A stretch of DNA of 64,000 bases from Pseudoxanthomonas sp. F37 (GTDB lineage Bacteria > Pseudomonadota > Gammaproteobacteria > Xanthomonadales > Xanthomonadaceae). Made by a program: the position numbers and the translations under genes. The first letter of the stretch is position 1. Each line of letters begins with the position of its first letter. The stretch spans positions 3,410,001 through 3,474,000 of the forward strand of contig NZ_CP095187.1 of assembly GCF_022965755.1 (NCBI RefSeq), written 5' to 3'. Positions 1 through 64,000 of this stretch are shown one piece after another. The notes beneath the pieces were generated by a model. It saw only the letters and a list, made by a program, of their open reading frames with translations, was not told where the DNA came from and searched no databases.

Positions 1-812
1 AGCTCGACTACCTGGCCACGGCGTATGCGATCACCGGCGACGTGCGGTATCGCGACGGCAGCCTGAAGGGCCTGCAATTCACGTTGGCGCAGCAGATCCC
101 CTCGTGCGGGGGCTGGCCGCATACGGTGCCGGCCACGCAGTCCTACCATCCGCACATCACCCTCGCCGACGACGTGACGGCCGGCGTCCTGGGCACGTTG
201 CGCAAGGTGCTCACCGACCGCCGTCGCTACGCTTTCATCGATGCCCCGTTGCGCGCACGGGTGAAGGCCGCCGTGGATGCCGGCGATGCCTGCCTGCTGC
301 GCCTGCAGGTGCGCCAGGGCGACACGCTGGCCGGCTGGGCGGGCCAGTACGACGCCAGGACCCTGCACCCCGCGCAGGGACGCGCGTTCGAGCTTCCCTC
401 GATCACCGGCCAGGAGACCGTCGGAGTGGTCCGCTACCTGATGTCCATCCCCGATCCTTCGCCCGAGGTGGTGAAAGCGGTCGACGGCGCGGTCGCATGG
501 CTGCGCCGCATGGAGATCACGGGTTGGCGCATCGAAACGTTCGACGCCCCTGCCGAGCAGTTCCAGTACCACAGCAGCGTCCAGGACCGTCGCCTGGTCG
601 CCGACCCGTCCGCCAGCGGCCTGTGGGCGCGCTTCTACGACGTGAACGACAACAGCGTGGTCCTGGCGACGCGCGACAGCCAGCGCGTCGCACGCTACCA
701 GGACATCCCCCGCGAGCGCCGCACCGGCTACGAGTGGTACGGCCACTGGCCGGAGCGGCTGCTGTCCACCGAATACCCGCAATGGACCTCGCACCACGCG
801 TCGTCGAAGTAG
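1..812 (+). CDS. Pectate lyase, PL10 family (5' end outside window)
   Basis: This is the C-terminal part of a polysaccharide lyase that cleaves polygalacturonate by beta-elimination. The frame is open from base 3 to the left edge, so the GTG at 42 is not the true start. About 269 residues are visible. Segments typical of PL10 (Pec_lyase) are present: GGWPHTVP, LADDV, RRMEITGWRIE, and the C-terminal LWARFYD followed by RRTGYEWYGHWP. In PL10 enzymes an Asp and an Arg from this half form the active site; I infer the ADD Asp and the ARF Arg play those roles. The signal peptide, if any, lies outside the window. The gene is followed after 10 bp by a GH43 gene and then by LacI, kduI and kduD, which fits extracellular pectin breakdown. 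The family call is firm; exact substrate preference is not. Confidence 0.88.
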   Translation, partial: LDYLATAYAITGDVRYRDGSLKGLQFTLAQQIPSCGGWPHTVPATQSYHPHITLADDVTAGVLGTLRKVLTDRRRYAFIDAPLRARVKAAVDAGDACLLRLQVRQGDTLAGWAGQYDARTLHPAQGRAFELPSITGQETVGVVRYLMSIPDPSPEVVKAVDGAVAWLRRMEITGWRIETFDAPAEQFQYHSSVQDRRLVADPSASGLWARFYDVNDNSVVLATRDSQRVARYQDIPRERRTGYEWYGHWPERLLSTEYPQWTSHHASSK

Positions 813-822
813 AGGACCCCCG

Positions 823-2412
823 ATGGCAATGAAATCCCTGCTGGCCGCCGTATGCGTGTTCGTCCCGCTGACGTTGCTGGCGAGTGAGGGCCAGCGCGAA
901 CCGGCCTGGAAGCGCGGCATCGAGCACCAGCGCCAGGCGGACCTGGGCGATGGCAGCTTCCTCAATCCCGTACTTGCGGGCGACCGCCCGGACCCGTCGG
1001 TGCTGAAGGATGGCGATGACTACTACCTCACGCTGTCCTCGTTCACCGCGTATCCGGGGCTGCCGCTGTGGCATTCGCGCGACCTGGTCAACTGGCAGCC
1101 CATCGGCCATGCGATCACCCGGAACGTCGGTTCGATCTGGGCGCCCGACCTGGTCAAGCACCAGGGCCGCTACTACATCTACTTCCCCGCACGCGTGGGC
1201 GGCACCGAATCGCCGCGACGCAGCAACTTCGTCGTCTGGGCCGATGACATCCGTGGCCCCTGGAGCGAGCCCATCGACATCGGCCTGCCGGGCCATATCG
1301 ACCCCGGCCACGCGGTGGGTGAAGACGGCAAGCGCTACCTGTTCCTCAGCGCGGGCGATTACGTGCAGCTGGCCAACGACGGCCTGAGCACCGCGGGCGA
1401 GGTGAAGCACGTCTACGACGGCTGGCGCTATCCCGAATCGTGGGACGTGGAAGCCTATGCGCAGGAAGGGCCGAAGATCGCCTTCCGCAAGGGCTGGTAC
1501 TACATGGTCACCGCGGTCGGCGGCACGGCGGGCCCCCCTACCGGGCACATGGTGATCGTCGCGCGTTCGCGCTCGATCCATGGGCCGTGGGAGAACGCGC
1601 CCAACAATCCGGTGGTGCGCACCGCCTCGCGCGACCAGTACTGGTGGTCGCGCGGCCACGCCACGCTGGTGGAGGACGCCGCCGGCCAGTGGTGGATGAT
1701 GTACCACGGCTACGAAAACGATTTCTGGACGCTGGGCCGGCAGGCCCTGCTCGACCCCATCGAATGGACGGACGACGGTTGGTTCGTGGCCAAGGGCGGT
1801 GACCTGAGCCGTCCCCTGCGCAAGCCGGCGGGGCAAGCGCTGACACCGCACGGGATGGCGCTGTCGGACGACTTCCGCGGCGGCAGGCTGGGGCCGCAAT
1901 GGGCCTTCTACGATCCGGCGCCGGACGAGTCGCGTCGACTCACCTTCGGCGATGGCGTGATGACGCTGCAGGGCAAGGGCACTTCGCCGCGCGACAGTTC
2001 GCCGCTGGGCGTCATCGCCGGCGACCTGGCCTACCAGTTCGAGGTCGAGATGGAGATCGAACCGGGCGCCCAGGGCGGCGCGGTGCTGTTCTACAACGAC
2101 CGCCTGTATGCGGGCGTGGGCAGCAATGGGGAACAGTTCGTCATGCACCGCTACGGCCTGGAACGTCCGGGCAGACTGCCCCCCAGCGCGAACGGCGGCA
2201 GGCTGTGGCTGCGGGTCAAGCACGACCGCCACGTCCTCACGCTCCATACCAGCAAGGACGGCACGCACTGGACCAAGTACCCGGTCCAGATGGAGGTTTC
2301 CGGCTATCACCACAATGTCGCCGGGGGCTTCCTGGCCCTGAAGCCGTCCCTGTATGCCGCCGGTCCGGGCAAGGTGCACTTCCGTAATTTCCGCTACCGC
2401 GCGCTGGACTGA
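823..2412 (+). CDS. Glycoside hydrolase family 43, secreted
   Basis: A 529-residue GH43 enzyme, predicted to release arabinose, xylose or galactose side chains from pectin or hemicellulose. A signal peptide covers about residues 1-21 (MAMK, hydrophobic core, cut near LASEG). The five-bladed propeller catalytic domain spans roughly 45-345. The catalytic triad can be placed: general base D57 in GDRPDPSV, pKa-modulating D109 in WAPDL, and general acid E215 in QEGPKI. Residues about 350-529 form a second beta-sandwich domain of the kind found at the C-terminus of beta-xylosidase-like GH43 proteins. The ATG lies 10 bp after the lyase stop with GAGGACC upstream, so the two genes are probably co-transcribed. 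Whether it is an arabinofuranosidase, xylosidase or galactosidase cannot be told from the sequence alone. Confidence 0.88.
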   Translation: MAMKSLLAAVCVFVPLTLLASEGQREPAWKRGIEHQRQADLGDGSFLNPVLAGDRPDPSVLKDGDDYYLTLSSFTAYPGLPLWHSRDLVNWQPIGHAITRNVGSIWAPDLVKHQGRYYIYFPARVGGTESPRRSNFVVWADDIRGPWSEPIDIGLPGHIDPGHAVGEDGKRYLFLSAGDYVQLANDGLSTAGEVKHVYDGWRYPESWDVEAYAQEGPKIAFRKGWYYMVTAVGGTAGPPTGHMVIVARSRSIHGPWENAPNNPVVRTASRDQYWWSRGHATLVEDAAGQWWMMYHGYENDFWTLGRQALLDPIEWTDDGWFVAKGGDLSRPLRKPAGQALTPHGMALSDDFRGGRLGPQWAFYDPAPDESRRLTFGDGVMTLQGKGTSPRDSSPLGVIAGDLAYQFEVEMEIEPGAQGGAVLFYNDRLYAGVGSNGEQFVMHRYGLERPGRLPPSANGGRLWLRVKHDRHVLTLHTSKDGTHWTKYPVQMEVSGYHHNVAGGFLALKPSLYAAGPGKVHFRNFRYRALD

Positions 2413-2462
2413 CCCCCAGCCGCTAGAATCCCACCGACCGACGAACGGACCCGCACCGCCCC

Positions 2463-3518
2463 ATGCCCGCGCGCAAGAAGCCCGAAAGCCCTGCCAGCCT
2501 GCCCACCGGTGGCAAGGCCGCGACCATCAACGACATCGCACGGCTCTCCGGCGTCTCGAAGAAAACGGTGTCGCGGATCATCAACCATTCGCCGCTGGTG
2601 CGTAAGGACACGCGCGAGAAGGTCGAGGCGCTGATGCGGGAAGTCGGCTACGTGCCCGATCCGATGGCGCGCGGCCTGGCGTTCCGTCGTTCGTTCCTGA
2701 TCGGCATGGTCTACGACAACCCCACCGCGCAGTACATCGTGAACATGCAGTACGGGGCGCTGGACGCGCTGCGCGATTCCGGTTTCGAACTGGTGGTGCA
2801 TCCCTGCGACAGCCGCAGCCCAGGCTACATCGACGGCGTGCGCCGCTTCGTGCAGCAGCAGAAGCTGCACGGCGTGATGCTGGTGCCGCGCGCGTCCGAA
2901 GACCAGGCGCTGGCCGACATGCTGGCCGAAATCGGCTGCCGCTACACGCGCATCGCCTCGGTCTCGATGGACGAGCCCTCGCGCATGGTCGTCACCCACG
3001 ACCGCGATGGCGCGGCCGAGGCGGCCGAGTACCTGCTGTCGCTGGGCCATACCGACATCGCGCTGATCACCGGCCCCAGCGCCTACCGCTCCTCGATCGA
3101 GCGCACGGACGGCTTCGTCCAGGCGCTCGCCAGGCGGGGACTGGAGATTCCGAAGTCGCGCATCATCGAAGCCGGCTACACCTTCGAATCCGGCGTGGTG
3201 GCGGCCGAGAAGCTGCTGTCCGGCAAGAACCGCCCCACCGCCATCTTCACCGGCAACGACGAAATGGCCGCCGGCGTGTACAAGGTCGCCATGCGTGCGG
3301 GCATCAACATCCCGCGCCAGCTGTCGGTGGTGGGCTTCGACGACAGCCCGCTGGCCTCGCGCCTGTGGCCCTCGCTGACCTCGGTGCGCCGCAACACCCG
3401 CGACACCGGCCGCACCGCCGCCGCCATGCTGATCCAGCCCGAGGGCACGCCGATGCTGGCCGCCGCCAGCATCCGGCCGCACCTGATCATCCGCGACTCC
3501 TCGCAGCCGCCCGAATAA
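2463..3518 (+). CDS. LacI-family transcriptional regulator
   Basis: A 351-residue repressor of the LacI/GalR class. The N-terminal helix-turn-helix is at about residues 20-45 ([19 protein letters not shown]) followed by the hinge helix region ([12 protein letters not shown]). A periplasmic-binding-like effector domain fills residues about 75-345. A TAGAAT -10-like hexamer at 2424-2429 lies between the GH43 stop and this ATG, so it may have its own promoter. It sits between the pectin hydrolases and kduI/kduD, and an ACCGGT-centred site overlaps the kduI promoter just downstream. I infer it controls this pectin block in response to a galacturonate or ketodeoxygluconate-type sugar. The effector is not known from sequence. 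Confidence 0.9.
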
Positions 3519-3556
3519 CCGGGCCCGAAAGGCTCACGCCGGTGCCGCACCGCAAA

Positions 3557-3585
3557 ATGACACCGGTTACCAAAGTCCGTAGAAT
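3557..3585 (+). promoter_or_regulatory. kduI promoter with overlapping LacI-type operator candidate
   Basis: A -35-like ATGACA at 3557-3562 is separated by 17 bp from a -10-like TAGAAT at 3580-3585. The segment TGACACCGGTTACCA (3558-3572) overlaps the -35 and spacer. Its centre ACCGGT has the CG-centred symmetry of LacI-family operators, although the outer halves match only partly (4 of 7 positions). A repressor bound here would block RNA polymerase. The LacI-type gene ends only 38 bp upstream. Binding is inferred. Confidence 0.55.
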
Positions 3586-3646
3586 CGCCCCACGACTCAG
3601 CCCCGACGCCCGCTCCAGGGCGTCCGTATCCGACGGAGCCCCGCCC

Positions 3647-4495
3647 ATGTTCTGCAAGACCTACCACGCCACCCACCCGGACATGATGGACGGCGCCAGC
3701 AACGACCAGCTGCGCGACCGCTACCTGATCGGCAACCTGTTCGTGGCCGACACGGTGCAGCTGAACTATTCGCACAACGAGCGCTTCGTGATCGGCGGCG
3801 CCGCGCCGGTGGCGAAAAAGATCGACCTGCCGCGGCAGACCGAACCGGCTTCGGCGGCCGGCAAGCCCTTCCTCGAGCGCCGCGAGCTGGGCGTGATCAA
3901 CGTGGGCGGCGGCGCCGGCAAGGTCACCGTGGACGGGGCGACGTATGCCCTGGGGCCGAAGGACGGCCTGTACGTGGCGATGGGCAGCGCGGACGTGGCG
4001 TTCGAATCCGACGACGCGTCGAACCCCGCCAAGTTCTACCTGACCTCCACCCCGGCGCACGCGCGCTTCGAGACCAGGCAGCTCTCGATCAAGGATGCCG
4101 TGGCGCTGGAGCGCGGCGCGCTGGAAACCAGCAACGAGCGCACGATCTACCAGTTCATCGTGCCGGCGACCTGCCAGTCCTCGCAGCTGCTGCTCGGCCT
4201 GACCGTGCTGAAGACCGGCAGCGTATGGAACACCATGCCGCCGCACCTGCACGACCGCCGCAGCGAGGTCTATTTCTATTTCGACCTGGGCGAGAACGAC
4301 CGCGTCTACCACTTCATGGGCGAACCGGACGCGCAGCGCCACATCGTCGTGCAGAACGACGAAGCCGTGGTTTCGCCGCCATGGTCGATCCACATGGGCT
4401 CGGGCACCAGCAACTACGCCTTCATCTGGGCGATGGGCGGCGAGAACCTGGACTACACCGACATGCACGTGCTGGACATCTGCCAGCTGAAGTAA
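3647..4495 (+). CDS. kduI: 5-keto-4-deoxyuronate isomerase KduI
   Basis: A 282-residue cupin-fold isomerase that converts 5-keto-4-deoxyuronate, the product of pectin lyase chains, to 2,5-diketo-3-deoxygluconate in the cytoplasm. The zinc ligands known for E. coli KduI are conserved with a +4 offset: H200 and H202 in [11 protein letters not shown]207, and H249 in PWSIHMGSG. The family signature near the end ([10 protein letters not shown]) is present. I chose ATG 3647 because it gives the usual length and starts [16 protein letters not shown]; upstream codons in the same open frame belong to the promoter region. kduD follows after 116 bp, a region holding two short GC hairpins (about 4512-4527 and 4559-4578) but no gene. 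Confidence 0.96.
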
Positions 4496-4611
4496 CCGAC
4501 GTTGTGCACAGCCGGGCTTGCCCGGCCGCACCACCATCATAAGCCGATGCACCCCGCGCAGCGGAGCAGGCTCCGCTCTACCTGCCGCGCACCACACCGA
4601 GGGAATCCACG

Positions 4612-5370
4612 ATGGCAAGCAACCCGTTCAGTCTCGAAGGCAAGATCGCGCTGGTCACCGGCGCCAATACCGGCCTGGGCCAGGGCATCGCCGTGGCGCT
4701 GGCCGAAGCCGGCGCCGACATCGCCGCGGCCGGCATCGTCGAAGCGGCGGAAACCGGCGATAAGGTGCGCGCGCTCGGCCGCCGCTTCCTCAACCTGGAG
4801 GCGAACCTGATCAGCATCGATCCGGTCGAACGCCTGGTGAGGGAAACCGTCGAGGGACTGGGCGGGCTGGATATCCTGGTGAACAACGCCGGTCTGATCC
4901 GTCGTGCCGATGCGGTCGACTTCAGCGAGAAAGACTGGGACGACGTGATGAACGTCAACATCAAGTCGGCATTCTTCATGTCGCAGGCCGCCGGTCGCCA
5001 CTTCATCGCGCAGGGCAGCGGCAAGATCATCAACATCGCCTCCATGCTGTCGTTCCAGGGCGGCATCCGCGTGCCGTCGTACACGGCCTCGAAGAGCGGC
5101 ATCGCCGGCATCACCCGCCTGCTGGCCAACGAATGGGGCGCCAAGGGCGTGAACATCAACGCCATCGCGCCCGGCTACATGGCCACCGACAACACCGCGC
5201 AGCTGCGCGCCGATGAGGCGCGCAACAAGGCCATCCTGGACCGCATCCCGGCCGGCCGCTGGGGCGAGCCGTCCGATCTGGGCGGCACGGCGGTGTTCCT
5301 GGCCTCGCGCGCGTCGGACTATGTCAATGGCGCCGTCATCCCCGTCGACGGCGGCTGGCTGGCGCGCTGA
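4612..5370 (+). CDS. kduD: 2-dehydro-3-deoxy-D-gluconate 5-dehydrogenase KduD
   Basis: A 252-residue classical short-chain dehydrogenase that reduces 2,5-diketo-3-deoxygluconate to 2-keto-3-deoxygluconate, the step after KduI. Visible motifs are the cofactor loop TGANTGLGQG (16-25), NNAG (91-94), catalytic S144, and YTASK with Y157 and K161. The C-terminus PVDGGWLAR matches KduD proteins. The order kduI-kduD supports the assignment over a generic gluconate dehydrogenase. Confidence 0.94.
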   Translation: MASNPFSLEGKIALVTGANTGLGQGIAVALAEAGADIAAAGIVEAAETGDKVRALGRRFLNLEANLISIDPVERLVRETVEGLGGLDILVNNAGLIRRADAVDFSEKDWDDVMNVNIKSAFFMSQAAGRHFIAQGSGKIINIASMLSFQGGIRVPSYTASKSGIAGITRLLANEWGAKGVNINAIAPGYMATDNTAQLRADEARNKAILDRIPAGRWGEPSDLGGTAVFLASRASDYVNGAVIPVDGGWLAR

Positions 5371-5395
5371 CGCGCGCCTTCGCAAAGGCTGTGAT

Positions 5396-5457
5396 GGGAG
5401 CGACGTCGGTCGCGATGACGCATCGTGACGTCGGCATCGCGACCGACGTCGACTCCC
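5396..5457. repeat. REP-like intergenic inverted repeat (GAGCGACGTCGGTCGCGA type)
   Basis: A 62-bp stem-loop with arms GGGAGCGACGTCGGTCGCGA and its near-complement ending GACTCCC, lying between kduD and the esterase gene. Arms and layout resemble the repeat at 52593-52689, so both appear to belong to one dispersed family. It could also end the kduD transcript, but there is no T-run after it. Confidence 0.75.
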
Positions 5458-5484
5458 GCAAGGAACAGCCTGAGGAGATCCTGG

Positions 5485-6606
5485 ATGCTGCTCCGGCTTT
5501 CCATCGTGATGCTCTTGGCCTGGTGCGTGCCGGCCATCGCCGCACCCCCACGCCAGGTCTTCATCGCCGGCGATTCCACCGCCAGCGCCTACGGCGCGGA
5601 ACGCGCGCCCCGCGAGGGCTGGGGCCAGCAGTTGCAGGGCTTTCTGGCTGAAGACGCGTACGTGGTCCGCAACCACGCGCAGAGCGGGCGCAGCTCGCGC
5701 AGCTTCATCGCCGAAGGCTGGTTCGACGGCATGGCGAAGGCGATGCGTGCGGGAGACGTGCTGCTGGTCCAGTTCGGCCACAACGATCAGAAGATCGAGG
5801 ACCCTACCCGCTACAACGAGCCGCAACGCGCGTTCCCCGAATGGCTGATGCGCTACGTGGCGCTCGCGCGCGAGAAGGGCGCCACGCCCATCCTCGTGAC
5901 GCCGGTGGCGCGGCGGAAGTTCGACCACGGCCAACTGCTGGACACGCACGGTCTGTACGCGCAAGCGGTCCGCGACCTGGCGCAGCGCGAAGGCATCGGC
6001 CTGATCGACCTCACGACGCTGAGCATGGACTGGCTGCGCGCGACCGGCGACGAAGCCAGCAAGGCGTACTTCATGCATGTGCCGGAACAGGGCCAGCAGG
6101 ACGACACCCACTTCCAGCAGCGCGGCGCGGTGATGGTGGCCTGCCTGGTGGTGGGAGGCTGGAAGCAGATCGATCCGGCGCTCACGGCGCACGTGATCCG
6201 CGATACGGACTGTGGTGCCCCCGACACCGCGCTGGCCGACCGCAAGGCGCAGCCGAATCCGTCGCTGGTCGTGCACGAGCGCGAAATCGCCGTGCAGCAG
6301 CCCGGCCCGCATGGGGGCGCCGGGACCACCACGGCCTACCCGTTCTTCCGCCACGCGCCCGCGCTCGGCTTCGAATTCCGCAAGCGCGTGCTGCACAAGG
6401 GCGCCGGCATCGGCCTGCACCAGCACCACAAGGACGAAATCTACTACGTGCTGAGCGGCCGCGGCCGCTACGAACTGGATGGGAAGGTCCAGCAGGTCGG
6501 TGCGGGCGACGCCATGCTGACCCGTCCGGGCAGCACCCACGCCATCCGCCAGGACGGCGAGGAGGATCTGGTGCTGCTGATCATGTACGGGAGGAAGCAG
6601 GAGTGA
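5485..6606 (+). CDS. Rhamnogalacturonan acetylesterase-like SGNH hydrolase fused to a cupin
   Basis: A 373-residue secreted fusion protein. Residues 1-19 are a signal peptide. Residues about 23-235 form an SGNH/GDSL esterase of the CE12 type: block I FIAGDSTAS with nucleophile S31, QFGHNDQK as the block III Asn segment, and DDTHF with D206/D207 and H209. CE12 enzymes remove acetyl groups from rhamnogalacturonan. Residues about 298-372 form a cupin with metal-ligand-like H312, H314/H315, E318 and H352. A fused cupin could bind metal or sugar; this is inference. I chose ATG 5485 because GAGGAG lies 8 bp upstream and the signal peptide begins there. It is the last gene of the pectin block. Confidence 0.85.
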   Translation: MLLRLSIVMLLAWCVPAIAAPPRQVFIAGDSTASAYGAERAPREGWGQQLQGFLAEDAYVVRNHAQSGRSSRSFIAEGWFDGMAKAMRAGDVLLVQFGHNDQKIEDPTRYNEPQRAFPEWLMRYVALAREKGATPILVTPVARRKFDHGQLLDTHGLYAQAVRDLAQREGIGLIDLTTLSMDWLRATGDEASKAYFMHVPEQGQQDDTHFQQRGAVMVACLVVGGWKQIDPALTAHVIRDTDCGAPDTALADRKAQPNPSLVVHEREIAVQQPGPHGGAGTTTAYPFFRHAPALGFEFRKRVLHKGAGIGLHQHHKDEIYYVLSGRGRYELDGKVQQVGAGDAMLTRPGSTHAIRQDGEEDLVLLIMYGRKQE

Positions 6607-6672
6607 GGGGAGAGGAGTGAGGAGTGAGCAACGGCAGGCTCCCACTCACTCCTCACTCCTCTCCACTCACTC
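6601..6672. repeat. GAGTGAGG-type inverted repeat, copy 1
   Basis: Two 28-nt arms, 6601-6628 and 6645-6672, are reverse complements with one mismatch. The arm is a purine-rich run built on GGAGAGGAGTGAGGAGTGAG. It overlaps the stop of the esterase gene. An almost identical structure occurs at 39001-39085, which marks a dispersed repeat family rather than a plain terminator. Confidence 0.85.
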
Positions 6673-7134
6673 CTAGCTCTCAGGCGCCGGCCGGTCCCAA
6701 CGCCGATAGGTGGCTTCCAGCGCACTGCGCAGGCGGCGGTACTGGGGACTGCCGGGCGCGGCCTGCAGGCGGCCGGCCACCGCTTTCCAGCCGCCTTCAT
6801 GGTCGCGCGACCATTCGCGCACCACCGCACGGCAGGGCTGGCCCACGATCTGCGCCAGCGCGCAGGCCATGAAGATGTCGCCGGCGGTCCAGTCGGGCTG
6901 CTGCTGCATCGCTTCCACATAGGCGCGCGGCACGGCGTAGTAGCGCGTCATCTCGTCGGCGAAGGCGGCGGGATAGCGCGCCGCATACTCGTTGATGTCG
7001 GCCAGGTGGCGGTCGATATCGGCGTTGCCGGTGGCGGGCGTGTAGGGGCTGTCGGCCCCCTGCGCGTGCGCGGGGACGGCGGTGGAAGCCAGGCCGGCCA
7101 GCAACAGGATCAGCAGGGGCAGCGCGCGCGTCAC
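6673..7134 (-). CDS. Secreted hypothetical protein
   Basis: A 153-residue protein I do not recognise. From a GTG at 7134 it has a clear signal peptide (VTRALPLLILLLAGLAS, likely cut after AHA, near residue 24). The mature part is helical, with a single Cys pair (MACALAQIVGQPCRAVV), a stretch YYAVPRAYVEAM and C-terminal LRSALEATYRRWDR. The frame stays open upstream to 7422, but that extension lacks a signal peptide and looks non-coding. The 245 bp between this gene and the aldehyde dehydrogenase gene (7135-7379) hold no gene I can support. The protein ends in the GAGTGAGG repeat region. Confidence 0.65.
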   Translation of the reverse strand: MTRALPLLILLLAGLASTAVPAHAQGADSPYTPATGNADIDRHLADINEYAARYPAAFADEMTRYYAVPRAYVEAMQQQPDWTAGDIFMACALAQIVGQPCRAVVREWSRDHEGGWKAVAGRLQAAPGSPQYRRLRSALEATYRRWDRPAPES

Positions 7135-7379
7135 CCGGCCATTGTGCCGCAACCCGGGCAGCGGTGTGCGGTGCGGCTCGGGCCACCGATAGTGCGCGAT
7201 GGCCGCCGCCACGTCGGGCAGCTGGCTTGCGGTGTCCACCACCCGCCCGCTCCGCGCACAGGCGCGATGTCCAGGGTTGAACGGCAATGCCGGGAGTACC
7301 CGCCCTGCGAGCACCCCGGCCGCCGGCCGCGAATCTGGAGATCGCCCGGGGCTGCTTGCGCCCCCGGCATCGGACGCGA

Positions 7380-8831
7380 CTAGAACGGGTAGTGGCGGGG
7401 CGTCGTCTGGACGGTGATCCATCGCAGGTCGGTGAAGGCCTCGACGCCGGCTTTGCCGCCGAAGTGCCCCCAGCCACTGGCTTTCACACCGCCGAAGGGC
7501 ATCTGCGCCTCATCGTGCACCGACGGACCATTGACATGGCAAATGCCCGACTGGATGCGCTGGGCCACGCGCCAACCCCGCGCGGTGTCGGCCGTGAACA
7601 CGGCCGCCGCCAGTCCGAACTCGTTGTCGTTGGCGCAGGCGATGGCCGCTTCTTCATCCGGCACGCGCACGATCGCCTTGACCGGCGCGAAGGTTTCCTC
7701 GTGGTAGATGTGCATTTCCGGCGTGACCCGGTCGAGCAGGGTCGCCGGCATCAAGGTATTGTCAGCCTTGCCGCCGCAAACGAGGACCGCGCCCTTGGCC
7801 AGGGCATCGTCGATCAGTCCGTTCACGCGCTGCACGGTGGTCATGTCCACCACCGAGCCCAGTACGGCCGGCCCCTTGCGCGGATCGCCCAATGGCAGCG
7901 ACCGCACCTTGGCGGCGAGCTTCTCGACGAAGGCATCCGCCACCTTGGCGTCGACGATGATGCGCTCGGCCGACATGCAGACCTGGCCCGAATTGACGAA
8001 AGCGGCGAACGCCGTCCCGTCGACCGCGGCGTCCAGGTCCGCATCGTCCAGCACCAGCTGCGGTGCCTTGCCGCCGAGTTCCAGTACCGAAGGCTTCAGG
8101 TGCTGCGCGCAGTAGCCGGCAATGATGCGACCGATGCGCGTGGAGCCGGTGAAGTTCACGCGTCGCACCGCCGGATGGGCCACCATGGCCTCGACCACCG
8201 CACCCGCATCGGCGGGCGCATTGGTGACGAAATTCACCACGCCGGCAGGCAGCCCCGCTTCCTGCAACGCCTGGATGATGAGACCGTGGGTTTCCGGGCA
8301 CATCTCGCTGCCCTTGAGGACCACGGTATTCCCGCAGGCCAATGGCAGTGCGATCGCACGGACGCCAAGGATGACCGGCGCGTTCCAGGGCGCGATGCCC
8401 AGCACGACCCCTGCCGGCTGGCGGGTGGCCATCGCCACGTTTCCCGGAATGTTGGAAGGGATGAGTTCACCGTTGATCTGGGTGGTCATCGCCGCCGCCT
8501 CGACCAGTAGTTCCGCGGCCAGATGCACATTGAAGCCCGCCCATATGCTTGAGGTGCCGGTTTCGGCCGCCATGGCCGTCGCGAACCGGTCGGCGCGCGC
8601 CTCGAGTGCGTGCGCCGCCTTCAGCAGCAGCGCGCGCCTTTCACCAGGAAGGGTCTGCGACCAGCCCGGGAAAGCCGCGGCCGCCGCTTCGACGGCCGCG
8701 ACCGCGTCTTGCGGCGTGGCCGCGGGCGCCGTGGTGGCGACGCTGCCGTCCAGGGGATTGGCGCGTACAAACGTCGCGCCGTTGCGCGCCTGCACAGACG
8801 CTCCGTTGATCAGCATGGATATCGTGGCCAT
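7380..8831 (-). CDS. Aldehyde dehydrogenase (aromatic aldehyde type)
   Basis: A 483-residue NAD(P)-dependent aldehyde dehydrogenase. Catalytic residues are visible: N150 in APWN, E251 in LELGGKAP, and nucleophile C285 in GQVCMSAER. The nucleotide-binding FTGSTRIG is at about 227-234. The ATG at 8831 has GGGAGG upstream. It is the last gene of the protocatechuate operon, 112 bp after ligC. By context and by resemblance to salicylaldehyde/vanillin dehydrogenases, I infer oxidation of vanillin or 4-hydroxybenzaldehyde to the acid that feeds PobA or protocatechuate. The exact substrate cannot be read from sequence. Confidence 0.85.
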   Translation of the reverse strand: MATISMLINGASVQARNGATFVRANPLDGSVATTAPAATPQDAVAAVEAAAAAFPGWSQTLPGERRALLLKAAHALEARADRFATAMAAETGTSSIWAGFNVHLAAELLVEAAAMTTQINGELIPSNIPGNVAMATRQPAGVVLGIAPWNAPVILGVRAIALPLACGNTVVLKGSEMCPETHGLIIQALQEAGLPAGVVNFVTNAPADAGAVVEAMVAHPAVRRVNFTGSTRIGRIIAGYCAQHLKPSVLELGGKAPQLVLDDADLDAAVDGTAFAAFVNSGQVCMSAERIIVDAKVADAFVEKLAAKVRSLPLGDPRKGPAVLGSVVDMTTVQRVNGLIDDALAKGAVLVCGGKADNTLMPATLLDRVTPEMHIYHEETFAPVKAIVRVPDEEAAIACANDNEFGLAAAVFTADTARGWRVAQRIQSGICHVNGPSVHDEAQMPFGGVKASGWGHFGGKAGVEAFTDLRWITVQTTPRHYPF

Positions 8832-8943
8832 CAGTGCCTCCCGGCGTCGTGGATCTTTCTGGCCGACCCGGCCGGGTCGGAGAACATCGATTCGTGGCTG
8901 CCAACGCTGTTCCCGAGCAGGATGAAACCGGGGACGAATCCTG

Positions 8944-11185
<2,242 letters not shown>

Positions 11186-11199
<14 letters not shown>

Positions 11200-12139
11200 C
11201 TCGCTCCTCCGGCCAGTACAGGCGCATCGGGTTGGCCACCAGCAGCTTGTGCCGCAGCTCGGGAGTCGGCGCGATCTGCGGGATGACGTCCACCAGCAGG
11301 CCGTCGTCGGGCATGTGGTCCTTGAGGTTGGGATGCGGCCAGTCGGTGCCCCACAGCACGCGGTCCGGAAACGTCTCGACGATGCGCCGCGCGAACGGCA
11401 CGACGTCGCGGTAGGGCCGCCGTTCGCCGTCCAGGGCGCGCGGGCCGGTCACCGACAACCGCTCCGGGCAGGTCACCTTGCACCAGACATGGGGGTGCTG
11501 GCGCATGAAGCTCACGAACAGTCCGAATTCGGGCCCGTCCACGGGCTTGTCCACGTCCGGACGGCCCATGTGGTCGACCACGACGGTCGTCGGCAGCGCG
11601 CCGAAGAAGTCCCACAGCTCCGGCAGGTCGGCGGCCTCGAAATACACCACGACATGCCAGCCGAGCCGGGCGATGCGGCCGGCGATCTCCAGCAACTCGT
11701 CTTTCGGCGTGAAGTCGACCAGCCGCTTGACGAAATTGAAGCGCACGCCGCGCACGCCGGCCGCATGCAGCTGCTGGAGTTCGGCATCGGTGATGCTGCG
11801 CTTCACCGTCGCCACGCCACGCGCCTTGCCGTCCGAGGCCAGGCAGGCATCGACCATGGCGCGGTTGTCGGCGCCGTGGCAGGTCGCCTGCACGATCACG
11901 TTGCGCGAGAACCCGAGATGGTCGCGCAGTGCGAACAGGTCCGCCTTGCCCGCGTCGCAGGGGGTGTACTTGCGCTCGGGCGCATAGGGGAAATCGGCGC
12001 CGGGGCCGAACACATGGCAATGCGCATCCACGGCGCCCGGCGGCAACGACAGCAGCGGCTTCGACGGACCCTCGTACCAGTCCAGCCATCCCGGCGTCTT
12101 GGTGAAGCCGCCGCCCACGGGCCTGTCCAGGGTGCTCAT
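11186..12139 (-). CDS. ligI: 2-pyrone-4,6-dicarboxylate hydrolase LigI
   Basis: A 317-residue amidohydrolase-superfamily protein that opens the 2-pyrone-4,6-dicarboxylate ring to 4-oxalomesaconate. The N-terminal metal-site segment is VDAHCHVFGP, followed by IVQATCHGADN, VVVDHMGRPD and LWGTDWPHPNL with the catalytic Asp. I prefer ATG 12139 (MSTLDRPVGGG); a TTG six bases upstream is possible and would overlap the ligK stop. The enzyme works directly after LigC. Confidence 0.93.
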
Positions 12140-12141
12140 GT

Positions 12142-12837
12142 TCAATCCAGGTACTCCAGGCCGGCGGCGGCGAGCGCGTCGCGCATCCCGTACATGTCCA
12201 GGCCCAGCACGCCCGAGGCCAGCAGCTCGCGCTTGCGTGCTTCGTTGGCTTCACGCGCCGCCGCGGCATCCGCCGTGGCCTGGGCGAGTGCGGCCGGCAC
12301 GACCACGACACCATCGTCGTCGGCCACCACCACGTCGCCGGGATTGACCAGCGCCCCGGCGCACACCACCGGAATGTTGACCGAACCCAACGTCGCCTTG
12401 ATCGTGCCCTTGGCGCTGATCGCCTTGGAGAACACCGGGAACTGCATGGCGGCGAGGTCCTTCACGTCGCGCACGCCGGCGTCGATCACCAGTCCCACGG
12501 CGCCGCGCGCGCGGAACGAAGTGGCCAGCAGGTCGCCGAAGTAGCCATCCGTGCAGTCCGCGGTGATCGCGGCCACCACCACGTCGCCGGGCCGGATCTG
12601 TTCGGCGGCGACATGCATCATCCAGTTGTCGCCTGGATGCAGCAGCACGGTGACCGCAGTGCCGCACAGGTGCGCACCGGCGTAGATCGGCCGCATATGG
12701 GGCTTCATCAGGCCGAGCCGGCCCATGGCTTCGTGCACGGTGGCCACACCGAGCTCACCGAGTTTCGCGACGGCGGCGGCGTCGGCGCGGACGATGGTGC
12801 GCTTGACCACGCCGAGTCGGGTGTGGGTTGCGGTCAT
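12142..12837 (-). CDS. ligK: 4-carboxy-4-hydroxy-2-oxoadipate aldolase LigK
   Basis: A 231-residue RraA-like class II aldolase that splits 4-carboxy-4-hydroxy-2-oxoadipate to pyruvate and oxaloacetate, the final step of the pathway; family members also decarboxylate oxaloacetate. Diagnostic segments are [32 protein letters not shown] with [10 protein letters not shown] (the metal and phosphate-like site R-D pair), and [18 protein letters not shown]. Its start is one base downstream of the ligJ stop. Confidence 0.93.
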
Positions 12838-12838
12838 G

Positions 12839-13876
12839 TCACTTCCCCTTCGCCTTGAGCGCGGCGTCCAGGCGCGGATACACGCGCCGCGCATTGCCTT
12901 CGAAGATCTGCCGCTTCTGCGCCGGCGACAGCGACGATGCCTCGATGTAGCGCCGGGTATCGTCGTAATGGAAACCGGTCTCGGGATCGATGCCGCGCAC
13001 GGCGCCGATCATCTCGCTGGCGAACAGCACGTTCTCCACCGGAATCACCCGGGTCAGCAGGTCGATGCCAGGCTGGTGGTAGACGCAGGTGTCGAAGAAG
13101 ATGTTCTTCAGCAGGTGCTCGCCCAGCAGCGGCTTCTTCAGCTCCTGCGCCAGGCCGCGGAAGCGGCCCCAGTGATACGGCACGGCCCCGCCACCATGCG
13201 GGATCACGAACTTCAGCGTGGGGAAGTCCTTGAACAGGTCGGACGTCAGGCACTGCATGAACGCCGTGGTGTCGGCGTTGAGGTAGTGCGCGCCCGTCGT
13301 GTGGAAACACGGATTGCAGCTGGTGCTGACGTGGATCATGGCCGGGATGTCGTACTCGACCATCCTTTCGTAGATCGGATACCACTGCCGGTCCGAAAGC
13401 GGGGGCGAGTCCCAGTGTCCGCCCGACGGATCGGGGTTGAGATTGATCGCGACGCATCCGTACTCGCGCACGCACCTGTCGAGCTCCGGGATGCAGGTCG
13501 CCGGAGCGACGCCCGGCGACTGCGGCAACATGGCGGCCGGGATGAAGCTGTCCGGGAACAGTCGGCTCACGCGGAAGCACAGTTCGTTGCAGATCGCGGC
13601 CCACGTCGAACTGGTCTGGAAATCGCCGATGTGGTGGGCCATGAAACTCGCGCGCGGCGAGAAGACGGTGATGTCCGAGCCACGCTCGCGCATCTTCTGC
13701 AGCTGGTTGGCTTCGATCGATTCGCGGATGTCGTCGTCGCCGATCACCAGCTCCGTCGCTTTCGGCGCTTGCGAGGGGTCCTTCAGGCCCGCGATATGCC
13801 TGTTCCGCCACTGCTCGAGCGCTTTCGGTGCGGTCGTGTAGTGTCCGTGGATGTCGATGATCAGGGTGTCGTTCAT
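12839..13876 (-). CDS. ligJ: 4-oxalomesaconate hydratase LigJ
   Basis: A 345-residue amidohydrolase-superfamily enzyme that hydrates 4-oxalomesaconate (enol form) to 4-carboxy-4-hydroxy-2-oxoadipate, the substrate of LigK. Metal-ligand segments are [15 protein letters not shown] at the N-terminus, [19 protein letters not shown] in the middle and [16 protein letters not shown]. The length equals that of characterised LigJ (about 340 residues). It overlaps the upstream binding-protein-like gene by ATGA. Confidence 0.92.
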
Positions 13877-14571
13877 GCGGGTTCCATGCCGCGGCTTCGC
13901 TTGGCGTCGGCGGCGGCCGGCGAGGCCATGAACGCCAGCAGCGCCCGCGCGGCCTCGGGCTGCGTGCTTGTCGCACAGATGGCGCCGGAGAAAATCGTGG
14001 TCTTCTGGATCGCTTCGGGCAGCGGACCGATCGCGTCGACACCGCTGATGCGGACCAGCTCGCTGCGCTGCTGGAAGCCGATTTCGATCTCGCCGGTGGC
14101 GATCAGCGCGCCGACGGGCACCCCTGGCGGCGCCTGCACGATGCGGGGCGCGATTTCGCCGGCAATGCCCCAGCGTTCGAACAGCCTGGCGAGATGGACG
14201 CCGCTGGGCCCTGTCGAATAGCCCAGTGTCCTTGCGTTGCGCACGGCAGCGCGCACCGATTGCTCGCTGCGGATGTCCGGGCGCGGTGCGCCCGTGCGCA
14301 CGGCGACCCAGATGTCCGACCGCATCAGGTCGACACGACTGCCGGCCACCACATGACCGCCGGCGTCCAGCCTGTCGATCGCGTCCGACGCCAGCCATAC
14401 CACGTCCAGCCGCTCCCCCGCCGCGACCCGCCCGGCCGCATCCACGCCGCCGACCGATGCGATGGCCACACGGGCGGGCCGTTCGCGCTCGTACAGCGCG
14501 GCCAGTTCGGCCAGGATCTGGCTGGTCGCCATCGAGGAGATGCCGGTCAGCATCGTGGGAGCGTTCGACAT
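13873..14571 (-). CDS. Molybdate-binding-protein-like domain protein lacking a signal peptide
   Basis: A 232-residue protein with the fold signature of ModA/SBP_bac_11 solute-binding proteins (AIASVGGVDAAGRVAAGE, VWLASDAIDRL, LGYSTGPSGVHLARLFERWGI, LIATGEIEIGFQQ, EAARALLAFMASPAAA). Unlike true periplasmic binding proteins it begins MSNAPTMLTGISS with no signal peptide or lipobox, and no transporter genes are nearby. It sits between pobA (11 bp) and ligJ (4-bp overlap), so it is part of the catabolic operon. A cytoplasmic role is inferred. The operon lacks a recognisable 4-oxalomesaconate tautomerase, and this gene occupies a position where one could be expected. Confidence 0.8.
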   Translation of the reverse strand: MSNAPTMLTGISSMATSQILAELAALYERERPARVAIASVGGVDAAGRVAAGERLDVVWLASDAIDRLDAGGHVVAGSRVDLMRSDIWVAVRTGAPRPDIRSEQSVRAAVRNARTLGYSTGPSGVHLARLFERWGIAGEIAPRIVQAPPGVPVGALIATGEIEIGFQQRSELVRISGVDAIGPLPEAIQKTTIFSGAICATSTQPEAARALLAFMASPAAADAKRSRGMEPA

Positions 14572-14582
14572 GGGCTGAGGAC

Positions 14583-15891
<1,309 letters not shown>

Positions 15892-15904
15892 GGGCGTGCT
15901 GCAC

Positions 15905-16690
15905 ATGCACATAGCCAAGGTCGATCTGATCGAGGGCCTGGCCAAGGGCCTGGCGGTCCTGGAGGCCTTCGATACCGAACGCCAGCGCCTCAATTCGACG
16001 CTCACCGCGCAACGCGCCGGCATTACCCGGGCGGCGGCACGGCGCCACCTGCTGACGCTCGCGCACCTGGGCTACCTGGAATCGGCCGACGGCTGGTATT
16101 GGCTGGCGCCCAAGGTACTGCGCTTTTCCGGCACCTATCTGGCCTCGGCGCGGGTCCCGCGTGCGGTGCAGCCGGTGCTGGACCAACTCGCCGCGCAGAA
16201 GCAGGAAGCCTTTTCCGCCGCGGTGCTGGACGGCGACGTGGCCGTGATCGTTGCCCGCAGCGGAAACGAGGGTCAGGCCTCGCCCGGCGGCGGACGCCGC
16301 ATGCTGGCGCACGGCCTGCACCTGGGCGCCCGGCTTCCCGCCCACGCCACCTCGACCGGCCACGTCCTGCTCGCCGGACTGCCGCGCCAGGCGTTCGCGA
16401 CCTGGCTCAAGGAACAGCAACTGCGACGCCTGACGCCGCAGACGATCACGAATCCATCGGCCTTGCGCGCCGTCGTCGGCCAGGTGCGGAAGCAGGATTT
16501 CTGCATCGCCTACGAGGAACATGAGTCGGGCGTAGCCGCACTCGCCGTGCCTGTTCGCGACGCCCGCGGCGAAGTCGTGGCCGCCATCAACGTGGTCGTG
16601 TCCCCGCAGCGCTTCGACCCCGACGCACTGCACCGGGCGTTCTTCCTGCCTCTGCGCGACGCAGCCAGCCAGTTGCGCAGCCTGCTGTAA
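15905..16690 (+). CDS. pobR: IclR-family regulator of the 4-hydroxybenzoate operon (PobR-like)
   Basis: A 261-residue IclR/PcaR/PobR-class regulator. The winged helix-turn-helix covers about residues 8-75 (KGLAVLEAFD, RAGITRAAARRHLLTLAHLGYL). The effector domain covers about 80-255, with the IclR motif ATSTGHVLLAGL and the C-terminal GVAALAVPVRDARGEVVAAINV. I chose ATG 15905 because an upstream ATG (15881) falls inside the inverted repeat. It is divergent from pobA, the arrangement of Acinetobacter pobR. I infer that it activates pobA and the lig genes with 4-hydroxybenzoate; protocatechuate is an alternative ligand. The 225 bp after its stop (16691-16915) show no gene. Confidence 0.87.
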   Translation: MHIAKVDLIEGLAKGLAVLEAFDTERQRLNSTLTAQRAGITRAAARRHLLTLAHLGYLESADGWYWLAPKVLRFSGTYLASARVPRAVQPVLDQLAAQKQEAFSAAVLDGDVAVIVARSGNEGQASPGGGRRMLAHGLHLGARLPAHATSTGHVLLAGLPRQAFATWLKEQQLRRLTPQTITNPSALRAVVGQVRKQDFCIAYEEHESGVAALAVPVRDARGEVVAAINVVVSPQRFDPDALHRAFFLPLRDAASQLRSLL

Positions 16691-16915
16691 GTGGGTGACG
16701 GTTACCCGCGGTGTCCTGGGGCGCGATGACGTGCCCATCGGGACAGTGGCTCGGCCATTTCCCGGGATCGCGTTCGTCTCGCCATGGGCCTGCCACGCCC
16801 GCTATCGGTCCGGATGCGCCGCCTTGCCCCCGCTGATGGCCCGCCGCCACGGGCTGCCGATGGAAGCGGCACGGCGTGGCGCAACCTCCCCTTCGATCGC
16901 TTGAAGGGCCGGCTT

Positions 16916-17638
16916 CTATCCCGCTGCCGCCGCCATCGCGGCCATGCGCTCGATGGCCCCGACGATTCCGTGCGCGCCCTCCACTTCCACGACCCGCCCT
17001 GCGCCGTCGAAGCCCTTCAGCACTTCGTGCTCCCAGGTGGCGTGGTAGGGCATGTAAACGCCCCACCCTCCCAGTTCGACCACCGGTGCGATGTCGGACT
17101 TGAGCGAATTGCCCACCATCGCGAACCGGTCGGCCGATACCTGGAACTCCTGCAACAGGCGTCGGTAGGTGGAAACGTCCTTCTCGGACACGATCTCGAT
17201 CCGCTGGAAGGCGGTCAGGCCACATTGCGCGACCTTTCGCTCTTGATGAAACAGATCGCCCTTGGTGATCAGTACGACGTGGTAGTTCGCCGCCACCTGA
17301 TCCACCGCCTCGGCGATGCCGGGCAACAGCTCCACCGGATGGGCCAGCAGATCCTTGCCCATGTCCACGACGGTCTGGATGTCGCGTGCCTCGATGCGCC
17401 CCTCCGTCAGATCGATGGCCGCTTCCACCATCGACAGGACCATGCCTTTCACGCCGTAGCCGAACAGGGCCAGGTTCGCGCGTTCGGTAGCGAGCAGTTT
17501 GGCGCGCAGCCCCACCGCCGCCAGATCCACATAACGCCCTACGATCGCCTCGAAATCGTCCTGCGCGCGGTCGTAGAACTCCTGGCTGCGCCACAGCGTG
17601 TCATCGCCGTCGAAGCCGACCCATTGGATGCGCGCCAT
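16916..17638 (-). CDS. HAD-superfamily hydrolase
   Basis: A 240-residue haloacid dehalogenase-like phosphatase. Motif I is GFDGDDTLW with nucleophile D10 and acid/base D12. Motif II is VLITKGD, and motif III/IV are represented by the K in VSEKD and the GNSLKSDI segment. The cap is helical (about residues 20-95), as in subfamily I enzymes of the pyrophosphatase/phosphoglycolate type. The substrate is unknown. It stands alone on the minus strand. Confidence 0.85.
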   Translation of the reverse strand: MARIQWVGFDGDDTLWRSQEFYDRAQDDFEAIVGRYVDLAAVGLRAKLLATERANLALFGYGVKGMVLSMVEAAIDLTEGRIEARDIQTVVDMGKDLLAHPVELLPGIAEAVDQVAANYHVVLITKGDLFHQERKVAQCGLTAFQRIEIVSEKDVSTYRRLLQEFQVSADRFAMVGNSLKSDIAPVVELGGWGVYMPYHATWEHEVLKGFDGAGRVVEVEGAHGIVGAIERMAAMAAAAG

Positions 17639-17707
17639 TCCGAATGCCTGCCGTGTCGCTGGAGGGGCGCGCAGGATAGCAGCCGCCGCTCCGCGGTGCC
17701 GGCAGAG

Positions 17708-17733
17708 GAACGGCCGCCCGTGGGCGGCCGTTC
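17708..17733 (-). terminator. Hairpin terminator after the proline-rich lipoprotein gene
   Basis: A perfect 12-bp stem, GAACGGCCGCCC paired with GGGCGGCCGTTC, with a 2-nt loop. It lies between the lipoprotein stop (17764) and the HAD start (17638), so it should end the lipoprotein transcript. The T-run (GTTTTCG) is on the + side, so termination in the minus direction may be weaker. Confidence 0.55.
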
Positions 17734-17763
17734 GTTTTCGAAGCCTCGATGCGCAGCCGAGCG

Positions 17764-18069
17764 TCAGCCGCCGCTGGCGGGCGGTGGGGTGGCGTCGTCG
17801 GTCGGCGGTGGCGTGGTCTCCGGCGCGTTCGGGTTGGCCGGCGGCGGAAGGGTGGGATCGGTCGCGGGGGCGGCCGGGTCTGTCGGCGTGGGTGCCGGAG
17901 GCGTCATGTCATCGGTGGGCGGCGCGGTCTCGACCGGCGCGGGGGCCTCGGCCGGCGGCGTGTCTTCGGGCTTCGGGCCGCAGGCGGTCAACAGGCCCGC
18001 ACCCACCAGCGCGGTGCCCAGCATGAGCAGCGGTTTGTCCAGCCAACGGGAGGTGGTCGACGTCTTCAT
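17764..18069 (-). CDS. Small proline-rich lipoprotein
   Basis: A 101-residue protein with a lipoprotein signal peptide: a hydrophobic core followed by the lipobox LTAC, so Cys at about residue 30 would be acylated. The rest is low-complexity Pro/Thr/Ala/Asp (repeats of the PPTDD and DPAAP kind), expected to be unfolded and surface or periplasmic. The function is unknown. It lies 21 bp downstream of an EF-hand gene on the same strand, so they may be co-transcribed. Confidence 0.72.
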   Translation of the reverse strand: MKTSTTSRWLDKPLLMLGTALVGAGLLTACGPKPEDTPPAEAPAPVETAPPTDDMTPPAPTPTDPAAPATDPTLPPPANPNAPETTPPPTDDATPPPASGG

Positions 18070-18090
18070 GGTGTTCTCCTAGCAGGGGAT

Positions 18091-18402
18091 TCAGGACTGG
18101 CCTTGCGCGTATGCGGCGTATTCGGTCGGGGTCAGACGGCCGTCGGCATCGGCATCCAGCGTGCCGAACGCCTGCGCCAGGGGAGGATCGATCGCGGCTT
18201 CGTCCTTGCTGATCGCCCCGTCCCCGTTCGCATCGAGTTCTTCGAACGGTTTTGGCGAGGAAGGCGCGGGTGCGGGATGCGGGGCCCCAACCTCGTCGGC
18301 GCTCCGGGAGGCCTCCTGCGCCTGCGCGAGCGGCAGTGCCGCGACGGCGGCCATCGCGCATGCGGCCGCCAGAACGATGATGCGGGGTGTCGTGTGCGTC
18401 AT
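18091..18402 (-). CDS. Secreted EF-hand protein
   Basis: A 103-residue protein with a signal peptide (residues about 1-28, ending AQAQ). The mature part carries two EF-hand calcium loops: DANGDGAISKDE and DADADGRLTPTE, both with Asp at 1, 3 and 5 and Glu at 12. A Pro-rich linker precedes them. ATG 18402 has CCAGGAGAGCC upstream. Periplasmic calcium binding is expected from the loops; the partner is unknown. It is a paralogue of the next EF-hand gene. Confidence 0.82.
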   Translation of the reverse strand: MTHTTPRIIVLAAACAMAAVAALPLAQAQEASRSADEVGAPHPAPAPSSPKPFEELDANGDGAISKDEAAIDPPLAQAFGTLDADADGRLTPTEYAAYAQGQS

Positions 18403-18462
18403 GGGCTCTCCTGGACCCGGCACCGCGGTGCCGTCGGTGTCGTCGGTGTCGTACCTGAAATG

Positions 18463-18489
18463 GAAGAGGCGGCGCGCGGCCGCCTCTTC
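18463..18489 (-). terminator. Hairpin after the second EF-hand gene
   Basis: A perfect 11-bp stem GAAGAGGCGGC / GCCGCCTCTTC with a 5-nt loop, 50 bp downstream of the EF-hand stop at 18539. The minus-strand side continues CATTTC, so the T-run is poor. It separates the two EF-hand genes and may make them independent transcripts. Confidence 0.6.
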
Positions 18490-18538
18490 AACGGGCGTGG
18501 AGTGCCGGATGCACCGTCACGCCGCCGGGCGGCGATGC

Positions 18539-18916
18539 TTACTTCTGCTCGCCGTAGTTCTTGCTGACGAACGCCTTGTACTCGTCGGCGCTCAGCGAGC
18601 CGTCGGCGTTGGCGTCGGCCTGGTCGAACACCTGGCTGAGGCCGGCGTTGGCGGCGGCTTCCTGCTTGCTGATGGCGCCATCGCCGTCGGTGTCGACGTC
18701 GGCCCAGCCCTGCTTGCCCTGGGCGGCGGACTGCGTGCTCTGGGTCGGATTCTGCACGGCCGAGCCGGTCGCCTGCTCGGCGGTCGGTTCGCTCTGCTGG
18801 GTCTGCTGCTGCGCGGCAGCGTCCTCGGTCTTCTCCTGGGCCCATGCCAGCGGCATGGCCAGCGCAGCGCTCAGGGCGGCCAAGGCGATCAGCGGCTTGC
18901 GGGTGTTGTTCTTCAT
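18539..18916 (-). CDS. Secreted EF-hand protein
   Basis: A 125-residue protein with a signal peptide (MKNNTRKPLIALAALSAALA, cut after WAQ). A Gln/Thr/Ala-rich linker (about residues 27-70) is followed by two EF-hand loops: DTDGDGAISKQE and DANADGSLSADE, both with complete Asp/Glu ligand sets. The C-terminus is YKAFVSKNYGEQK. The start ATG 18916 gives the clean signal peptide. It is probably a periplasmic calcium-binding protein related by duplication to the neighbouring EF-hand gene. The function is unknown. Confidence 0.82.
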   Translation of the reverse strand: MKNNTRKPLIALAALSAALAMPLAWAQEKTEDAAAQQQTQQSEPTAEQATGSAVQNPTQSTQSAAQGKQGWADVDTDGDGAISKQEAAANAGLSQVFDQADANADGSLSADEYKAFVSKNYGEQK

Positions 18917-19121
18917 GTGTGTGCTCCGTTCCGTAGGGAGTGCGTCCGATTGCGCACGGCCCCACCTTGCAACCCCGCTTCTGAACGAAATTTGCGGCGC
19001 GAAATGAACGTGCACGCACGCTTAACCACGACCGCACCGGCTTCGGCTAGCCCGGTGTTAGGGGCCCGTGATCGCGGTGTGGGCCTCGCATGGAATGCGT
19101 GACGTCGCGCAGGATTCGGCG

Positions 19122-19517
19122 TTACGGATCCGTTTTTTCGGCACCGCTGCGCGTGGTTCCGTCCGCCGTTTTTTTCCTGAACCATTGCCAACCAAGCACG
19201 ACACCGGCCAGCGCACCGGCGACTTCCAGCGTCACCCGTGCACCCAGGCCATCCGGATCGTGGATGCCCTTCAGGGCCAGGCGCGCATACAGCGGCGATT
19301 CCAGCCGCGAAATGCCCAGGTAGAACATGTTCCAGAGGTCCAGCCCGGCACCGAGCACCACCGCCGATACGCAGGCCCAGCCGATGGCGTGGCCCATCGC
19401 GGCGTTCGTCCTGCGACAGATCGCATTCCACACCCAGAAACACAGCACGCCGATGAGCAGCGCGATCAGGCCGGCCTCGAGCGCGCCCAGCACGCCGTAG
19501 TGGAGCGGGAGGTTCAT
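19122..19517 (-). CDS. Small membrane protein, unknown function
   Basis: A 131-residue protein with three likely membrane segments: about residues 10-32 (ALEAGLIALLIGVLCFWVW), 43-66 (AIGWACVSAVVLGAGLDLW) and 94-112 (LEVAGALAGVVLGWQWF). The tail is polar (FRKKTADGTTRSGAEKTDP). I do not recognise the family. It stands alone; 18917-19121 upstream of the next gene and 19518-19662 hold no other gene I can support. A long frame on the opposite strand covers it but lacks domain or signal features. Confidence 0.6.
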   Translation of the reverse strand: MNLPLHYGVLGALEAGLIALLIGVLCFWVWNAICRRTNAAMGHAIGWACVSAVVLGAGLDLWNMFYLGISRLESPLYARLALKGIHDPDGLGARVTLEVAGALAGVVLGWQWFRKKTADGTTRSGAEKTDP

Positions 19518-19662
19518 CGCGCGATGACCGTGACGGGTTGCTGGCGGCAGGGCATGGACGGCGGTTCCAGGGCGCCACGGCGGCGCCTGCCGTCACAGGG
19601 TAACCGATGGTTTCGGCGGTCCGGCTGGCATCATGGCACCGGCTGAGGTGCAGGGACCGTCC

Positions 19663-20298
19663 ATGAAACGTGTGTTGCTGGCCGGTGCGACCGGACTGGT
19701 GGGCCGGGCGACGCTGGAAATCGCGCTTTCTTCGACCGCCATCGCCGGCGTGGTGGCGCCGACGCGGCGTCCACTGCCGCCCCATCCGAAGCTGCTCAAC
19801 CCGGTGGTCGATTTCGATGCGTTGCCCGGCGATGCCGCATGGTGGCGGGTGGACGCGGTGGCCTGCGCGCTGGGCACGACGATCCGCGATGCGGGCTCGC
19901 AGGAGGCCTTCCGCCGCGTGGACCACGACTACTGCCTGGCGATCGCACGCCACGCCCATGCGCATGGCGCGCGTGCCTTCGCCCTGGTATCGGCGCTGGG
20001 CGCGGATCCGGCGTCGCCCGTGTTCTATTCGCGCACCAAGGGCGAACTGGAGCAGGCGCTGGAGCGGATCGGATTCGAGTCACTCACCTTCCTGCGGCCG
20101 GGGCTGCTGGGGGGCCGCCGCACGCGGCACCGAGCGGGCGAACGCTGGGCGCAGCGGCTGTTGGGAGCCCTCGGGCCCGCGCTGCCGCGCCGCTACCGCG
20201 TGGTACCGCCGGAGCACGTGGCAGCGGCCCTGCTGGATGCGGCGCTGGGGGCGCACCCGGGGCGCCAGGTCGTGCCTTCGGAACAGCTGCTCGGCTGA
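19663..20298 (+). CDS. NAD(P)-binding Rossmann protein, atypical SDR (HTATIP2/YbjT-like)
   Basis: A 211-residue atypical short-chain dehydrogenase-like protein. The cofactor motif is LLAGATGLVGRATL (about 4-17). ACALGTTIRDAGSQEAFRRVD and YSRTKGELEQAL follow, the latter holding the Tyr-x3-Lys pair, and then FLRPGLLGGRR. Family members are oxidoreductases or NAD(P)H-binding regulators, often without known substrate. I chose ATG 19663 (MKRVLLAGATG), as an upstream ATG adds only a non-conserved decapeptide. Confidence 0.83.
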   Translation: MKRVLLAGATGLVGRATLEIALSSTAIAGVVAPTRRPLPPHPKLLNPVVDFDALPGDAAWWRVDAVACALGTTIRDAGSQEAFRRVDHDYCLAIARHAHAHGARAFALVSALGADPASPVFYSRTKGELEQALERIGFESLTFLRPGLLGGRRTRHRAGERWAQRLLGALGPALPRRYRVVPPEHVAAALLDAALGAHPGRQVVPSEQLLG

Positions 20299-20408
20299 AG
20301 GGCGGTATGCGCGCGTGCGGCGGGCCACAGCGTCGCCCGCGCCAGCACGCCCTGCCCCTGGGCGGCGCCGCGCACGCGATGGAGGGCGGACCGTGCGGCG
20401 CCGACAGG

Positions 20409-20915
20409 CTATTGCAGCAGGCCGTGGGGCAGTATCTCCAGGCGTCGGACGCCGGGGGTGGCCAGCACCGCCACGGACGCGCGCTCGAGGCGAGCCTCGT
20501 CCGCGTCCTCGATCACCAGCAACACCTGCCCCGCTTCGATCTGTCGGCTGTAATCGCGACGGACCTCGCTGGGCACCGCGGAACCGGCCAGCGAGGCCGC
20601 CCACATGCCCACGCAGCCACCGACCACCACGCACACCACCACACCGGCCGCATGGAAGCCGATGGCGGGCACCCACATGGCGATCAGCCCCAGCACCAGC
20701 CCCAACAGGGCGCCGCCGACCAGCCCGCGCAGCGCCGCAGGCTTGAAGTCGGTGGGCGCGCCTTCCTTCTCGTCATCGGGCACCTGGGCCATCTCGATCT
20801 CCGATCGACCCACCAGGGAGGCATGCTCGGGTTCGATGCCGGCCGCCAGGGCCTGCCGCAGGGCGGCTTCGGCGACCACCACCGAGGGAGCGCTGAACAC
20901 GCGACGGTTCTTCAT
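20409..20915 (-). CDS. Membrane-embedded hypothetical protein with glycine-rich hairpin
   Basis: A 168-residue protein. The N-terminal third is soluble (SVVVAEAALRQALAAGIEPEHASLVG). The middle (about 70-120) holds two glycine-rich membrane segments separated by a short turn, and the C-terminal third is a soluble domain ending VRRLEILPHGLLQ. The layout resembles DUF1269-like or general-stress membrane proteins with a central glycine zipper. The function is unknown. Confidence 0.65.
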   Translation of the reverse strand: MKNRRVFSAPSVVVAEAALRQALAAGIEPEHASLVGRSEIEMAQVPDDEKEGAPTDFKPAALRGLVGGALLGLVLGLIAMWVPAIGFHAAGVVVCVVVGGCVGMWAASLAGSAVPSEVRRDYSRQIEAGQVLLVIEDADEARLERASVAVLATPGVRRLEILPHGLLQ

Positions 20916-21019
20916 GACATTCGTCCCGCCCGGCAGGTTCGGCCGGGCCAAGGCACACGCTAGGCCGGGAGGCGCGCACACCGGGTGAAGACATGCGCCC
21001 TGCCCAGCGCCTCCCAGGC

Positions 21020-21805
21020 TTACAGCGCGGGCCGTTCCGGCGCCTGCTTGCGGCCCAGCGCACGCAGGTAGAGCTCGTACAAGGCGGTGACCTTGGACAC
21101 GTATTCCTGCGTTTCCGCGTACGGCGGCACGCCGCCATAGCGCGACACCGTGCCGATCCCGGCGTTGTAGGCGGCGGCGACCAGGGTCAGGTCGCCCTTG
21201 TAACGCCGCATCAGCCCGCGCAGGTGGCGTGCGCCGGCGTTGATCGACTCGGCGGAGGAATACGGGTCGGCGACGCCGTACTCCTTCGCCACCTCCGGCA
21301 TCAGCTGCATCACGCCCATCGCGCCCTTCGGCGACAGCGCCTTGGCATCGAAATCGCTTTCGGCGTGCGCCACGGCACGCAGCCAGGCATCGTCCACGCC
21401 GGTCTGGCGCGCGGCGGCCCTGAACTCGGACGGATAGCGGTCCAGCCGCGGCTTGCCGACCCGGCCCAGTCCCGGGTGCGCCGGCTCCCCGGGCGGGGTC
21501 TGCACGGTGAATTTCAGGTAGGGCGTGGACCCGGGCAGGTTGCGGGTGGAGTACACCTTCTGGCCGTCCTGCTCGCGCTCGTAGAGCGTGCCGCTGAACA
21601 CGCCCATCGAGCCCCACAGGTTGGGCGTGCTGACGGCGTTGTCGTCGATCTGCTTGGCCGTGCACTTCGAACCCGGCTCCGGGGCCGTGGCCAGGCTGAC
21701 CGTACCGCCCTGCACGCAGCGATACACCGTGCGCGCGCCGGCCTCGGCGCTGGCCAGGGCCAGCACCGTCAGGAGGAAACCGGCGGCGCGTCGGAGAGCG
21801 TGCAT
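21020..21805 (-). CDS. Lytic transglycosylase (SLT domain)
   Basis: A 261-residue periplasmic murein-cleaving enzyme. A signal peptide covers residues 1-23. An N-terminal DUF4124-like region (VYRCVQGGTVSLATAPEPG) is followed by the SLT domain at about 125-255: catalytic Glu in AVAHAESDF, then KGAMGVMQLMPEVAKEYGV, the helix INAGARHLRGLM and AAAYNAGIGTVSRYGG. These are the standard family 1 motifs. It is likely an MltE/Slt-like exolytic enzyme acting on peptidoglycan glycan strands. Confidence 0.92.
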   Translation of the reverse strand: MHALRRAAGFLLTVLALASAEAGARTVYRCVQGGTVSLATAPEPGSKCTAKQIDDNAVSTPNLWGSMGVFSGTLYEREQDGQKVYSTRNLPGSTPYLKFTVQTPPGEPAHPGLGRVGKPRLDRYPSEFRAAARQTGVDDAWLRAVAHAESDFDAKALSPKGAMGVMQLMPEVAKEYGVADPYSSAESINAGARHLRGLMRRYKGDLTLVAAAYNAGIGTVSRYGGVPPYAETQEYVSKVTALYELYLRALGRKQAPERPAL

Positions 21806-21916
21806 GGGCGGCGGATTCTAGGGCCCCGAAGCTGTAAGACAGCCTGAATCACGTGCCGGGCGCCGACGGCCGGCCAGCCCATGCCCGGTCCTGCTGCGCC
21901 GCAGCAGCCAAGCGCG

Positions 21917-21922
21917 TAAAAT
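21917..21922 (+). promoter_or_regulatory. -10 box of the pyrophosphatase gene
   Basis: TAAAAT lies 37 bp before the ppa start codon, in the context CGTAAAATGCCCGGCC. The same string TAAAATGCCCGGCC occurs before the pcm gene at 50455. No convincing -35 is seen. The assignment is by sequence match only. Confidence 0.5.
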
Positions 21923-21959
21923 GCCCGGCCTCTCTCACCGCACCCCTTCGGAGCACGCA

Positions 21960-22514
21960 ATGGGCCTGGATCTGGTCACCGCCGGCAAGAACCCGCCGGA
22001 CGAAATCAACGTCATCATCGAGATCCCGAAGGACGCCGAGCCGGTGAAGTACGAAGTGGACAAGGCCAGCGGCGCGATCTTCGTCGACCGCATCCTCTCC
22101 ACGCCCATGCGCTACCCCTGCAACTACGGCTACGTGCCGCATACGCTTTGCGGCGACGGCGACCCCGCCGACGTGCTGGTGGTGCTGCCGCTGCCGCTGA
22201 TCCCCGGCTCGGTGATCCGCTGCCGCCCCGTGGGCGTGCTGCGCATGAGCGACGAAGCCGGCAGTGACGAGAAGCTGCTGGCCGTGCCGGTGGACAAGGT
22301 GTTCGCCGGCTACAGCCACATCAACGACATCGACCAGGTCAGCCCGCACTGGCTGGAGCGCATCGGCCACTTCTTCGAGCACTACAAGGACCTGGAGAAG
22401 GGCAAGTGGGTCAAGCTGGACGGCTGGGGCAACGCCGCCGAAGCCAAGGCCGTGCTTGTGGACGCCATCGCCCGCCAGGCCGCGCAGCCGGAAGCCGAGA
22501 AGCACAAGTTCTGA
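21960..22514 (+). CDS. ppa: Inorganic pyrophosphatase
   Basis: A 184-residue soluble family I pyrophosphatase that hydrolyses PPi to drive biosynthetic reactions. The signature with three metal-binding aspartates is CGDGDPADVLVV (D66, D68, D71). KYEVDKASGAIFVDR and MRYPCNYGYVP are the other active-site segments, and the C-terminus carries HYKDLEKGKWVK. The length is typical. A -10-like TAAAAT lies upstream and a strong hairpin downstream. Confidence 0.97.
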   Translation: MGLDLVTAGKNPPDEINVIIEIPKDAEPVKYEVDKASGAIFVDRILSTPMRYPCNYGYVPHTLCGDGDPADVLVVLPLPLIPGSVIRCRPVGVLRMSDEAGSDEKLLAVPVDKVFAGYSHINDIDQVSPHWLERIGHFFEHYKDLEKGKWVKLDGWGNAAEAKAVLVDAIARQAAQPEAEKHKF

Positions 22515-22535
22515 TCGTCGATGCGATCACGCGCG

Positions 22536-22562
22536 AAAGGCCGCCCCGGGGCGGCCTTTTTT
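22536..22562. terminator. Bidirectional terminator between ppa and the hydroxylase-sulfotransferase gene
   Basis: The 24-bp perfect palindrome AAAGGCCGCCCC-GGGGCGGCCTTT is followed by a run of six T residues on the + strand. It lies in the 52-bp gap between two convergent stops (22514 and 22567), so it can end both transcripts. It is a clear intrinsic terminator for ppa. Confidence 0.88.
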
Positions 22563-22566
22563 GTGC

Positions 22567-24447
22567 TCAGAGACCGGCTGCGCGGGCAGCACGCTCGATC
22601 GTGGCCCGCCATTGGACCAGGCGGGGCTCGATCTCGGCCGCATGCCGGCGCCATTTGTCGGGGTCGGGCTGCGACAGGGTGTAACGCGACAAGGGGAGCT
22701 GCGTACCCAGTTCACGGTCCCACGACCAGCCGGCCCATGCGCTGAGGCGGCGCGCTTCGCGCTGAGGATCGGCAAGAAACCGTCCGTAATCCACGGCGGA
22801 CCAGTCCTCCGCAGGCAACGCCTGCAGATCGTCCAGCATGATGCGCGTGGCGGTTTCCCATTGCCGGGCGACGATCTCGCCGAGCGGTTGCCCGCTCAGG
22901 GCCTGCCAGCCCGGCGTCAGCAGGAACGACCAGGTCGGCCCCTGCCAGCCGGGCAGCGTATACATCCGGAACCGGCCCGACATCCATCCATCGATCATGC
23001 TGCCCCAGACCTGGCGCGGGTCGCGGTGCAGGTAGATGAACTTCGCATCCGGGAACACCGCCTTGAGGAACGGGATGCGCAGCGCGTTCTTGGGGGTCTT
23101 TTCGAGCATGCGCACCGCGGTGGCGCCATCGGGCGCGCTGCCCTCCCGGTCGCGCAGCGCGCTTCGGAACCGACCCTGCAGCTCCTGCACGATGGCCAGG
23201 GTGGCATCGTCCCGGCCCAGCTGGTTGGAGTGATAGTTCCTCTGCGCCGGGGCCAGGCCATTCACGCCTTCGATCAGCTGATGGCTTTCGTCGCCGATCG
23301 TGTAGACCTGCGGCGCGCCCGCGAGTGTTTCGAACAGCAGCGTGGACCCGGATCGGGGCGGGCTGACGATGAAGACCGGGCGCTCCAGCGCCGGCGCGGC
23401 ACGCGAAGGCGAGGCCCCGGTGCGTTCGGGCGCGACGGGCTCCGGCACCGCCACGGCACCCGCATGCACATCGGGCTGGCCATGGACATCGGTCTGCGCC
23501 GGCCGGCTCTCGTCGGCCAGCGCCATGTTGAAGACATGCGAATTCAGCGCGTGCCAGAACCCCACGTCGTTGCGCAGGTCGATGCGGTCGGCACCGAGGC
23601 CAAGCAGTTCGCGCCGGGTCGCGTCCAGCAACGCCTGGTAGCGGGGGCGACCGGCGGCATCCTCGCCGTGGCACGCCCACAGCGCCTGCCACCGGCGCGA
23701 GAAGCGCAGCAGCGCGGCCTGGATGGCGCCAAGCCGGGGGTCCGCCACGCATTCTCCCAGCAGGAACACCAGATGCTCGCGCACTTCCCAAGGCGACATG
23801 ACGGCGGGTGCATTGACCCGTTCGAAGTCGAGCTGCGCCCGCTTGCCGGGCACCGGAGGATGCAGGCGTGGACGCCACTGGCCGTGATACGCCTGGCCCG
23901 GCGCACGGCCTTCGGACAACAGGTCCCAGAAGCGCTCGCCGCCCACAGTGTCTGCGACCAGATGGATGCGCTGGGCGCTGCCCTCGTTGAGTACCCGGTG
24001 CCGGCGCCACGTATCGAAGATCCAGCATTCGCCCGCGGCCATGTTGATCTCGGCATCCCCGCACTGGAAGCGCACGCCCGGCGTGGTGACGATGGGGATG
24101 TGCACGCGCATGCGCTCGCGCCAGTAGTAATTGATGTCGACGTGCGCCTTCACCTCCGCCTGGCCGTTGAGCCGCATGAGGCGCGCGCGCCCCCACGTAG
24201 CCCCGACTGCCTCGAGCACCTGGCCCAGATAAGGGCAACGGTCCAGCCAGGGTGTGGGCCGCATGCGGCCGGAAAGCGCATCGCTGGCGGGGTCGCCCTC
24301 CGTCGTGATCAGCGTCAGCGCGCTGTTGCCGTCGTCCCGCGCCGTCCGCCCCCGCCATGCGCTCTCCTCGATCGCGGACACCTCGGCCAGCAAGGCGGCG
24401 GCATCGAACGTGATGGGAAGCTGGATGAACGGGACCTGCAATTTCAT
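22567..24447 (-). CDS. Fusion: aspartyl/asparaginyl beta-hydroxylase-like + sulfotransferase
   Basis: A 626-residue two-domain protein. Residues about 1-200 match the aspartyl/asparaginyl beta-hydroxylase (Fe(II)/2-oxoglutarate) family: metal triad H102 and D104 in AHVDINYYWRE, H150 in TWRRHRVLNEG, and 2-oxoglutarate-anchoring R160. Residues about 350-620 form a sulfotransferase: the 5'-phosphosulfate loop FIVSPPRSGSTLLF near residue 360 and FIYLHRDPRQVWGSM, the 3'-phosphate motif. The linker (about 300-350) is Pro/Ala-rich. It may modify a peptide or a small molecule by hydroxylation followed by sulfation; that is inference. Upstream of ATG 24447 is GACACCCTCCC. No biosynthetic cluster surrounds it. 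Confidence 0.82.
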   Translation of the reverse strand: MKLQVPFIQLPITFDAAALLAEVSAIEESAWRGRTARDDGNSALTLITTEGDPASDALSGRMRPTPWLDRCPYLGQVLEAVGATWGRARLMRLNGQAEVKAHVDINYYWRERMRVHIPIVTTPGVRFQCGDAEINMAAGECWIFDTWRRHRVLNEGSAQRIHLVADTVGGERFWDLLSEGRAPGQAYHGQWRPRLHPPVPGKRAQLDFERVNAPAVMSPWEVREHLVFLLGECVADPRLGAIQAALLRFSRRWQALWACHGEDAAGRPRYQALLDATRRELLGLGADRIDLRNDVGFWHALNSHVFNMALADESRPAQTDVHGQPDVHAGAVAVPEPVAPERTGASPSRAAPALERPVFIVSPPRSGSTLLFETLAGAPQVYTIGDESHQLIEGVNGLAPAQRNYHSNQLGRDDATLAIVQELQGRFRSALRDREGSAPDGATAVRMLEKTPKNALRIPFLKAVFPDAKFIYLHRDPRQVWGSMIDGWMSGRFRMYTLPGWQGPTWSFLLTPGWQALSGQPLGEIVARQWETATRIMLDDLQALPAEDWSAVDYGRFLADPQREARRLSAWAGWSWDRELGTQLPLSRYTLSQPDPDKWRRHAAEIEPRLVQWRATIERAARAAGL

Positions 24448-24507
24448 GGGAGGGTGTCCGGGATCGAAGCGGCATGACGGCCGCCCCGGAATGATACCGG
24501 CACCGGC

Positions 24508-25203
24508 TCAGTCGCGAGGCGGCGCTGGCTTGACCCTGAGGATGGTCAGTCCGATCAGCCGCGACACCACCACCGCGATGTACATGACCCCTGCGAACTG
24601 CTCCAGCATCACCAGTGCGCGCGCCTGCGGCAGGATCGGCACCACGTCGCTCAGGCCCACGCCCGACAGCAGGCTGAAACTCAGGAACAGCAGCTCCATC
24701 CAGCTGCGTGCGGAGGTCGGGTCGACCGCGGCGGTGAAGCTGCCCGGATACAACTGCTGGCACACCGAGAAGGCGAACGCGAACGCCCACGCCAGCAGCG
24801 TGAAGGTGGCGCCGGCGGCGAACAGTTCGTCGCTGGTGACGGCATGGTCCTGCAGCATGTAGGCGATCAGGCTGCCGGCCGTGTAGAAGTACAGGCCGCT
24901 TTCCAGCAGGTGGGCGTAGATGCCCAGGGAGGGTTGGTCGAACAGCGCCGCCGCCAGCGACAGCAGCACCGAAGGCACCGCCAGCGACCACGCGATCCAG
25001 TTGACCGCCGCGCTGCGGTTGACCACCCACAGCGCCAGCGACAGCACCAGGATGCCGAACGCGCCGAACAGCGCGCGGCCGGCCTGGGTATCCTCCATCA
25101 CCGGGTACAGCAGGATGCCCGCCAGTTGCACGATGAGCAGGAAGGCGGAGGGATGGCGGCGCAGCGTCACCAGCCAGCGCAGCCAGGCGATCGGCATCGT
25201 CAT
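24508..25203 (-). CDS. Potassium-channel-like membrane protein with altered selectivity filter
   Basis: A 231-residue membrane protein with about five helices plus a pore loop and a last helix. The C-terminal part has Ion_trans_2 layout: the pore helix MELLFLSFSLL, a filter-like segment SGVGLSDVVPILPQ and the inner helix ALVMLEQFAGVMYIAVVVSRLIGL. In potassium channels the filter reads TVGYGDxxP; here it is GVGLSD, so ion selectivity is uncertain. The first Met (25203) and a second Met two codons later are both possible starts. It is 10 bp downstream of a small membrane protein gene. Confidence 0.78.
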   Translation of the reverse strand: MTMPIAWLRWLVTLRRHPSAFLLIVQLAGILLYPVMEDTQAGRALFGAFGILVLSLALWVVNRSAAVNWIAWSLAVPSVLLSLAAALFDQPSLGIYAHLLESGLYFYTAGSLIAYMLQDHAVTSDELFAAGATFTLLAWAFAFAFSVCQQLYPGSFTAAVDPTSARSWMELLFLSFSLLSGVGLSDVVPILPQARALVMLEQFAGVMYIAVVVSRLIGLTILRVKPAPPRD

Positions 25204-25213
25204 GCGGCGCGCA

Positions 25214-25381
25214 TCACTTGAAGTGGTAGACCAGCGCGTAATACACCACGTAGACCCAGGACAGCACGCCATGGATCACCGCCCACAGCAGCGACTTGTT
25301 GGCGCTCCAGGAGATGGTGATCGCCAGGGCGGTACCGAAGCCGATGCCCGCCTTGGCGATGCCGCTGCCGCTGCCCTTCAC
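25214..25381 (-). CDS. Small single-helix membrane protein
   Basis: A 55-residue protein starting at a GTG that overlaps the stop of the upstream lipoprotein gene (GTGA). It has a short basic/Gly-Ser N-terminus (KGSGSGIAKAG), one or two hydrophobic segments (GTALAITISWSANKSLLW, VLSWVYVVYYALVYHF) and a Lys end. Similar small proteins occur in proteobacteria without known function. Tight coupling to the DUF4136 lipoprotein suggests linked expression. Confidence 0.7.
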   Translation of the reverse strand: MKGSGSGIAKAGIGFGTALAITISWSANKSLLWAVIHGVLSWVYVVYYALVYHFK

Positions 25382-25977
25382 GGCGACACCGCCGGCGTGC
25401 CGGCACCCGCGCGATACGGGTAGCGCATGAAGATGTCCGCGATGGCCGCATCGATCTTCGCGCCGCGCTCCTCGGGTTTGGTGCGTCCCACGCGGCCCAC
25501 GGCGACGCCGGTCCAGACCAGCCGGTTCTGCCTGGCATCCACCAGGTCCACGTTGAGGGTGCCCTCGGTGTACTTGTACACATCGGTGCGGTCGCGCCAG
25601 TACGGCACGGCGAAGTACCGCCGTGCGCGGTAGCTGTAGTAGTAGTCGTAGTCCACTTCGGGGGTGCTGTAGACGTCGGTCTTTTCCTGCATGTAGGCGT
25701 TCAGGTTGACCCACAGGTCCGGGGACTTCTCGTCGTACACGTAGCCGCGCGCCTCCATCTGCCGGCGCGCCGCATCCTTGATGCGCCCGCTGGTGAGGGT
25801 GGCGTAGCCCTGGCTCTCGATCGCCAGCGGCGAGTAGAACGCGAACGTGCGGTACCGGGCGAAGTCGGCGGACGGGTCGACATCACTGGTGATGCGAGGG
25901 CCGGTGGCGCAGGCCGCCACCAGCAATATGACCGCCAGCAGCAGGCTGTAGCGGGCGAGGCGGATGATCGCAGGCAT
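25378..25977 (-). CDS. DUF4136 lipoprotein
   Basis: A 199-residue lipoprotein. The signal peptide ends in the lipobox VAAC (Cys at about residue 22). The mature part matches DUF4136: SDVDPSADFARYRTFAFY near the start, repeated Tyr-rich YYYSYRARRYFAVPYWR, and NVDLVDARQNRLVWTGVA. Members are outer-membrane or periplasmic proteins of unknown function. I chose ATG 25977 because it gives the complete signal peptide. A 100-bp gap (25978-26077) separates it from thiC. Confidence 0.87.
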   Translation of the reverse strand: MPAIIRLARYSLLLAVILLVAACATGPRITSDVDPSADFARYRTFAFYSPLAIESQGYATLTSGRIKDAARRQMEARGYVYDEKSPDLWVNLNAYMQEKTDVYSTPEVDYDYYYSYRARRYFAVPYWRDRTDVYKYTEGTLNVDLVDARQNRLVWTGVAVGRVGRTKPEERGAKIDAAIADIFMRYPYRAGAGTPAVSP

Positions 25978-26077
25978 GGCAGGTCTCCGTAGGTTCGGCA
26001 CGGGCCCACCCCTGCGGCGGGCCGTGTCCACAAGTACGGGGATGCGGGCCTATCCGTCGCAGGGCCCGCGTCCGCGT

Positions 26078-28045
<1,968 letters not shown>

Positions 28046-28126
28046 TCACGGGGACGAAGCGGCGGCGCGGCGGCGGACGGATGGCGGGCCCACGGAGGGG
28101 ACGACACGGCAACACGGCGCAGCCTG

Positions 28127-28212
28127 CGAAGCTTCCCTACGCCGGTCTCAACCGGATCAGGTTCGAAGGGTCTGTCTCAATCACCGGCCCGGCCGGCGAT
28201 ACCCCCGCTTCG
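28127..28212 (-). ncRNA. TPP riboswitch (THI element)
   Basis: On the minus strand, P1 is CGAAGC (28212-28207) paired with GCTTCG (28132-28127). Between them are the family landmarks TGAGACAGACCCTTCGAACC, TGATCCGG and the closing GCGTAGGGAAGC. These match the conserved core of the thiamine pyrophosphate aptamer. It lies about 160 bp upstream of thiC. The mode of action, terminator or ribosome-site masking, is not resolved from the sequence. Confidence 0.93.
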
Positions 28213-28247
28213 GGGCGAATTAGACCACAAACCGCCGGGCCGCGACG

Positions 28248-30089
28248 TCATTCCAGGGTATAGCCCACGCGGAATCCGCCCCAGTGCCGCCCGGCCACGT
28301 ACACGGGCACGGACAGGTCGAACATGATCTGACCGGTATCCCGCCGATAGACCTGCAGCCGGTAGGGGTCGGTGTGCGCGCCGACCGTGCGGCCCACCCG
28401 GTCGGTGAACAGGCGCTTGGTGCGGTTGCCGACCAGATCCTGCGCCGGATCGCCGGTCAGGGGCTGGCTGAAGCGCAGGTTGTGGGTGGGCACGTAGCCG
28501 TCGGGATTGGCGCAGATGGCGAACACGATCCACGGATGGCGTGCGGCGACCGGCTCCTGCAGCGCGGGCAGCACCTCATCGCACAGCCGGTCGAAGGGCG
28601 TGGTGAACTTGGCGGGCGTCACGCCCGGGATGGGCGCGTAGTCGCGCGAGAACAGGGCGTCCTCATCGATGCGCCCGTCATGCAGGGCCTGCTCCAGCGC
28701 CCCGCCCACCTGCGCAGCCGCCGCCTGCGCCAGGTCGCGCACGCGCGCATGGCGGCGGTGGCCGAGCGGATCGGCCGGCAGGCGGAACAGGCCCACGCAG
28801 TCGCGCAGGGTATCCGCGCCCTGCGCCAGGGCCTTGCCGCGCGCGGCGACATGGCCCGCATGCTCCAGGTTGCTTCGGCTCAATGCGGCGACGCGCTCGA
28901 CGGCGGCATCGATGGAGGTGATCTCCCCATCCTGGGCCGACACCCGTTCGACCACCGAGTCCATCGCCTTGCTCGCACGCGCCAGCAGGTCGCCGATGCC
29001 GCCCAGCACCTGGCCGGTGGCCTCGGCCGAGGCGGCGCTCTCGCCCAGCGCGCGGCCGCTTTCGTCGAGGATCACGCGCACGTCGCGCGCCGCCGTCGCG
29101 GCCTGCTCGGCCAGCCGGCGGATTTCCGTCGCGACCACGGCGAAGCCGCGTCCGGCGGGGCCCGCGCGCGCCGCTTCGATGCTCGCGTTGATCGAGAGGA
29201 TGTTGGTCTGGAAGGCGACGGCATCGATCACTTCGATGACCTCGCCCGCCCGTGCGGAGCGCCGCTCCACTTCCCGCATGGCCTCGCCCAGTTGGCGTGC
29301 GGCCTCCATGCCGTGGCGCGCGCTGGCGTCGGCACTGGCCGCGACCTGGATGACCGCCTGCAGTTCCTCGCCCGCGCCCTGCAGCCCTTGCAGCAGGCGT
29401 CGCGTCGCATCCAGCACGGTATCGAGTGCGGCGACCTGGGCCTGCGACTGGTCCAGCAGCTCGCTGTTCTCGCCCACCAGGTGGGGCACTTCCGCTGCCA
29501 CCTGTACCGACAGCGAGACGGCTTGCCGGATCGCCTCGGCCAGGTTGCCGAAGCCGGCGGCGATCTGGCGCGACAGGGGATGCGGCGCCTGGTCCGGCGG
29601 CAACGTCAGGTCCAGATCGCAGCTTCCGAGCCGTTCCCCGATGCGCTCGAGCAGCACGCGCTCACGCGCCGCGTCGGCCATGCGCTGTGCGAGCACCTGC
29701 AATGCGGGCGACGCGACGACGGCGGGGTCTTCGCCTTGCGCCAGTCGCGCCACATCGCGCAGCATCGCGGCCGTCTCGGGGTGCGGCAGGGAGAGCAGCC
29801 AGCCTTCTCCGTCGCGGTCGGCCTGGTAGCGGATGCGGCGCGCGGGGTCGCCCCCGGGCGCATGCCAGGTGCCCTCCTCATCGTGCAGGGCCGACGGCGG
29901 CAATCCCCAGAGGATGTCGCAGGGCTGGCCCAGCACCTGCTCCGGCGCCAGCGCCAACAGGTCCCAGGCGGCGCGGTTGGCGGCCACCACGCGCGCTGAT
30001 GCATCCAGCCGCATCAGCCCCACCGGCGCATCCGGCAGGGCGATGCCGCCGTTTGCGGTGGTCGCCTGCATTTGTTCCGTCGCTGACAT
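28248..30089 (-). CDS. Soluble methyl-accepting chemotaxis protein with PAS and C-terminal cache-like domain
   Basis: A 613-residue chemoreceptor with no transmembrane segment, so it is cytoplasmic. The N-terminal part (about 15-110) looks like a PAS domain ([22 protein letters not shown]). The signalling hairpin spans about 225-430, with the tip [20 protein letters not shown] followed by [20 protein letters not shown], the site that contacts CheA and CheW. The last 130 residues ([43 protein letters not shown]) resemble a single cache-like sensor, placed C-terminally. GGGAGGAGAG lies just upstream of ATG 30089. The ligand is unknown. Confidence 0.85.
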
Positions 30090-30162
30090 CACGCTCTCCT
30101 CCCTACCCGATAGCGGCCGGGGGAGAGACGGATTGAGACGCCTGTTCAGCGGTACCCGGAAC

Positions 30163-31011
30163 TCAGGGGTCTTCCAGGACAACCTGGGACAGCCGCACAG
30201 GGTCCGCCACGACGAAGACCGTGGCATCTCCAAACTCCGGCCAGCCCGCCCGCAGCGCCGCCATCACGGCCGGGGCCTGGTCGTGCGCCTCCAGCAGCCA
30301 GGCCGTGAACTGCTGGCACGGCACGTCGGCCGCGGGACGACACAGCAGCGGGCCGGGCGGGATGGGATCGGAACGCCACAGTTCGACCACGCCGGCCGGG
30401 CGGGCGGCGTCGTAGACATCGGCCGCGAGCGCGGCCACGTCGGCGCGACCGCTCGCCACGGCCTCCAGGGCCGCCGCATGCGAGCCGGCGTACGCAACGT
30501 GGGCGAAGCCTGCATCCGGCGCCAGGCCGCGCCGGCGCAGTTCGCGCACCGGCACGAAGCCGCCCGAGGCCGAATCGCGGCCGACCAGGGCCAGACGCAA
30601 CGTCCGCGCCTGCCGTTCCAGTTCGCCCGGCGCCTCCAGCCCCTGCCGGCCGACCAGCACGGCGCGGTAGCGGTCGGCCTGCAGCGCCGGCACCTGCGGC
30701 ACGGGCAGCGTCGTCAGCGGCTCGCTCGCACGCCGCGCCTGCAGATACCCATGCAGATTGGGCACGGCGACATCGGCCTCGCCATGCCGCAGCGCATCGA
30801 CCAGCGCCGTGGGCGAGTCGAACAGGCGGATCTGCACGGGATGCCGGGCGCGCAGGCCCAGATAGTCCGCCAGCGGCTGGATCGCGGCGGCGCGGTCGCG
30901 CTGCGGATACGCATAGGTGGCGATCACCCAGGCGCGTGGCGGCGTTTTCTGGGCCCACGCGGGCGGAACGGACAGCAGCGAAAGGACAACGAAAAGAAAG
31001 GCGCGGATCAT
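30163..31011 (-). CDS. PhnD-like periplasmic binding protein
   Basis: A 282-residue secreted protein with a signal peptide (residues about 1-20, ending AWAQ). The mature part matches PhnD/phosphonate-type or ABC-type binding proteins: [67 protein letters not shown] and [21 protein letters not shown]. No transporter genes are adjacent. It starts 7 bp after ilvD and lies 73 bp before a chemoreceptor gene on the same strand. The family often also carries sensory domains of kinases. The ligand is unknown. Confidence 0.8.
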
Positions 31012-31018
31012 CCCGCTA

Positions 31019-32860
31019 TCAGACACCATCCAGCAGCTGCCTGTCGCGTACCGCGCCCTTGTCGGCGCTGGTCGCGAGCAGGGCATAGGCCTTGAGCGCC
31101 GTGCTGACCCTGCGCGCGCGCGGCTGGGCCGGCTTCCAGCCCTTCGCGTCCTGCTCGGCGCGACGCACCGCCAGTTCGTCGTCGGCGACCAGCAGCGAGA
31201 TGGCACGTTGCGGAATATCGATGCGGATGCGGTCGCCGTCGCGCACCAGGCCGATCGCGCCGCCCGCCGCCGCTTCCGGCGACGCATGCCCGATCGACAG
31301 GCCGGAGGTGCCGCCGGAGAAGCGGCCATCCGTCAGCAGCGCGCACTGCTTGCCCAGTCCTTTCGATTTCAGGTAGCTGGTCGGGTACAGCATCTCCTGC
31401 ATGCCGGGCCCGCCTTTCGGGCCTTCGTAGCGGATCACCACCACGTCGCCCGCCTTCACTTCATCGCCCAGGATGCCGGCCACGGCCGCGTCCTGGCTTT
31501 CGAACACGCGCGCAGTGCCTTCGAACACGTGGATCGACTCGTCCACGCCGGCCGTCTTCACCACACAGCCATCGACAGCGATGTTGCCGTACAGCACGGC
31601 CAGGCCACCCTCCTGCGAGAACGCGTGCTCGACGCTGCGGATGCAGCCTTCCGCGCGGTCGGTGTCCAGCGACGGCCAGCGCGTGGCCTGGCTGAAGGCG
31701 ACCTGGGTGGGGATGCCGGCGGGGCCCGCCTTGTAGAACGTGGCGACCGCGTCATCGGGGTTGCCGGCCACGTCCCACTTCGCGATCGCCTCCCCCAGCG
31801 ACTTCGCATGCACGGTGGCGACATCGGTATGCAGCAGGCCGCCGCGTGCGAGCTCGCCGAGGATGGCCATGATGCCGCCGGCGCGGTGCACGTCCTCGAT
31901 GTGGTACTTCTGCGTGTTGGGCGCCACCTTGCACAGCTGCGGCACGCGGCGCGACAGGCGGTCGATGTCGCGCATGTCGAAGGGCACCTCGGCCTCCTGC
32001 GCCGCGGCCAGCAGGTGCAGGATGGTATTGGTGGAACCGCCCATCGCGATGTCCAGCGTCATCGCGTTCTCGAACGCTTCCAGCGTGGCGATGCCGCGCG
32101 GCAGCGCCGTCGCATCCTCGCCGCCGTACCAGCGGTGGCACAGCTCCACCGCCAGCACGCCGGCGCGCTTGAACAACTGCTCGCGGTCCGCATGCGTGGC
32201 GACCACGGTGCCATTACCCGGCAGCGACAGCCCCAGCGCCTCGGTCAGGCAGTTCATCGAGTTGGCGGTGAACATGCCGCTGCACGAACCGCAGGTGGGA
32301 CAGGCGCTGCGCTCGACCGCGGCGACCTCCTCGTCGGACACGTTCGGGTCGGCCGCCATCACCATCGCATCGACGAGGTCGAGCTTGTGGTCGGCCAGGC
32401 GCGTCTTGCCGGCTTCCATCGGCCCGCCGGAGACGAACACCGTCGGGATGTTCAGCCGCAGCGCGGCCATCAGCATGCCGGGGGTGATCTTGTCGCAGTT
32501 GGAGATGCACACCAGCGCATCGGCGCAGTGCGCGTTGACCATGTACTCCACCGAGTCGGCGATCACCTCGCGCGACGGCAGCGAGTACAGCATACCGTCG
32601 TGGCCCATCGCGATGCCGTCGTCCACGGCGATGGTGTCGAATTCCTTGGCGACGCCGCCGACCCGTTCGATCTCGCGCGCCACCAGCTGCCCGAGGTCCT
32701 TGAGGTGCACATGGCCCGGGACGAACTGGGTGAAGGAGTTGGCCACCGCCACGATGGGCTTGTGGAAGTCCTCGTCCTTCATGCCGGTGGCGCGCCACAG
32801 CGCGCGGGCGCCGGCCATGTTGCGGCCGTGGGTGGAGGTCCTGGAACGGTACTCGGGCAT
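31019..32860 (-). CDS. ilvD: Dihydroxy-acid dehydratase IlvD
   Basis: A 613-residue Fe-S enzyme that dehydrates 2,3-dihydroxy acids to the 2-keto acids of valine and isoleucine. Motifs are [13 protein letters not shown] (Cys ligand), [19 protein letters not shown] and the C-terminal [22 protein letters not shown] 32860 gives [17 protein letters not shown], the typical start. It is divergent from the ilvC operon across a 367-bp region that contains the ilv leader. Confidence 0.97.
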
Positions 32861-33012
32861 GAAAACCAACGGTGCGGCGATGACGTGGGAAGCCTTGATT
32901 CTGCTGGCTTTTCACGGTTTCAGTTGCAACCATATCGACTGAAATCATCCGATCGTCGCAATCGGCGCAAAAGCGCTTGACACGCTTTGGAGCGGCATGT
33001 TTCCCTTGCCGC

Positions 33013-33126
33013 ATGTTGCAGCGCCACACACCCACGACGACCGGCCTCACCGCAGCCTCTGCGGCGTCCTTCCTCGTACTCGTCCTTATTACCTCGCCCA
33101 CAAGTGCGGGACGGACCGGCGTGTAA
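33013..33126 (+). CDS. ilv operon leader peptide
   Basis: A 37-codon open frame ahead of ilvC. It starts [12 protein letters not shown] and near its end carries a run FLVLVLITS: Leu-Val-Leu-Val-Leu-Ile, with Thr residues around it. Such runs of the regulatory amino acids are the mark of the ilv/leu leader peptides. It is followed 23 bp later by a terminator hairpin with T-run. A second ATG at 32997 opens the ilvC frame but lacks this signature. No clear Shine-Dalgarno is seen before 33013; a TTGACA at 32977-32982 could be the -35 of the promoter. Confidence 0.85.
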
Positions 33127-33181
33127 GCAGCAGAAACGCCAGATTCGCAAAACCCCGCACTGAGAAGTGCGGGGTTTTTTG
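33103..33181 (+). terminator. Attenuator of the ilv-leu operon
   Basis: The terminator stem pairs ACCCCGCAC (about 33151-33159) with GTGCGGGGT (about 33167-33175), followed by a run of T residues. A copy of the right arm, AAGTGCGGG, occurs earlier at 33103-33111, inside the leader frame just after the Leu/Val/Ile codons. It can pair with the same CCCCGCAC and so acts as the anti-terminator. Ribosome stalling at the control codons would favour it; ample charged tRNA would favour the terminator. The mechanism is inferred by analogy with E. coli ilvGMEDA. Confidence 0.85.
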
Positions 33182-33227
33182 TTTAAGCCCCTTCGATACC
33201 CCATCAACCCTCAGGAAAACCCGCGCC

Positions 33228-34235
33228 ATGACCACCGCCAACGCTCTCCCGCAACCCAAGATCACCGTCGTCGGCTACGGCAGCCAGGGCCGCGCGCACG
33301 CGCTGAACCTGCGCGATTCCGGCTTCGACGTCACGGTGGGCCTGCGCCCGGGCGGCCCGACCGAAGCGAAGGCGCAGGCCGACGGCTTCGCGGTGAAGGC
33401 GGTGGCCGATGCGGTGAAGGACGCCGACCTGGTGGCGGTGCTGACGCCGGACATGGTGCAGAAGAAGCTCTACAACGAGGTGCTGGCGCCGAACATGAAG
33501 CAGGGCGCCGTGCTGCTGTTCGCGCACGGCCTGAACGTGCACTTCGGCATGATCGAGCCGCGCGCCGACCTGGACGTGGTGCTGGTGGCGCCGAAGGGCC
33601 CGGGCGCGCTGGTGCGCCGCGAATACGAGATCGGCCGCGGCGTGCCCTGCATCTACGCCGTCTACCAGGACAAGAGCGGCAAGGCCGAGCAGTTCGCGCT
33701 GGCCTACGCCGGCGGCCTGGGCGGCGCGCGCGCCAACATCATCAAGACCACGTTCAAGGAAGAGACCGAGACCGACCTGTTCGGTGAACAGGCCGTGCTG
33801 TGCGGCGGCGCCTCGTCGCTGGTGCAGGCCGGCTTCGAGACGCTGGTGGAAGCCGGCTACCAGCCGGAAATTGCCTATTACGAAGTGCTGCACGAGCTGA
33901 AGCTGATCGTCGACCTGTTCTACGAAGGCGGCATCACCCGCATGCTGGAATTCATCTCCGAGACCGCGCAGTACGGCGACTTCGTCAGCGGCCCGCGCGT
34001 CATCGACGCGTCGGTGAAGGCGCGCATGAAGGACGTGCTGACCGACATCCAGAACGGCACCTTCACCCGCAACTGGCAGGCCGAGTACGACGCAGGCCTG
34101 CCGAACTACAAGAAGTTCCAGCAGGCCGACAAGGACCACCCCATCGAGAAGGTCGGCAAGGAACTGCGCGCGAAGATGGTGTGGCTGCAGGCCAACGCCG
34201 CGCAACCGGATACAGACGAGCAGGCCGCCGCATGA
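33228..34235 (+). CDS. ilvC: Ketol-acid reductoisomerase IlvC
   Basis: A 335-residue class I enzyme that isomerises and reduces acetolactate or acetohydroxybutyrate with NADPH. The cofactor motif is GYGSQG (16-21) followed by the loop [12 protein letters not shown]. The metal-binding Glu/Asp segments are seen in [19 protein letters not shown] and [19 protein letters not shown]. The N-terminus is short. Its stop overlaps the ilvG start in ATGA, and a GGAAAA lies upstream of its ATG. Confidence 0.97.
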
Positions 34236-35980
34236 ACGCCGCCGCGGCCACTGCCCCACGCAATGGCGCCCGCTGGCTGGCCCACGCCCTGGAAGCCGAG
34301 GGCGTGGACACGCTGTTCGGCTACCCGGGCGGCACCATCATGCCGTTCTACGACGCGCTGGTGGATTCCAACCTGAAGCACATCCTGGTGCGCCACGAGC
34401 AGGGCGCGGCGCTGGCGGCGAACGGGTATGCGCGCGCCAGCGGCAAGGTCGGCGTGTGCGTGGCCACCTCCGGTCCCGGTGCGTCCAACCTGGTGACCGG
34501 CATCGCCGACGCGATGCTCGACTCGGTGCCGATGGTCTGCCTGACCGGCCAGGTCGCCACCACCCTGATGGGCACCGATGCGTTCCAGGAACTGGACGTG
34601 TTCGGCCTGACCCTGCCGATCGTGAAGCACAGCTTCGTCGCCCGGCGCGTGGACGACCTGCCGACCATGGTGCGCGAGGCCTTCCGCATCGCGCGCGAAG
34701 GGCGTCCCGGCCCGGTGCTGATCGACCTGCCGAAGGACGTGCAGATGGCCGACGCCTCGCACTTGCCGGCCCACGTGCCGGCCGGCGTCGATCCGGTTCC
34801 CGCGCCGGAAGATGCCAAGCTGGCCGAGGCGTTGGCCGCGATCGCCGGTGCCGAGAAGCCGGTGATCTACGGCGGCGGCGGCATCGGCATCGCCGACGCG
34901 GTGGACGCCTTCCGCCAGTTCGTCGACGCGACGAAGATCCCCACCGTGCTGACCCTGCGCGGCCTGGGCGCCCTGCCCGCCGGCCACCCGCATTACCTGG
35001 GCATGCTGGGCATGCACGGCACGCGCGCGGCCAACATGGCGGTGCAGGAGTGCGACCTGCTGATCGTGGTGGGCGCGCGCTTCGACGACCGCGCCACCGG
35101 CAAGCTGGCCGAGTTCGCGCCGTTCGCCCGCGTGTTGCACGTGGATGCCGACGCCTACGAGATCGGCAAGCTGCGCACCGCCGACATCGCGGTTCCCGGC
35201 GACGTCGCCACCAGCCTGAAGGCGCTGACCGCGGCACGCAGCACCTGCGACGAGTGGCGCAAGCGCTGCGTGGGCAACCGCGAGCGTTTCGGCTTCCGCT
35301 ACGACGCGCCCGGCAGCGACATCTACGCGCCCGGCCTGCTGAAGCGGCTGAGCGAAGTGGCGCCGGACGACGCGATCATCGCCTGCGACGTGGGCCAGCA
35401 CCAGATGTGGGTGGCGCAGCATTGCGGGTTCGCCCATCCGCGCAACCACCTGACCAGCGGCGCGCTGGGCACGATGGGCTTCGGCCTGCCGGCGGCGATG
35501 GGCGCGCAGTTCGCCTGCCCCGACCGCACCGTGGTGCTGGTCAATGGCGATGGCGGCTTCATGATGAACGTGCAGGAGCTGGCGACCATCGCCCGCTGCA
35601 AGCTGCCGGTGAAGATCGTGCTGATCGACAACAGCGCGCTGGGCATGGTGCGGCAGTGGCAGGAGCTGTTCTTCGCCGAGCGCTACAGCGAGATCGACCT
35701 GTCGGACAATCCCGACTTCGCCGCGCTGGCGCGCGTGTTCGGCATACCGGCCCGCCACATCAGCCGGCGCGACGAAGTCGAGGACGGCCTGGCCGACCTG
35801 CTGGCCCAGCCGGGCCCGGCGCTGCTGCACGTCACCATCGACATCAAGGCCAACGTCTGGCCGCTGGTGCCGCCGAACCACGCCAACAGCTCGATGCTGG
35901 ACGCCAATCCCGCAAAACCATCCGCCGAGCCTGCCGTCGCGGCCGACGGCCCGGAGAAGAAGAATGCGTTACCGGCTTGA
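34232..35980 (+). CDS. ilvG: Acetolactate synthase large subunit (IlvG-type)
   Basis: A 582-residue ThDP-dependent enzyme that makes acetolactate and acetohydroxybutyrate. The ThDP motif is [15 protein letters not shown], with N-terminal [15 protein letters not shown] and the activating Glu in [15 protein letters not shown]. The FAD/quinone-like segment is [20 protein letters not shown]. It overlaps ilvC by 4 bp and ilvM by 17 bp. The C-terminal tail (about 25 residues) is Ala/Pro-rich and variable. I use ilvG because a short regulatory subunit follows, as in E. coli IlvGM. Confidence 0.95.
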
Positions 35981-36236
35981 ACTCAGGCTCAAACCTGCCG
36001 AAGGCGCGTTGCTGCGCGTCCTGGGCATGATCGAGCGCCGCGGCTTTCCGCCCCACGCGGTCCATGCCACCCACGACGGCGAAGGCTATTGGGCGCTGGC
36101 GCTGGTGATCGACAGCACCCGCGCGCCGGAGACGCTGCGCCAGCAACTGCTGAAGATCTACGATGTGGAGGAACTGTCCTTCAGCGCGGTGCAGGAACTG
36201 AGCAGGGACCGCCGCCACCAGGACCGCGCCGCATGA
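35964..36236 (+). CDS. ilvM: Acetolactate synthase small subunit (IlvM-type)
   Basis: A 90-residue ACT-domain protein, the short regulatory subunit of acetolactate synthase. [20 protein letters not shown] gives the beta-strand/helix start, LLRVLGMIERRGF the ACT helix, and YWALALVIDST the second strand. The rest ends in Arg/Asp-rich residues. It overlaps the large-subunit gene by 17 bp, so translational coupling is likely. As in E. coli IlvM, a single ACT domain may not respond to valine. Confidence 0.9.
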   Translation: MRYRLELRLKPAEGALLRVLGMIERRGFPPHAVHATHDGEGYWALALVIDSTRAPETLRQQLLKIYDVEELSFSAVQELSRDRRHQDRAA

Positions 36237-36308
36237 ATGCCACGCCCGCCAACGCGGACGCCGTGGTCCGGAGGCGTCTTCTTCGACATCAGCCGTTCGC
36301 GTGCCGCG

Positions 36309-37438
36309 ATGCCTGATGCCGGCCGCGCCCCCGCCGGTACCGACCCCGACGTAGGCGACGTCGCCGTCACCGTGGCCGACGTGCTGGCGGCGCAGGCGCG
36401 GCTGCGCCGTTACCTGCCGCCCACCCCGATGCATCACGCCGAACGCTTCGGCGTGATGCTGAAACTGGAAAACCTGCAGCGCACCGGTTCGTACAAGGTG
36501 CGGGGCGCGCTGAATGCATTGCTGGCCGCGCGCGAGCGCGGCGACCGCCGCCCGGTGATCGCGGCATCGGCGGGCAACCATGCGCAGGGCCTGGCCTGGG
36601 CCGCTTACCGGCTGGGCGTGCAGGCCATCACCGTGATGCCGCACGGCGCACCGGCGACCAAGATCGCCGGGGTGGCGCACTGGGGTGCCACCGTGCGCCA
36701 GCACGGCGACAGCTACGACGAAGCCTTCGCCTTCGCCAGGGAACTGGCCGAACAGAACGGCTACCGCTTCCTGTCCGCCTTCGACGATCCGGACGTGATC
36801 GCCGGCCAGGGCACGGTGGGCATCGAGATCGCTCCCTACACGCCCGATGTCGTCATCGTGCCCATCGGCGGCGGCGGCCTGGCCTCCGGCGTGGCGCTGG
36901 CGCTGAAGTCGCAGGGCGTGCGCGTGGTCGGGGCCCAGGTCGAGGGCGTGGATTCGATGATCCGCGCGATGAAGGGCGACCTCACGCCGGTCAACCCGGT
37001 GGCTTCGCTGGCCGACGGCGTACGGGTGAAGGTGCCCGGCTTCATCACCCGGCGCCTGTGCACGCAGCTGCTGGACGACGTGGTGACCGTGCGCGAAGCC
37101 GAACTGCGCGAGACCCTGGTGCGGCTGGCGCTGGAAGAACACCTGATCGCCGAGGGCGCCGGTGCGCTGGCGCTGGCGGCGGGTCGCCGCGTGGCCGGCA
37201 GGCGCAAGTGCGCGGTGGTGTCCGGCGGCAACATCGACGCCACCGTGCTGGCGCAGCTGCTGTCCGACGTGCGCCCGCGTCCGCCGCGCAAGCCACGCCG
37301 CCGCAACGCCGAGGGCGAGCCCTCGCTTGCCCGCGGCCGCGCACCGCGCGCGGCCGTCCACCCATCCCCCGCAAAGACCGGTGCGCGCCGATACGAGGCC
37401 CCCGCCATGGAAACAGAAGTACACGAGGAACCCATCTG

Positions 37439-37442
<4 letters not shown>
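36309..37442 (+). CDS. ilvA: Threonine dehydratase IlvA, short form
   Basis: A 377-residue PLP enzyme that deaminates threonine to 2-ketobutyrate, the first step of isoleucine synthesis. The PLP Lys is in [13 protein letters not shown], followed by [14 protein letters not shown] and the glycine loop IGGGGLASG. It lacks the C-terminal ACT regulatory domain of the long E. coli enzyme (514 aa); the last 65 residues are a basic, Pro-rich tail. The start is uncertain. A 36237 start would add 24 residues, and another ATG at 36233 overlaps the ilvM stop, but its frame leaves after 27 codons. Codon use suggests a frame change near 36270. Confidence 0.88.
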
Positions 37443-38992
<1,550 letters not shown>

Positions 38993-39000
38993 GAGGCAGG

Positions 39001-39085
39001 AGTGAGTGGAGAGGAGTGAGGAGTGAGTAGAAGCACTGCCCTCCCTCACTCCTCACCACTCACTCCTCACTCCTCTCCACTCACC
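39001..39085. repeat. GAGTGAGG-type inverted repeat, copy 2
   Basis: The left arm (39001-39028) and right arm (39058-39085) are reverse complements at 27 of 28 positions, and the left arm carries the same core as copy 1 at 6601-6672 (GGAGAGGAGTGAGGAGTGAG). A partial extra right-arm unit (CTCACTCCTCACC) precedes at about 39046-39057. It sits in the leuA-leuC gap within an otherwise very compact operon. In RNA it would form a long stem between the two genes. Confidence 0.85.
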
Positions 39086-39124
39086 CCTCACTTCTCCATC
39101 CCCGATGCACCACCGGAACCCCGC

Positions 39125-40546
39125 ATGACCGCGCCACGCACACTCTTCGACAAACTGTGGGACGCCCACGTCGTGGTCCCCGAGACCGACGCGGCCCCCG
39201 CCGTGCTGTACATCGATCTGCACCTGATCCACGAGGTCACCTCGCCGCAGGCCTTCACCGAGCTGAGGGCGCGCGGCCTGGCGCCGCGGCGCCCGGACCG
39301 CACCAAGGCGACGATGGACCATTCCACGCCCACCTTGCCCGCCGGGCCCGACGGCAGGCTGCCGTACTACACGCAGGCCGCGGAGACGCAGGTCGACACG
39401 CTGGCGCGCAACTGCGCCGAGTACGGCATCGAGCTGTTCGACATGGCCTCGCCGAACCGCGGCATCGTCCACGTCATCGCGCCCGAGCAGGGCTTCACCC
39501 TGCCGGGCATGACCATCGTCTGCGGCGACAGCCACACCAGCACGCACGGCGCGTTCGGGTCGCTGGCGTTCGGCATCGGCACCAGCGAGGTCGGCCACGT
39601 GCTGGCCACGCAGTGCCTGCTGCAGCGCCGTCCCAGGACGATGGCCATCACCGTCGATGGCGTGCTCGCCCCCGGCGTGGGCGCCAAGGACATCGTGCTG
39701 CACGTGATCGGCGTGATCGGCGTCAACGGCGGCACCGGCCACGTGCTCGAGTTCCGCGGCAGCGCCATCGAGGCGCTGGACATGGAGCAGCGCATGACCC
39801 TGTGCAACATGTCCATCGAAGCCGGCGCGCGCGCCGGCATGGTGGCGCCGGACCAGACCACGTTCGACTGGGTGGCGAAGACGCCGCGCGGGCCCAAGGG
39901 CGAGGCGTTTGACACCGCCGTCGCCTACTGGAAGACGCTGCGCAGCGACGAGGGCGCGGTGTTCGACGCGGAAGTGCGCGTAGATGCCGCCGACATCCGC
40001 CCCACCCTGACCTGGGGCACGCACCCGGGCACCGCGATCGCGGTGGATGCGCCGATTCCCGCACCTGCCAATGCCGCCGACCAGAAGGGCCTGGACTACA
40101 TGCGCCTGAGCGCCGGCCATGCGGTGGCGGGGACGCCGGTGGACGTGGTGTTCGTGGGATCGTGCACCAACGGCCGCCTGCGCGACATGCGCGAAGTGGC
40201 GCAGGTCCTGGATGGGCGCAGGGTCGCCGCGGGCGTGCGCATGCTGGTGGTGCCCGGTTCGGAGATCGTCAAGCGCCAGGCCGAGGCCGAGGGCATCGAC
40301 CGCATCGTGCGCGAAGCCGGCGCCGAGTGGCGTGAACCGGGCTGTTCCATGTGCATCGCGATGAACGGCGACCTGGTCGCGCCCGGCCAACTGGCCGTGA
40401 GCACCAGCAACCGCAACTTCGAAGGCCGCCAGGGACCCGGCGCCCGTACGCTGCTGGCGTCGCCGCTGACGGCAGCGTGGGCCGCGGTGAACGGCCACGT
40501 CAGCGATCCGCGCGAACTGTTCCGCGCGCAGAAGGAGGTGGCGTGA
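39125..40546 (+). CDS. leuC: 3-isopropylmalate dehydratase large subunit LeuC
   Basis: A 473-residue aconitase-like subunit that isomerises 2- to 3-isopropylmalate together with LeuD. The 4Fe-4S cysteines lie in [12 protein letters not shown] and [32 protein letters not shown] and [14 protein letters not shown] are conserved segments. The ATG at 39125 gives the standard start [12 protein letters not shown]. Its TGA overlaps the leuD ATG (TGATG). Confidence 0.96.
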
Positions 40547-41127
40547 TGGCCGGGTTCCGCGAACTGCGCTCGAAGAGCGTGGTGTTGGCGCAGACCAACA
40601 TCGACACCGACCAGATCATCCCCGCGCGCTTCCTGTCCACGACCGAACGCGCGGGCCTGGGTCGCAGCGCCTTCAACGACTGGCGCTGGCAGGCCGACGG
40701 GTCGCCGAACCCGGCGTTCCCGTTCAACCAGCCGGAGAACCAGGGCCGCAGCATCCTGCTGGCCGGCCGCAACTTCGGCTGCGGCTCCTCGCGCGAGCAT
40801 GCGCCCTGGGCGCTGACCGACCTGGGCCTGCGCGCCATCGTCAGCAGCGAGATCGCCGACATCTTCCGCAACAATAGCCTGAAGAACGGCCTGCTGCCCA
40901 TCGTGCTGCCGGAGGAGATCGTGCAGTCGTTGATGGAACGGCCGGACGACGAACTGACCATCGACGTCGCCGCACGCGAACTGCGGGCGCCCGACGGTTC
41001 CGTCTTCGGCTTCCCGCTGGACGCCTTCGCGCAGACCTGCCTGCTGGAAGGCGTGGACGAACTGGGCTACCTGCTGGCCCGCCACACCGACATCGAAACC
41101 TACGAGGCTACCCGCCATGCACGCTGA
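40546..41127 (+). CDS. leuD: 3-isopropylmalate dehydratase small subunit LeuD
   Basis: A 193-residue swivel-domain subunit of isopropylmalate isomerase. [20 protein letters not shown] and [17 protein letters not shown] are the family motifs, the latter near the active site of the heterodimer. GAAGGAGGTG just before the ATG is a strong ribosome-binding site. It overlaps leuC by one base and leuB by 11. Confidence 0.96.
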
Positions 41128-42205
41128 CATCGCCGTACTGCCCGGGGACGGCATCGGTCCCGAAGTCACCGCCGCCGCCGTCGCCGTGCTGCGCACGCTG
41201 GCGCGCCGCCACGGCCACAGCTTCGACTTCCGCGAATACGACATCGGCGGCATCGCCATCGACCGGCACGGCGAGCCGCTGCCACAGGCCACGCTGCAGG
41301 GCTGCCAGCAGGCCGATGCCGTGCTGCTGGGCGCGGTCGGCGGGCCGAAATGGTCCGACCCCAACGCGAAGGTGCGCCCCGAGCAGGGCCTGCTGGCGCT
41401 GCGCAAGGGCCTGGGGCTGTTCGCCAACCTGCGCCCCGTGCGTCCGCACCCGGCCGCGCTGAACGCCTCGCCCATCAAGCCGCACCTGCTGACCGGCGTG
41501 GACATCGTGGTGGTGCGCGAGCTGACCGGCGGCATCTACTTCGGCGAGAAGACCCGCGATGCGCGCGGCGCCAGCGACCTGTGCAGCTATTCGGTCGGCG
41601 AGATCGAGCGCGTGGTGCGCAGCGCCTTCAGGCTGGCCCGCCAACGCCGCAGCTACCTGGTGTCGGTGGACAAGGCGAACGTGCTGGAGACCTCGCGCCT
41701 GTGGCGCGACGTGGCCTCGCGCATCGGCCGCGAGGAATTCCCCGACGTGAAGCTGGAGCACCAGCTGGTCGACTCGATGGCGATGCACCTGCTGGCCAAG
41801 CCGCGGGAGTACGACGTGATCGTCACCGAGAACATGTTCGGCGACATCCTCACCGACGAGGCCTCGATGCTGGCCGGCTCGCTGGGCCTGCTGCCGTCGG
41901 CCTCGCTGGGCGACGGCAAGGTCGGCCTGTACGAACCCATCCACGGTTCCGCGCCCGACATCGCCGGCAAGGGCATCGCCAACCCGTACGCCACCATTCT
42001 CAGCTGCGCCTTGCTGCTGCGCCATTCGCTGGGCCTGCACGAAGAGGCCGACTGCATCGAACGCGCGGTGGACGCCGCACTGAACGCACAGGTGTTCACC
42101 AACGACCTGGCCACCGGCGGCCGCGGCGTGTCCACGCAGGTCGCCGCCCAGGCGGTGATCGAGCAGATGCAGGCGCACTGCTACGTGGCCGAGCTGCGCG
42201 ACTGA
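41117..42205 (+). CDS. leuB: 3-isopropylmalate dehydrogenase LeuB
   Basis: A 362-residue NAD-dependent dehydrogenase that oxidises and decarboxylates 3-isopropylmalate in leucine synthesis. [10 protein letters not shown] is at the start. [24 protein letters not shown] and the nucleotide-site [19 protein letters not shown] follow. The metal-binding Asp pair is in [16 protein letters not shown]. It is the last gene of the operon; 20 bp later the convergent GGDEF gene ends, with no clear terminator between them. Confidence 0.97.
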
Positions 42206-42226
42206 TCCCCCGCCGCGGAGGCGTGC

Positions 42227-45220
42227 TCAGTTCGACACCATCCGGTTGCGTCCCTGCTGCTTGGCGCGGTACAGGCGCTCATCGGCCTCGCGCAGCAGGT
42301 CGCGCAGGGTCTGTCCGGGCTGCAGGTCGGCCATGCCGATGCTGACGGTGCAGTGCAGCTGGCTGCCATCGGGCGCGTCGATGGCGGCCTGCGCGATGCC
42401 CTCGCGCAGCACTTCCAGCCGCGCACGCGCGACGCCCCATGGCAGCTGCTGGCATACCAGGAATTCCTCACCGCCGTAGCGCGCGATCAGCACGCCGTCG
42501 TGGCCGCCGGCCAGCCGTTCGGCCACGGCCGCCACCTGCGACAGCACCTCATCGCCGAAGGCATGGCCGTAGCGGTCGTTGACCGACTTGAAGTGGTCGA
42601 TGTCCAGCAGCGCCACGCACAGCGGGCGGCCTTCGCGAAGGCTGGCCTCGCGCGCTTCGGCCAGGAACGCATCGCCGGCGCGGCGGTTCGCCAGGCGGGT
42701 GAGCGGATCGTGGCGCGCCTGGTAGGCCAGTTGCTCCAGCAGGTGCGCGTGCGCCTGGCCGGCCTGCTCCAGTTGTGCGTTCTTCTCGCTCAGTTCGGAC
42801 GTGCGGGCCTCCACCAGCGCTTCCAGCCGGCGCTGGCGTTGGCGCTGGCGGCGCGTCAGCAGCGCCAGCACGCCCCATCCCGCCAGCCCGAGCAGCAACA
42901 GATAGGCGGCCATCGCCCAGGCGCGCATCCACCACGGTGCGGCCTTGTCGAAGGTCACCGTCTGCATCGCCACGCCCTCCTTGCGCGTCCAGTCCGCGGG
43001 GGCGTTCATCGCCTGCACCTCGAAGCGCAGCTGGCCCGCGGGCAGGTTGGTGTACACCGCGTCGTGGGCGATGCCGTTGTCGGTCTCGATCCAGTCGCGG
43101 TCGAAGCCCACCATGCGGTAGCGGTAGCGCAGGCGCTCGGGCGCGCGCTGGTTGAGGCCGGTGAACCGGATCACCACGCGCCGCGTGTCGGCGGGCAGGG
43201 CGTGGTGCGGCTGCGCGGCCAGCACGCGGCCATCGGCCTCGACGGCCTCCACCACCAGGGTGATGCCCTTGGCGCGCTGGCGGCGGGCGTCGTCCGGATC
43301 GATCACGCCCACGCCGTTGGCGGTGGCGAACCACAGCTTGCCATCGCGCATGCGCCAGCCGGCCGGCGCGCTGGCCCCGTTGGCCTGGCTGCTGGGCAGG
43401 CCGTCGGCCTGGGTGAAGGCCTCCACCGGCAATCGCGCCAGGTGGCCGTTCTCCACCGCGGTCAGCGCCGGCCGCGAGACGCGGAACACGCCACGGTTGC
43501 TGGACGCCCAGAAGTCGCCGTTTTCGTCCTCCAGCAGCCGGAACAGGCGATTGTTCGGCAAACCCTGGCGGTGGTCGAACTGCACGAAGCGCCCATCGCG
43601 CCAGTGCAGCAGGCCGCGATCGGTGGCGATCCACAGGCTGCCGTCCGGGTCGGACAGGAAATCGAACGCCGCCACCGCCGGGAATCCCGTCTTCGGCTTC
43701 CACGTCCGCACCGTCCCGTCCCGGCGCATCACCGCCATGCCATTGCTGGTGCCGATCCACAGCTCGCCGATGCCGCTTTCGTGGAGCACGTACACATTGC
43801 CGTCCGGCAGCGCCTGGCCCGCGGCGTAATGACGTGCGATGCGGCCGTCCCGATAGACGGTGACGCCTTCGTTGCTGCCGATCCACAGGGAACCGTCCGC
43901 ACGTTCCAGCAGGGCCCGCACATGGTTGGAGGGCAGGCCGCGCGCCTCGTCGATGCGCCAGGGAACGCCGTGCACCGTGCCGGTCGCAGCCGGCAGGTGG
44001 ATCACGCCCTGGTCGTACGTCCCCACCCACAGGCCGCCATCGCGCGCATTGGCCAGCGACAGCACCGAGGGGTCGGACTTGCCATCGAACGCCAGCGACA
44101 CCGCCCTGGCCGTTCCGCCATCCCAGACATCGACCCCCATGGGATGGCCGATCCAGACCCCCTGTCCCGGCCGTTCGATGATGCTGCGCACGTAGATGTC
44201 GCGCAGGCCACTGCTGCGGCCCAGCCCGAACACGGGACCGTCCGACAGCCGGAACAGGCCGTTGGTGGTTCCCACCCACAACAGGCCGTCGCGATCCTCG
44301 AACAGCGCCGGCGCCAGGCGCCCCATCAGACCGTTGCGTTCGCCCAGCGTCTCGTAACGCCCCTGGAAGTACCGGCGCAGGCCGTCCAGGGTGGAGATCC
44401 ACAGGTTGCCGTTGCGGTCTTCCAGCATGGCTTCGGCACGTTCGGCGGTGATCTGCCGCGCGCGTCCCTGCGCCAGCCGCCACACGCCGGCGCTGCCGCC
44501 CACCAGCACACCGCCCCAGCGCGAGGCCTGGATCGCCAGCACGGACGTATCCGGCAGGCCCTGCGCGCGTCCCCAGTCCTGCACGCGGCCACCGGCGATC
44601 CGGAACAGGCCATGCCGGTTGCCCACCAGGGCCTGCCCGTCCGGCAGCGGCAGGATGGCCTGCACGCGTTCGTTCGCCAGCCCGGCATGGGTGCCGCCGA
44701 CGTCGCGCAGGCGGCCATCGCGCTGCAGGCTGAAGAGCGAGTGGTCCGTGCCGATCCACAACGTACCGTCCGGCCCGAACCTCAGCACGGACACGTCCGG
44801 CAGCGTGCCGGCCTGGCCGGGCAGGCGTTCCCAGCGGCCTTGATGGACGCGCACCAGGCCCGGCCCGATCCGGCCCAGGCTCAGCACCATGCCGCCGCGC
44901 GGGTCGGGCACGATGGCGCGCACGCCTTCCACCTCCAGTCCCTGCACGGTGCCGGCGTCGTACGGCGTGAAGCGGCGGCCATCGAAACGCGCGGCGCCTT
45001 CCCAGGTCCCCGCCCACAGGTAGCCCTCGGCGTCCTGGCTGATCGTATGCACCAGGTTGTGGGGCAGCCCGTCCTCCATCGTCCAGTGCGCGAGCGTGTA
45101 CTCGTCCACCCTGCGCGCAGGGTCGAGCGCCCACGCGGGCACCGCGGCAAGCAGCGCCAGCAGGCAAAGGCCGGGGATCGACAGGCGGCGCACGAGGGCA
45201 CGGAGTCCGGAGGGCTTCAA
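42227..45220 (-). CDS. Membrane diguanylate cyclase with propeller sensor and Y_Y_Y domain
   Basis: A 997-residue receptor. A signal peptide covers residues about 1-31. Repeated Reg_prop units (WxGTxxGLxRxDG-like, about 45-690) form one or two beta-propellers in the periplasm. A Y_Y_Y domain follows (about 690-785), then one membrane helix (AWAMAAYLLLLGLAGWGVLALL). A coiled coil (QLEQAGQAHAHLLEQLAYQA) leads to the cytoplasmic GGDEF domain, with the active-site ARYGGEEFLV, so synthesis of cyclic di-GMP is expected. The RxxD inhibitory site before GGEEF is not seen. The propeller ligand is unknown; in Bacteroidetes and Xanthomonads this layout often senses polysaccharides. Confidence 0.9.
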   Translation of the reverse strand: MKPSGLRALVRRLSIPGLCLLALLAAVPAWALDPARRVDEYTLAHWTMEDGLPHNLVHTISQDAEGYLWAGTWEGAARFDGRRFTPYDAGTVQGLEVEGVRAIVPDPRGGMVLSLGRIGPGLVRVHQGRWERLPGQAGTLPDVSVLRFGPDGTLWIGTDHSLFSLQRDGRLRDVGGTHAGLANERVQAILPLPDGQALVGNRHGLFRIAGGRVQDWGRAQGLPDTSVLAIQASRWGGVLVGGSAGVWRLAQGRARQITAERAEAMLEDRNGNLWISTLDGLRRYFQGRYETLGERNGLMGRLAPALFEDRDGLLWVGTTNGLFRLSDGPVFGLGRSSGLRDIYVRSIIERPGQGVWIGHPMGVDVWDGGTARAVSLAFDGKSDPSVLSLANARDGGLWVGTYDQGVIHLPAATGTVHGVPWRIDEARGLPSNHVRALLERADGSLWIGSNEGVTVYRDGRIARHYAAGQALPDGNVYVLHESGIGELWIGTSNGMAVMRRDGTVRTWKPKTGFPAVAAFDFLSDPDGSLWIATDRGLLHWRDGRFVQFDHRQGLPNNRLFRLLEDENGDFWASSNRGVFRVSRPALTAVENGHLARLPVEAFTQADGLPSSQANGASAPAGWRMRDGKLWFATANGVGVIDPDDARRQRAKGITLVVEAVEADGRVLAAQPHHALPADTRRVVIRFTGLNQRAPERLRYRYRMVGFDRDWIETDNGIAHDAVYTNLPAGQLRFEVQAMNAPADWTRKEGVAMQTVTFDKAAPWWMRAWAMAAYLLLLGLAGWGVLALLTRRQRQRQRRLEALVEARTSELSEKNAQLEQAGQAHAHLLEQLAYQARHDPLTRLANRRAGDAFLAEAREASLREGRPLCVALLDIDHFKSVNDRYGHAFGDEVLSQVAAVAERLAGGHDGVLIARYGGEEFLVCQQLPWGVARARLEVLREGIAQAAIDAPDGSQLHCTVSIGMADLQPGQTLRDLLREADERLYRAKQQGRNRMVSN

Positions 45221-45277
45221 CCCTCCCAGTATCGGCTGCGGCGGGGGCCTTCTTGAATCCCCCGTCGCATGCCGGGA

Positions 45278-48200
45278 CTAGCCGCGGGCGCTTGCGTCCG
45301 GCTCCGGCCTGACCTTGAACCAGGCCGCATACAGCGCCGGCAGGAAGAACAGGGTCAGCACCGTGGCCACCGTCAGGCCGCCCATGATGGCGACGGCCAT
45401 GGGCCCGAAGAACGCGCTGCGCGACAGCGGGATCATCGCCAGCACGGCGGCGAGCGCGGTCAGCACGATGGGACGGAAGCGCCGCACGGTCGCATCGATG
45501 ATGGCGTGCCAGCGGTCGTGGCCGGCCCGGATGTCCTGGTCGATCTGGTCCACCAGGATCACCGAATTGCGCATGATCATGCCGGCCAGCGCGATGGTGC
45601 CCAGCATGGCGACGAAGCCGAACGGCACCCGGAACACCAGCAACGCCAGCGTCACCCCGATCAACCCCAGCGGCGCGGTCAGCAGCACCAGCGCCATCCG
45701 CGAGAAGCTGCGCAGCTGCAGCATCAGCAGCGTGGTCACGGCCAGCAGGAACAGCGGCATGCCGGCGGCGATGGACTTCTGGCCACGCGCCGAATCTTCC
45801 ACGGTACCGCCCGTCTCCAGCAGGTACCCCTGCGGCAGCGCGGAGCGGATCTCCTCCAGGGTGGGCAGGATCTGCGCCACCACCGTCGGCGCGGTCACTT
45901 CGTCGCTGTTGAGGTCGGCGCGCACCGTCACCGTCGGCAGGCGGTCGCGGTGCCAGATGATGCCATCCTCGAAGGCGTACTCCAGGTCCGCGATCTGCGA
46001 CAGCGGCACGCTGCCGCCGCTGCTGGTGGGTACCGCCAGGCTGCCCAGCAGGTCCAGTCGCGTGCGTTCCTCCTCCGGCCCCCGCAACAGGATCTCCACC
46101 AGTTCGTTGCCCTCGCGGTAGGTGCTGACGCTCAGGCCGGACAGCGAGCCGGACAGGAAGTGCGACACCTGCGCCGTGCTGACGCCGAGCGCACGCGCAC
46201 GGTCCTGGTCGATCTGCAGGCGCACGATCTTGCTGGGCTCGCTCCAGTCCAGGTTGACGTTGGCGACATGCGGATTGGCGCGCACCTTTTCCGCCATCTG
46301 CCGCGCGATCGCCTGTACCCGGTCGGTGTGCTCGCCGGACACGCGGAACTGCAGCGGGTAGCCGACCGGCGGCCCGTTCTCCAGCCGGGTCACGCGGAAC
46401 TGCAGTTCGGGGAACTGCGGCGCGACTTCCTCGATCAGCCAGCGGCGGGTGGCCTCGCGCGCCCGGGTGTCGTCGGTCAGCACCACGAACTGCGAGAAGT
46501 GCGCTTGCGGCAGCTGCTGGTCCAGCGGCAGGTAGAACCGCGGCGAGCCGGTGCCGATGTAGGCCACGTAGTTCTGGATGCCTTCGCGCGTGGCCAGCAG
46601 TTTCTCCAGCCTGCGCGCCTGTGCATCGGTGGACTTCAGCGAACTGCCTTCGGCCAGCTCCAGGTCCACCATCAGCTCCGGGCGCACCGAGTCCGGGAAG
46701 AACTGCTGCGGCACGAAGCGGAACAGCGCGATCGAGGCGACGAAGGCGGCCGCGGTCACGCCGATCACCAGCCAGCGACGCCGCAGGCAGAACGCCAGCC
46801 AGCGGCGGAAGCGGTTGTAGAACGGCGTGTGGTAGGGATTGTGGTCGTGCGCGTCGTGCGCCTTGGGTGCGAGCATGCCGGCGTACTGCGGCCAACGATC
46901 CGCCAGCCGGGCGCGGACGGCGTGCCAGCGCGCGGCGAGCGATCCCGCTCTCGGCGGTTGCGGGTTGCCCAGGTCGGGCAGCATCTTGTCGCCCAGGTAC
47001 GGAATGAAAAGCACCGCCGCGATCCACGACACCACCAGCGCGATGGTCACCACCTGGAACAGCGACCGCGTGTACTCGCCGGTGCTGGAGGCGGCCGTCG
47101 CGATCGGCAGGAAACCCGCCGCCGTCACCAGCGTGCCGGTGAGCATGGGGAACGCCGTCGATTCGTAGGCGAAACTGGCCGCCTTCAAGCGGTCGAAGCC
47201 CTGCTCCATCTTGATGGCCATCATCTCCACCGCGATGATCGCGTCGTCGACCAGCAGGCCCAGCGCCAGCACCAGCGCGCCCAGCGATATCTTGTGCAGG
47301 CCGATGCCGAAGTAGTGCATCACCGCGAACGTCATCGCCAGCACCAGCGGGATCGACACCGCCACCACCAGTCCCGTGCGCAGGCCCAGCGAGAAGAAGC
47401 TGACCAGCAGCACGATGACCACGGCTTCGGCCAGCACGCGCACGAACTCGCCCACCGAGGCCTCCACCGCCGCGGGCTGGTCGGACACCTTGCGCAGCTC
47501 CATGCCCAGCGGCAGGGTCTTCTGCAGCCGGTGGAACTCCGCCTCCAGCGTCGCCCCCAGCTTGAGGATGTCGCCGCCCTCCTTCATCGCCACCGCGATG
47601 CCGATGCCGGGCTGGCCCATGAAGCGCATGCGGGGCGCGGCCGGGTCGGCGAAGCCGCGCGTGATCCGGGCGACATCGCCCAGCTTGACCGTGCGCCCAC
47701 CGGCACGGATCGGGAATTCGCGGATCTCGTCGACCGAGGTGAACTCGCCGCTCACCCGCAGTTGCACGCGGTCGCTGGCGGTCTCGAAGAAGCCGGCCGG
47801 GGTCACCGCGTTCTGCTCCTCCAGCGCCTGCTGCACCGCGCTCAACGGAATGCCCAGCGTGGCCAGCTTGGTGTTGGACAGCTCGATCCAGATCTTCTCG
47901 TCCTGCAGGCCGACCAGTTCCACCTTGCCGACATCGTCCACCCGCTGCAGTTCCAGCTGGATGCGGTCGGCGTAGTCCTTCATCACCGCGTAGTCGAAGC
48001 CTTCTCCGGTCAGCGCGTAGATGTTGCCGAAGGTGTCGCCGAACTCGTCGTTGAAGAACGGGCCCACCACGCCGGCCGGCAGGGTCGCCCGGATGTCGCC
48101 GACCTTCTTGCGCACCTGGTACCAGAGCTGCGGCATGTCCCGCGAGCGCAGGCTGTCGCGCGCCGCGAAGATCACCTGCGACTCGCCCGGCCGCGAGTAC

Positions 48201-48454
48201 GAGCGGATGTACTCGTAGTTGCCGGTGGTCATCACCGCCTTCTCGATGCGCTCGGTGACCTGCTGCGCGACCTCGTCGGCCGTGGCGCCCGGCCACACCG
48301 TGCGCACCACCATCGCCTTGAAGGTGAAGGGCGGATCCTCGGACTGGCCCAGATGGCGGTAGGACCACGCGCCGATGATGCCCAGCAGGATCATCGCGAA
48401 CAGCACCAGGCTGCGATTGGTCAGTGCCCACTCGGAGAGGTTGAAGCGGCGCAT
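45278..48454 (-). CDS. RND-type efflux transporter (HAE1-like)
   Basis: A 1058-residue inner-membrane pump of the resistance-nodulation-division family. The N-terminal helix LVLFAMILLGIIGAW, two large periplasmic domains and two sets of membrane helices are seen. The proton-relay aspartates are in LALGLLVDDAIIAVEMM (TM4). The porter domains contain LAEGSSLKSTDAQARRLEKL and QVSHFLSGSLSGLS. It is the downstream gene of a two-gene operon with its membrane fusion lipoprotein (4-bp gap), and a TetR regulator diverges. TolC is encoded nearby. The substrate is unknown. Confidence 0.93.
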   Translation of the reverse strand: MRRFNLSEWALTNRSLVLFAMILLGIIGAWSYRHLGQSEDPPFTFKAMVVRTVWPGATADEVAQQVTERIEKAVMTTGNYEYIRSYSRPGESQVIFAARDSLRSRDMPQLWYQVRKKVGDIRATLPAGVVGPFFNDEFGDTFGNIYALTGEGFDYAVMKDYADRIQLELQRVDDVGKVELVGLQDEKIWIELSNTKLATLGIPLSAVQQALEEQNAVTPAGFFETASDRVQLRVSGEFTSVDEIREFPIRAGGRTVKLGDVARITRGFADPAAPRMRFMGQPGIGIAVAMKEGGDILKLGATLEAEFHRLQKTLPLGMELRKVSDQPAAVEASVGEFVRVLAEAVVIVLLVSFFSLGLRTGLVVAVSIPLVLAMTFAVMHYFGIGLHKISLGALVLALGLLVDDAIIAVEMMAIKMEQGFDRLKAASFAYESTAFPMLTGTLVTAAGFLPIATAASSTGEYTRSLFQVVTIALVVSWIAAVLFIPYLGDKMLPDLGNPQPPRAGSLAARWHAVRARLADRWPQYAGMLAPKAHDAHDHNPYHTPFYNRFRRWLAFCLRRRWLVIGVTAAAFVASIALFRFVPQQFFPDSVRPELMVDLELAEGSSLKSTDAQARRLEKLLATREGIQNYVAYIGTGSPRFYLPLDQQLPQAHFSQFVVLTDDTRAREATRRWLIEEVAPQFPELQFRVTRLENGPPVGYPLQFRVSGEHTDRVQAIARQMAEKVRANPHVANVNLDWSEPSKIVRLQIDQDRARALGVSTAQVSHFLSGSLSGLSVSTYREGNELVEILLRGPEEERTRLDLLGSLAVPTSSGGSVPLSQIADLEYAFEDGIIWHRDRLPTVTVRADLNSDEVTAPTVVAQILPTLEEIRSALPQGYLLETGGTVEDSARGQKSIAAGMPLFLLAVTTLLMLQLRSFSRMALVLLTAPLGLIGVTLALLVFRVPFGFVAMLGTIALAGMIMRNSVILVDQIDQDIRAGHDRWHAIIDATVRRFRPIVLTALAAVLAMIPLSRSAFFGPMAVAIMGGLTVATVLTLFFLPALYAAWFKVRPEPDASARG

Positions 48455-48458
48455 GGCA

Positions 48459-49598
48459 TCACTCCGGCCGCGAGGCGATGTTGGCCGCGCCACCGCCGGC
48501 CGCAGGCTTCAGCGGCCGGTTGTTGCGGTCCACCGGCGCCACGGTCTGGCCCTCGCGCAGCAGGTGGCCGCCGGCCGCGACCACCCATTCGCTGGCCTTG
48601 AGGCCCGCGAGCACGGGCACCGAGGATTCGCCGTAGCGGCCCAGCTGCACGGACCGGGCCCTCACCTCGCCGGTGGCCGGGTCGACGATCCAGACGGATG
48701 TCTTGCCGTCTTCGCCGCGCTGCACGGCGGACAACGGCAGTTTCAGGGCCGCCTTTGCCCCGTTTTCCTGCACGTAGACGCGTGCGCTCTGGCCCAGCTC
48801 GACCTGCTGGACGGCATCGCCGACCAGGCTGACCCGGGTGGCGTAGGTACGCGTCTGCGCGTCGGCCGCCGGAGCGATTTCCCGGATGGTGCCGGGCAGG
48901 CGCTGCCCCGGGGCGTTCCACAGCTCGATCATCACCGCCTGGCCCACGCTGAACTCGCGGATGCGGTTCTCCGGCAGGCCGATGGCCACTTCGCGGCCGC
49001 CATCGGCGGCCAGGGTGAAGATGGTCTGGCCGGCGGCGACCACCTGGCCCGCTTCGGCCTGGCGACTGGCGATGACGCCGTCGCGTGGCGCGCGCAGTTG
49101 CGAATAGCCTTCCTGGTTGCGCATGACGTCCATCTGCGCGCGCGCGGCGCGTGCCTGGCCCTCGGCCGCCTTGTAGGCGGCGACCTGCGCGTCGTAGGCG
49201 GACCGGCTGATCAGTTGGTCGCCGACCAGCTTGGCGTAGCGGTCACGGTCGCCGCGCGCGCGGGCCAGGTCGGCTTCGGCCGCGGCCAGCTGGGCCTGCG
49301 CGGCCTGCGCCTGCAGCGCGAAGTCGCCCGGGTCCAGCAGCGCCAGCACCTCGCCCTTCTGCACGCGGGCACCGGCGTCCACATTGCGGCGGATCAGGTT
49401 GCCGCCCACGCGGAAGGACAGCGGGCTCTCCTCGCGGGCGCGCACCTCGCCCGCGTACGCCGACAGCGCTGCGTCCGCGCCACCGCCGGGCTGCACCACC
49501 AGGGCCGGCCGCGGCGATTCGGCAGGCGTGTCCGCGCTGCACGCGGCCAGCCCGGCCATCAGGACGACGAACACTCCGTTCCAGCGCGTATGGCGCAT
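48459..49598 (-). CDS. RND membrane fusion lipoprotein
   Basis: A 379-residue periplasmic adaptor. The signal peptide ends in a lipobox LAAC (Cys at about residue 20), so it is anchored by lipid. A biotinyl-lipoyl-like domain (VGGNLIRRNVDAGARVQKGEVLALLDPG) is followed by an alpha-hairpin (about 90-150: QAAQAQLAAAEADLARA, SAYDAQVAAYKAAEGQARA) and beta-barrel and membrane-proximal domains (SRQAEAGQVVAAGQTIFTL, RSVQLGRYGESSVPV). It should link the pump to an outer-membrane TolC. It opens the operon that diverges from the TetR gene. Confidence 0.92.
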   Translation of the reverse strand: MRHTRWNGVFVVLMAGLAACSADTPAESPRPALVVQPGGGADAALSAYAGEVRAREESPLSFRVGGNLIRRNVDAGARVQKGEVLALLDPGDFALQAQAAQAQLAAAEADLARARGDRDRYAKLVGDQLISRSAYDAQVAAYKAAEGQARAARAQMDVMRNQEGYSQLRAPRDGVIASRQAEAGQVVAAGQTIFTLAADGGREVAIGLPENRIREFSVGQAVMIELWNAPGQRLPGTIREIAPAADAQTRTYATRVSLVGDAVQQVELGQSARVYVQENGAKAALKLPLSAVQRGEDGKTSVWIVDPATGEVRARSVQLGRYGESSVPVLAGLKASEWVVAAGGHLLREGQTVAPVDRNNRPLKPAAGGGAANIASRPE

Positions 49599-49677
49599 GA
49601 CTGCTCCCGTTGCGGCATCAATTAATGGACTTGGCGGTATAGTATAAATATCGAACCGGGTAGTCTAGTATTACGCC
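49599..49677. promoter_or_regulatory. Divergent RND/TetR promoter region
   Basis: The 79-bp gap is far more AT-rich than its surroundings. On the minus strand TATACT (49646-49641) is a -10 candidate for the pump operon. On the + strand TAGTAT (49666-49671) and TATAGT (49638-49643) are candidates for tetR. TetR-type repressors usually bind within such gaps. I cannot define a clean palindrome, only direct repeats of AGTAT. Confidence 0.55.
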
Positions 49678-50349
49678 ATGGCCAGTCCGCCTCCTTCTCC
49701 GACCCGTCGCAAGTCCCCCGCCAAGCCCGCCGCCAGCGGCCCGGGCCGGCCCAAGGACCTGGGAAAGCGCGCCGCCATCCTGGAGGCCGCCAAGCATCTG
49801 TTCGCCCGCGAGGGCTTCAACGGCGTCAGCATGGACCAGATCGCCGCGGAGGCGGGGGTGTCCAAGCTGACGGTCTACAGCCATTTCGGCGACAAGGACG
49901 CGCTGTTCGCGGCGGCCGTGCAGGCCAAGTGCGCTGAAATGCTGCCCGATGCCCTGTTCGAGATCGAACTGACCGGCAGCGTGCGCGACCAGCTCAAGGC
50001 GATCGGCGAGGCCTTCTTCGCGCTGATCACCAGCGAGGAGGCCATCAGCACGCACCGCATGATGATGGTCCCGGGCAACATCGACGACCGGCTGAAGCGG
50101 ACCTTCTGGGAAGCCGGCCCGCAGCGCACCCAGGACGCATTCGCGGTGCTGCTGCAGGCCCTGGTGGCCAAGGGCGAACTGGACATTCCCGACGTGGTCA
50201 CCGCCTCGGTGCAGTTCTTCACCCTGATCAAGGGCGAAGTCCATGCGCGCATGACCTGCGGCCTGTGCAGCCAGCCGGGGCCGCTCGACCGGCGCCGCCA
50301 CATCGACGCCACGGTGGACATGTTCCTGAGGGCGTATGGCCGCCGCTGA
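49678..50349 (+). CDS. TetR-family repressor of the RND pump
   Basis: A 223-residue TetR/AcrR regulator. A basic Ser/Pro-rich N-terminus (about 1-28) precedes the helix-turn-helix (ILEAAKHLFAREGFNGVSM, IAAEAGVSKLTVYSHFGDKD). The C-terminal ligand domain (about 80-220) matches the AcrR_C/TetR_C_7-like family (TFWEAGPQRTQDAF). It is divergent from the membrane fusion/pump operon across a 79-bp AT-rich gap, so it probably represses the operon and itself. The inducer is unknown. Confidence 0.9.
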   Translation: MASPPPSPTRRKSPAKPAASGPGRPKDLGKRAAILEAAKHLFAREGFNGVSMDQIAAEAGVSKLTVYSHFGDKDALFAAAVQAKCAEMLPDALFEIELTGSVRDQLKAIGEAFFALITSEEAISTHRMMMVPGNIDDRLKRTFWEAGPQRTQDAFAVLLQALVAKGELDIPDVVTASVQFFTLIKGEVHARMTCGLCSQPGPLDRRRHIDATVDMFLRAYGRR

Positions 50350-50454
50350 AACTGAAGCGTGTCCCCCGGCGACGGAGGTCGCGGTGACTTCCGGCACTGC
50401 GCCCGCCGGCGGGGCTGCGCCGATCCTTGCCCAGCGCGGAGGCAGCCGGCCCGG

Positions 50455-50460
50455 TAAAAT
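50455..50460 (+). promoter_or_regulatory. -10 box ahead of the broken pcm gene
   Basis: TAAAAT occurs 37 bp before the ATG at 50497, in the same context (TAAAATGCCCGGCC) and with the same distance to the start as the ppa promoter at 21917. The identity suggests a real promoter element shared by housekeeping genes of this genome. No -35 is clear. Confidence 0.45.
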
Positions 50461-50496
50461 GCCCGGCCCAGCCCCCCGCGTCGGATGACCACCCCC

Positions 50497-51152
50497 ATGA
50501 CGATCAACTACACCCAGGCCCGCGAAAACATGGTCGAGCAGCAGGTACGTCCCTGGGACGTGCTGGATGCGCGCGTGCTGGAAACGCTGGCCACGCTGCC
50601 GCGCGAGGCCTTCGTGGCCGAAACGCACCGCGCGCTGGCGTACGCGGACCTGGAGCTGCCGCTGGGCTATGGCCAGTCGATGATGAAGCCCGTCGTCGAG
50701 GGTCGCACCCTGCAGGCGCTGAAACCGCAGGCGGGCGAGGACGTGCTGGAGATCGGCACCGGCAGCGGTTACCTGACCGCCTGCCTGGGCAACCTGGCGC
50801 GCGAAGTGGTCAGCCTGGAGATCCATCCCGAACTTGCCGCCGGGCGCGCGCGCGCCTGGACGCGACCGGCCTGGGCAGCAATGTCCGCATCGACACCGCC
50901 GACGCGCTGGCGTGGGACACCGACCGCCGCTTCGACGTGGTGTGCGTGACCGGCGCCGTCGCCACCGTGCCGGCCCGCTTCCTGCAGTGGCTGCGTCCCG
51001 GCGGCCGCCTGTTCGTGGTGCGGGGCGTTTCCCCCGTGATGGAAGCCATCCTGCACGTCAACGATGTCAACGGTCCGCGCATCGAATCGTTGTTCGAGAC
51101 CGACCTCCCCTACCTGGTCGGCGCCGCGCCGGCGCCCCAGTTCGTCTTCTGA
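50497..51152 (+). pseudogene. pcm: Protein-L-isoaspartate O-methyltransferase, frameshifted
   Basis: The first half (50497 to about 50848) encodes MTINYTQARENMVEQQVRPW and the SAM motif EDVLEIGTGSGYLTACL of Pcm proteins. The frame then runs into non-homologous sequence. Homology resumes in another frame with ARLDATGLGSNVRIDTADAL, VCVTGAVATVPARFL, LRPGGRLFVV and the end PQFVF. The break lies in the GC-dinucleotide run at about 50845-50856 (GGGCGCGCGCGCGCC). Removing one GC unit restores a continuous protein of about 217 residues reading ELAAGRARLDATG. It is either a real slippage mutation or a sequencing or assembly error. It lies 21 bp before tolC. Confidence 0.82.
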
Positions 51153-51173
51153 AGATTCAACAAAGGAACCCGC

Positions 51174-52520
51174 ATGAGCCGTCGCCCCCTCGCCCTTGCG
51201 CTCGCCCTGGCCCTGCCGTCCGCGGCCAATGCCACCGACCTGATGCAGACCTATGAGCTGGCGCGCGCCGGCGACACCACCTTGTCCATCGCCGAATCCA
51301 CCCGGCTGATCGACAAGGAAGGCGCCGTGCAGGCCCGCGCCGCGCTGCTGCCGCAGATCACCGGCAGCGCCGGTTACGACCTGGAACACAACAGCCGGCC
51401 GGGCGACCCGCTGGGCGACGGCAAGAGCCGCAGCTATGGCGCCTCGGTCAGCCAGACGATCTTCGACTGGAGCCGCATCGCCAACCTGCGCGGCCAGAAG
51501 GCGCTCAGCCAGGCGGCCGACTACGACCTGGCCTCGGCGAACAACGACCTGATCACCCGCACCTCGGCCGCCTACTTCAACGTGCTGATCGGCATCGAGT
51601 CGCTGGCCGCGGCCGAGACCAACGAGGCGGCGTCCAAGAAGCAGTTCGACTACGCGCAGAAGCGCCTGGACGTGGGCCTGGCCCCCATCACCGATGTGCA
51701 CGAAGCCCGTGCGCAGTACGACAGCGCGCGCGCCAACACCATCCTGGCCCGCAACTCGCTGGACGACAGCTACCGCGCCCTGGCCGAGATCACCGGCCAG
51801 CCCATCAGCGGCCTGAAGGGCCTGCCGGACGACTTCCGCCCCGAACTGCCGCCGGAGCAGAACGCGCAGACGTGGGTCGACCACGCGCTGGAGCAGAACC
51901 CGGACCTGAAGGCCGCCCAGTACACGCTGGAATCGGCGCAGCATGGCGTATCCAGCGCGCGCGCCGGCCACTACCCCACGCTCAACTTCAGCGGCGGCTA
52001 CTCCAACGGCACCAGCTGGGACAGCGTGCCCGGCACGCTGTCGCGCGACGGCGAGGGCTACACCTGGGGCGTGACGCTGACCGTACCGATCTTCTCCGGC
52101 GGCGCCACCCAGTCGGGCGTGCGCCAGGCACTGGCCCAGCGCGACCTCGCTTCGGACGGCCTGGAACAGACGCGCCGCGCGCTGATCCGCAACACCAGCA
52201 ACGCCTACCAGGCCCTGGTGGCCGGCGTCAGCGAAGTGGAAGCCCGGCGCCTAGCGGTGGTCTCCGCGCAGAGCGCGCTGGATGCCTCGCAGGTCGGCCT
52301 GGAAGTAGGTACCCGCACCGTGCTGGACGTGTTGCAGAACCAGCGCACGCTGTTCCAGGCGCAGGTCGACTATTCGGATGCCAAGTATCGCTTCCTGCAG
52401 AACCGCCTGCTGCTGGAACAGGCCGCGGGCACGCTGGACGGCACCGACGTGCAGGACATCAACCGCCTGCTGACCGCCGACGCCGAAGCACGCCTGTCGT
52501 CGCAGCCGGTTTCGCAGTAA
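51174..52520 (+). CDS. tolC: TolC-family outer-membrane channel protein
   Basis: A 448-residue outer-membrane efflux protein. The signal peptide ends in ANA (residue about 21). The two pseudo-repeats of the TolC fold are visible: AESTRLIDKEGAVQARAALL with SRSYGASVSQTIFDWSRI in the first half and LEQNPDLKAAQYTLESAQHG with WGVTLTVPIFSGGATQSGVR in the second. The C-terminal EVGTRTVLDVLQNQRTLFQA is typical. AAAGGA precedes the ATG. It is the likely outer-membrane partner for the RND pump and other exporters. Confidence 0.94.
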   Translation: MSRRPLALALALALPSAANATDLMQTYELARAGDTTLSIAESTRLIDKEGAVQARAALLPQITGSAGYDLEHNSRPGDPLGDGKSRSYGASVSQTIFDWSRIANLRGQKALSQAADYDLASANNDLITRTSAAYFNVLIGIESLAAAETNEAASKKQFDYAQKRLDVGLAPITDVHEARAQYDSARANTILARNSLDDSYRALAEITGQPISGLKGLPDDFRPELPPEQNAQTWVDHALEQNPDLKAAQYTLESAQHGVSSARAGHYPTLNFSGGYSNGTSWDSVPGTLSRDGEGYTWGVTLTVPIFSGGATQSGVRQALAQRDLASDGLEQTRRALIRNTSNAYQALVAGVSEVEARRLAVVSAQSALDASQVGLEVGTRTVLDVLQNQRTLFQAQVDYSDAKYRFLQNRLLLEQAAGTLDGTDVQDINRLLTADAEARLSSQPVSQ

Positions 52521-52546
52521 ACCCTCGCGCACTCCGTGCGATCACG

Positions 52547-52568
52547 ACGGCGGGCTTCGGCCCGCCGT
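52547..52568 (+). terminator. Hairpin after tolC
   Basis: A 9-bp perfect stem ACGGCGGGC / GCCCGCCGT around the stable tetraloop TTCG, 26 bp after the tolC stop, followed by TGTCGTGT. It can fold strongly, but the T-run is weak, so it may need help from Rho. Confidence 0.6.
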
Positions 52569-52592
52569 TGTCGTGTCTGGACTCGGGTGTCC

Positions 52593-52689
52593 TGTAGGAG
52601 CGACGCAAGTCGCGACCGCACGCCCGAACGATATCGGATATCTGGCTGGAGACAGAAGGTTTCCGGTCGCGACTTACGTCGCTCCTACA
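52593..52689. repeat. REP-like inverted repeat (GTAGGAGCGACG type)
   Basis: Left arm TGTAGGAGCGACGCAAGTCG (start 52593) and right arm CGACTTACGTCGCTCCTACA (end 52689) are near-perfect complements (one mismatch across 25), with 47 nt between. The arms share GGAGCGACG and GTCGCGACC with the repeat at 5396-5457. This arrangement is common in Xanthomonadaceae intergenic regions. It lies between tolC and the convergent CoA-transferase. Confidence 0.82.
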
Positions 52690-52697
52690 GTCAGGAC

Positions 52698-53918
52698 TCA
52701 GATCGCGCCGCGCGCACGCAGCACCGCGATTTCGTCATCCCCGTATCCCGCTTCACGCAGTACCTCATCGGTGTGCTCGCCCAGCATCGGCGGCGCGCAT
52801 GGCGGTTGTACCGGTGTGACCGACAGCTTGATCGGACTACCCACCAGCGGCAACGCGCCGGCATGCGGATGGGAAGCGTCGACGACCATGCCGCGCGCAC
52901 GCACCTGCGGATCGGCGAACACCTGGGCCAGGTCGTTGACCGGCCCGCACGGAATGCCCACCGCCTCCAGCGAAGCCAGGCACGCGTGCCGGCCGCGCGC
53001 GCCGAACGCCTGTTGCAGCACCGGGATCAACGCATCGCGATGACGCACGCGCCCCGCGTTGGCTGCGAAGCGCGCGTCCTGCCCGAGGGATGCGAGACCG
53101 AGCAGCTCGCACAGCCGGGCGAACTGCCGGTCGTTGCCGACCGCGACGATGATGTGGCCGTCGGCGACAGCGAAGACCTGGTACGGCACGATGTTGGCGT
53201 GCGCGTTGCCCTGGCGCGCGGGGACCTGGCCACCTGTCAGGTAATGGCTGCCCAGATTGGCCAGCATCGCGACCTGCGCGTCCAGCAGCGCCATGTCGAT
53301 CACCTGTCCTTCGCCGGTCGCGTCGCGGTGGCGCAGCGCTGCGAGTATCGCAACGGTGGCGTACATGCCGGTGAACAGGTCCGCCACCGCCACGCCGACT
53401 TTCTGCGGCTCGCCGTCGGCGGCCCCGGTGACGCTCATCAGTCCGCCCAGCCCCTGCACCGCGAAGTCGTAGCCGGCGCGCTGCGCGTAGGGCCCGTCCT
53501 GGCCGAAACCGGTGATCGAGCAGTACACCAGCCCAGGATGGGCGGCACGCAGTGTGGCGGCGTCCAGGCCGTAACGGGCCATGTCGCCGACCTTGAAGTT
53601 CTCCACCAGCACGTCGCTCCGCATCGCCAGCCGCCGGATGACGGCCTGGCCCTGCGCAGTGGACAGATCCACCGTCAGCGAACGCTTGTTGCGGTTGGCG
53701 CACAGGAAATACGCGGATTCGGGGGTTTCGTTGCCCTGGGCATCCTTCAGGAACGGCGGCCCCCAGCCGCGCGTATCGTCGCCGCTGCCCGGCCGTTCCA
53801 CCTTGATCACGTCCGCGCCCAGGTCGGCCAGCACCTGCGTGCACCACGGGCCGGCCAGCACGCGCGTCAGGTCCAGCACGCGCACGCCGGCCAGCGACTG
53901 CGGCATCGCCGCGCTCAT
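52698..53918 (-). CDS. CoA-transferase, CaiB/BaiF family (family III)
   Basis: A 406-residue class III CoA-transferase. Conserved segments are RVLDLTRVLAGPWCTQVLAD, VIKVERPGSGDDTRGW, YCSITGFGQDGP and the catalytic Asp loop AALRHRDATGEGQVIDMALLDA, with ANLGSHYLTGG downstream. The specific acyl-CoA pair is unknown. It overlaps waaA by ATGA. This pairing is odd, because the neighbouring genes serve lipopolysaccharide core; the coupling may be for expression only. Confidence 0.9.
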   Translation of the reverse strand: MSAAMPQSLAGVRVLDLTRVLAGPWCTQVLADLGADVIKVERPGSGDDTRGWGPPFLKDAQGNETPESAYFLCANRNKRSLTVDLSTAQGQAVIRRLAMRSDVLVENFKVGDMARYGLDAATLRAAHPGLVYCSITGFGQDGPYAQRAGYDFAVQGLGGLMSVTGAADGEPQKVGVAVADLFTGMYATVAILAALRHRDATGEGQVIDMALLDAQVAMLANLGSHYLTGGQVPARQGNAHANIVPYQVFAVADGHIIVAVGNDRQFARLCELLGLASLGQDARFAANAGRVRHRDALIPVLQQAFGARGRHACLASLEAVGIPCGPVNDLAQVFADPQVRARGMVVDASHPHAGALPLVGSPIKLSVTPVQPPCAPPMLGEHTDEVLREAGYGDDEIAVLRARGAI

Positions 53919-55216
53919 GCCACCGGCGCCGGCAGGTGCGGCGCGATCATCGCCAGCGTGCGGGCCAGCGCACCGCGCCCATGCTCGACCAGCGCACGGC
54001 CGCGGTCGGCCATCTGCTGGCGGCGCGCATCGTCGGCCAGCAGGGCCTCGACCGCATCGCCCACGCCGCCGGCGTCGGCGGCGATCACCAGCGCATCGGC
54101 CTCCTTCAGGCGGCGGGAGATCTCGCTGAAGTTGTGCAGGTGCGGACCGGTGACCGCAGGCGTCCCCACGGCCGCCGGTTCCAGCATGTTGTGGCCGCCG
54201 ATCGCCTGCAGGCTGCCACCGACGAAGGCCACGTCCGCGCAGGCGTAGAACGCCATCAGTTCGCCCAGCGTATCGAGCACGAACACGTCGTCGCCCGCCG
54301 AAGGCCAGCGATCGCCGCGGCGCGTGCCCACCGTCCAGCCCGCCTCGCGCGCGGCGCCCGCCGCGCGCGGGAACCGCTCGGGGTGGCGCGGCGCCCACAG
54401 CAGCAGCAGGTCGGGCCAGCGGCGGCGCAGGCGCGCGTGCAGGGCCAGCACCGGCGCTTCTTCGTCCTCGTGCGTGCTGGCGGCGATCCAGACGCGCCGG
54501 CCCCCGCTCAGATGCTGGCGGAACCCGTGCACCACCTCGCGCACGTTGTCCGGCACCGGGATGTCGAACTTGAGGTTGCCGACATCGCGCACCTGTCCGG
54601 GCGCGGCACCCAGCTGCACGAAGCGGGCGGCGTCGTCGGCGGACTGCGCCGCGACCCGGCGCACGGTGCGCAGGGTGCGGGCGATCAACGGGCGCAGCAC
54701 GCTGTAGCCCCGCAGCGAGCGCGCCGACAACCGCGCATTGAGGATGTAGACCGGCACCTTGCGGTCGTGGCAGCCGAACAGCAGGCTGGGCCACAACTCG
54801 GTCTCCATGATCAGCGCCAGGCGCGGCGGATAGTGGGTGAGGAAGCGCGCCACCGCACCGGGCAGGTCGTAGGGCGAGTACACGTGCAGCACGCGTTCGC
54901 CCCACAGCGCCTGCACCCGCTGCGATCCCGTCGGCGTGATGGTGGTGACGAGCACGCGCAGGCCACGATGCCGCTTCAACAGCGCATCGACCACCGGTGC
55001 GGCGGCATTGACTTCGCCCACCGACACCGCGTGCAGCCAGACATCGACCGGACCGCCCGCGGTGCCGTAGCTGCCGTAGCGCTCGTTCCAGCGCTGGAAG
55101 TATTCCGGATAGCGGAAGCCGCGCCAGATCAGGTGGTAGACGGTGACCGGCGTCAGCAGGTAAAGCACCGCCGAATACAGGGCGCGCAGCAGGCGTTCGG
55201 CGGTGCGGTCGGACAT
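53915..55216 (-). CDS. waaA: 3-deoxy-D-manno-octulosonic acid transferase WaaA (KdtA)
   Basis: A 433-residue membrane-anchored glycosyltransferase that adds KDO to lipid IVA. The N-terminal anchor is LYSAVLYLLTPVTVYHLIW. The catalytic-Glu region is VWLHAVSVGEVNAAAPV. Further motifs are LIMETELWPSLLFGC, VGNLKFD, AASTHEDEEAPVL and GGHNMLEPAAVGTPAVTGPH. I prefer ATG 55216 (MSDRTAER); an upstream TTG at 55225 is also in frame. The adjacent LpxL-type genes act next in lipid A assembly. Confidence 0.95.
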   Translation of the reverse strand: MSDRTAERLLRALYSAVLYLLTPVTVYHLIWRGFRYPEYFQRWNERYGSYGTAGGPVDVWLHAVSVGEVNAAAPVVDALLKRHRGLRVLVTTITPTGSQRVQALWGERVLHVYSPYDLPGAVARFLTHYPPRLALIMETELWPSLLFGCHDRKVPVYILNARLSARSLRGYSVLRPLIARTLRTVRRVAAQSADDAARFVQLGAAPGQVRDVGNLKFDIPVPDNVREVVHGFRQHLSGGRRVWIAASTHEDEEAPVLALHARLRRRWPDLLLLWAPRHPERFPRAAGAAREAGWTVGTRRGDRWPSAGDDVFVLDTLGELMAFYACADVAFVGGSLQAIGGHNMLEPAAVGTPAVTGPHLHNFSEISRRLKEADALVIAADAGGVGDAVEALLADDARRQQMADRGRALVEHGRGALARTLAMIAPHLPAPVA

Positions 55217-55244
55217 GGGCCACAAGGATAACCGGGGGCGCCGC

Positions 55245-55250
55245 TACAAT
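55245..55250 (+). promoter_or_regulatory. -10 element at the first lpxL-type gene
   Basis: TACAAT at 55245-55250 ends only 5 bp before the start codon ATG at 55256. A transcript from it would begin at or next to the A of that ATG, so the mRNA would be leaderless or nearly so. No good -35 is seen. Confidence 0.5.
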
Positions 55251-55255
55251 GGGCC

Positions 55256-56188
55256 ATGGCCGAACCTGAGAAGCGATCCTCCGACGCCGGCGAGCGTCCG
55301 CTCCTGGCGCCGCGGCAGTGGCCCGCGTGGCTGGGCATCGGGCTGGCATGGCTGGCCGCGCGCATCCCGTGGCGCCTGCAGCGCCCGCTTGGCCGCGCCA
55401 TCGGCGCCCTGCTGTACCGGCTGCTGCGCGACCGCCGGCACGTGGCCCGGCGCAACATCGCCCTGTGCTTCCCGGAGCTGGACGCGTCGCGCCAGGAGGC
55501 GCTGGCGCGCGCCAACTTCGGCGAACTGGGCATCGGCCTGTTCGAGTTCGCACGCGCCTGGTGGGGCAGCGTGGCGCCGATGCGCGGCCGCGTCCGGGTC
55601 GAGGGACTGGAGCACCTGAAGGCGGCCCAGGCGGGCGGGCGCGGCGTGATCGTCGTGTCGGGCCACTTCACCACGCTGGAGATCTCGGCGCGCCTGATGT
55701 GCGACTACGCGCCGCTGGCCGGCATGTACCGCCCGCACGACCAGGGCGCGATGGAGTGGGCGGTGAAGCGCGGCCGCCTGCGCTACGCCAGCGCCATGTT
55801 CACCCGCGACGAACTGCGCCCCGCGCTGAAGCACCTCAAGCAGGGCGGGCTGCTGTGGTTCGCGCCCGACCAGGACACGCGCCGCGGCGAAAGCGTGTTC
55901 GTGCCGTTCTTCGGCCATCCCGCCTACAGCCTGACCTCCACCCACCAGCTGGCGCGCCTGTCGGGCGCGGCGGTGATCGCGTTTTCGCACGTGCGGCGCG
56001 CCGATGGCGGCTACACGCTGAAGCTGTCGCCCGCCTTCGAGGACTTCCCCTCCAACGACGCCACCGCCGACACCGCGCGCGTGATCGCCGCGATCGAGGG
56101 CATGGTGCGCGAAGCGCCCGCCCAGTACCTGTGGATCCATCGCCGCTTCAAGCGCCAGCCGGACGGGCGCGGCGAGCTCTACCGGTAG
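55256..56188 (+). CDS. lpxL: Lipid A acyltransferase, LpxL/HtrB-type
   Basis: A 310-residue inner-membrane acyltransferase of the LpxL/LpxM family that adds a secondary acyl chain to KDO-lipid A. An N-terminal hydrophobic segment (about 22-55) anchors it. The catalytic HX4E motif is SGHFTTLEIS (H137, E142). RNIALCFPEL, GLLWFAPDQD and the C-terminal YLWIHRRFK are other conserved segments. It is encoded divergently from waaA and convergent with a second family member. Which acyl position it serves is not predictable. Confidence 0.93.
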   Translation: MAEPEKRSSDAGERPLLAPRQWPAWLGIGLAWLAARIPWRLQRPLGRAIGALLYRLLRDRRHVARRNIALCFPELDASRQEALARANFGELGIGLFEFARAWWGSVAPMRGRVRVEGLEHLKAAQAGGRGVIVVSGHFTTLEISARLMCDYAPLAGMYRPHDQGAMEWAVKRGRLRYASAMFTRDELRPALKHLKQGGLLWFAPDQDTRRGESVFVPFFGHPAYSLTSTHQLARLSGAAVIAFSHVRRADGGYTLKLSPAFEDFPSNDATADTARVIAAIEGMVREAPAQYLWIHRRFKRQPDGRGELYR

Positions 56189-56190
56189 AG
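56177..56190. other. Palindrome that encodes the ends of two convergent genes
   Basis: The 14-bp perfect palindrome CTCTACCGGTAGAG reads Leu-Tyr-Arg-stop on both strands. It supplies the last three codons and stop of both LpxL-type genes, whose ends overlap by 10 bp. Neither gene has room for a terminator after it. Confidence 0.9.
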
Positions 56191-57084
56191 GTCCGGCTCG
56201 CCCGGCGGGCGCGTCTTGAAGCGCCGGTGCACCCACAGATACTGCTCGGGATGCTGGCGCACCACCGCCTCGAGCTCGGCCATGTAGCGCGCGGCATCCT
56301 GCGCGGGATCGCCGCTGGGCCAGCCGTCCCAGGTGGGCTCCACCCGCAGCTTGTAGCGCCCATCCGCATCGCGGTGGAACCAGAACGGCAGCACCACGGC
56401 GTTGCCGCGCCGCGCCAGGTCGGGCGTGGCCGTCAGGGTGGCGGCGGGGACGCCGAAGAACGGCACGAACGCATTCTGGTAGTTGAAATCCTGGTCGGCG
56501 GAATACGCCACTATGCCGCCGCGCGAGAGCGTGCGCAGCAATCCGCGCACGTCCTTCTTGCCGATCACGTCGGCGAACGCGCGCCGGCGCGCGCCATCCA
56601 GCCAGCGCTCGATGCAGGGGTCGTTGTTGTGGCGCGCCACGATGGCCAGGCGCTCGCCCAGCGCTTCGCCCAGCAGGCGCGCGCACAGTTCCGAGTGCGG
56701 GAAGTGGCCGCCGAACAGCAATACGCCCTGCCCGCGCGCGCGCGCGGCGCGCAGGTGTTCCAGGCCTTCCACATCGGCCAGTCCCTGCAGCCGGTGCGGC
56801 GAGGCGAACCAGCCGCGCACGAGTTCCAGCAGGCCCGTCACCGTCGCCCGCAGGTTGGCGCGCAGCAGCCGCGCCCGGGCCGCGGCATCCAGTTCGGGAA
56901 AGCACAGGGCGATGTTGGTGGCCGCGTAGCGACGCCGCTTGCCCAGTGCCGGCCACAGCAGCCAGGCCGCCATCGCGCCCAGCGCCAGCAGCATGCGTTG
57001 CGGCAAGGCCGCGATCAGCATACCCGCCAGGTTCGCGGGTGCGACGAACGCGCAGCGTGGCGCACGCCGCGGTTCAGTCGTCAT
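56179..57084 (-). CDS. Lipid A acyltransferase, LpxL/LpxM-type paralogue
   Basis: A 301-residue paralogue of the adjacent LpxL-type gene. It has the same anchor, TNIALCFPEL, GLEHL, and the catalytic HX4E motif GGHFPHSELC (H127, E132), followed by GGIVAYSADQDFNYQNAFVPFF and YLWVHRRFK at the end. It is encoded tail-to-tail with the first copy, and both end Leu-Tyr-Arg. Two secondary acyltransferases acting in sequence (LpxL then LpxM) are usual for lipid A. Its start overlaps the stop of the O-antigen-ligase-like gene by 11 bp. Confidence 0.92.
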   Translation of the reverse strand: MTTEPRRAPRCAFVAPANLAGMLIAALPQRMLLALGAMAAWLLWPALGKRRRYAATNIALCFPELDAAARARLLRANLRATVTGLLELVRGWFASPHRLQGLADVEGLEHLRAARARGQGVLLFGGHFPHSELCARLLGEALGERLAIVARHNNDPCIERWLDGARRRAFADVIGKKDVRGLLRTLSRGGIVAYSADQDFNYQNAFVPFFGVPAATLTATPDLARRGNAVVLPFWFHRDADGRYKLRVEPTWDGWPSGDPAQDAARYMAELEAVVRQHPEQYLWVHRRFKTRPPGEPDLYR

Positions 57085-58396
57085 CGCGCGCCAGCAGGCT
57101 GCCTGCGTACAGCGCGGCCAGCATCAGCGTCAGCCCGCCCCAGAACGTGGAGTAGAACGCCAGGTGGGTGTTGAACGGGAAGACGGTCACCGCCAGCGCC
57201 AGCATCGCCGGCCGCGCACGTTCCTTCGCCAGCGGCGTGGCATAGCGCCATGCGCGCCATGCCAGCGCGGCACCGGCCAGCCACAGCAGCAGCCCGATGA
57301 TGCCGGTCTCGCTGAGCACCTCCAGCACCAGCTGGTGTGCGTGGAATGCCGGTCCCTGGCCCCAGGCCGGGCGCGAGCCGGGGCTGGCATCGCAGTCCGG
57401 GTACGCCTGGCGGAACCCACGCGCGCCGACACCGTTGACCGGATGCTCGGCGATCATGCAGCCGGCGGCGGACCAGATCTGCGCGCGGCCGGACAACGCG
57501 GTGTCCACGCCCGCTTCGTCGGCGGCGAGCACATGCGTGGTCAACAGGATGCGCTCGCGCACCTGCGTCGAGGCGACGGTGAGCGCGCCCAGCACCACCA
57601 GGCCGAAGCCGAACACGCCCAGCAGTCGCTTCCAGCCCAGCAGCTTCCAGCCGGAGAACACCAGCACCAGCGCATAGGTGATCCACGCGGCGCGCGCACC
57701 GGCCAACAGGACCACCACACCGATCGCCGCAGACGCCAACAGCCATCCGGCCACCCTCAGGCGCGCGGCCGCGGCAAACAGCAGGAACGGCGACAGGCTG
57801 GCCATCACCACGCCCAGCTTGCGGTTGCACGGGCCCAGAAAGCCGCTCAACCGGTCGATCCCGGCAATCTGCTCGACCGTGCACATCGGCCGCCCGCTGA
57901 TGAGCTGCTTCAGCTGGTCCAGGCCCCAGAACAGCGGGCTGGTCCCGGACACGACCTGCGCCAGCGCGTCCAGGGTCCACAGGCCCACGATCACGGCCAG
58001 GCCGTTGAACGTGATGCGGCGCGCCTGCGCATTGGCGACCGATGCCGCGACCAGCCACAGGAACGGCAGGTAGCGAAGATCCACCGCCGCCTCGCGCAGC
58101 GCGCGGCCCACATCGACGGCATCGATGGCCGAGATGGCTTGCGGCAGCCAGTAGGCGGCGAACAGCGCGCTGGTCAGTGCCCAGGCCGGTCCGCTCAGCA
58201 GCCGCGTGCCGCCGCGGAACCGGTCCAGCAGCAGGCGCACGATGGCCGCCAGCGCACCCAGCACCATCACGGCTTCGGCATAGCCCGGTGCCGGCCACAG
58301 CGCGACGAACGTCAGCACCCACGCGGGCGCCCAGCGCCACCCGTGAGCGCGTCGCTGGCCTTGCGTGTCAGTGAGCGATGGCGTGTCGGCGGTCAT
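57074..58396 (-). CDS. O-antigen ligase / polymerase-like membrane protein
   Basis: A 440-residue polytopic protein with about 11 membrane segments and one large periplasmic loop. The Wzy_C/O-antigen-ligase hallmark is seen: loop residues GCMIAEHPVNGVGARGFRQA and the His-containing FHAHQLVLEVLSETG before the last helices. LLAGARAAWITYALVL carries the conserved Arg. It would join or polymerise O-chain or core saccharides; ligase (WaaL) against polymerase (Wzy) cannot be separated by sequence alone. I chose ATG 58396, which overlaps the glycosyltransferase end by 29 bp. Confidence 0.83.
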   Translation of the reverse strand: MTADTPSLTDTQGQRRAHGWRWAPAWVLTFVALWPAPGYAEAVMVLGALAAIVRLLLDRFRGGTRLLSGPAWALTSALFAAYWLPQAISAIDAVDVGRALREAAVDLRYLPFLWLVAASVANAQARRITFNGLAVIVGLWTLDALAQVVSGTSPLFWGLDQLKQLISGRPMCTVEQIAGIDRLSGFLGPCNRKLGVVMASLSPFLLFAAAARLRVAGWLLASAAIGVVVLLAGARAAWITYALVLVFSGWKLLGWKRLLGVFGFGLVVLGALTVASTQVRERILLTTHVLAADEAGVDTALSGRAQIWSAAGCMIAEHPVNGVGARGFRQAYPDCDASPGSRPAWGQGPAFHAHQLVLEVLSETGIIGLLLWLAGAALAWRAWRYATPLAKERARPAMLALAVTVFPFNTHLAFYSTFWGGLTLMLAALYAGSLLARDDD

Positions 58397-59507
58397 CGGC
58401 GAGATCGTGGTAGAGGGCGAGCGTGGCGTCCTGCATGGCGCGCAGGGTGTAGGCATCCATCGTAGCCAATGGCGGCGGCGGATGGGCGAGCACCGCCCGC
58501 GTGGTGTCGAACAGCCGGGTGTGGTCGAACGCCGGCACGGCGCCCTGCGGTTGCAGCTCGGCCAGCAACTCGCCCACGCCGCCGTGTGCCCAGCCGATCA
58601 CGGGGCGCCCCACCGACAGGCTTTCGATCACCGTGCGACCGAACGCTTCCGGCTTGCGGGACAACTGCAGCACCACGTCGCTGGCCGCATAGGCGCGTGC
58701 GATGTCGGTGGTCGGGGGCGTGATGACGAGCGCCTGCGCACAGCCCGCACGGCGCGCTTCCGCCTCCAGCTCCAGGACATACGGCTCGCGTCCCGCTTCG
58801 CGCGCACCCGGCATCCACAGGCGCGCCTGGATGCCGGCGCCTTGCAGGCGCCCGAGCAGGGCGATGGCATCGTGATGGCCCTTCAGGCGCGTGCCTCGCC
58901 CCGGCAACAGCAACAGCGGACCCGCACCGGCGAGCGCGGGATGCTGCGCGGCCGCCCACGCCCGTGCGGCGGGATGGGGCGAGGGCGCACGCGGGAACTG
59001 CGCCGGATCGATACCGCGCGGGATCACGACCAGCCTGTCCGGATCGGTCCGCGGATAGTGCTGCAGCAGGTAGCGGCGCACGCTGTCCGACACACAGATC
59101 ACCCGCTCGCCGCGCGTCATCACCGCGCTGTAGCGCCCGGGCGAGTTCAACCCGTGCATGGTGGTGACGAAACGTGGGCGCGATGGCGCCGGCATGCCGC
59201 GCAACGCCCACAGCGCCAGCCACGCCGGCAACCGCGACCGCGCATGCACGATGTCGGCCTGCAGCCCGGCGAACAGTCGGCGCAGGGTCCCCGCATGACG
59301 CAGGGTCAGCAGCGACTTGCGGCCGATGTCCAGCGTGATGTGTTCCGCGCCGGATGCCAGCAGCGCCGGCACCAGGCGGCCACCGGCCGACACCACGACG
59401 GCGCGATGGCCGGCGCGCACCAGCGCCTGGGCGATCTCGAGGGTGGAGCGCTCGACGCCGCCGGATTCCAGTGCCGGCAGCAGCTGGACGACGGTCAGCC
59501 GGCGCAT
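58368..59507 (-). CDS. Glycosyltransferase family 4
   Basis: A 379-residue GT-B glycosyltransferase. ESGGVERSTLEIAQAL at the N-terminus is the usual glycine-rich loop, HARSRLPAWLALWAL and VICVSDSVRRYLL are acceptor-domain motifs, and GRGTRLKGHHDAIALL and KPEAFGRTVIESLSVGRPVI (the E-x7-E region) complete the donor site. It is co-transcribed with the O-antigen-ligase-like and acyltransferase genes, so a role in lipopolysaccharide core or capsule is likely. The sugar is unknown. Confidence 0.9.
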   Translation of the reverse strand: MRRLTVVQLLPALESGGVERSTLEIAQALVRAGHRAVVVSAGGRLVPALLASGAEHITLDIGRKSLLTLRHAGTLRRLFAGLQADIVHARSRLPAWLALWALRGMPAPSRPRFVTTMHGLNSPGRYSAVMTRGERVICVSDSVRRYLLQHYPRTDPDRLVVIPRGIDPAQFPRAPSPHPAARAWAAAQHPALAGAGPLLLLPGRGTRLKGHHDAIALLGRLQGAGIQARLWMPGAREAGREPYVLELEAEARRAGCAQALVITPPTTDIARAYAASDVVLQLSRKPEAFGRTVIESLSVGRPVIGWAHGGVGELLAELQPQGAVPAFDHTRLFDTTRAVLAHPPPPLATMDAYTLRAMQDATLALYHDLADDRRHAIAH

Positions 59508-59543
59508 GGTCGATCGTCGATGCGGCGCGACCGCATCCGCCGG

Positions 59544-59741
59544 TCAGTCGGCCAGGACGAAGTGCGAACCGCAGTAAGGGCACTGCACCTCGCCGCCCGG
59601 GGCGGACTCGATGGGCAGGTACACGCGCGGGTGCGAATTCCACAGGGCCATCGACGGCAGCGGGCAGCTCAGCGGCAGGTCCGCGCGGCTCACGGTGTAG
59701 CGCTTCTCGGCGTTGGCAGGCGCGGTGGCGGTCTGGCTCAT
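59544..59741 (-). CDS. Zinc-finger (zf-CHCC) protein
   Basis: A 65-residue protein starting MSQTATAPANAEKRYTVSR. The C-terminal CPYCGSHFVLAD, with an earlier Cys (LSCPLP) and His (NSHPRVYL), gives the four ligands of the zf-CHCC domain known in NDUFS6 of complex I. Small bacterial members are common and of unknown role. It precedes the glycosyltransferase by 36 bp on the same strand, so it may lead that operon. Confidence 0.85.
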   Translation of the reverse strand: MSQTATAPANAEKRYTVSRADLPLSCPLPSMALWNSHPRVYLPIESAPGGEVQCPYCGSHFVLAD

Positions 59742-59817
59742 GGCGGTGCAGGCGGTGATGGAACAAGACCGCCAGTCTACCAGCCGGCGCCACCGGCGCC
59801 CAACGGAGGCGCCCGCG

Positions 59818-59850
59818 AAAAAAACGCCGCCCGGCATGAGCGGGGCGGCG
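59818..59850 (-). terminator. Terminator after yceI
   Basis: On the minus strand a GC-rich stem CGCCGCCCC / GGGCGGCG with a 9-nt loop is followed by a run of seven T (59824-59818). It lies 51 bp after the YceI stop, just before the zinc-finger gene. It is a clear intrinsic terminator. Confidence 0.85.
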
Positions 59851-59901
59851 CGTCCTTTCAGGCGATGCCGGCGGAGGGAGGGGCGCCGGACCGCCAAGGC
59901 A

Positions 59902-60480
59902 TCACTTGCCGGCGTCGGCGGTCGCTTCGGTGGTGATCTTCAGGCTGACCTCGTCGCTGACCATCGGCGCGTACGCACCCAGGCCGAAATCGCTGCGCTT
60001 GACGGTGGCGGTGGCGTCGAAGCCGATCGCCGGCACCTTCTTCATCGGGTGCTCGCCCGCCTTGTTCAGGGTCACGTCCAGCACCACCGGCTGGGTGACG
60101 CCCTTGATGGTCAGGTCGCCGGTGACTTTCAGCTTGCCTTCGCCCGCGGCTTCGACCTGGGTGCTCTTGAAGGTGGCGGCGGGATACTTGGCGGCGTCGA
60201 ACCACTTGTCGCTGGTCAGGTGGTCGTAGAACTGGTCGGCCAGCGCGCTCAAGCCGGTCAGCGGCAGGGTGACCTGCACGCTGGACGCGGACACCTTGTC
60301 GGCGTCATAGACCAGCGTGCCATCGACCTGGCCGAAGTTGATGCTCGGGTTGGAGTAGCCGAAATGGTTCCAGCTGGCCAGCAAGTTGGTGTGGCCGGGG
60401 TCGAGCTTGTAGGTCACCGGCGCGGCGAAGGCGGAGCCGGCGAAGGCGAACAGGGCGGCAACGAGCAGGGTCTTGCGCAT
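59902..60480 (-). CDS. YceI-family periplasmic protein
   Basis: A 192-residue lipocalin-like protein. The signal peptide is MRKTLLVAALFAFAGSAFA. The beta-barrel shows YKLDPGHTNLLASWNHFGYS, LPLTGLSALADQFYDHLTSD, FKSTQVEA, VTGDLTIKGVTQPVVLDV and IGFDATATVKRSDFGLGAY, all matching YceI. Family members bind polyisoprenoids or similar lipids; the true role is unclear. It is followed by a strong terminator. Confidence 0.93.
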   Translation of the reverse strand: MRKTLLVAALFAFAGSAFAAPVTYKLDPGHTNLLASWNHFGYSNPSINFGQVDGTLVYDADKVSASSVQVTLPLTGLSALADQFYDHLTSDKWFDAAKYPAATFKSTQVEAAGEGKLKVTGDLTIKGVTQPVVLDVTLNKAGEHPMKKVPAIGFDATATVKRSDFGLGAYAPMVSDEVSLKITTEATADAGK

Positions 60481-60504
60481 GGGGAGTCTCCGGGTGGTGG
60501 GGTA

Positions 60505-61092
60505 TCAGAGGATGCGCGCGGCTTCGTCGAAGCCCAGGCGCGGGGAACGCGGGAAAATGCTGGCCGGGTCGCCATGGCCCAGGTTGACCAGGATGTCCGA
60601 CTTGATGGCCGTGCCGGCGAAGAAGGCCTCGTCGACCTTGGCGGCGTTGAAGCCCGTCATCGGGCCGGCATCCAGGCCCAGCGCGCGCGCGGCGATGATC
60701 AGATAGGCCGCCTGCAGGCTGGCGTTGCGCAGGGCCGGCTTGGACCGGTTCTCTCGCGGACCCTCGAACCAGGCCTTGGCGTCGGTATGCGGGAACAGGA
60801 ACGGCAGCTTCTCGTGGAAGTCCTCGTCGCGGCCGATGATCACGGTCACCGGCGCCGCCATGGTCTTGGCGTAGTTGCCTTCGTCCAGCGCCGGACCCAG
60901 CTTGGCCTTGGCCTCGGCCGACTTCACGAACACGAAGCGCGCCGGCGTGGTGTTGGCCTGGGTGGGGCCGAACTTCAGCAGGTCGTACAGCTGGCGCAGC
61001 GTGTCGTCGCTGACCTCGCCGGTGAAGGCGTTGTAGGTGCGGGCGGTGCGGAACAACTGGTCGAGCGAAGCGGCGTCGAGAGGCTGGGACAT
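60505..61092 (-). CDS. Nitroreductase family protein, RutE/HadB-like
   Basis: A 195-residue flavin oxidoreductase. [36 protein letters not shown] and [20 protein letters not shown] match the RutE branch (malonic semialdehyde reductase), which is close to haloacid- or nitro-reductases. Physiological substrate remains open because no rut genes are nearby. It is encoded 24 bp ahead of yceI on the same strand, and diverges from the ELM1 gene. Confidence 0.85.
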
Positions 61093-61212
61093 GGGTTACC
61101 TGTCGCAAGGAGGGAAACAGCCGCGGCGGCCGGGCCGGCGGCGCGAAACGGCAGTGTAGAGTGTCCTGACTATGGCAACATCCAATCGCCCCGGAACGGA
61201 TTGTTTTAACCA

Positions 61213-62190
61213 GTGGAACAGGCAGCCCCCGTCCAAACCGACTCCCCGGGCCTGTGCACGTTGACCGACGGCCACGCCGGCAACGTCCGCCAGGCGCAGG
61301 CGTTGGCGCGTGCGCTGGGCGGCGGGGCGCGCGAGCTGGTACTGGCACCCCGTGCGCCATGGCGCTGGGTCGCGCCCCGCCTGCTGCCGGGCGCAGCGCA
61401 TGCGTTCGGTACGGCGTTCCATACGTTGCAGATGCGGCCGCCAAGGCTGGCGATCGGCTGCGGCCGGCAGGCGGCGCTGGCCACCCGCCTGCTGCGCGCG
61501 CGCGGCAGCCGCGCCATCCAGATCCTCGATCCGCGCATCGATCCCTCGCACTGGGACCTGGTCGTTGCACCGGAGCACGACGGCCTCACCGGGCCGAACG
61601 TCCTGACCCTGCTGGGCAGCCTGAACCCGGTCGACGACGCCTGGCTGGCGGACGCGCGCGCCGCGTTTCCCTCCTTCGCCGCCCTGCCCTCGCCGCGCAT
61701 GGCGGTACTGCTGGGCGGCGACAGCGCGCACTACCGTTTCGACACCGCGGCCTTGGGGCGACTGGCGAGCCGGCTGGATGCCGCAGCGAGCACACACAGC
61801 CTGATGCTCACCACGTCGCGGCGCACGCCGCCCGGCGTGGTCGATGCGGTGCGCCGGCGATGGTCGGCACGCGCGGACACCGTGCTCTGGTGCGGCACCG
61901 CCGATGGCCCGAATCCGTATGCAGGCCTGTTGGCCTGGGCGGACCGCATCGTCTGCACGCCGGAATCGGTCAACATGCTGTCGGAGGCCTGTGCCACCCG
62001 CGTACCCGTGCAGGTGTTCGAACCCCACCGTGTCGGCGGGCGCCCCCGCCGCTTCATCGATGCGCTGCTGCGGCGCGGTCGCATCCGCGACTTCGCCGAC
62101 GCGCCGACGGCGTTCGATGGCGAACCCCTGCGCGAGACCGCGCGCATCGCCGCCGAAGTACGCGCGCGCCTGGACCTTCCTGACCACTAG
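61213..62190 (+). CDS. ELM1/GtrOC1-like protein (mitochondrial fission ELM1 family)
   Basis: A 325-residue protein with an NDP-sugar-transferase-like fold. It starts at GTG. LTDGHAGNVRQAQALARALG, IGCGRQAALATRLLRA, VVAPEHDGLTGPNVLTLLGSL, LLGGDSAHYRF and RIVCTPESVNMLSEACATRVPV are typical of the family. Members in proteobacteria often lie near lipopolysaccharide genes, and a role in core glycosylation has been suggested; in plants the homologue acts in mitochondrial fission. It stands alone, and a large perfect hairpin follows. Confidence 0.87.
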   Translation: MEQAAPVQTDSPGLCTLTDGHAGNVRQAQALARALGGGARELVLAPRAPWRWVAPRLLPGAAHAFGTAFHTLQMRPPRLAIGCGRQAALATRLLRARGSRAIQILDPRIDPSHWDLVVAPEHDGLTGPNVLTLLGSLNPVDDAWLADARAAFPSFAALPSPRMAVLLGGDSAHYRFDTAALGRLASRLDAAASTHSLMLTTSRRTPPGVVDAVRRRWSARADTVLWCGTADGPNPYAGLLAWADRIVCTPESVNMLSEACATRVPVQVFEPHRVGGRPRRFIDALLRRGRIRDFADAPTAFDGEPLRETARIAAEVRARLDLPDH

Positions 62191-62241
62191 CAACGGGCGC
62201 CCCCGCAAGGCTGCGAAACGCTCGCAACGCCTCGAAACGCT

Positions 62242-62328
62242 CGTGTGTAGGAGCGGGCCATGCCCGCGATGCTTTTGCTCTGGATGCCGAATCAAGAGCA
62301 TCGCGGGCATGGCCCGCTCCTACACACG
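62242..62328. repeat. Large perfect inverted repeat (GTAGGAGCGGG type)
   Basis: Two 32-bp arms (62242-62273 and 62297-62328) are exact reverse complements around a 23-nt loop. The left arm begins CGTGTGTAGGAGCGGGCCAT, sharing GTAGGAGCG with the repeat at 52593. It lies between the convergent stops of the ELM1-family gene and glnE and may serve as a bidirectional terminator or REP-like element. Confidence 0.87.
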
Positions 62329-62359
62329 GGGGATGACAGCGAGCCGCACCCACCCGCGC

Positions 62360-64000
62360 CTAGGGTGGATCGAACGCAAGCCCGTGCGCGGCGGTCGCCC
62401 GCATCACCACGGCGCGCGCCGTCGCCAGCGTCGCGTTCTCCACCACCAGCCGCGGACGCCGGTCCAGCGTGCAGGCCAGTCCTTCGGCGACGAAGGTCGC
62501 GTGGACCGCATCCAGCGCGTCCGCTTCCTCCGCGGTCAGTGCGCCTTCGGCCGCCAGCGCGGCGATCAGGCCCGGCGTGGCGCGCGGCTGCAGCAGCGCC
62601 GGCTGCGCCAGCGCGTCGCGCAGCACCAGGTACTGCAACAGGAACTCCAGGTCGACCAGGCCACCCGCGCCCTGCTTCAGGTCGAAGCGTGCGACATCGC
62701 TGCGATCGAGCTCGGTGCGCATGCGGGCCCGCATCGTCACCACCTCGTCGCGCAACACGCCGCCCTGGCGCGGACGCGCCAGCGTCGCCGTGCGGATGTC
62801 CTCGAACGCCTGCAGCAGCGTGGCGTCGCCGGCCACGCCGCGCGCGCGCACCAGCGCCTGGTGTTCCCACGTCCACGCGCGCTCGCGCTGGTATTCGTTG
62901 AAGCTGGTCAGCGACGAGACCAACAGCCCCTTGGCGCCATCCGGGCGCAGGCGCACGTCCACGTCGTACAGCCGGCCCGCCGCGGTCACCGCGCCGAGCA
63001 ATGCGACGATCTTCTGCGCCAGCCGCGCATACCAGCGACCGGCCTCCATCGGGCGCGCGCCGTCGGACTCCGACCCGGCCGGCGCGTCGAACAGGAACAC
63101 CAGGTCCAGGTCCGAACCGAACCCCAGCTCCTCGCCGCCCAGGCTGCCGTAGCCGACCACGGCAAAGCGGCCCGCCGCCACGACGCCATGCGCGGCGGCC
63201 ACGTCGCGCAGGGCGATCCGCAGCACGACGCGGACCACTTCGTCGGCCAGCCAGGCCAGCTGGCGCACGCTGTCGCGCGCGGCCTGGCGACCGTCGAGCG
63301 CGGCCAGGGCCACGCGGAAGCTCAACGCCAGCCTGCGCTCGTTCAGTACCCGCAGGCAGCTCTCCGGATCGTCTTCGAGCAACGCCGCTTCGCATTCGCT
63401 GCGCAGTTCGTCGCGGTCGGGCATCGGACCGGACACGCGCGTGTCCAGCAGTTCGTCCAGCAGCAGCGGATAGTGCGCCAGCCGCTCGGACAGCAGCGCA
63501 CTGCGCGCCAGCACGTCGACCAGCCGGCCCAGCGCACTGGGTTGCTCGTCCAGCAGTGCCAGATAGCTGGCGCGGCGCAGGATCGCCTGCAGCAGCGACA
63601 GCACGCGCCGCAGCGCGGCATCGGGCCGGGTGGACCCTGCGCACGCCTGGAGCAGCGCCGGCACCACGCGGTCCAGCCGTGCGCGCGAGGCATCGGACAA
63701 GGCGCGCACGCCGCTGAAATGCGCGAACTCGCGCAACGCGCCGTCGGCCCCGGCCGCGTCGGCGAAACCCGACGCGGCCAGCGTCTGCGCATCGCCCCCT
63801 TCCGGCAGCGCGCGCCAGTAGAGCGCCAGCGCATCCGGCGCCGCATTGCGCTGGCGCGGCGCCAGCAGCTCGGCGAACTCGGCCGACACGCGCGCCCGCT
63901 GCACGTCCAGCATCGCACGCAGGCTGTCCCAGTCCGGTTGGCCGAGGCCGCGCGCGATGCGGTGGCGATCCAGCGGATCGTCCGGCAAGGCATGCGTCTG
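62360..64000 (-). CDS. glnE: Glutamate-ammonia-ligase adenylyltransferase GlnE (5' end outside window)
   Basis: The C-terminal 546 residues or so of GlnE are seen; the frame is open to the right edge, so the start lies outside. GlnE adds and removes AMP from glutamine synthetase according to nitrogen status. The visible nucleotidyltransferase motif [20 protein letters not shown] matches the C-terminal adenylyl-transferase site, followed by [11 protein letters not shown] and the GlnD/UR-type helical domain ([20 protein letters not shown]). The stop is at 62360. E. coli GlnE has 946 residues, so roughly 400 residues are missing. Confidence 0.95.

Follow-up and report, generated by a model that had tools for sequence, protein, structure and literature searches.

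A probable leaderless attenuator ahead of the Ile-Val-Leu operon of Pseudoxanthomonas sp. F37 and its relatives in the Xanthomonadales

The DNA between the divergent genes ilvD and ilvC of Pseudoxanthomonas sp. F37 very probably contains a ribosome-mediated attenuator of the isoleucine-valine-leucine operon, the sensor open reading frame (ORF) of which would be translated from a leaderless mRNA. The basis for this reading is the anatomy of the element, its conservation, the covariation of its pairing arms and the folding energies, all obtained from the sequence and its comparison with relatives. The leaderless layout is the unusual part of the element, which as an attenuator is otherwise ordinary. 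Coordinates refer to the window, i.e. the whole stretch of 64,000 nucleotides that was analysed (positions 3,410,001 to 3,474,000 of contig NZ_CP095187.1). The source genome is 3.97 Mb in one contig.

Anatomy of the element

The arrangement of positions 33013-33180 supports their interpretation as a complete ribosome-mediated transcription attenuator. A preliminary description of this DNA had proposed a 37-codon frame with the control run FLVLVLI, a terminator hairpin after it, and a repeat of the right arm of the terminator inside the leader that could compete for the left arm. These parts were found at 33013-33126, 33149-33180 and 33102-33110, respectively. The claim that peptide, antiterminator and terminator together make up an attenuation device holds as well, since all three are present and recur in the family and in the order. 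The leaderless layout, the 1:2 hairpin and the choice of rare codons in the control run formed no part of that description.

The leader ORF (33013-33126, plus strand, as are all features of the element) begins with ATG and encodes 37 amino acids. A comparable frame exists in 41 ilvC and 58 ilvD loci of the family. A TTC codon (33070-33072) precedes the control codons CTC GTA CTC GTC CTT ATT (Leu Val Leu Val Leu Ile; 33073-33090). Arm 1 of the 1:2, or anti-antiterminator, hairpin (33074-33086) lies over the control codons. In the RNAalifold consensus of 40 sequences, by which this arm was defined, its partner is 33103-33114; the window's own best fold pairs 33066-33083 with 33100-33116. Arm 2, AAGTGCGGG (33102-33110), is able to pair with arm 1 or with arm 3. 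It is a copy of the right arm of the terminator, where the same letters are found at 33165-33173. A small inner hairpin, GGCGU/ACGCC (33118-33140), spans the stop codon and is stacked within the antiterminator in the fold of 33102-33163.

The terminator scan and covariation define arm 3, which is the left arm of the terminator (AAAACCCCGCACT, 33149-33161), and arm 4, which comprises the right arm and the U tract (33166-33180). Together they form a 13-bp terminator, AAAACCCCGCACT-GAGA-AGTGCGGGGTTTT (33149-33178), with a T run up to 33180. The site 33149-33180 is the only terminator-like one within 32800-33300. As shuffled versions of this region yield 0.6 such sites on average, the presence of a terminator proves little by itself. 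RNA folding was named as a check in the preliminary description. Among 200 shuffles of the predicted transcript, 33013-33180, 198 fold less stably than the transcript itself (z -3.05).

Operon and genomic setting

The attenuator is followed by ilvC, which encodes ketol-acid reductoisomerase (33228-34235; NF004017, 515 bits against a cut-off of 336) and has a Shine-Dalgarno-like AGGA at its own start. The stop codon of ilvC is overlapped, as ATGA, by the start of ilvG, the acetolactate synthase large subunit (34232-35980, start taken from the sequence; NF006524, 928 bits, cut-off 738). The genes that come next on the plus strand are an ilvM-like small subunit (35964-36236; NF008362, 37.4 bits, under the cut-off of 68), threonine dehydratase ilvA (36237-37442; NF006455, 694 bits, cut-off 489), 2-isopropylmalate synthase leuA (37463-38992, start approximate; NF002086, 733 bits, cut-off 532), leuC (39128-40546, start approximate; TIGR00170, 655 bits, cut-off 560), leuD (40546-41127; TIGR00171, 192 bits, cut-off 116) and leuB (41117-42205; TIGR00169, 476 bits, cut-off 353). 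The union of Ile, Val and Leu genes in one operon, as described earlier, is thus confirmed by ilvC, ilvG, ilvA, leuA, leuC, leuD and leuB, which exceed their NCBIfam cut-offs, the ilvM-like gene falling below its own. The gene ilvD (31019-32860, minus strand; NF009103, 1170 bits, cut-off 710) diverges from the ilvC operon. Elsewhere in the window, a TPP riboswitch at gathering score (28116-28216, minus strand) lies ahead of a large minus-strand ORF (25701-28115).

Distribution in the family, order and class

The gene ilvC is present in 104 of 149 genomes of the family Xanthomonadaceae, and 102 of these 104 loci were examined (G014 and G040 were left out). The element sits before ilvC in 41 of the 102 and before ilvD in 58, where the ilvD start is 15-78 nt past the model match. 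Three loci are left, of which L119 and L125 lie on short contigs, the match in L125 being a partial one that is cut. The third, L130, one of the 61 family loci that are not of the ilvC type, gave no match to the element with the covariance model R1. No ilvC match was obtained in 45 of the 149 genomes (39 of the 135 of good quality). This suggests that the family has lost branched-chain synthesis repeatedly, or that these genomes carry a very different enzyme.

The 41 ilvC-type loci were found by a peptide pattern, an Ile/Leu/Val run followed by (T/S)-x-P-x-(G/S/A)-A. Because the pattern itself requires these residues, they are not independent evidence in the 41 loci; the codons are. When named genomes were scanned independently with a leader pattern of 23 bases, 71 loci came up, from Xanthomonas, Pseudoxanthomonas, Luteimonas, Thermomonas, Stenotrophomonas, Lysobacter, [Pseudomonas] boreopolis and metagenome assemblies. 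The model R1 was built from 40 ilvC-type or pattern-found sequences. It matches 318 of 395 genomes of the family, 278 of 397 of the order and 23 of 369 of the class, tallies that include the training genomes, asnB-type matches and weak matches that were not inspected. In the class-wide search (369 genomes), the strong matches among those listed were all inside the order.

In the other families of the order, a branched-chain leader was seen in all 20 R1 matches that were fetched. It stands before ilvD in 11, leuA in 8 and ilvE in one, as determined by comparison with NCBIfam for one locus of each kind and by eye for the others. The gene downstream is a member of the pathway (ilvC, ilvD, leuA or ilvE) in every locus read. 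One mark of an attenuator, a short leader ORF in which codons for the amino acids of the pathway are clustered, is found both in the window and in its relatives.

Pairing arms and covariation

The 41 ilvC-type and 71 pattern-found loci, 112 together, reduce to 90 distinct ones after deduplication. A terminator-like hairpin follows the stop codon in 89 of the 90; the ninetieth sequence, L145, ends 45 bases past the search motif. A terminator hairpin is also present in all 78 ilvD-type and other-family loci, though apparently misplaced in one (L307). Its position between the leader ORF and the first structural gene is that of the intrinsic terminator of an attenuator. In 40 aligned sequences, 94.8 percent of the cells of the terminator stem are paired. 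Both sides have changed in 5 pairs and 10 cells, compared to means of 1.5 and 1.6 in shuffles and to at most 2 and 7 in slid registers.

Arms 2 and 3 form 8 of 8 pairs in 75 of the 89 loci, 7 of 8 in 13 and 6 of 8 in one. In register, 98.8 percent of the cells are paired, as opposed to 36-62 percent when the register is slid. Five of the eight pairs are invariant within the ilvC-type alignment, and arm 2 belonged to the pattern by which the 71 loci were found. The independent test of the arms comes from loci found with R1, namely the 58 of the ilvD type and 19 of the 20 from other families (L307 was dropped, its terminator call being too short), a set that is not wholly blind to the arms because R1 contains both of them as sequence. 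If the leader beyond the control run is searched for the 8 bases that pair best with the left arm, all 8 pair in 31 of the 58 ilvD-type and 9 of the 19 other-family loci and 7 of 8 in 27 and 9, respectively; one locus has 4 of 8. For shuffled leaders the figures are 3 and 2 percent (8 of 8) and 27 and 24 percent (7 of 8). Changes in the two arms go hand in hand: the arms read GGTGCGGG/CCCGCACC in the ilvC-type, GGCGCGGG/CCCGCGCC in the ilvD-type and TAGCGGGA/CCCCGCTA in the other-family loci, and in R1-found loci GGGAGCGG changes jointly with CCGCTCCC. Both the leader frame and the alternative stem, on whose conservation in relatives the preliminary description had staked its proposal, are conserved.

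As in other attenuators, the antiterminator competing for the left arm of the terminator is accompanied by a 1:2 hairpin. In the RNAalifold consensus of 40 sequences this hairpin covers the control codons with 10 pairs, none of which has changed on both sides.

The 8-bp core of arm 3 finds a better partner in arm 2 than in arm 4 in 47 of the 89 loci, an equal one in 42 and a worse one in none. The difference is commonly due to an A-C mismatch in the terminator, the column pair of which is unpaired in 20 of the 40 aligned sequences. The mismatch is kept in the terminators of many relatives (L042, L044, L046, L048, L134 and others), while the competing antiterminator is perfect. The U tract is weak (GGGGTTTCGCG, no more than 4 T in 8) in 18 of the 22 named Xanthomonas loci of the deduplicated set. 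With its mismatched stems and the weak U tracts of Xanthomonas, the balance looks as if it were tuned to read-through.

Folding energies

The antiterminator (fold of 33102-33163) and the terminator of the window have computed energies of -23.4 and -22.4 kcal/mol; the medians of the 89 loci are -24.4 and -22.4 kcal/mol. The antiterminator is at least as stable as the terminator in 64 of the 89. In folds of the RNA that stop short of arm 4, the median number of 2:3 pairs is 0.99 of 8 without a stalled ribosome and 7.9 with one held up on the Ile codon (89 loci). In the full equilibrium fold with arm 4, the terminator is favoured by the median in all three scenarios, including that of the stalled ribosome (89 loci). 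A simple equilibrium switch was rejected for this reason, as the terminator wins every scenario once arm 4 is present. The switch would thus have to be kinetic and co-transcriptional.

Control codons and ribosome geometry

A ribosome extends forward by about 13 nt from the start of its A-site codon. In the window, the last control codon begins 15 nt before arm 2. A constant spacing of 15 nt across all 89 loci was dropped as evidence, being fixed by construction in the 71 pattern-found and the 41 regex-found loci. Among the R1-found loci, 50 of 58 of the ilvD type and 18 of 19 of other families have a distance of 11-16 nt, with outliers of 8-27 nt; the 8-base match of arm 2 may slide by a base or two and shift this measure. 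The first base of the stop codon is 22-30 nt from arm 3 in 87 of the 89 loci and 17 and 40 nt from it in the other two, a spacing by which a ribosome at the stop codon would leave arms 3 and 4 free. With the usual size of the footprint, these distances would free arm 2 when the ribosome stalls and cover it when the ribosome has reached the stop, as attenuation demands.

The Ile codon is ATT in all 41 ilvC-type loci, the Leu codon before it is CTT in 38 and CTC in 3, and the Ala codon is GCG in all 41. In ten gene stretches of the window (4,207 codons), CTT and CTC account for 0.5 and 7.5 percent of the Leu codons, GTA for 2.9 percent of the Val codons and ATT for 2.2 percent of the Ile codons. 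The main codons CTG and ATC are absent from the six control positions of the 41 loci, and the main Val codon, GTG, occurs there 15 times. The rare synonyms may sharpen the response or may serve the pairing of arm 1.

Promoter and leaderless start

A -35 hexamer, TTGACA (32977-32982), is located 36 nt ahead of the leader ATG and is similarly placed in relatives. An extended -10 region (TG, T, TTCCCT; 32998-33006) matches TATAAT poorly and is the weak point of the promoter reading; a scan of 32800-33300 for the sigma-70 consensus called no promoter at the leader. The 41 ilvC-type loci have T at -12 in 38 and G or T at -15 in 41. Judged by the spacing from the -35 hexamer, transcription is predicted to start at 33013, the A of the leader ATG, with a tolerance of about 3 nt.

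An exact TTGACA is found 35-39 nt 5' of the leader ATG in all 41 ilvC-type loci and is the sole copy within 6-150 nt. The start codons of these loci were set from the peptide, except that L056 was set by hand and L043 was moved to an upstream ATG, with TTGACA at 37 nt; the start first chosen for L043 gives 40 of 41. The TTGACA-ATG distance is 36-38 nt in all 71 loci found by the leader pattern, which is free of promoter sequence. The hexamer is 35-38 nt upstream in all 58 ilvD-type loci (56 exact, two with 5 of 6 bases) and in all 20 other-family loci (19 exact, one with 5 of 6 bases). In these sets of 71, 58 and 20, the evidence is the tight clustering rather than the presence of the hexamer, because the ATG was chosen among in-frame ATGs having a hexamer 30-44 nt upstream. 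The spacing is common to the 99 element-bearing loci of the family and to 20 of 20 in other families. As a background, the 102 loci contain 14,830 ATGs, those of the leaders among them, and 103 of these have an exact TTGACA at 35-39 nt.

The Shine-Dalgarno duplex at the leader ATG has a median energy of 0 kcal/mol and is -4 kcal/mol or lower in 4 of the 41 loci (with the first-chosen start for L043). At the ilvC ATG of the same loci the median is -5.1 kcal/mol, and 35 of 41 are at or below -4. Apart from the 4 exceptions, the start codons thus lack a Shine-Dalgarno sequence, as is expected of leaderless mRNAs. The base before the leader ATG is C in 34 of the 41 ilvC-type loci. The 5' end of the leader is conserved at the nucleotide level and is CA-rich, ATG YTG CAN CGC CAC AC within the first seven codons. 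CA repeats after the start codon enhance the translation of leaderless and leadered mRNAs, according to part of the text of PMC9031893. It seems from these sequence features that the leader is translated from a leaderless mRNA; a 5' UTR of 1-5 nt is indistinguishable from a strictly leaderless start.

Proposed mechanism

By combining the sequence with its comparisons, it is possible to outline how the element might work. The transcript start, the leaderless initiation, the order of folding and the response to amino acids are the parts that we infer. RNA polymerase would begin the transcript with the A of the leader ATG, give or take about 3 nt. A ribosome would then load on the 5'-terminal AUG, without the help of a Shine-Dalgarno sequence, and trail the polymerase. 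When charged Leu-, Val- or Ile-tRNA is scarce, the ribosome would stall in CTC GTA CTC GTC CTT ATT. With ATT in the A site, at 15 nt from arm 2, its front edge would be about at the start of this arm if its footprint is of the usual size. The stalled ribosome would cover arm 1 and leave arm 2 free for pairing with arm 3, so that no terminator forms and the operon is transcribed. With the amino acids in good supply, the ribosome would reach the stop codon and cover arm 2, arms 3 and 4 would form the terminator, and transcription would end near 33180. On an RNA without a ribosome, the 1:2 hairpin would form, followed by the terminator.

Alternative explanations

The element might be a conventional attenuator, whose mRNA starts tens of bases upstream and has an ordinary 5' UTR, TTGACA being a minor promoter or a regulator site. 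This is unlikely. It would agree with the weak -10 region, which leaves the promoter to be recognized by its -35 hexamer and spacing alone. In the 41 loci, however, TTGACA is the sole exact copy within 150 nt and keeps a near-fixed distance to the ATG, and most leader ATGs have no Shine-Dalgarno sequence, whereas the ilvC genes of the same loci have one. It is very unlikely that the terminator is real but obeys another signal, such as global translation reported by the leader ORF or a protein that binds the RNA. Conservation of the first seven codons at the nucleotide level too would fit such a signal, but the run is filled by Leu, Val and Ile codons in 41 loci, many of them rare synonyms, the gene downstream belongs to the pathway in every locus read (ilvC, ilvD, leuA, ilvE), and a sister element before asnB carries Asn codons instead.

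An additional role in trans, as a small RNA or a peptide, for the terminated leader of about 168 nt is decidedly improbable. A precedent is the leaderless trpL of Sinorhizobium meliloti, whose RNA and peptide are both active in trans as described in a portion of PMC7298713, and the conservation of nucleotides at the 5' end of the leader and in CTTATTACC points the same way; CTTATTACCTCGCC would be a candidate seed for such an RNA. Pairing, codon choice and initiation may nevertheless account for this conservation. Short ORFs are frequent in high-GC DNA, and with 0.6 terminator-like sites per shuffle a stable terminator could stand behind a random ORF by accident; the comparison refutes such a coincidence, the probability of which is negligible, as the element recurs across family and order and its arms covary. 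A ribosome-mediated attenuator with a leaderless sensor ORF remains the preferred reading.

A related element before asnB

The model R1 also matches the same genome at about 1322472-1322655 (1.32 Mb, outside the window), ahead of asnB (NF006949, 781 bits, cut-off 499). The leader there, MPCRAIIANNRNNLRPNNRTRAMRLCD, is an Asn-rich ORF and is accompanied by a terminator and a repeated arm. An Asn-rich leader of like form, followed by a CCCGCAT-type terminator, is present in 26 of 30 fetched asnB loci of the family. L264, L265 and L274, all of one genus, showed neither the usual asnB start nor an Asn leader, and the L266 locus extends past the end of its contig. A TTG-type -35 hexamer at 33-39 nt was recognized in 7 of the 26 asnB leaders; the others, L272 excepted, have TTGC at a similar distance upstream as judged by eye. 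The asnB element is a similar candidate attenuator that would respond to asparagine and is perhaps leaderless, its leaderless start being less secure than that of the branched-chain leader. A limited search of the literature found no earlier report of an asparagine leader-peptide attenuator. Further loci of this genome were scanned for leader ORFs, namely his, homoserine dehydrogenase and those of the chorismate-binding (trpE/pabB) type. The scan, which stopped short of the homoserine dehydrogenase start, gave none that convinced.

Relation to known attenuators

In the features that can be tested on sequence, the element agrees with a ribosome-mediated ilv/leu attenuator, and it is outside the leader families of Rfam. 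Membership in these families was rejected, since none is matched at gathering score: Leu_leader (RF00512) and Thr_leader (RF00506) give subthreshold scores of 21.5 of 50 and 25.6 of 55 bits. Comparative genomics is said to have predicted attenuators of amino-acid operons in proteobacteria (Vitreschak et al. 2004, as its title has it).

The leaders of the enterobacterial ilvGMEDA, ilvBN and leu operons, like textbook gammaproteobacterial attenuators, carry a 5' UTR and a ribosome-binding site. The present element shares with these three the branched-chain control codons in a leader peptide, the 1:2, 2:3 and 3:4 pairing and the intrinsic terminator before the first gene. All three operons are listed as attenuated in a section of PMC1183508. 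The ilvBNC operon of Corynebacterium glutamicum likewise has a branched-chain leader peptide with a terminator and an antiterminator, as outlined in an excerpt of PMC11857589. Its start codon is one nucleotide from the transcript start, and it has no ribosome-binding site according to a title cited there (PMC11857589, in part). By the description in that excerpt (PMC11857589), it differs in belonging to an Actinobacterium and in having a 15-amino-acid leader, MTIIRLVVVTARRLP, a three-hairpin layout and ilvB as the first gene. Leaderless leader peptides precede leuA, ilvBHC, trpE and other amino-acid genes of Streptomyces lividans, which is of another phylum and has other peptides (PMC8079986, in part). 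The trpL of Sinorhizobium meliloti is a proteobacterial attenuator whose RNA begins at the ATG of the leader ORF; it differs from the present element in its host, an Alphaproteobacterium, its amino acid, tryptophan, and its 14-amino-acid peptide (PMC7298713, in part). Leaderless attenuators are on record in mycobacteria as well (cited in a passage of PMC9031893).

Searches of open-access papers, which leave out most of the subscription literature, found no report of leaderless attenuators in Xanthomonadales. An open-access search for published transcript starts of Xanthomonas likewise found none. When Li et al. 2017 (PMC5733099) was searched for mentions of an operon, a promoter, a leader, attenuation or a transcription start, none came up.

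Biological significance

On balance, leaderless sensor ORFs are somewhat likely to be a general attenuator design throughout the Xanthomonadales, comprising the branched-chain element before ilvC, ilvD, leuA or ilvE and the Asn attenuator at asnB. If the leaderless version is indeed order-wide, leadered and leaderless layouts of attenuators would be interchangeable. The order would then offer a natural comparison for the timing of ribosome loading, for polymerase pausing and for the coupling of the two machines without a 5' UTR. With the asnB element, asparagine would join the amino acids that are sensed through leader-peptide attenuation.

The Xanthomonadales include crop pathogens. According to a Xanthomonas paper, mutation of ilvC disrupts the production of DSF-family signals (Li et al., as cited in a passage of PMC13106696), and the attenuator could for this reason touch cell-cell signalling. 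If ribosomes load directly at a 5'-terminal AUG without recognizing a Shine-Dalgarno sequence, these switches could sense the state of the translation machinery besides the supply of the amino acid.
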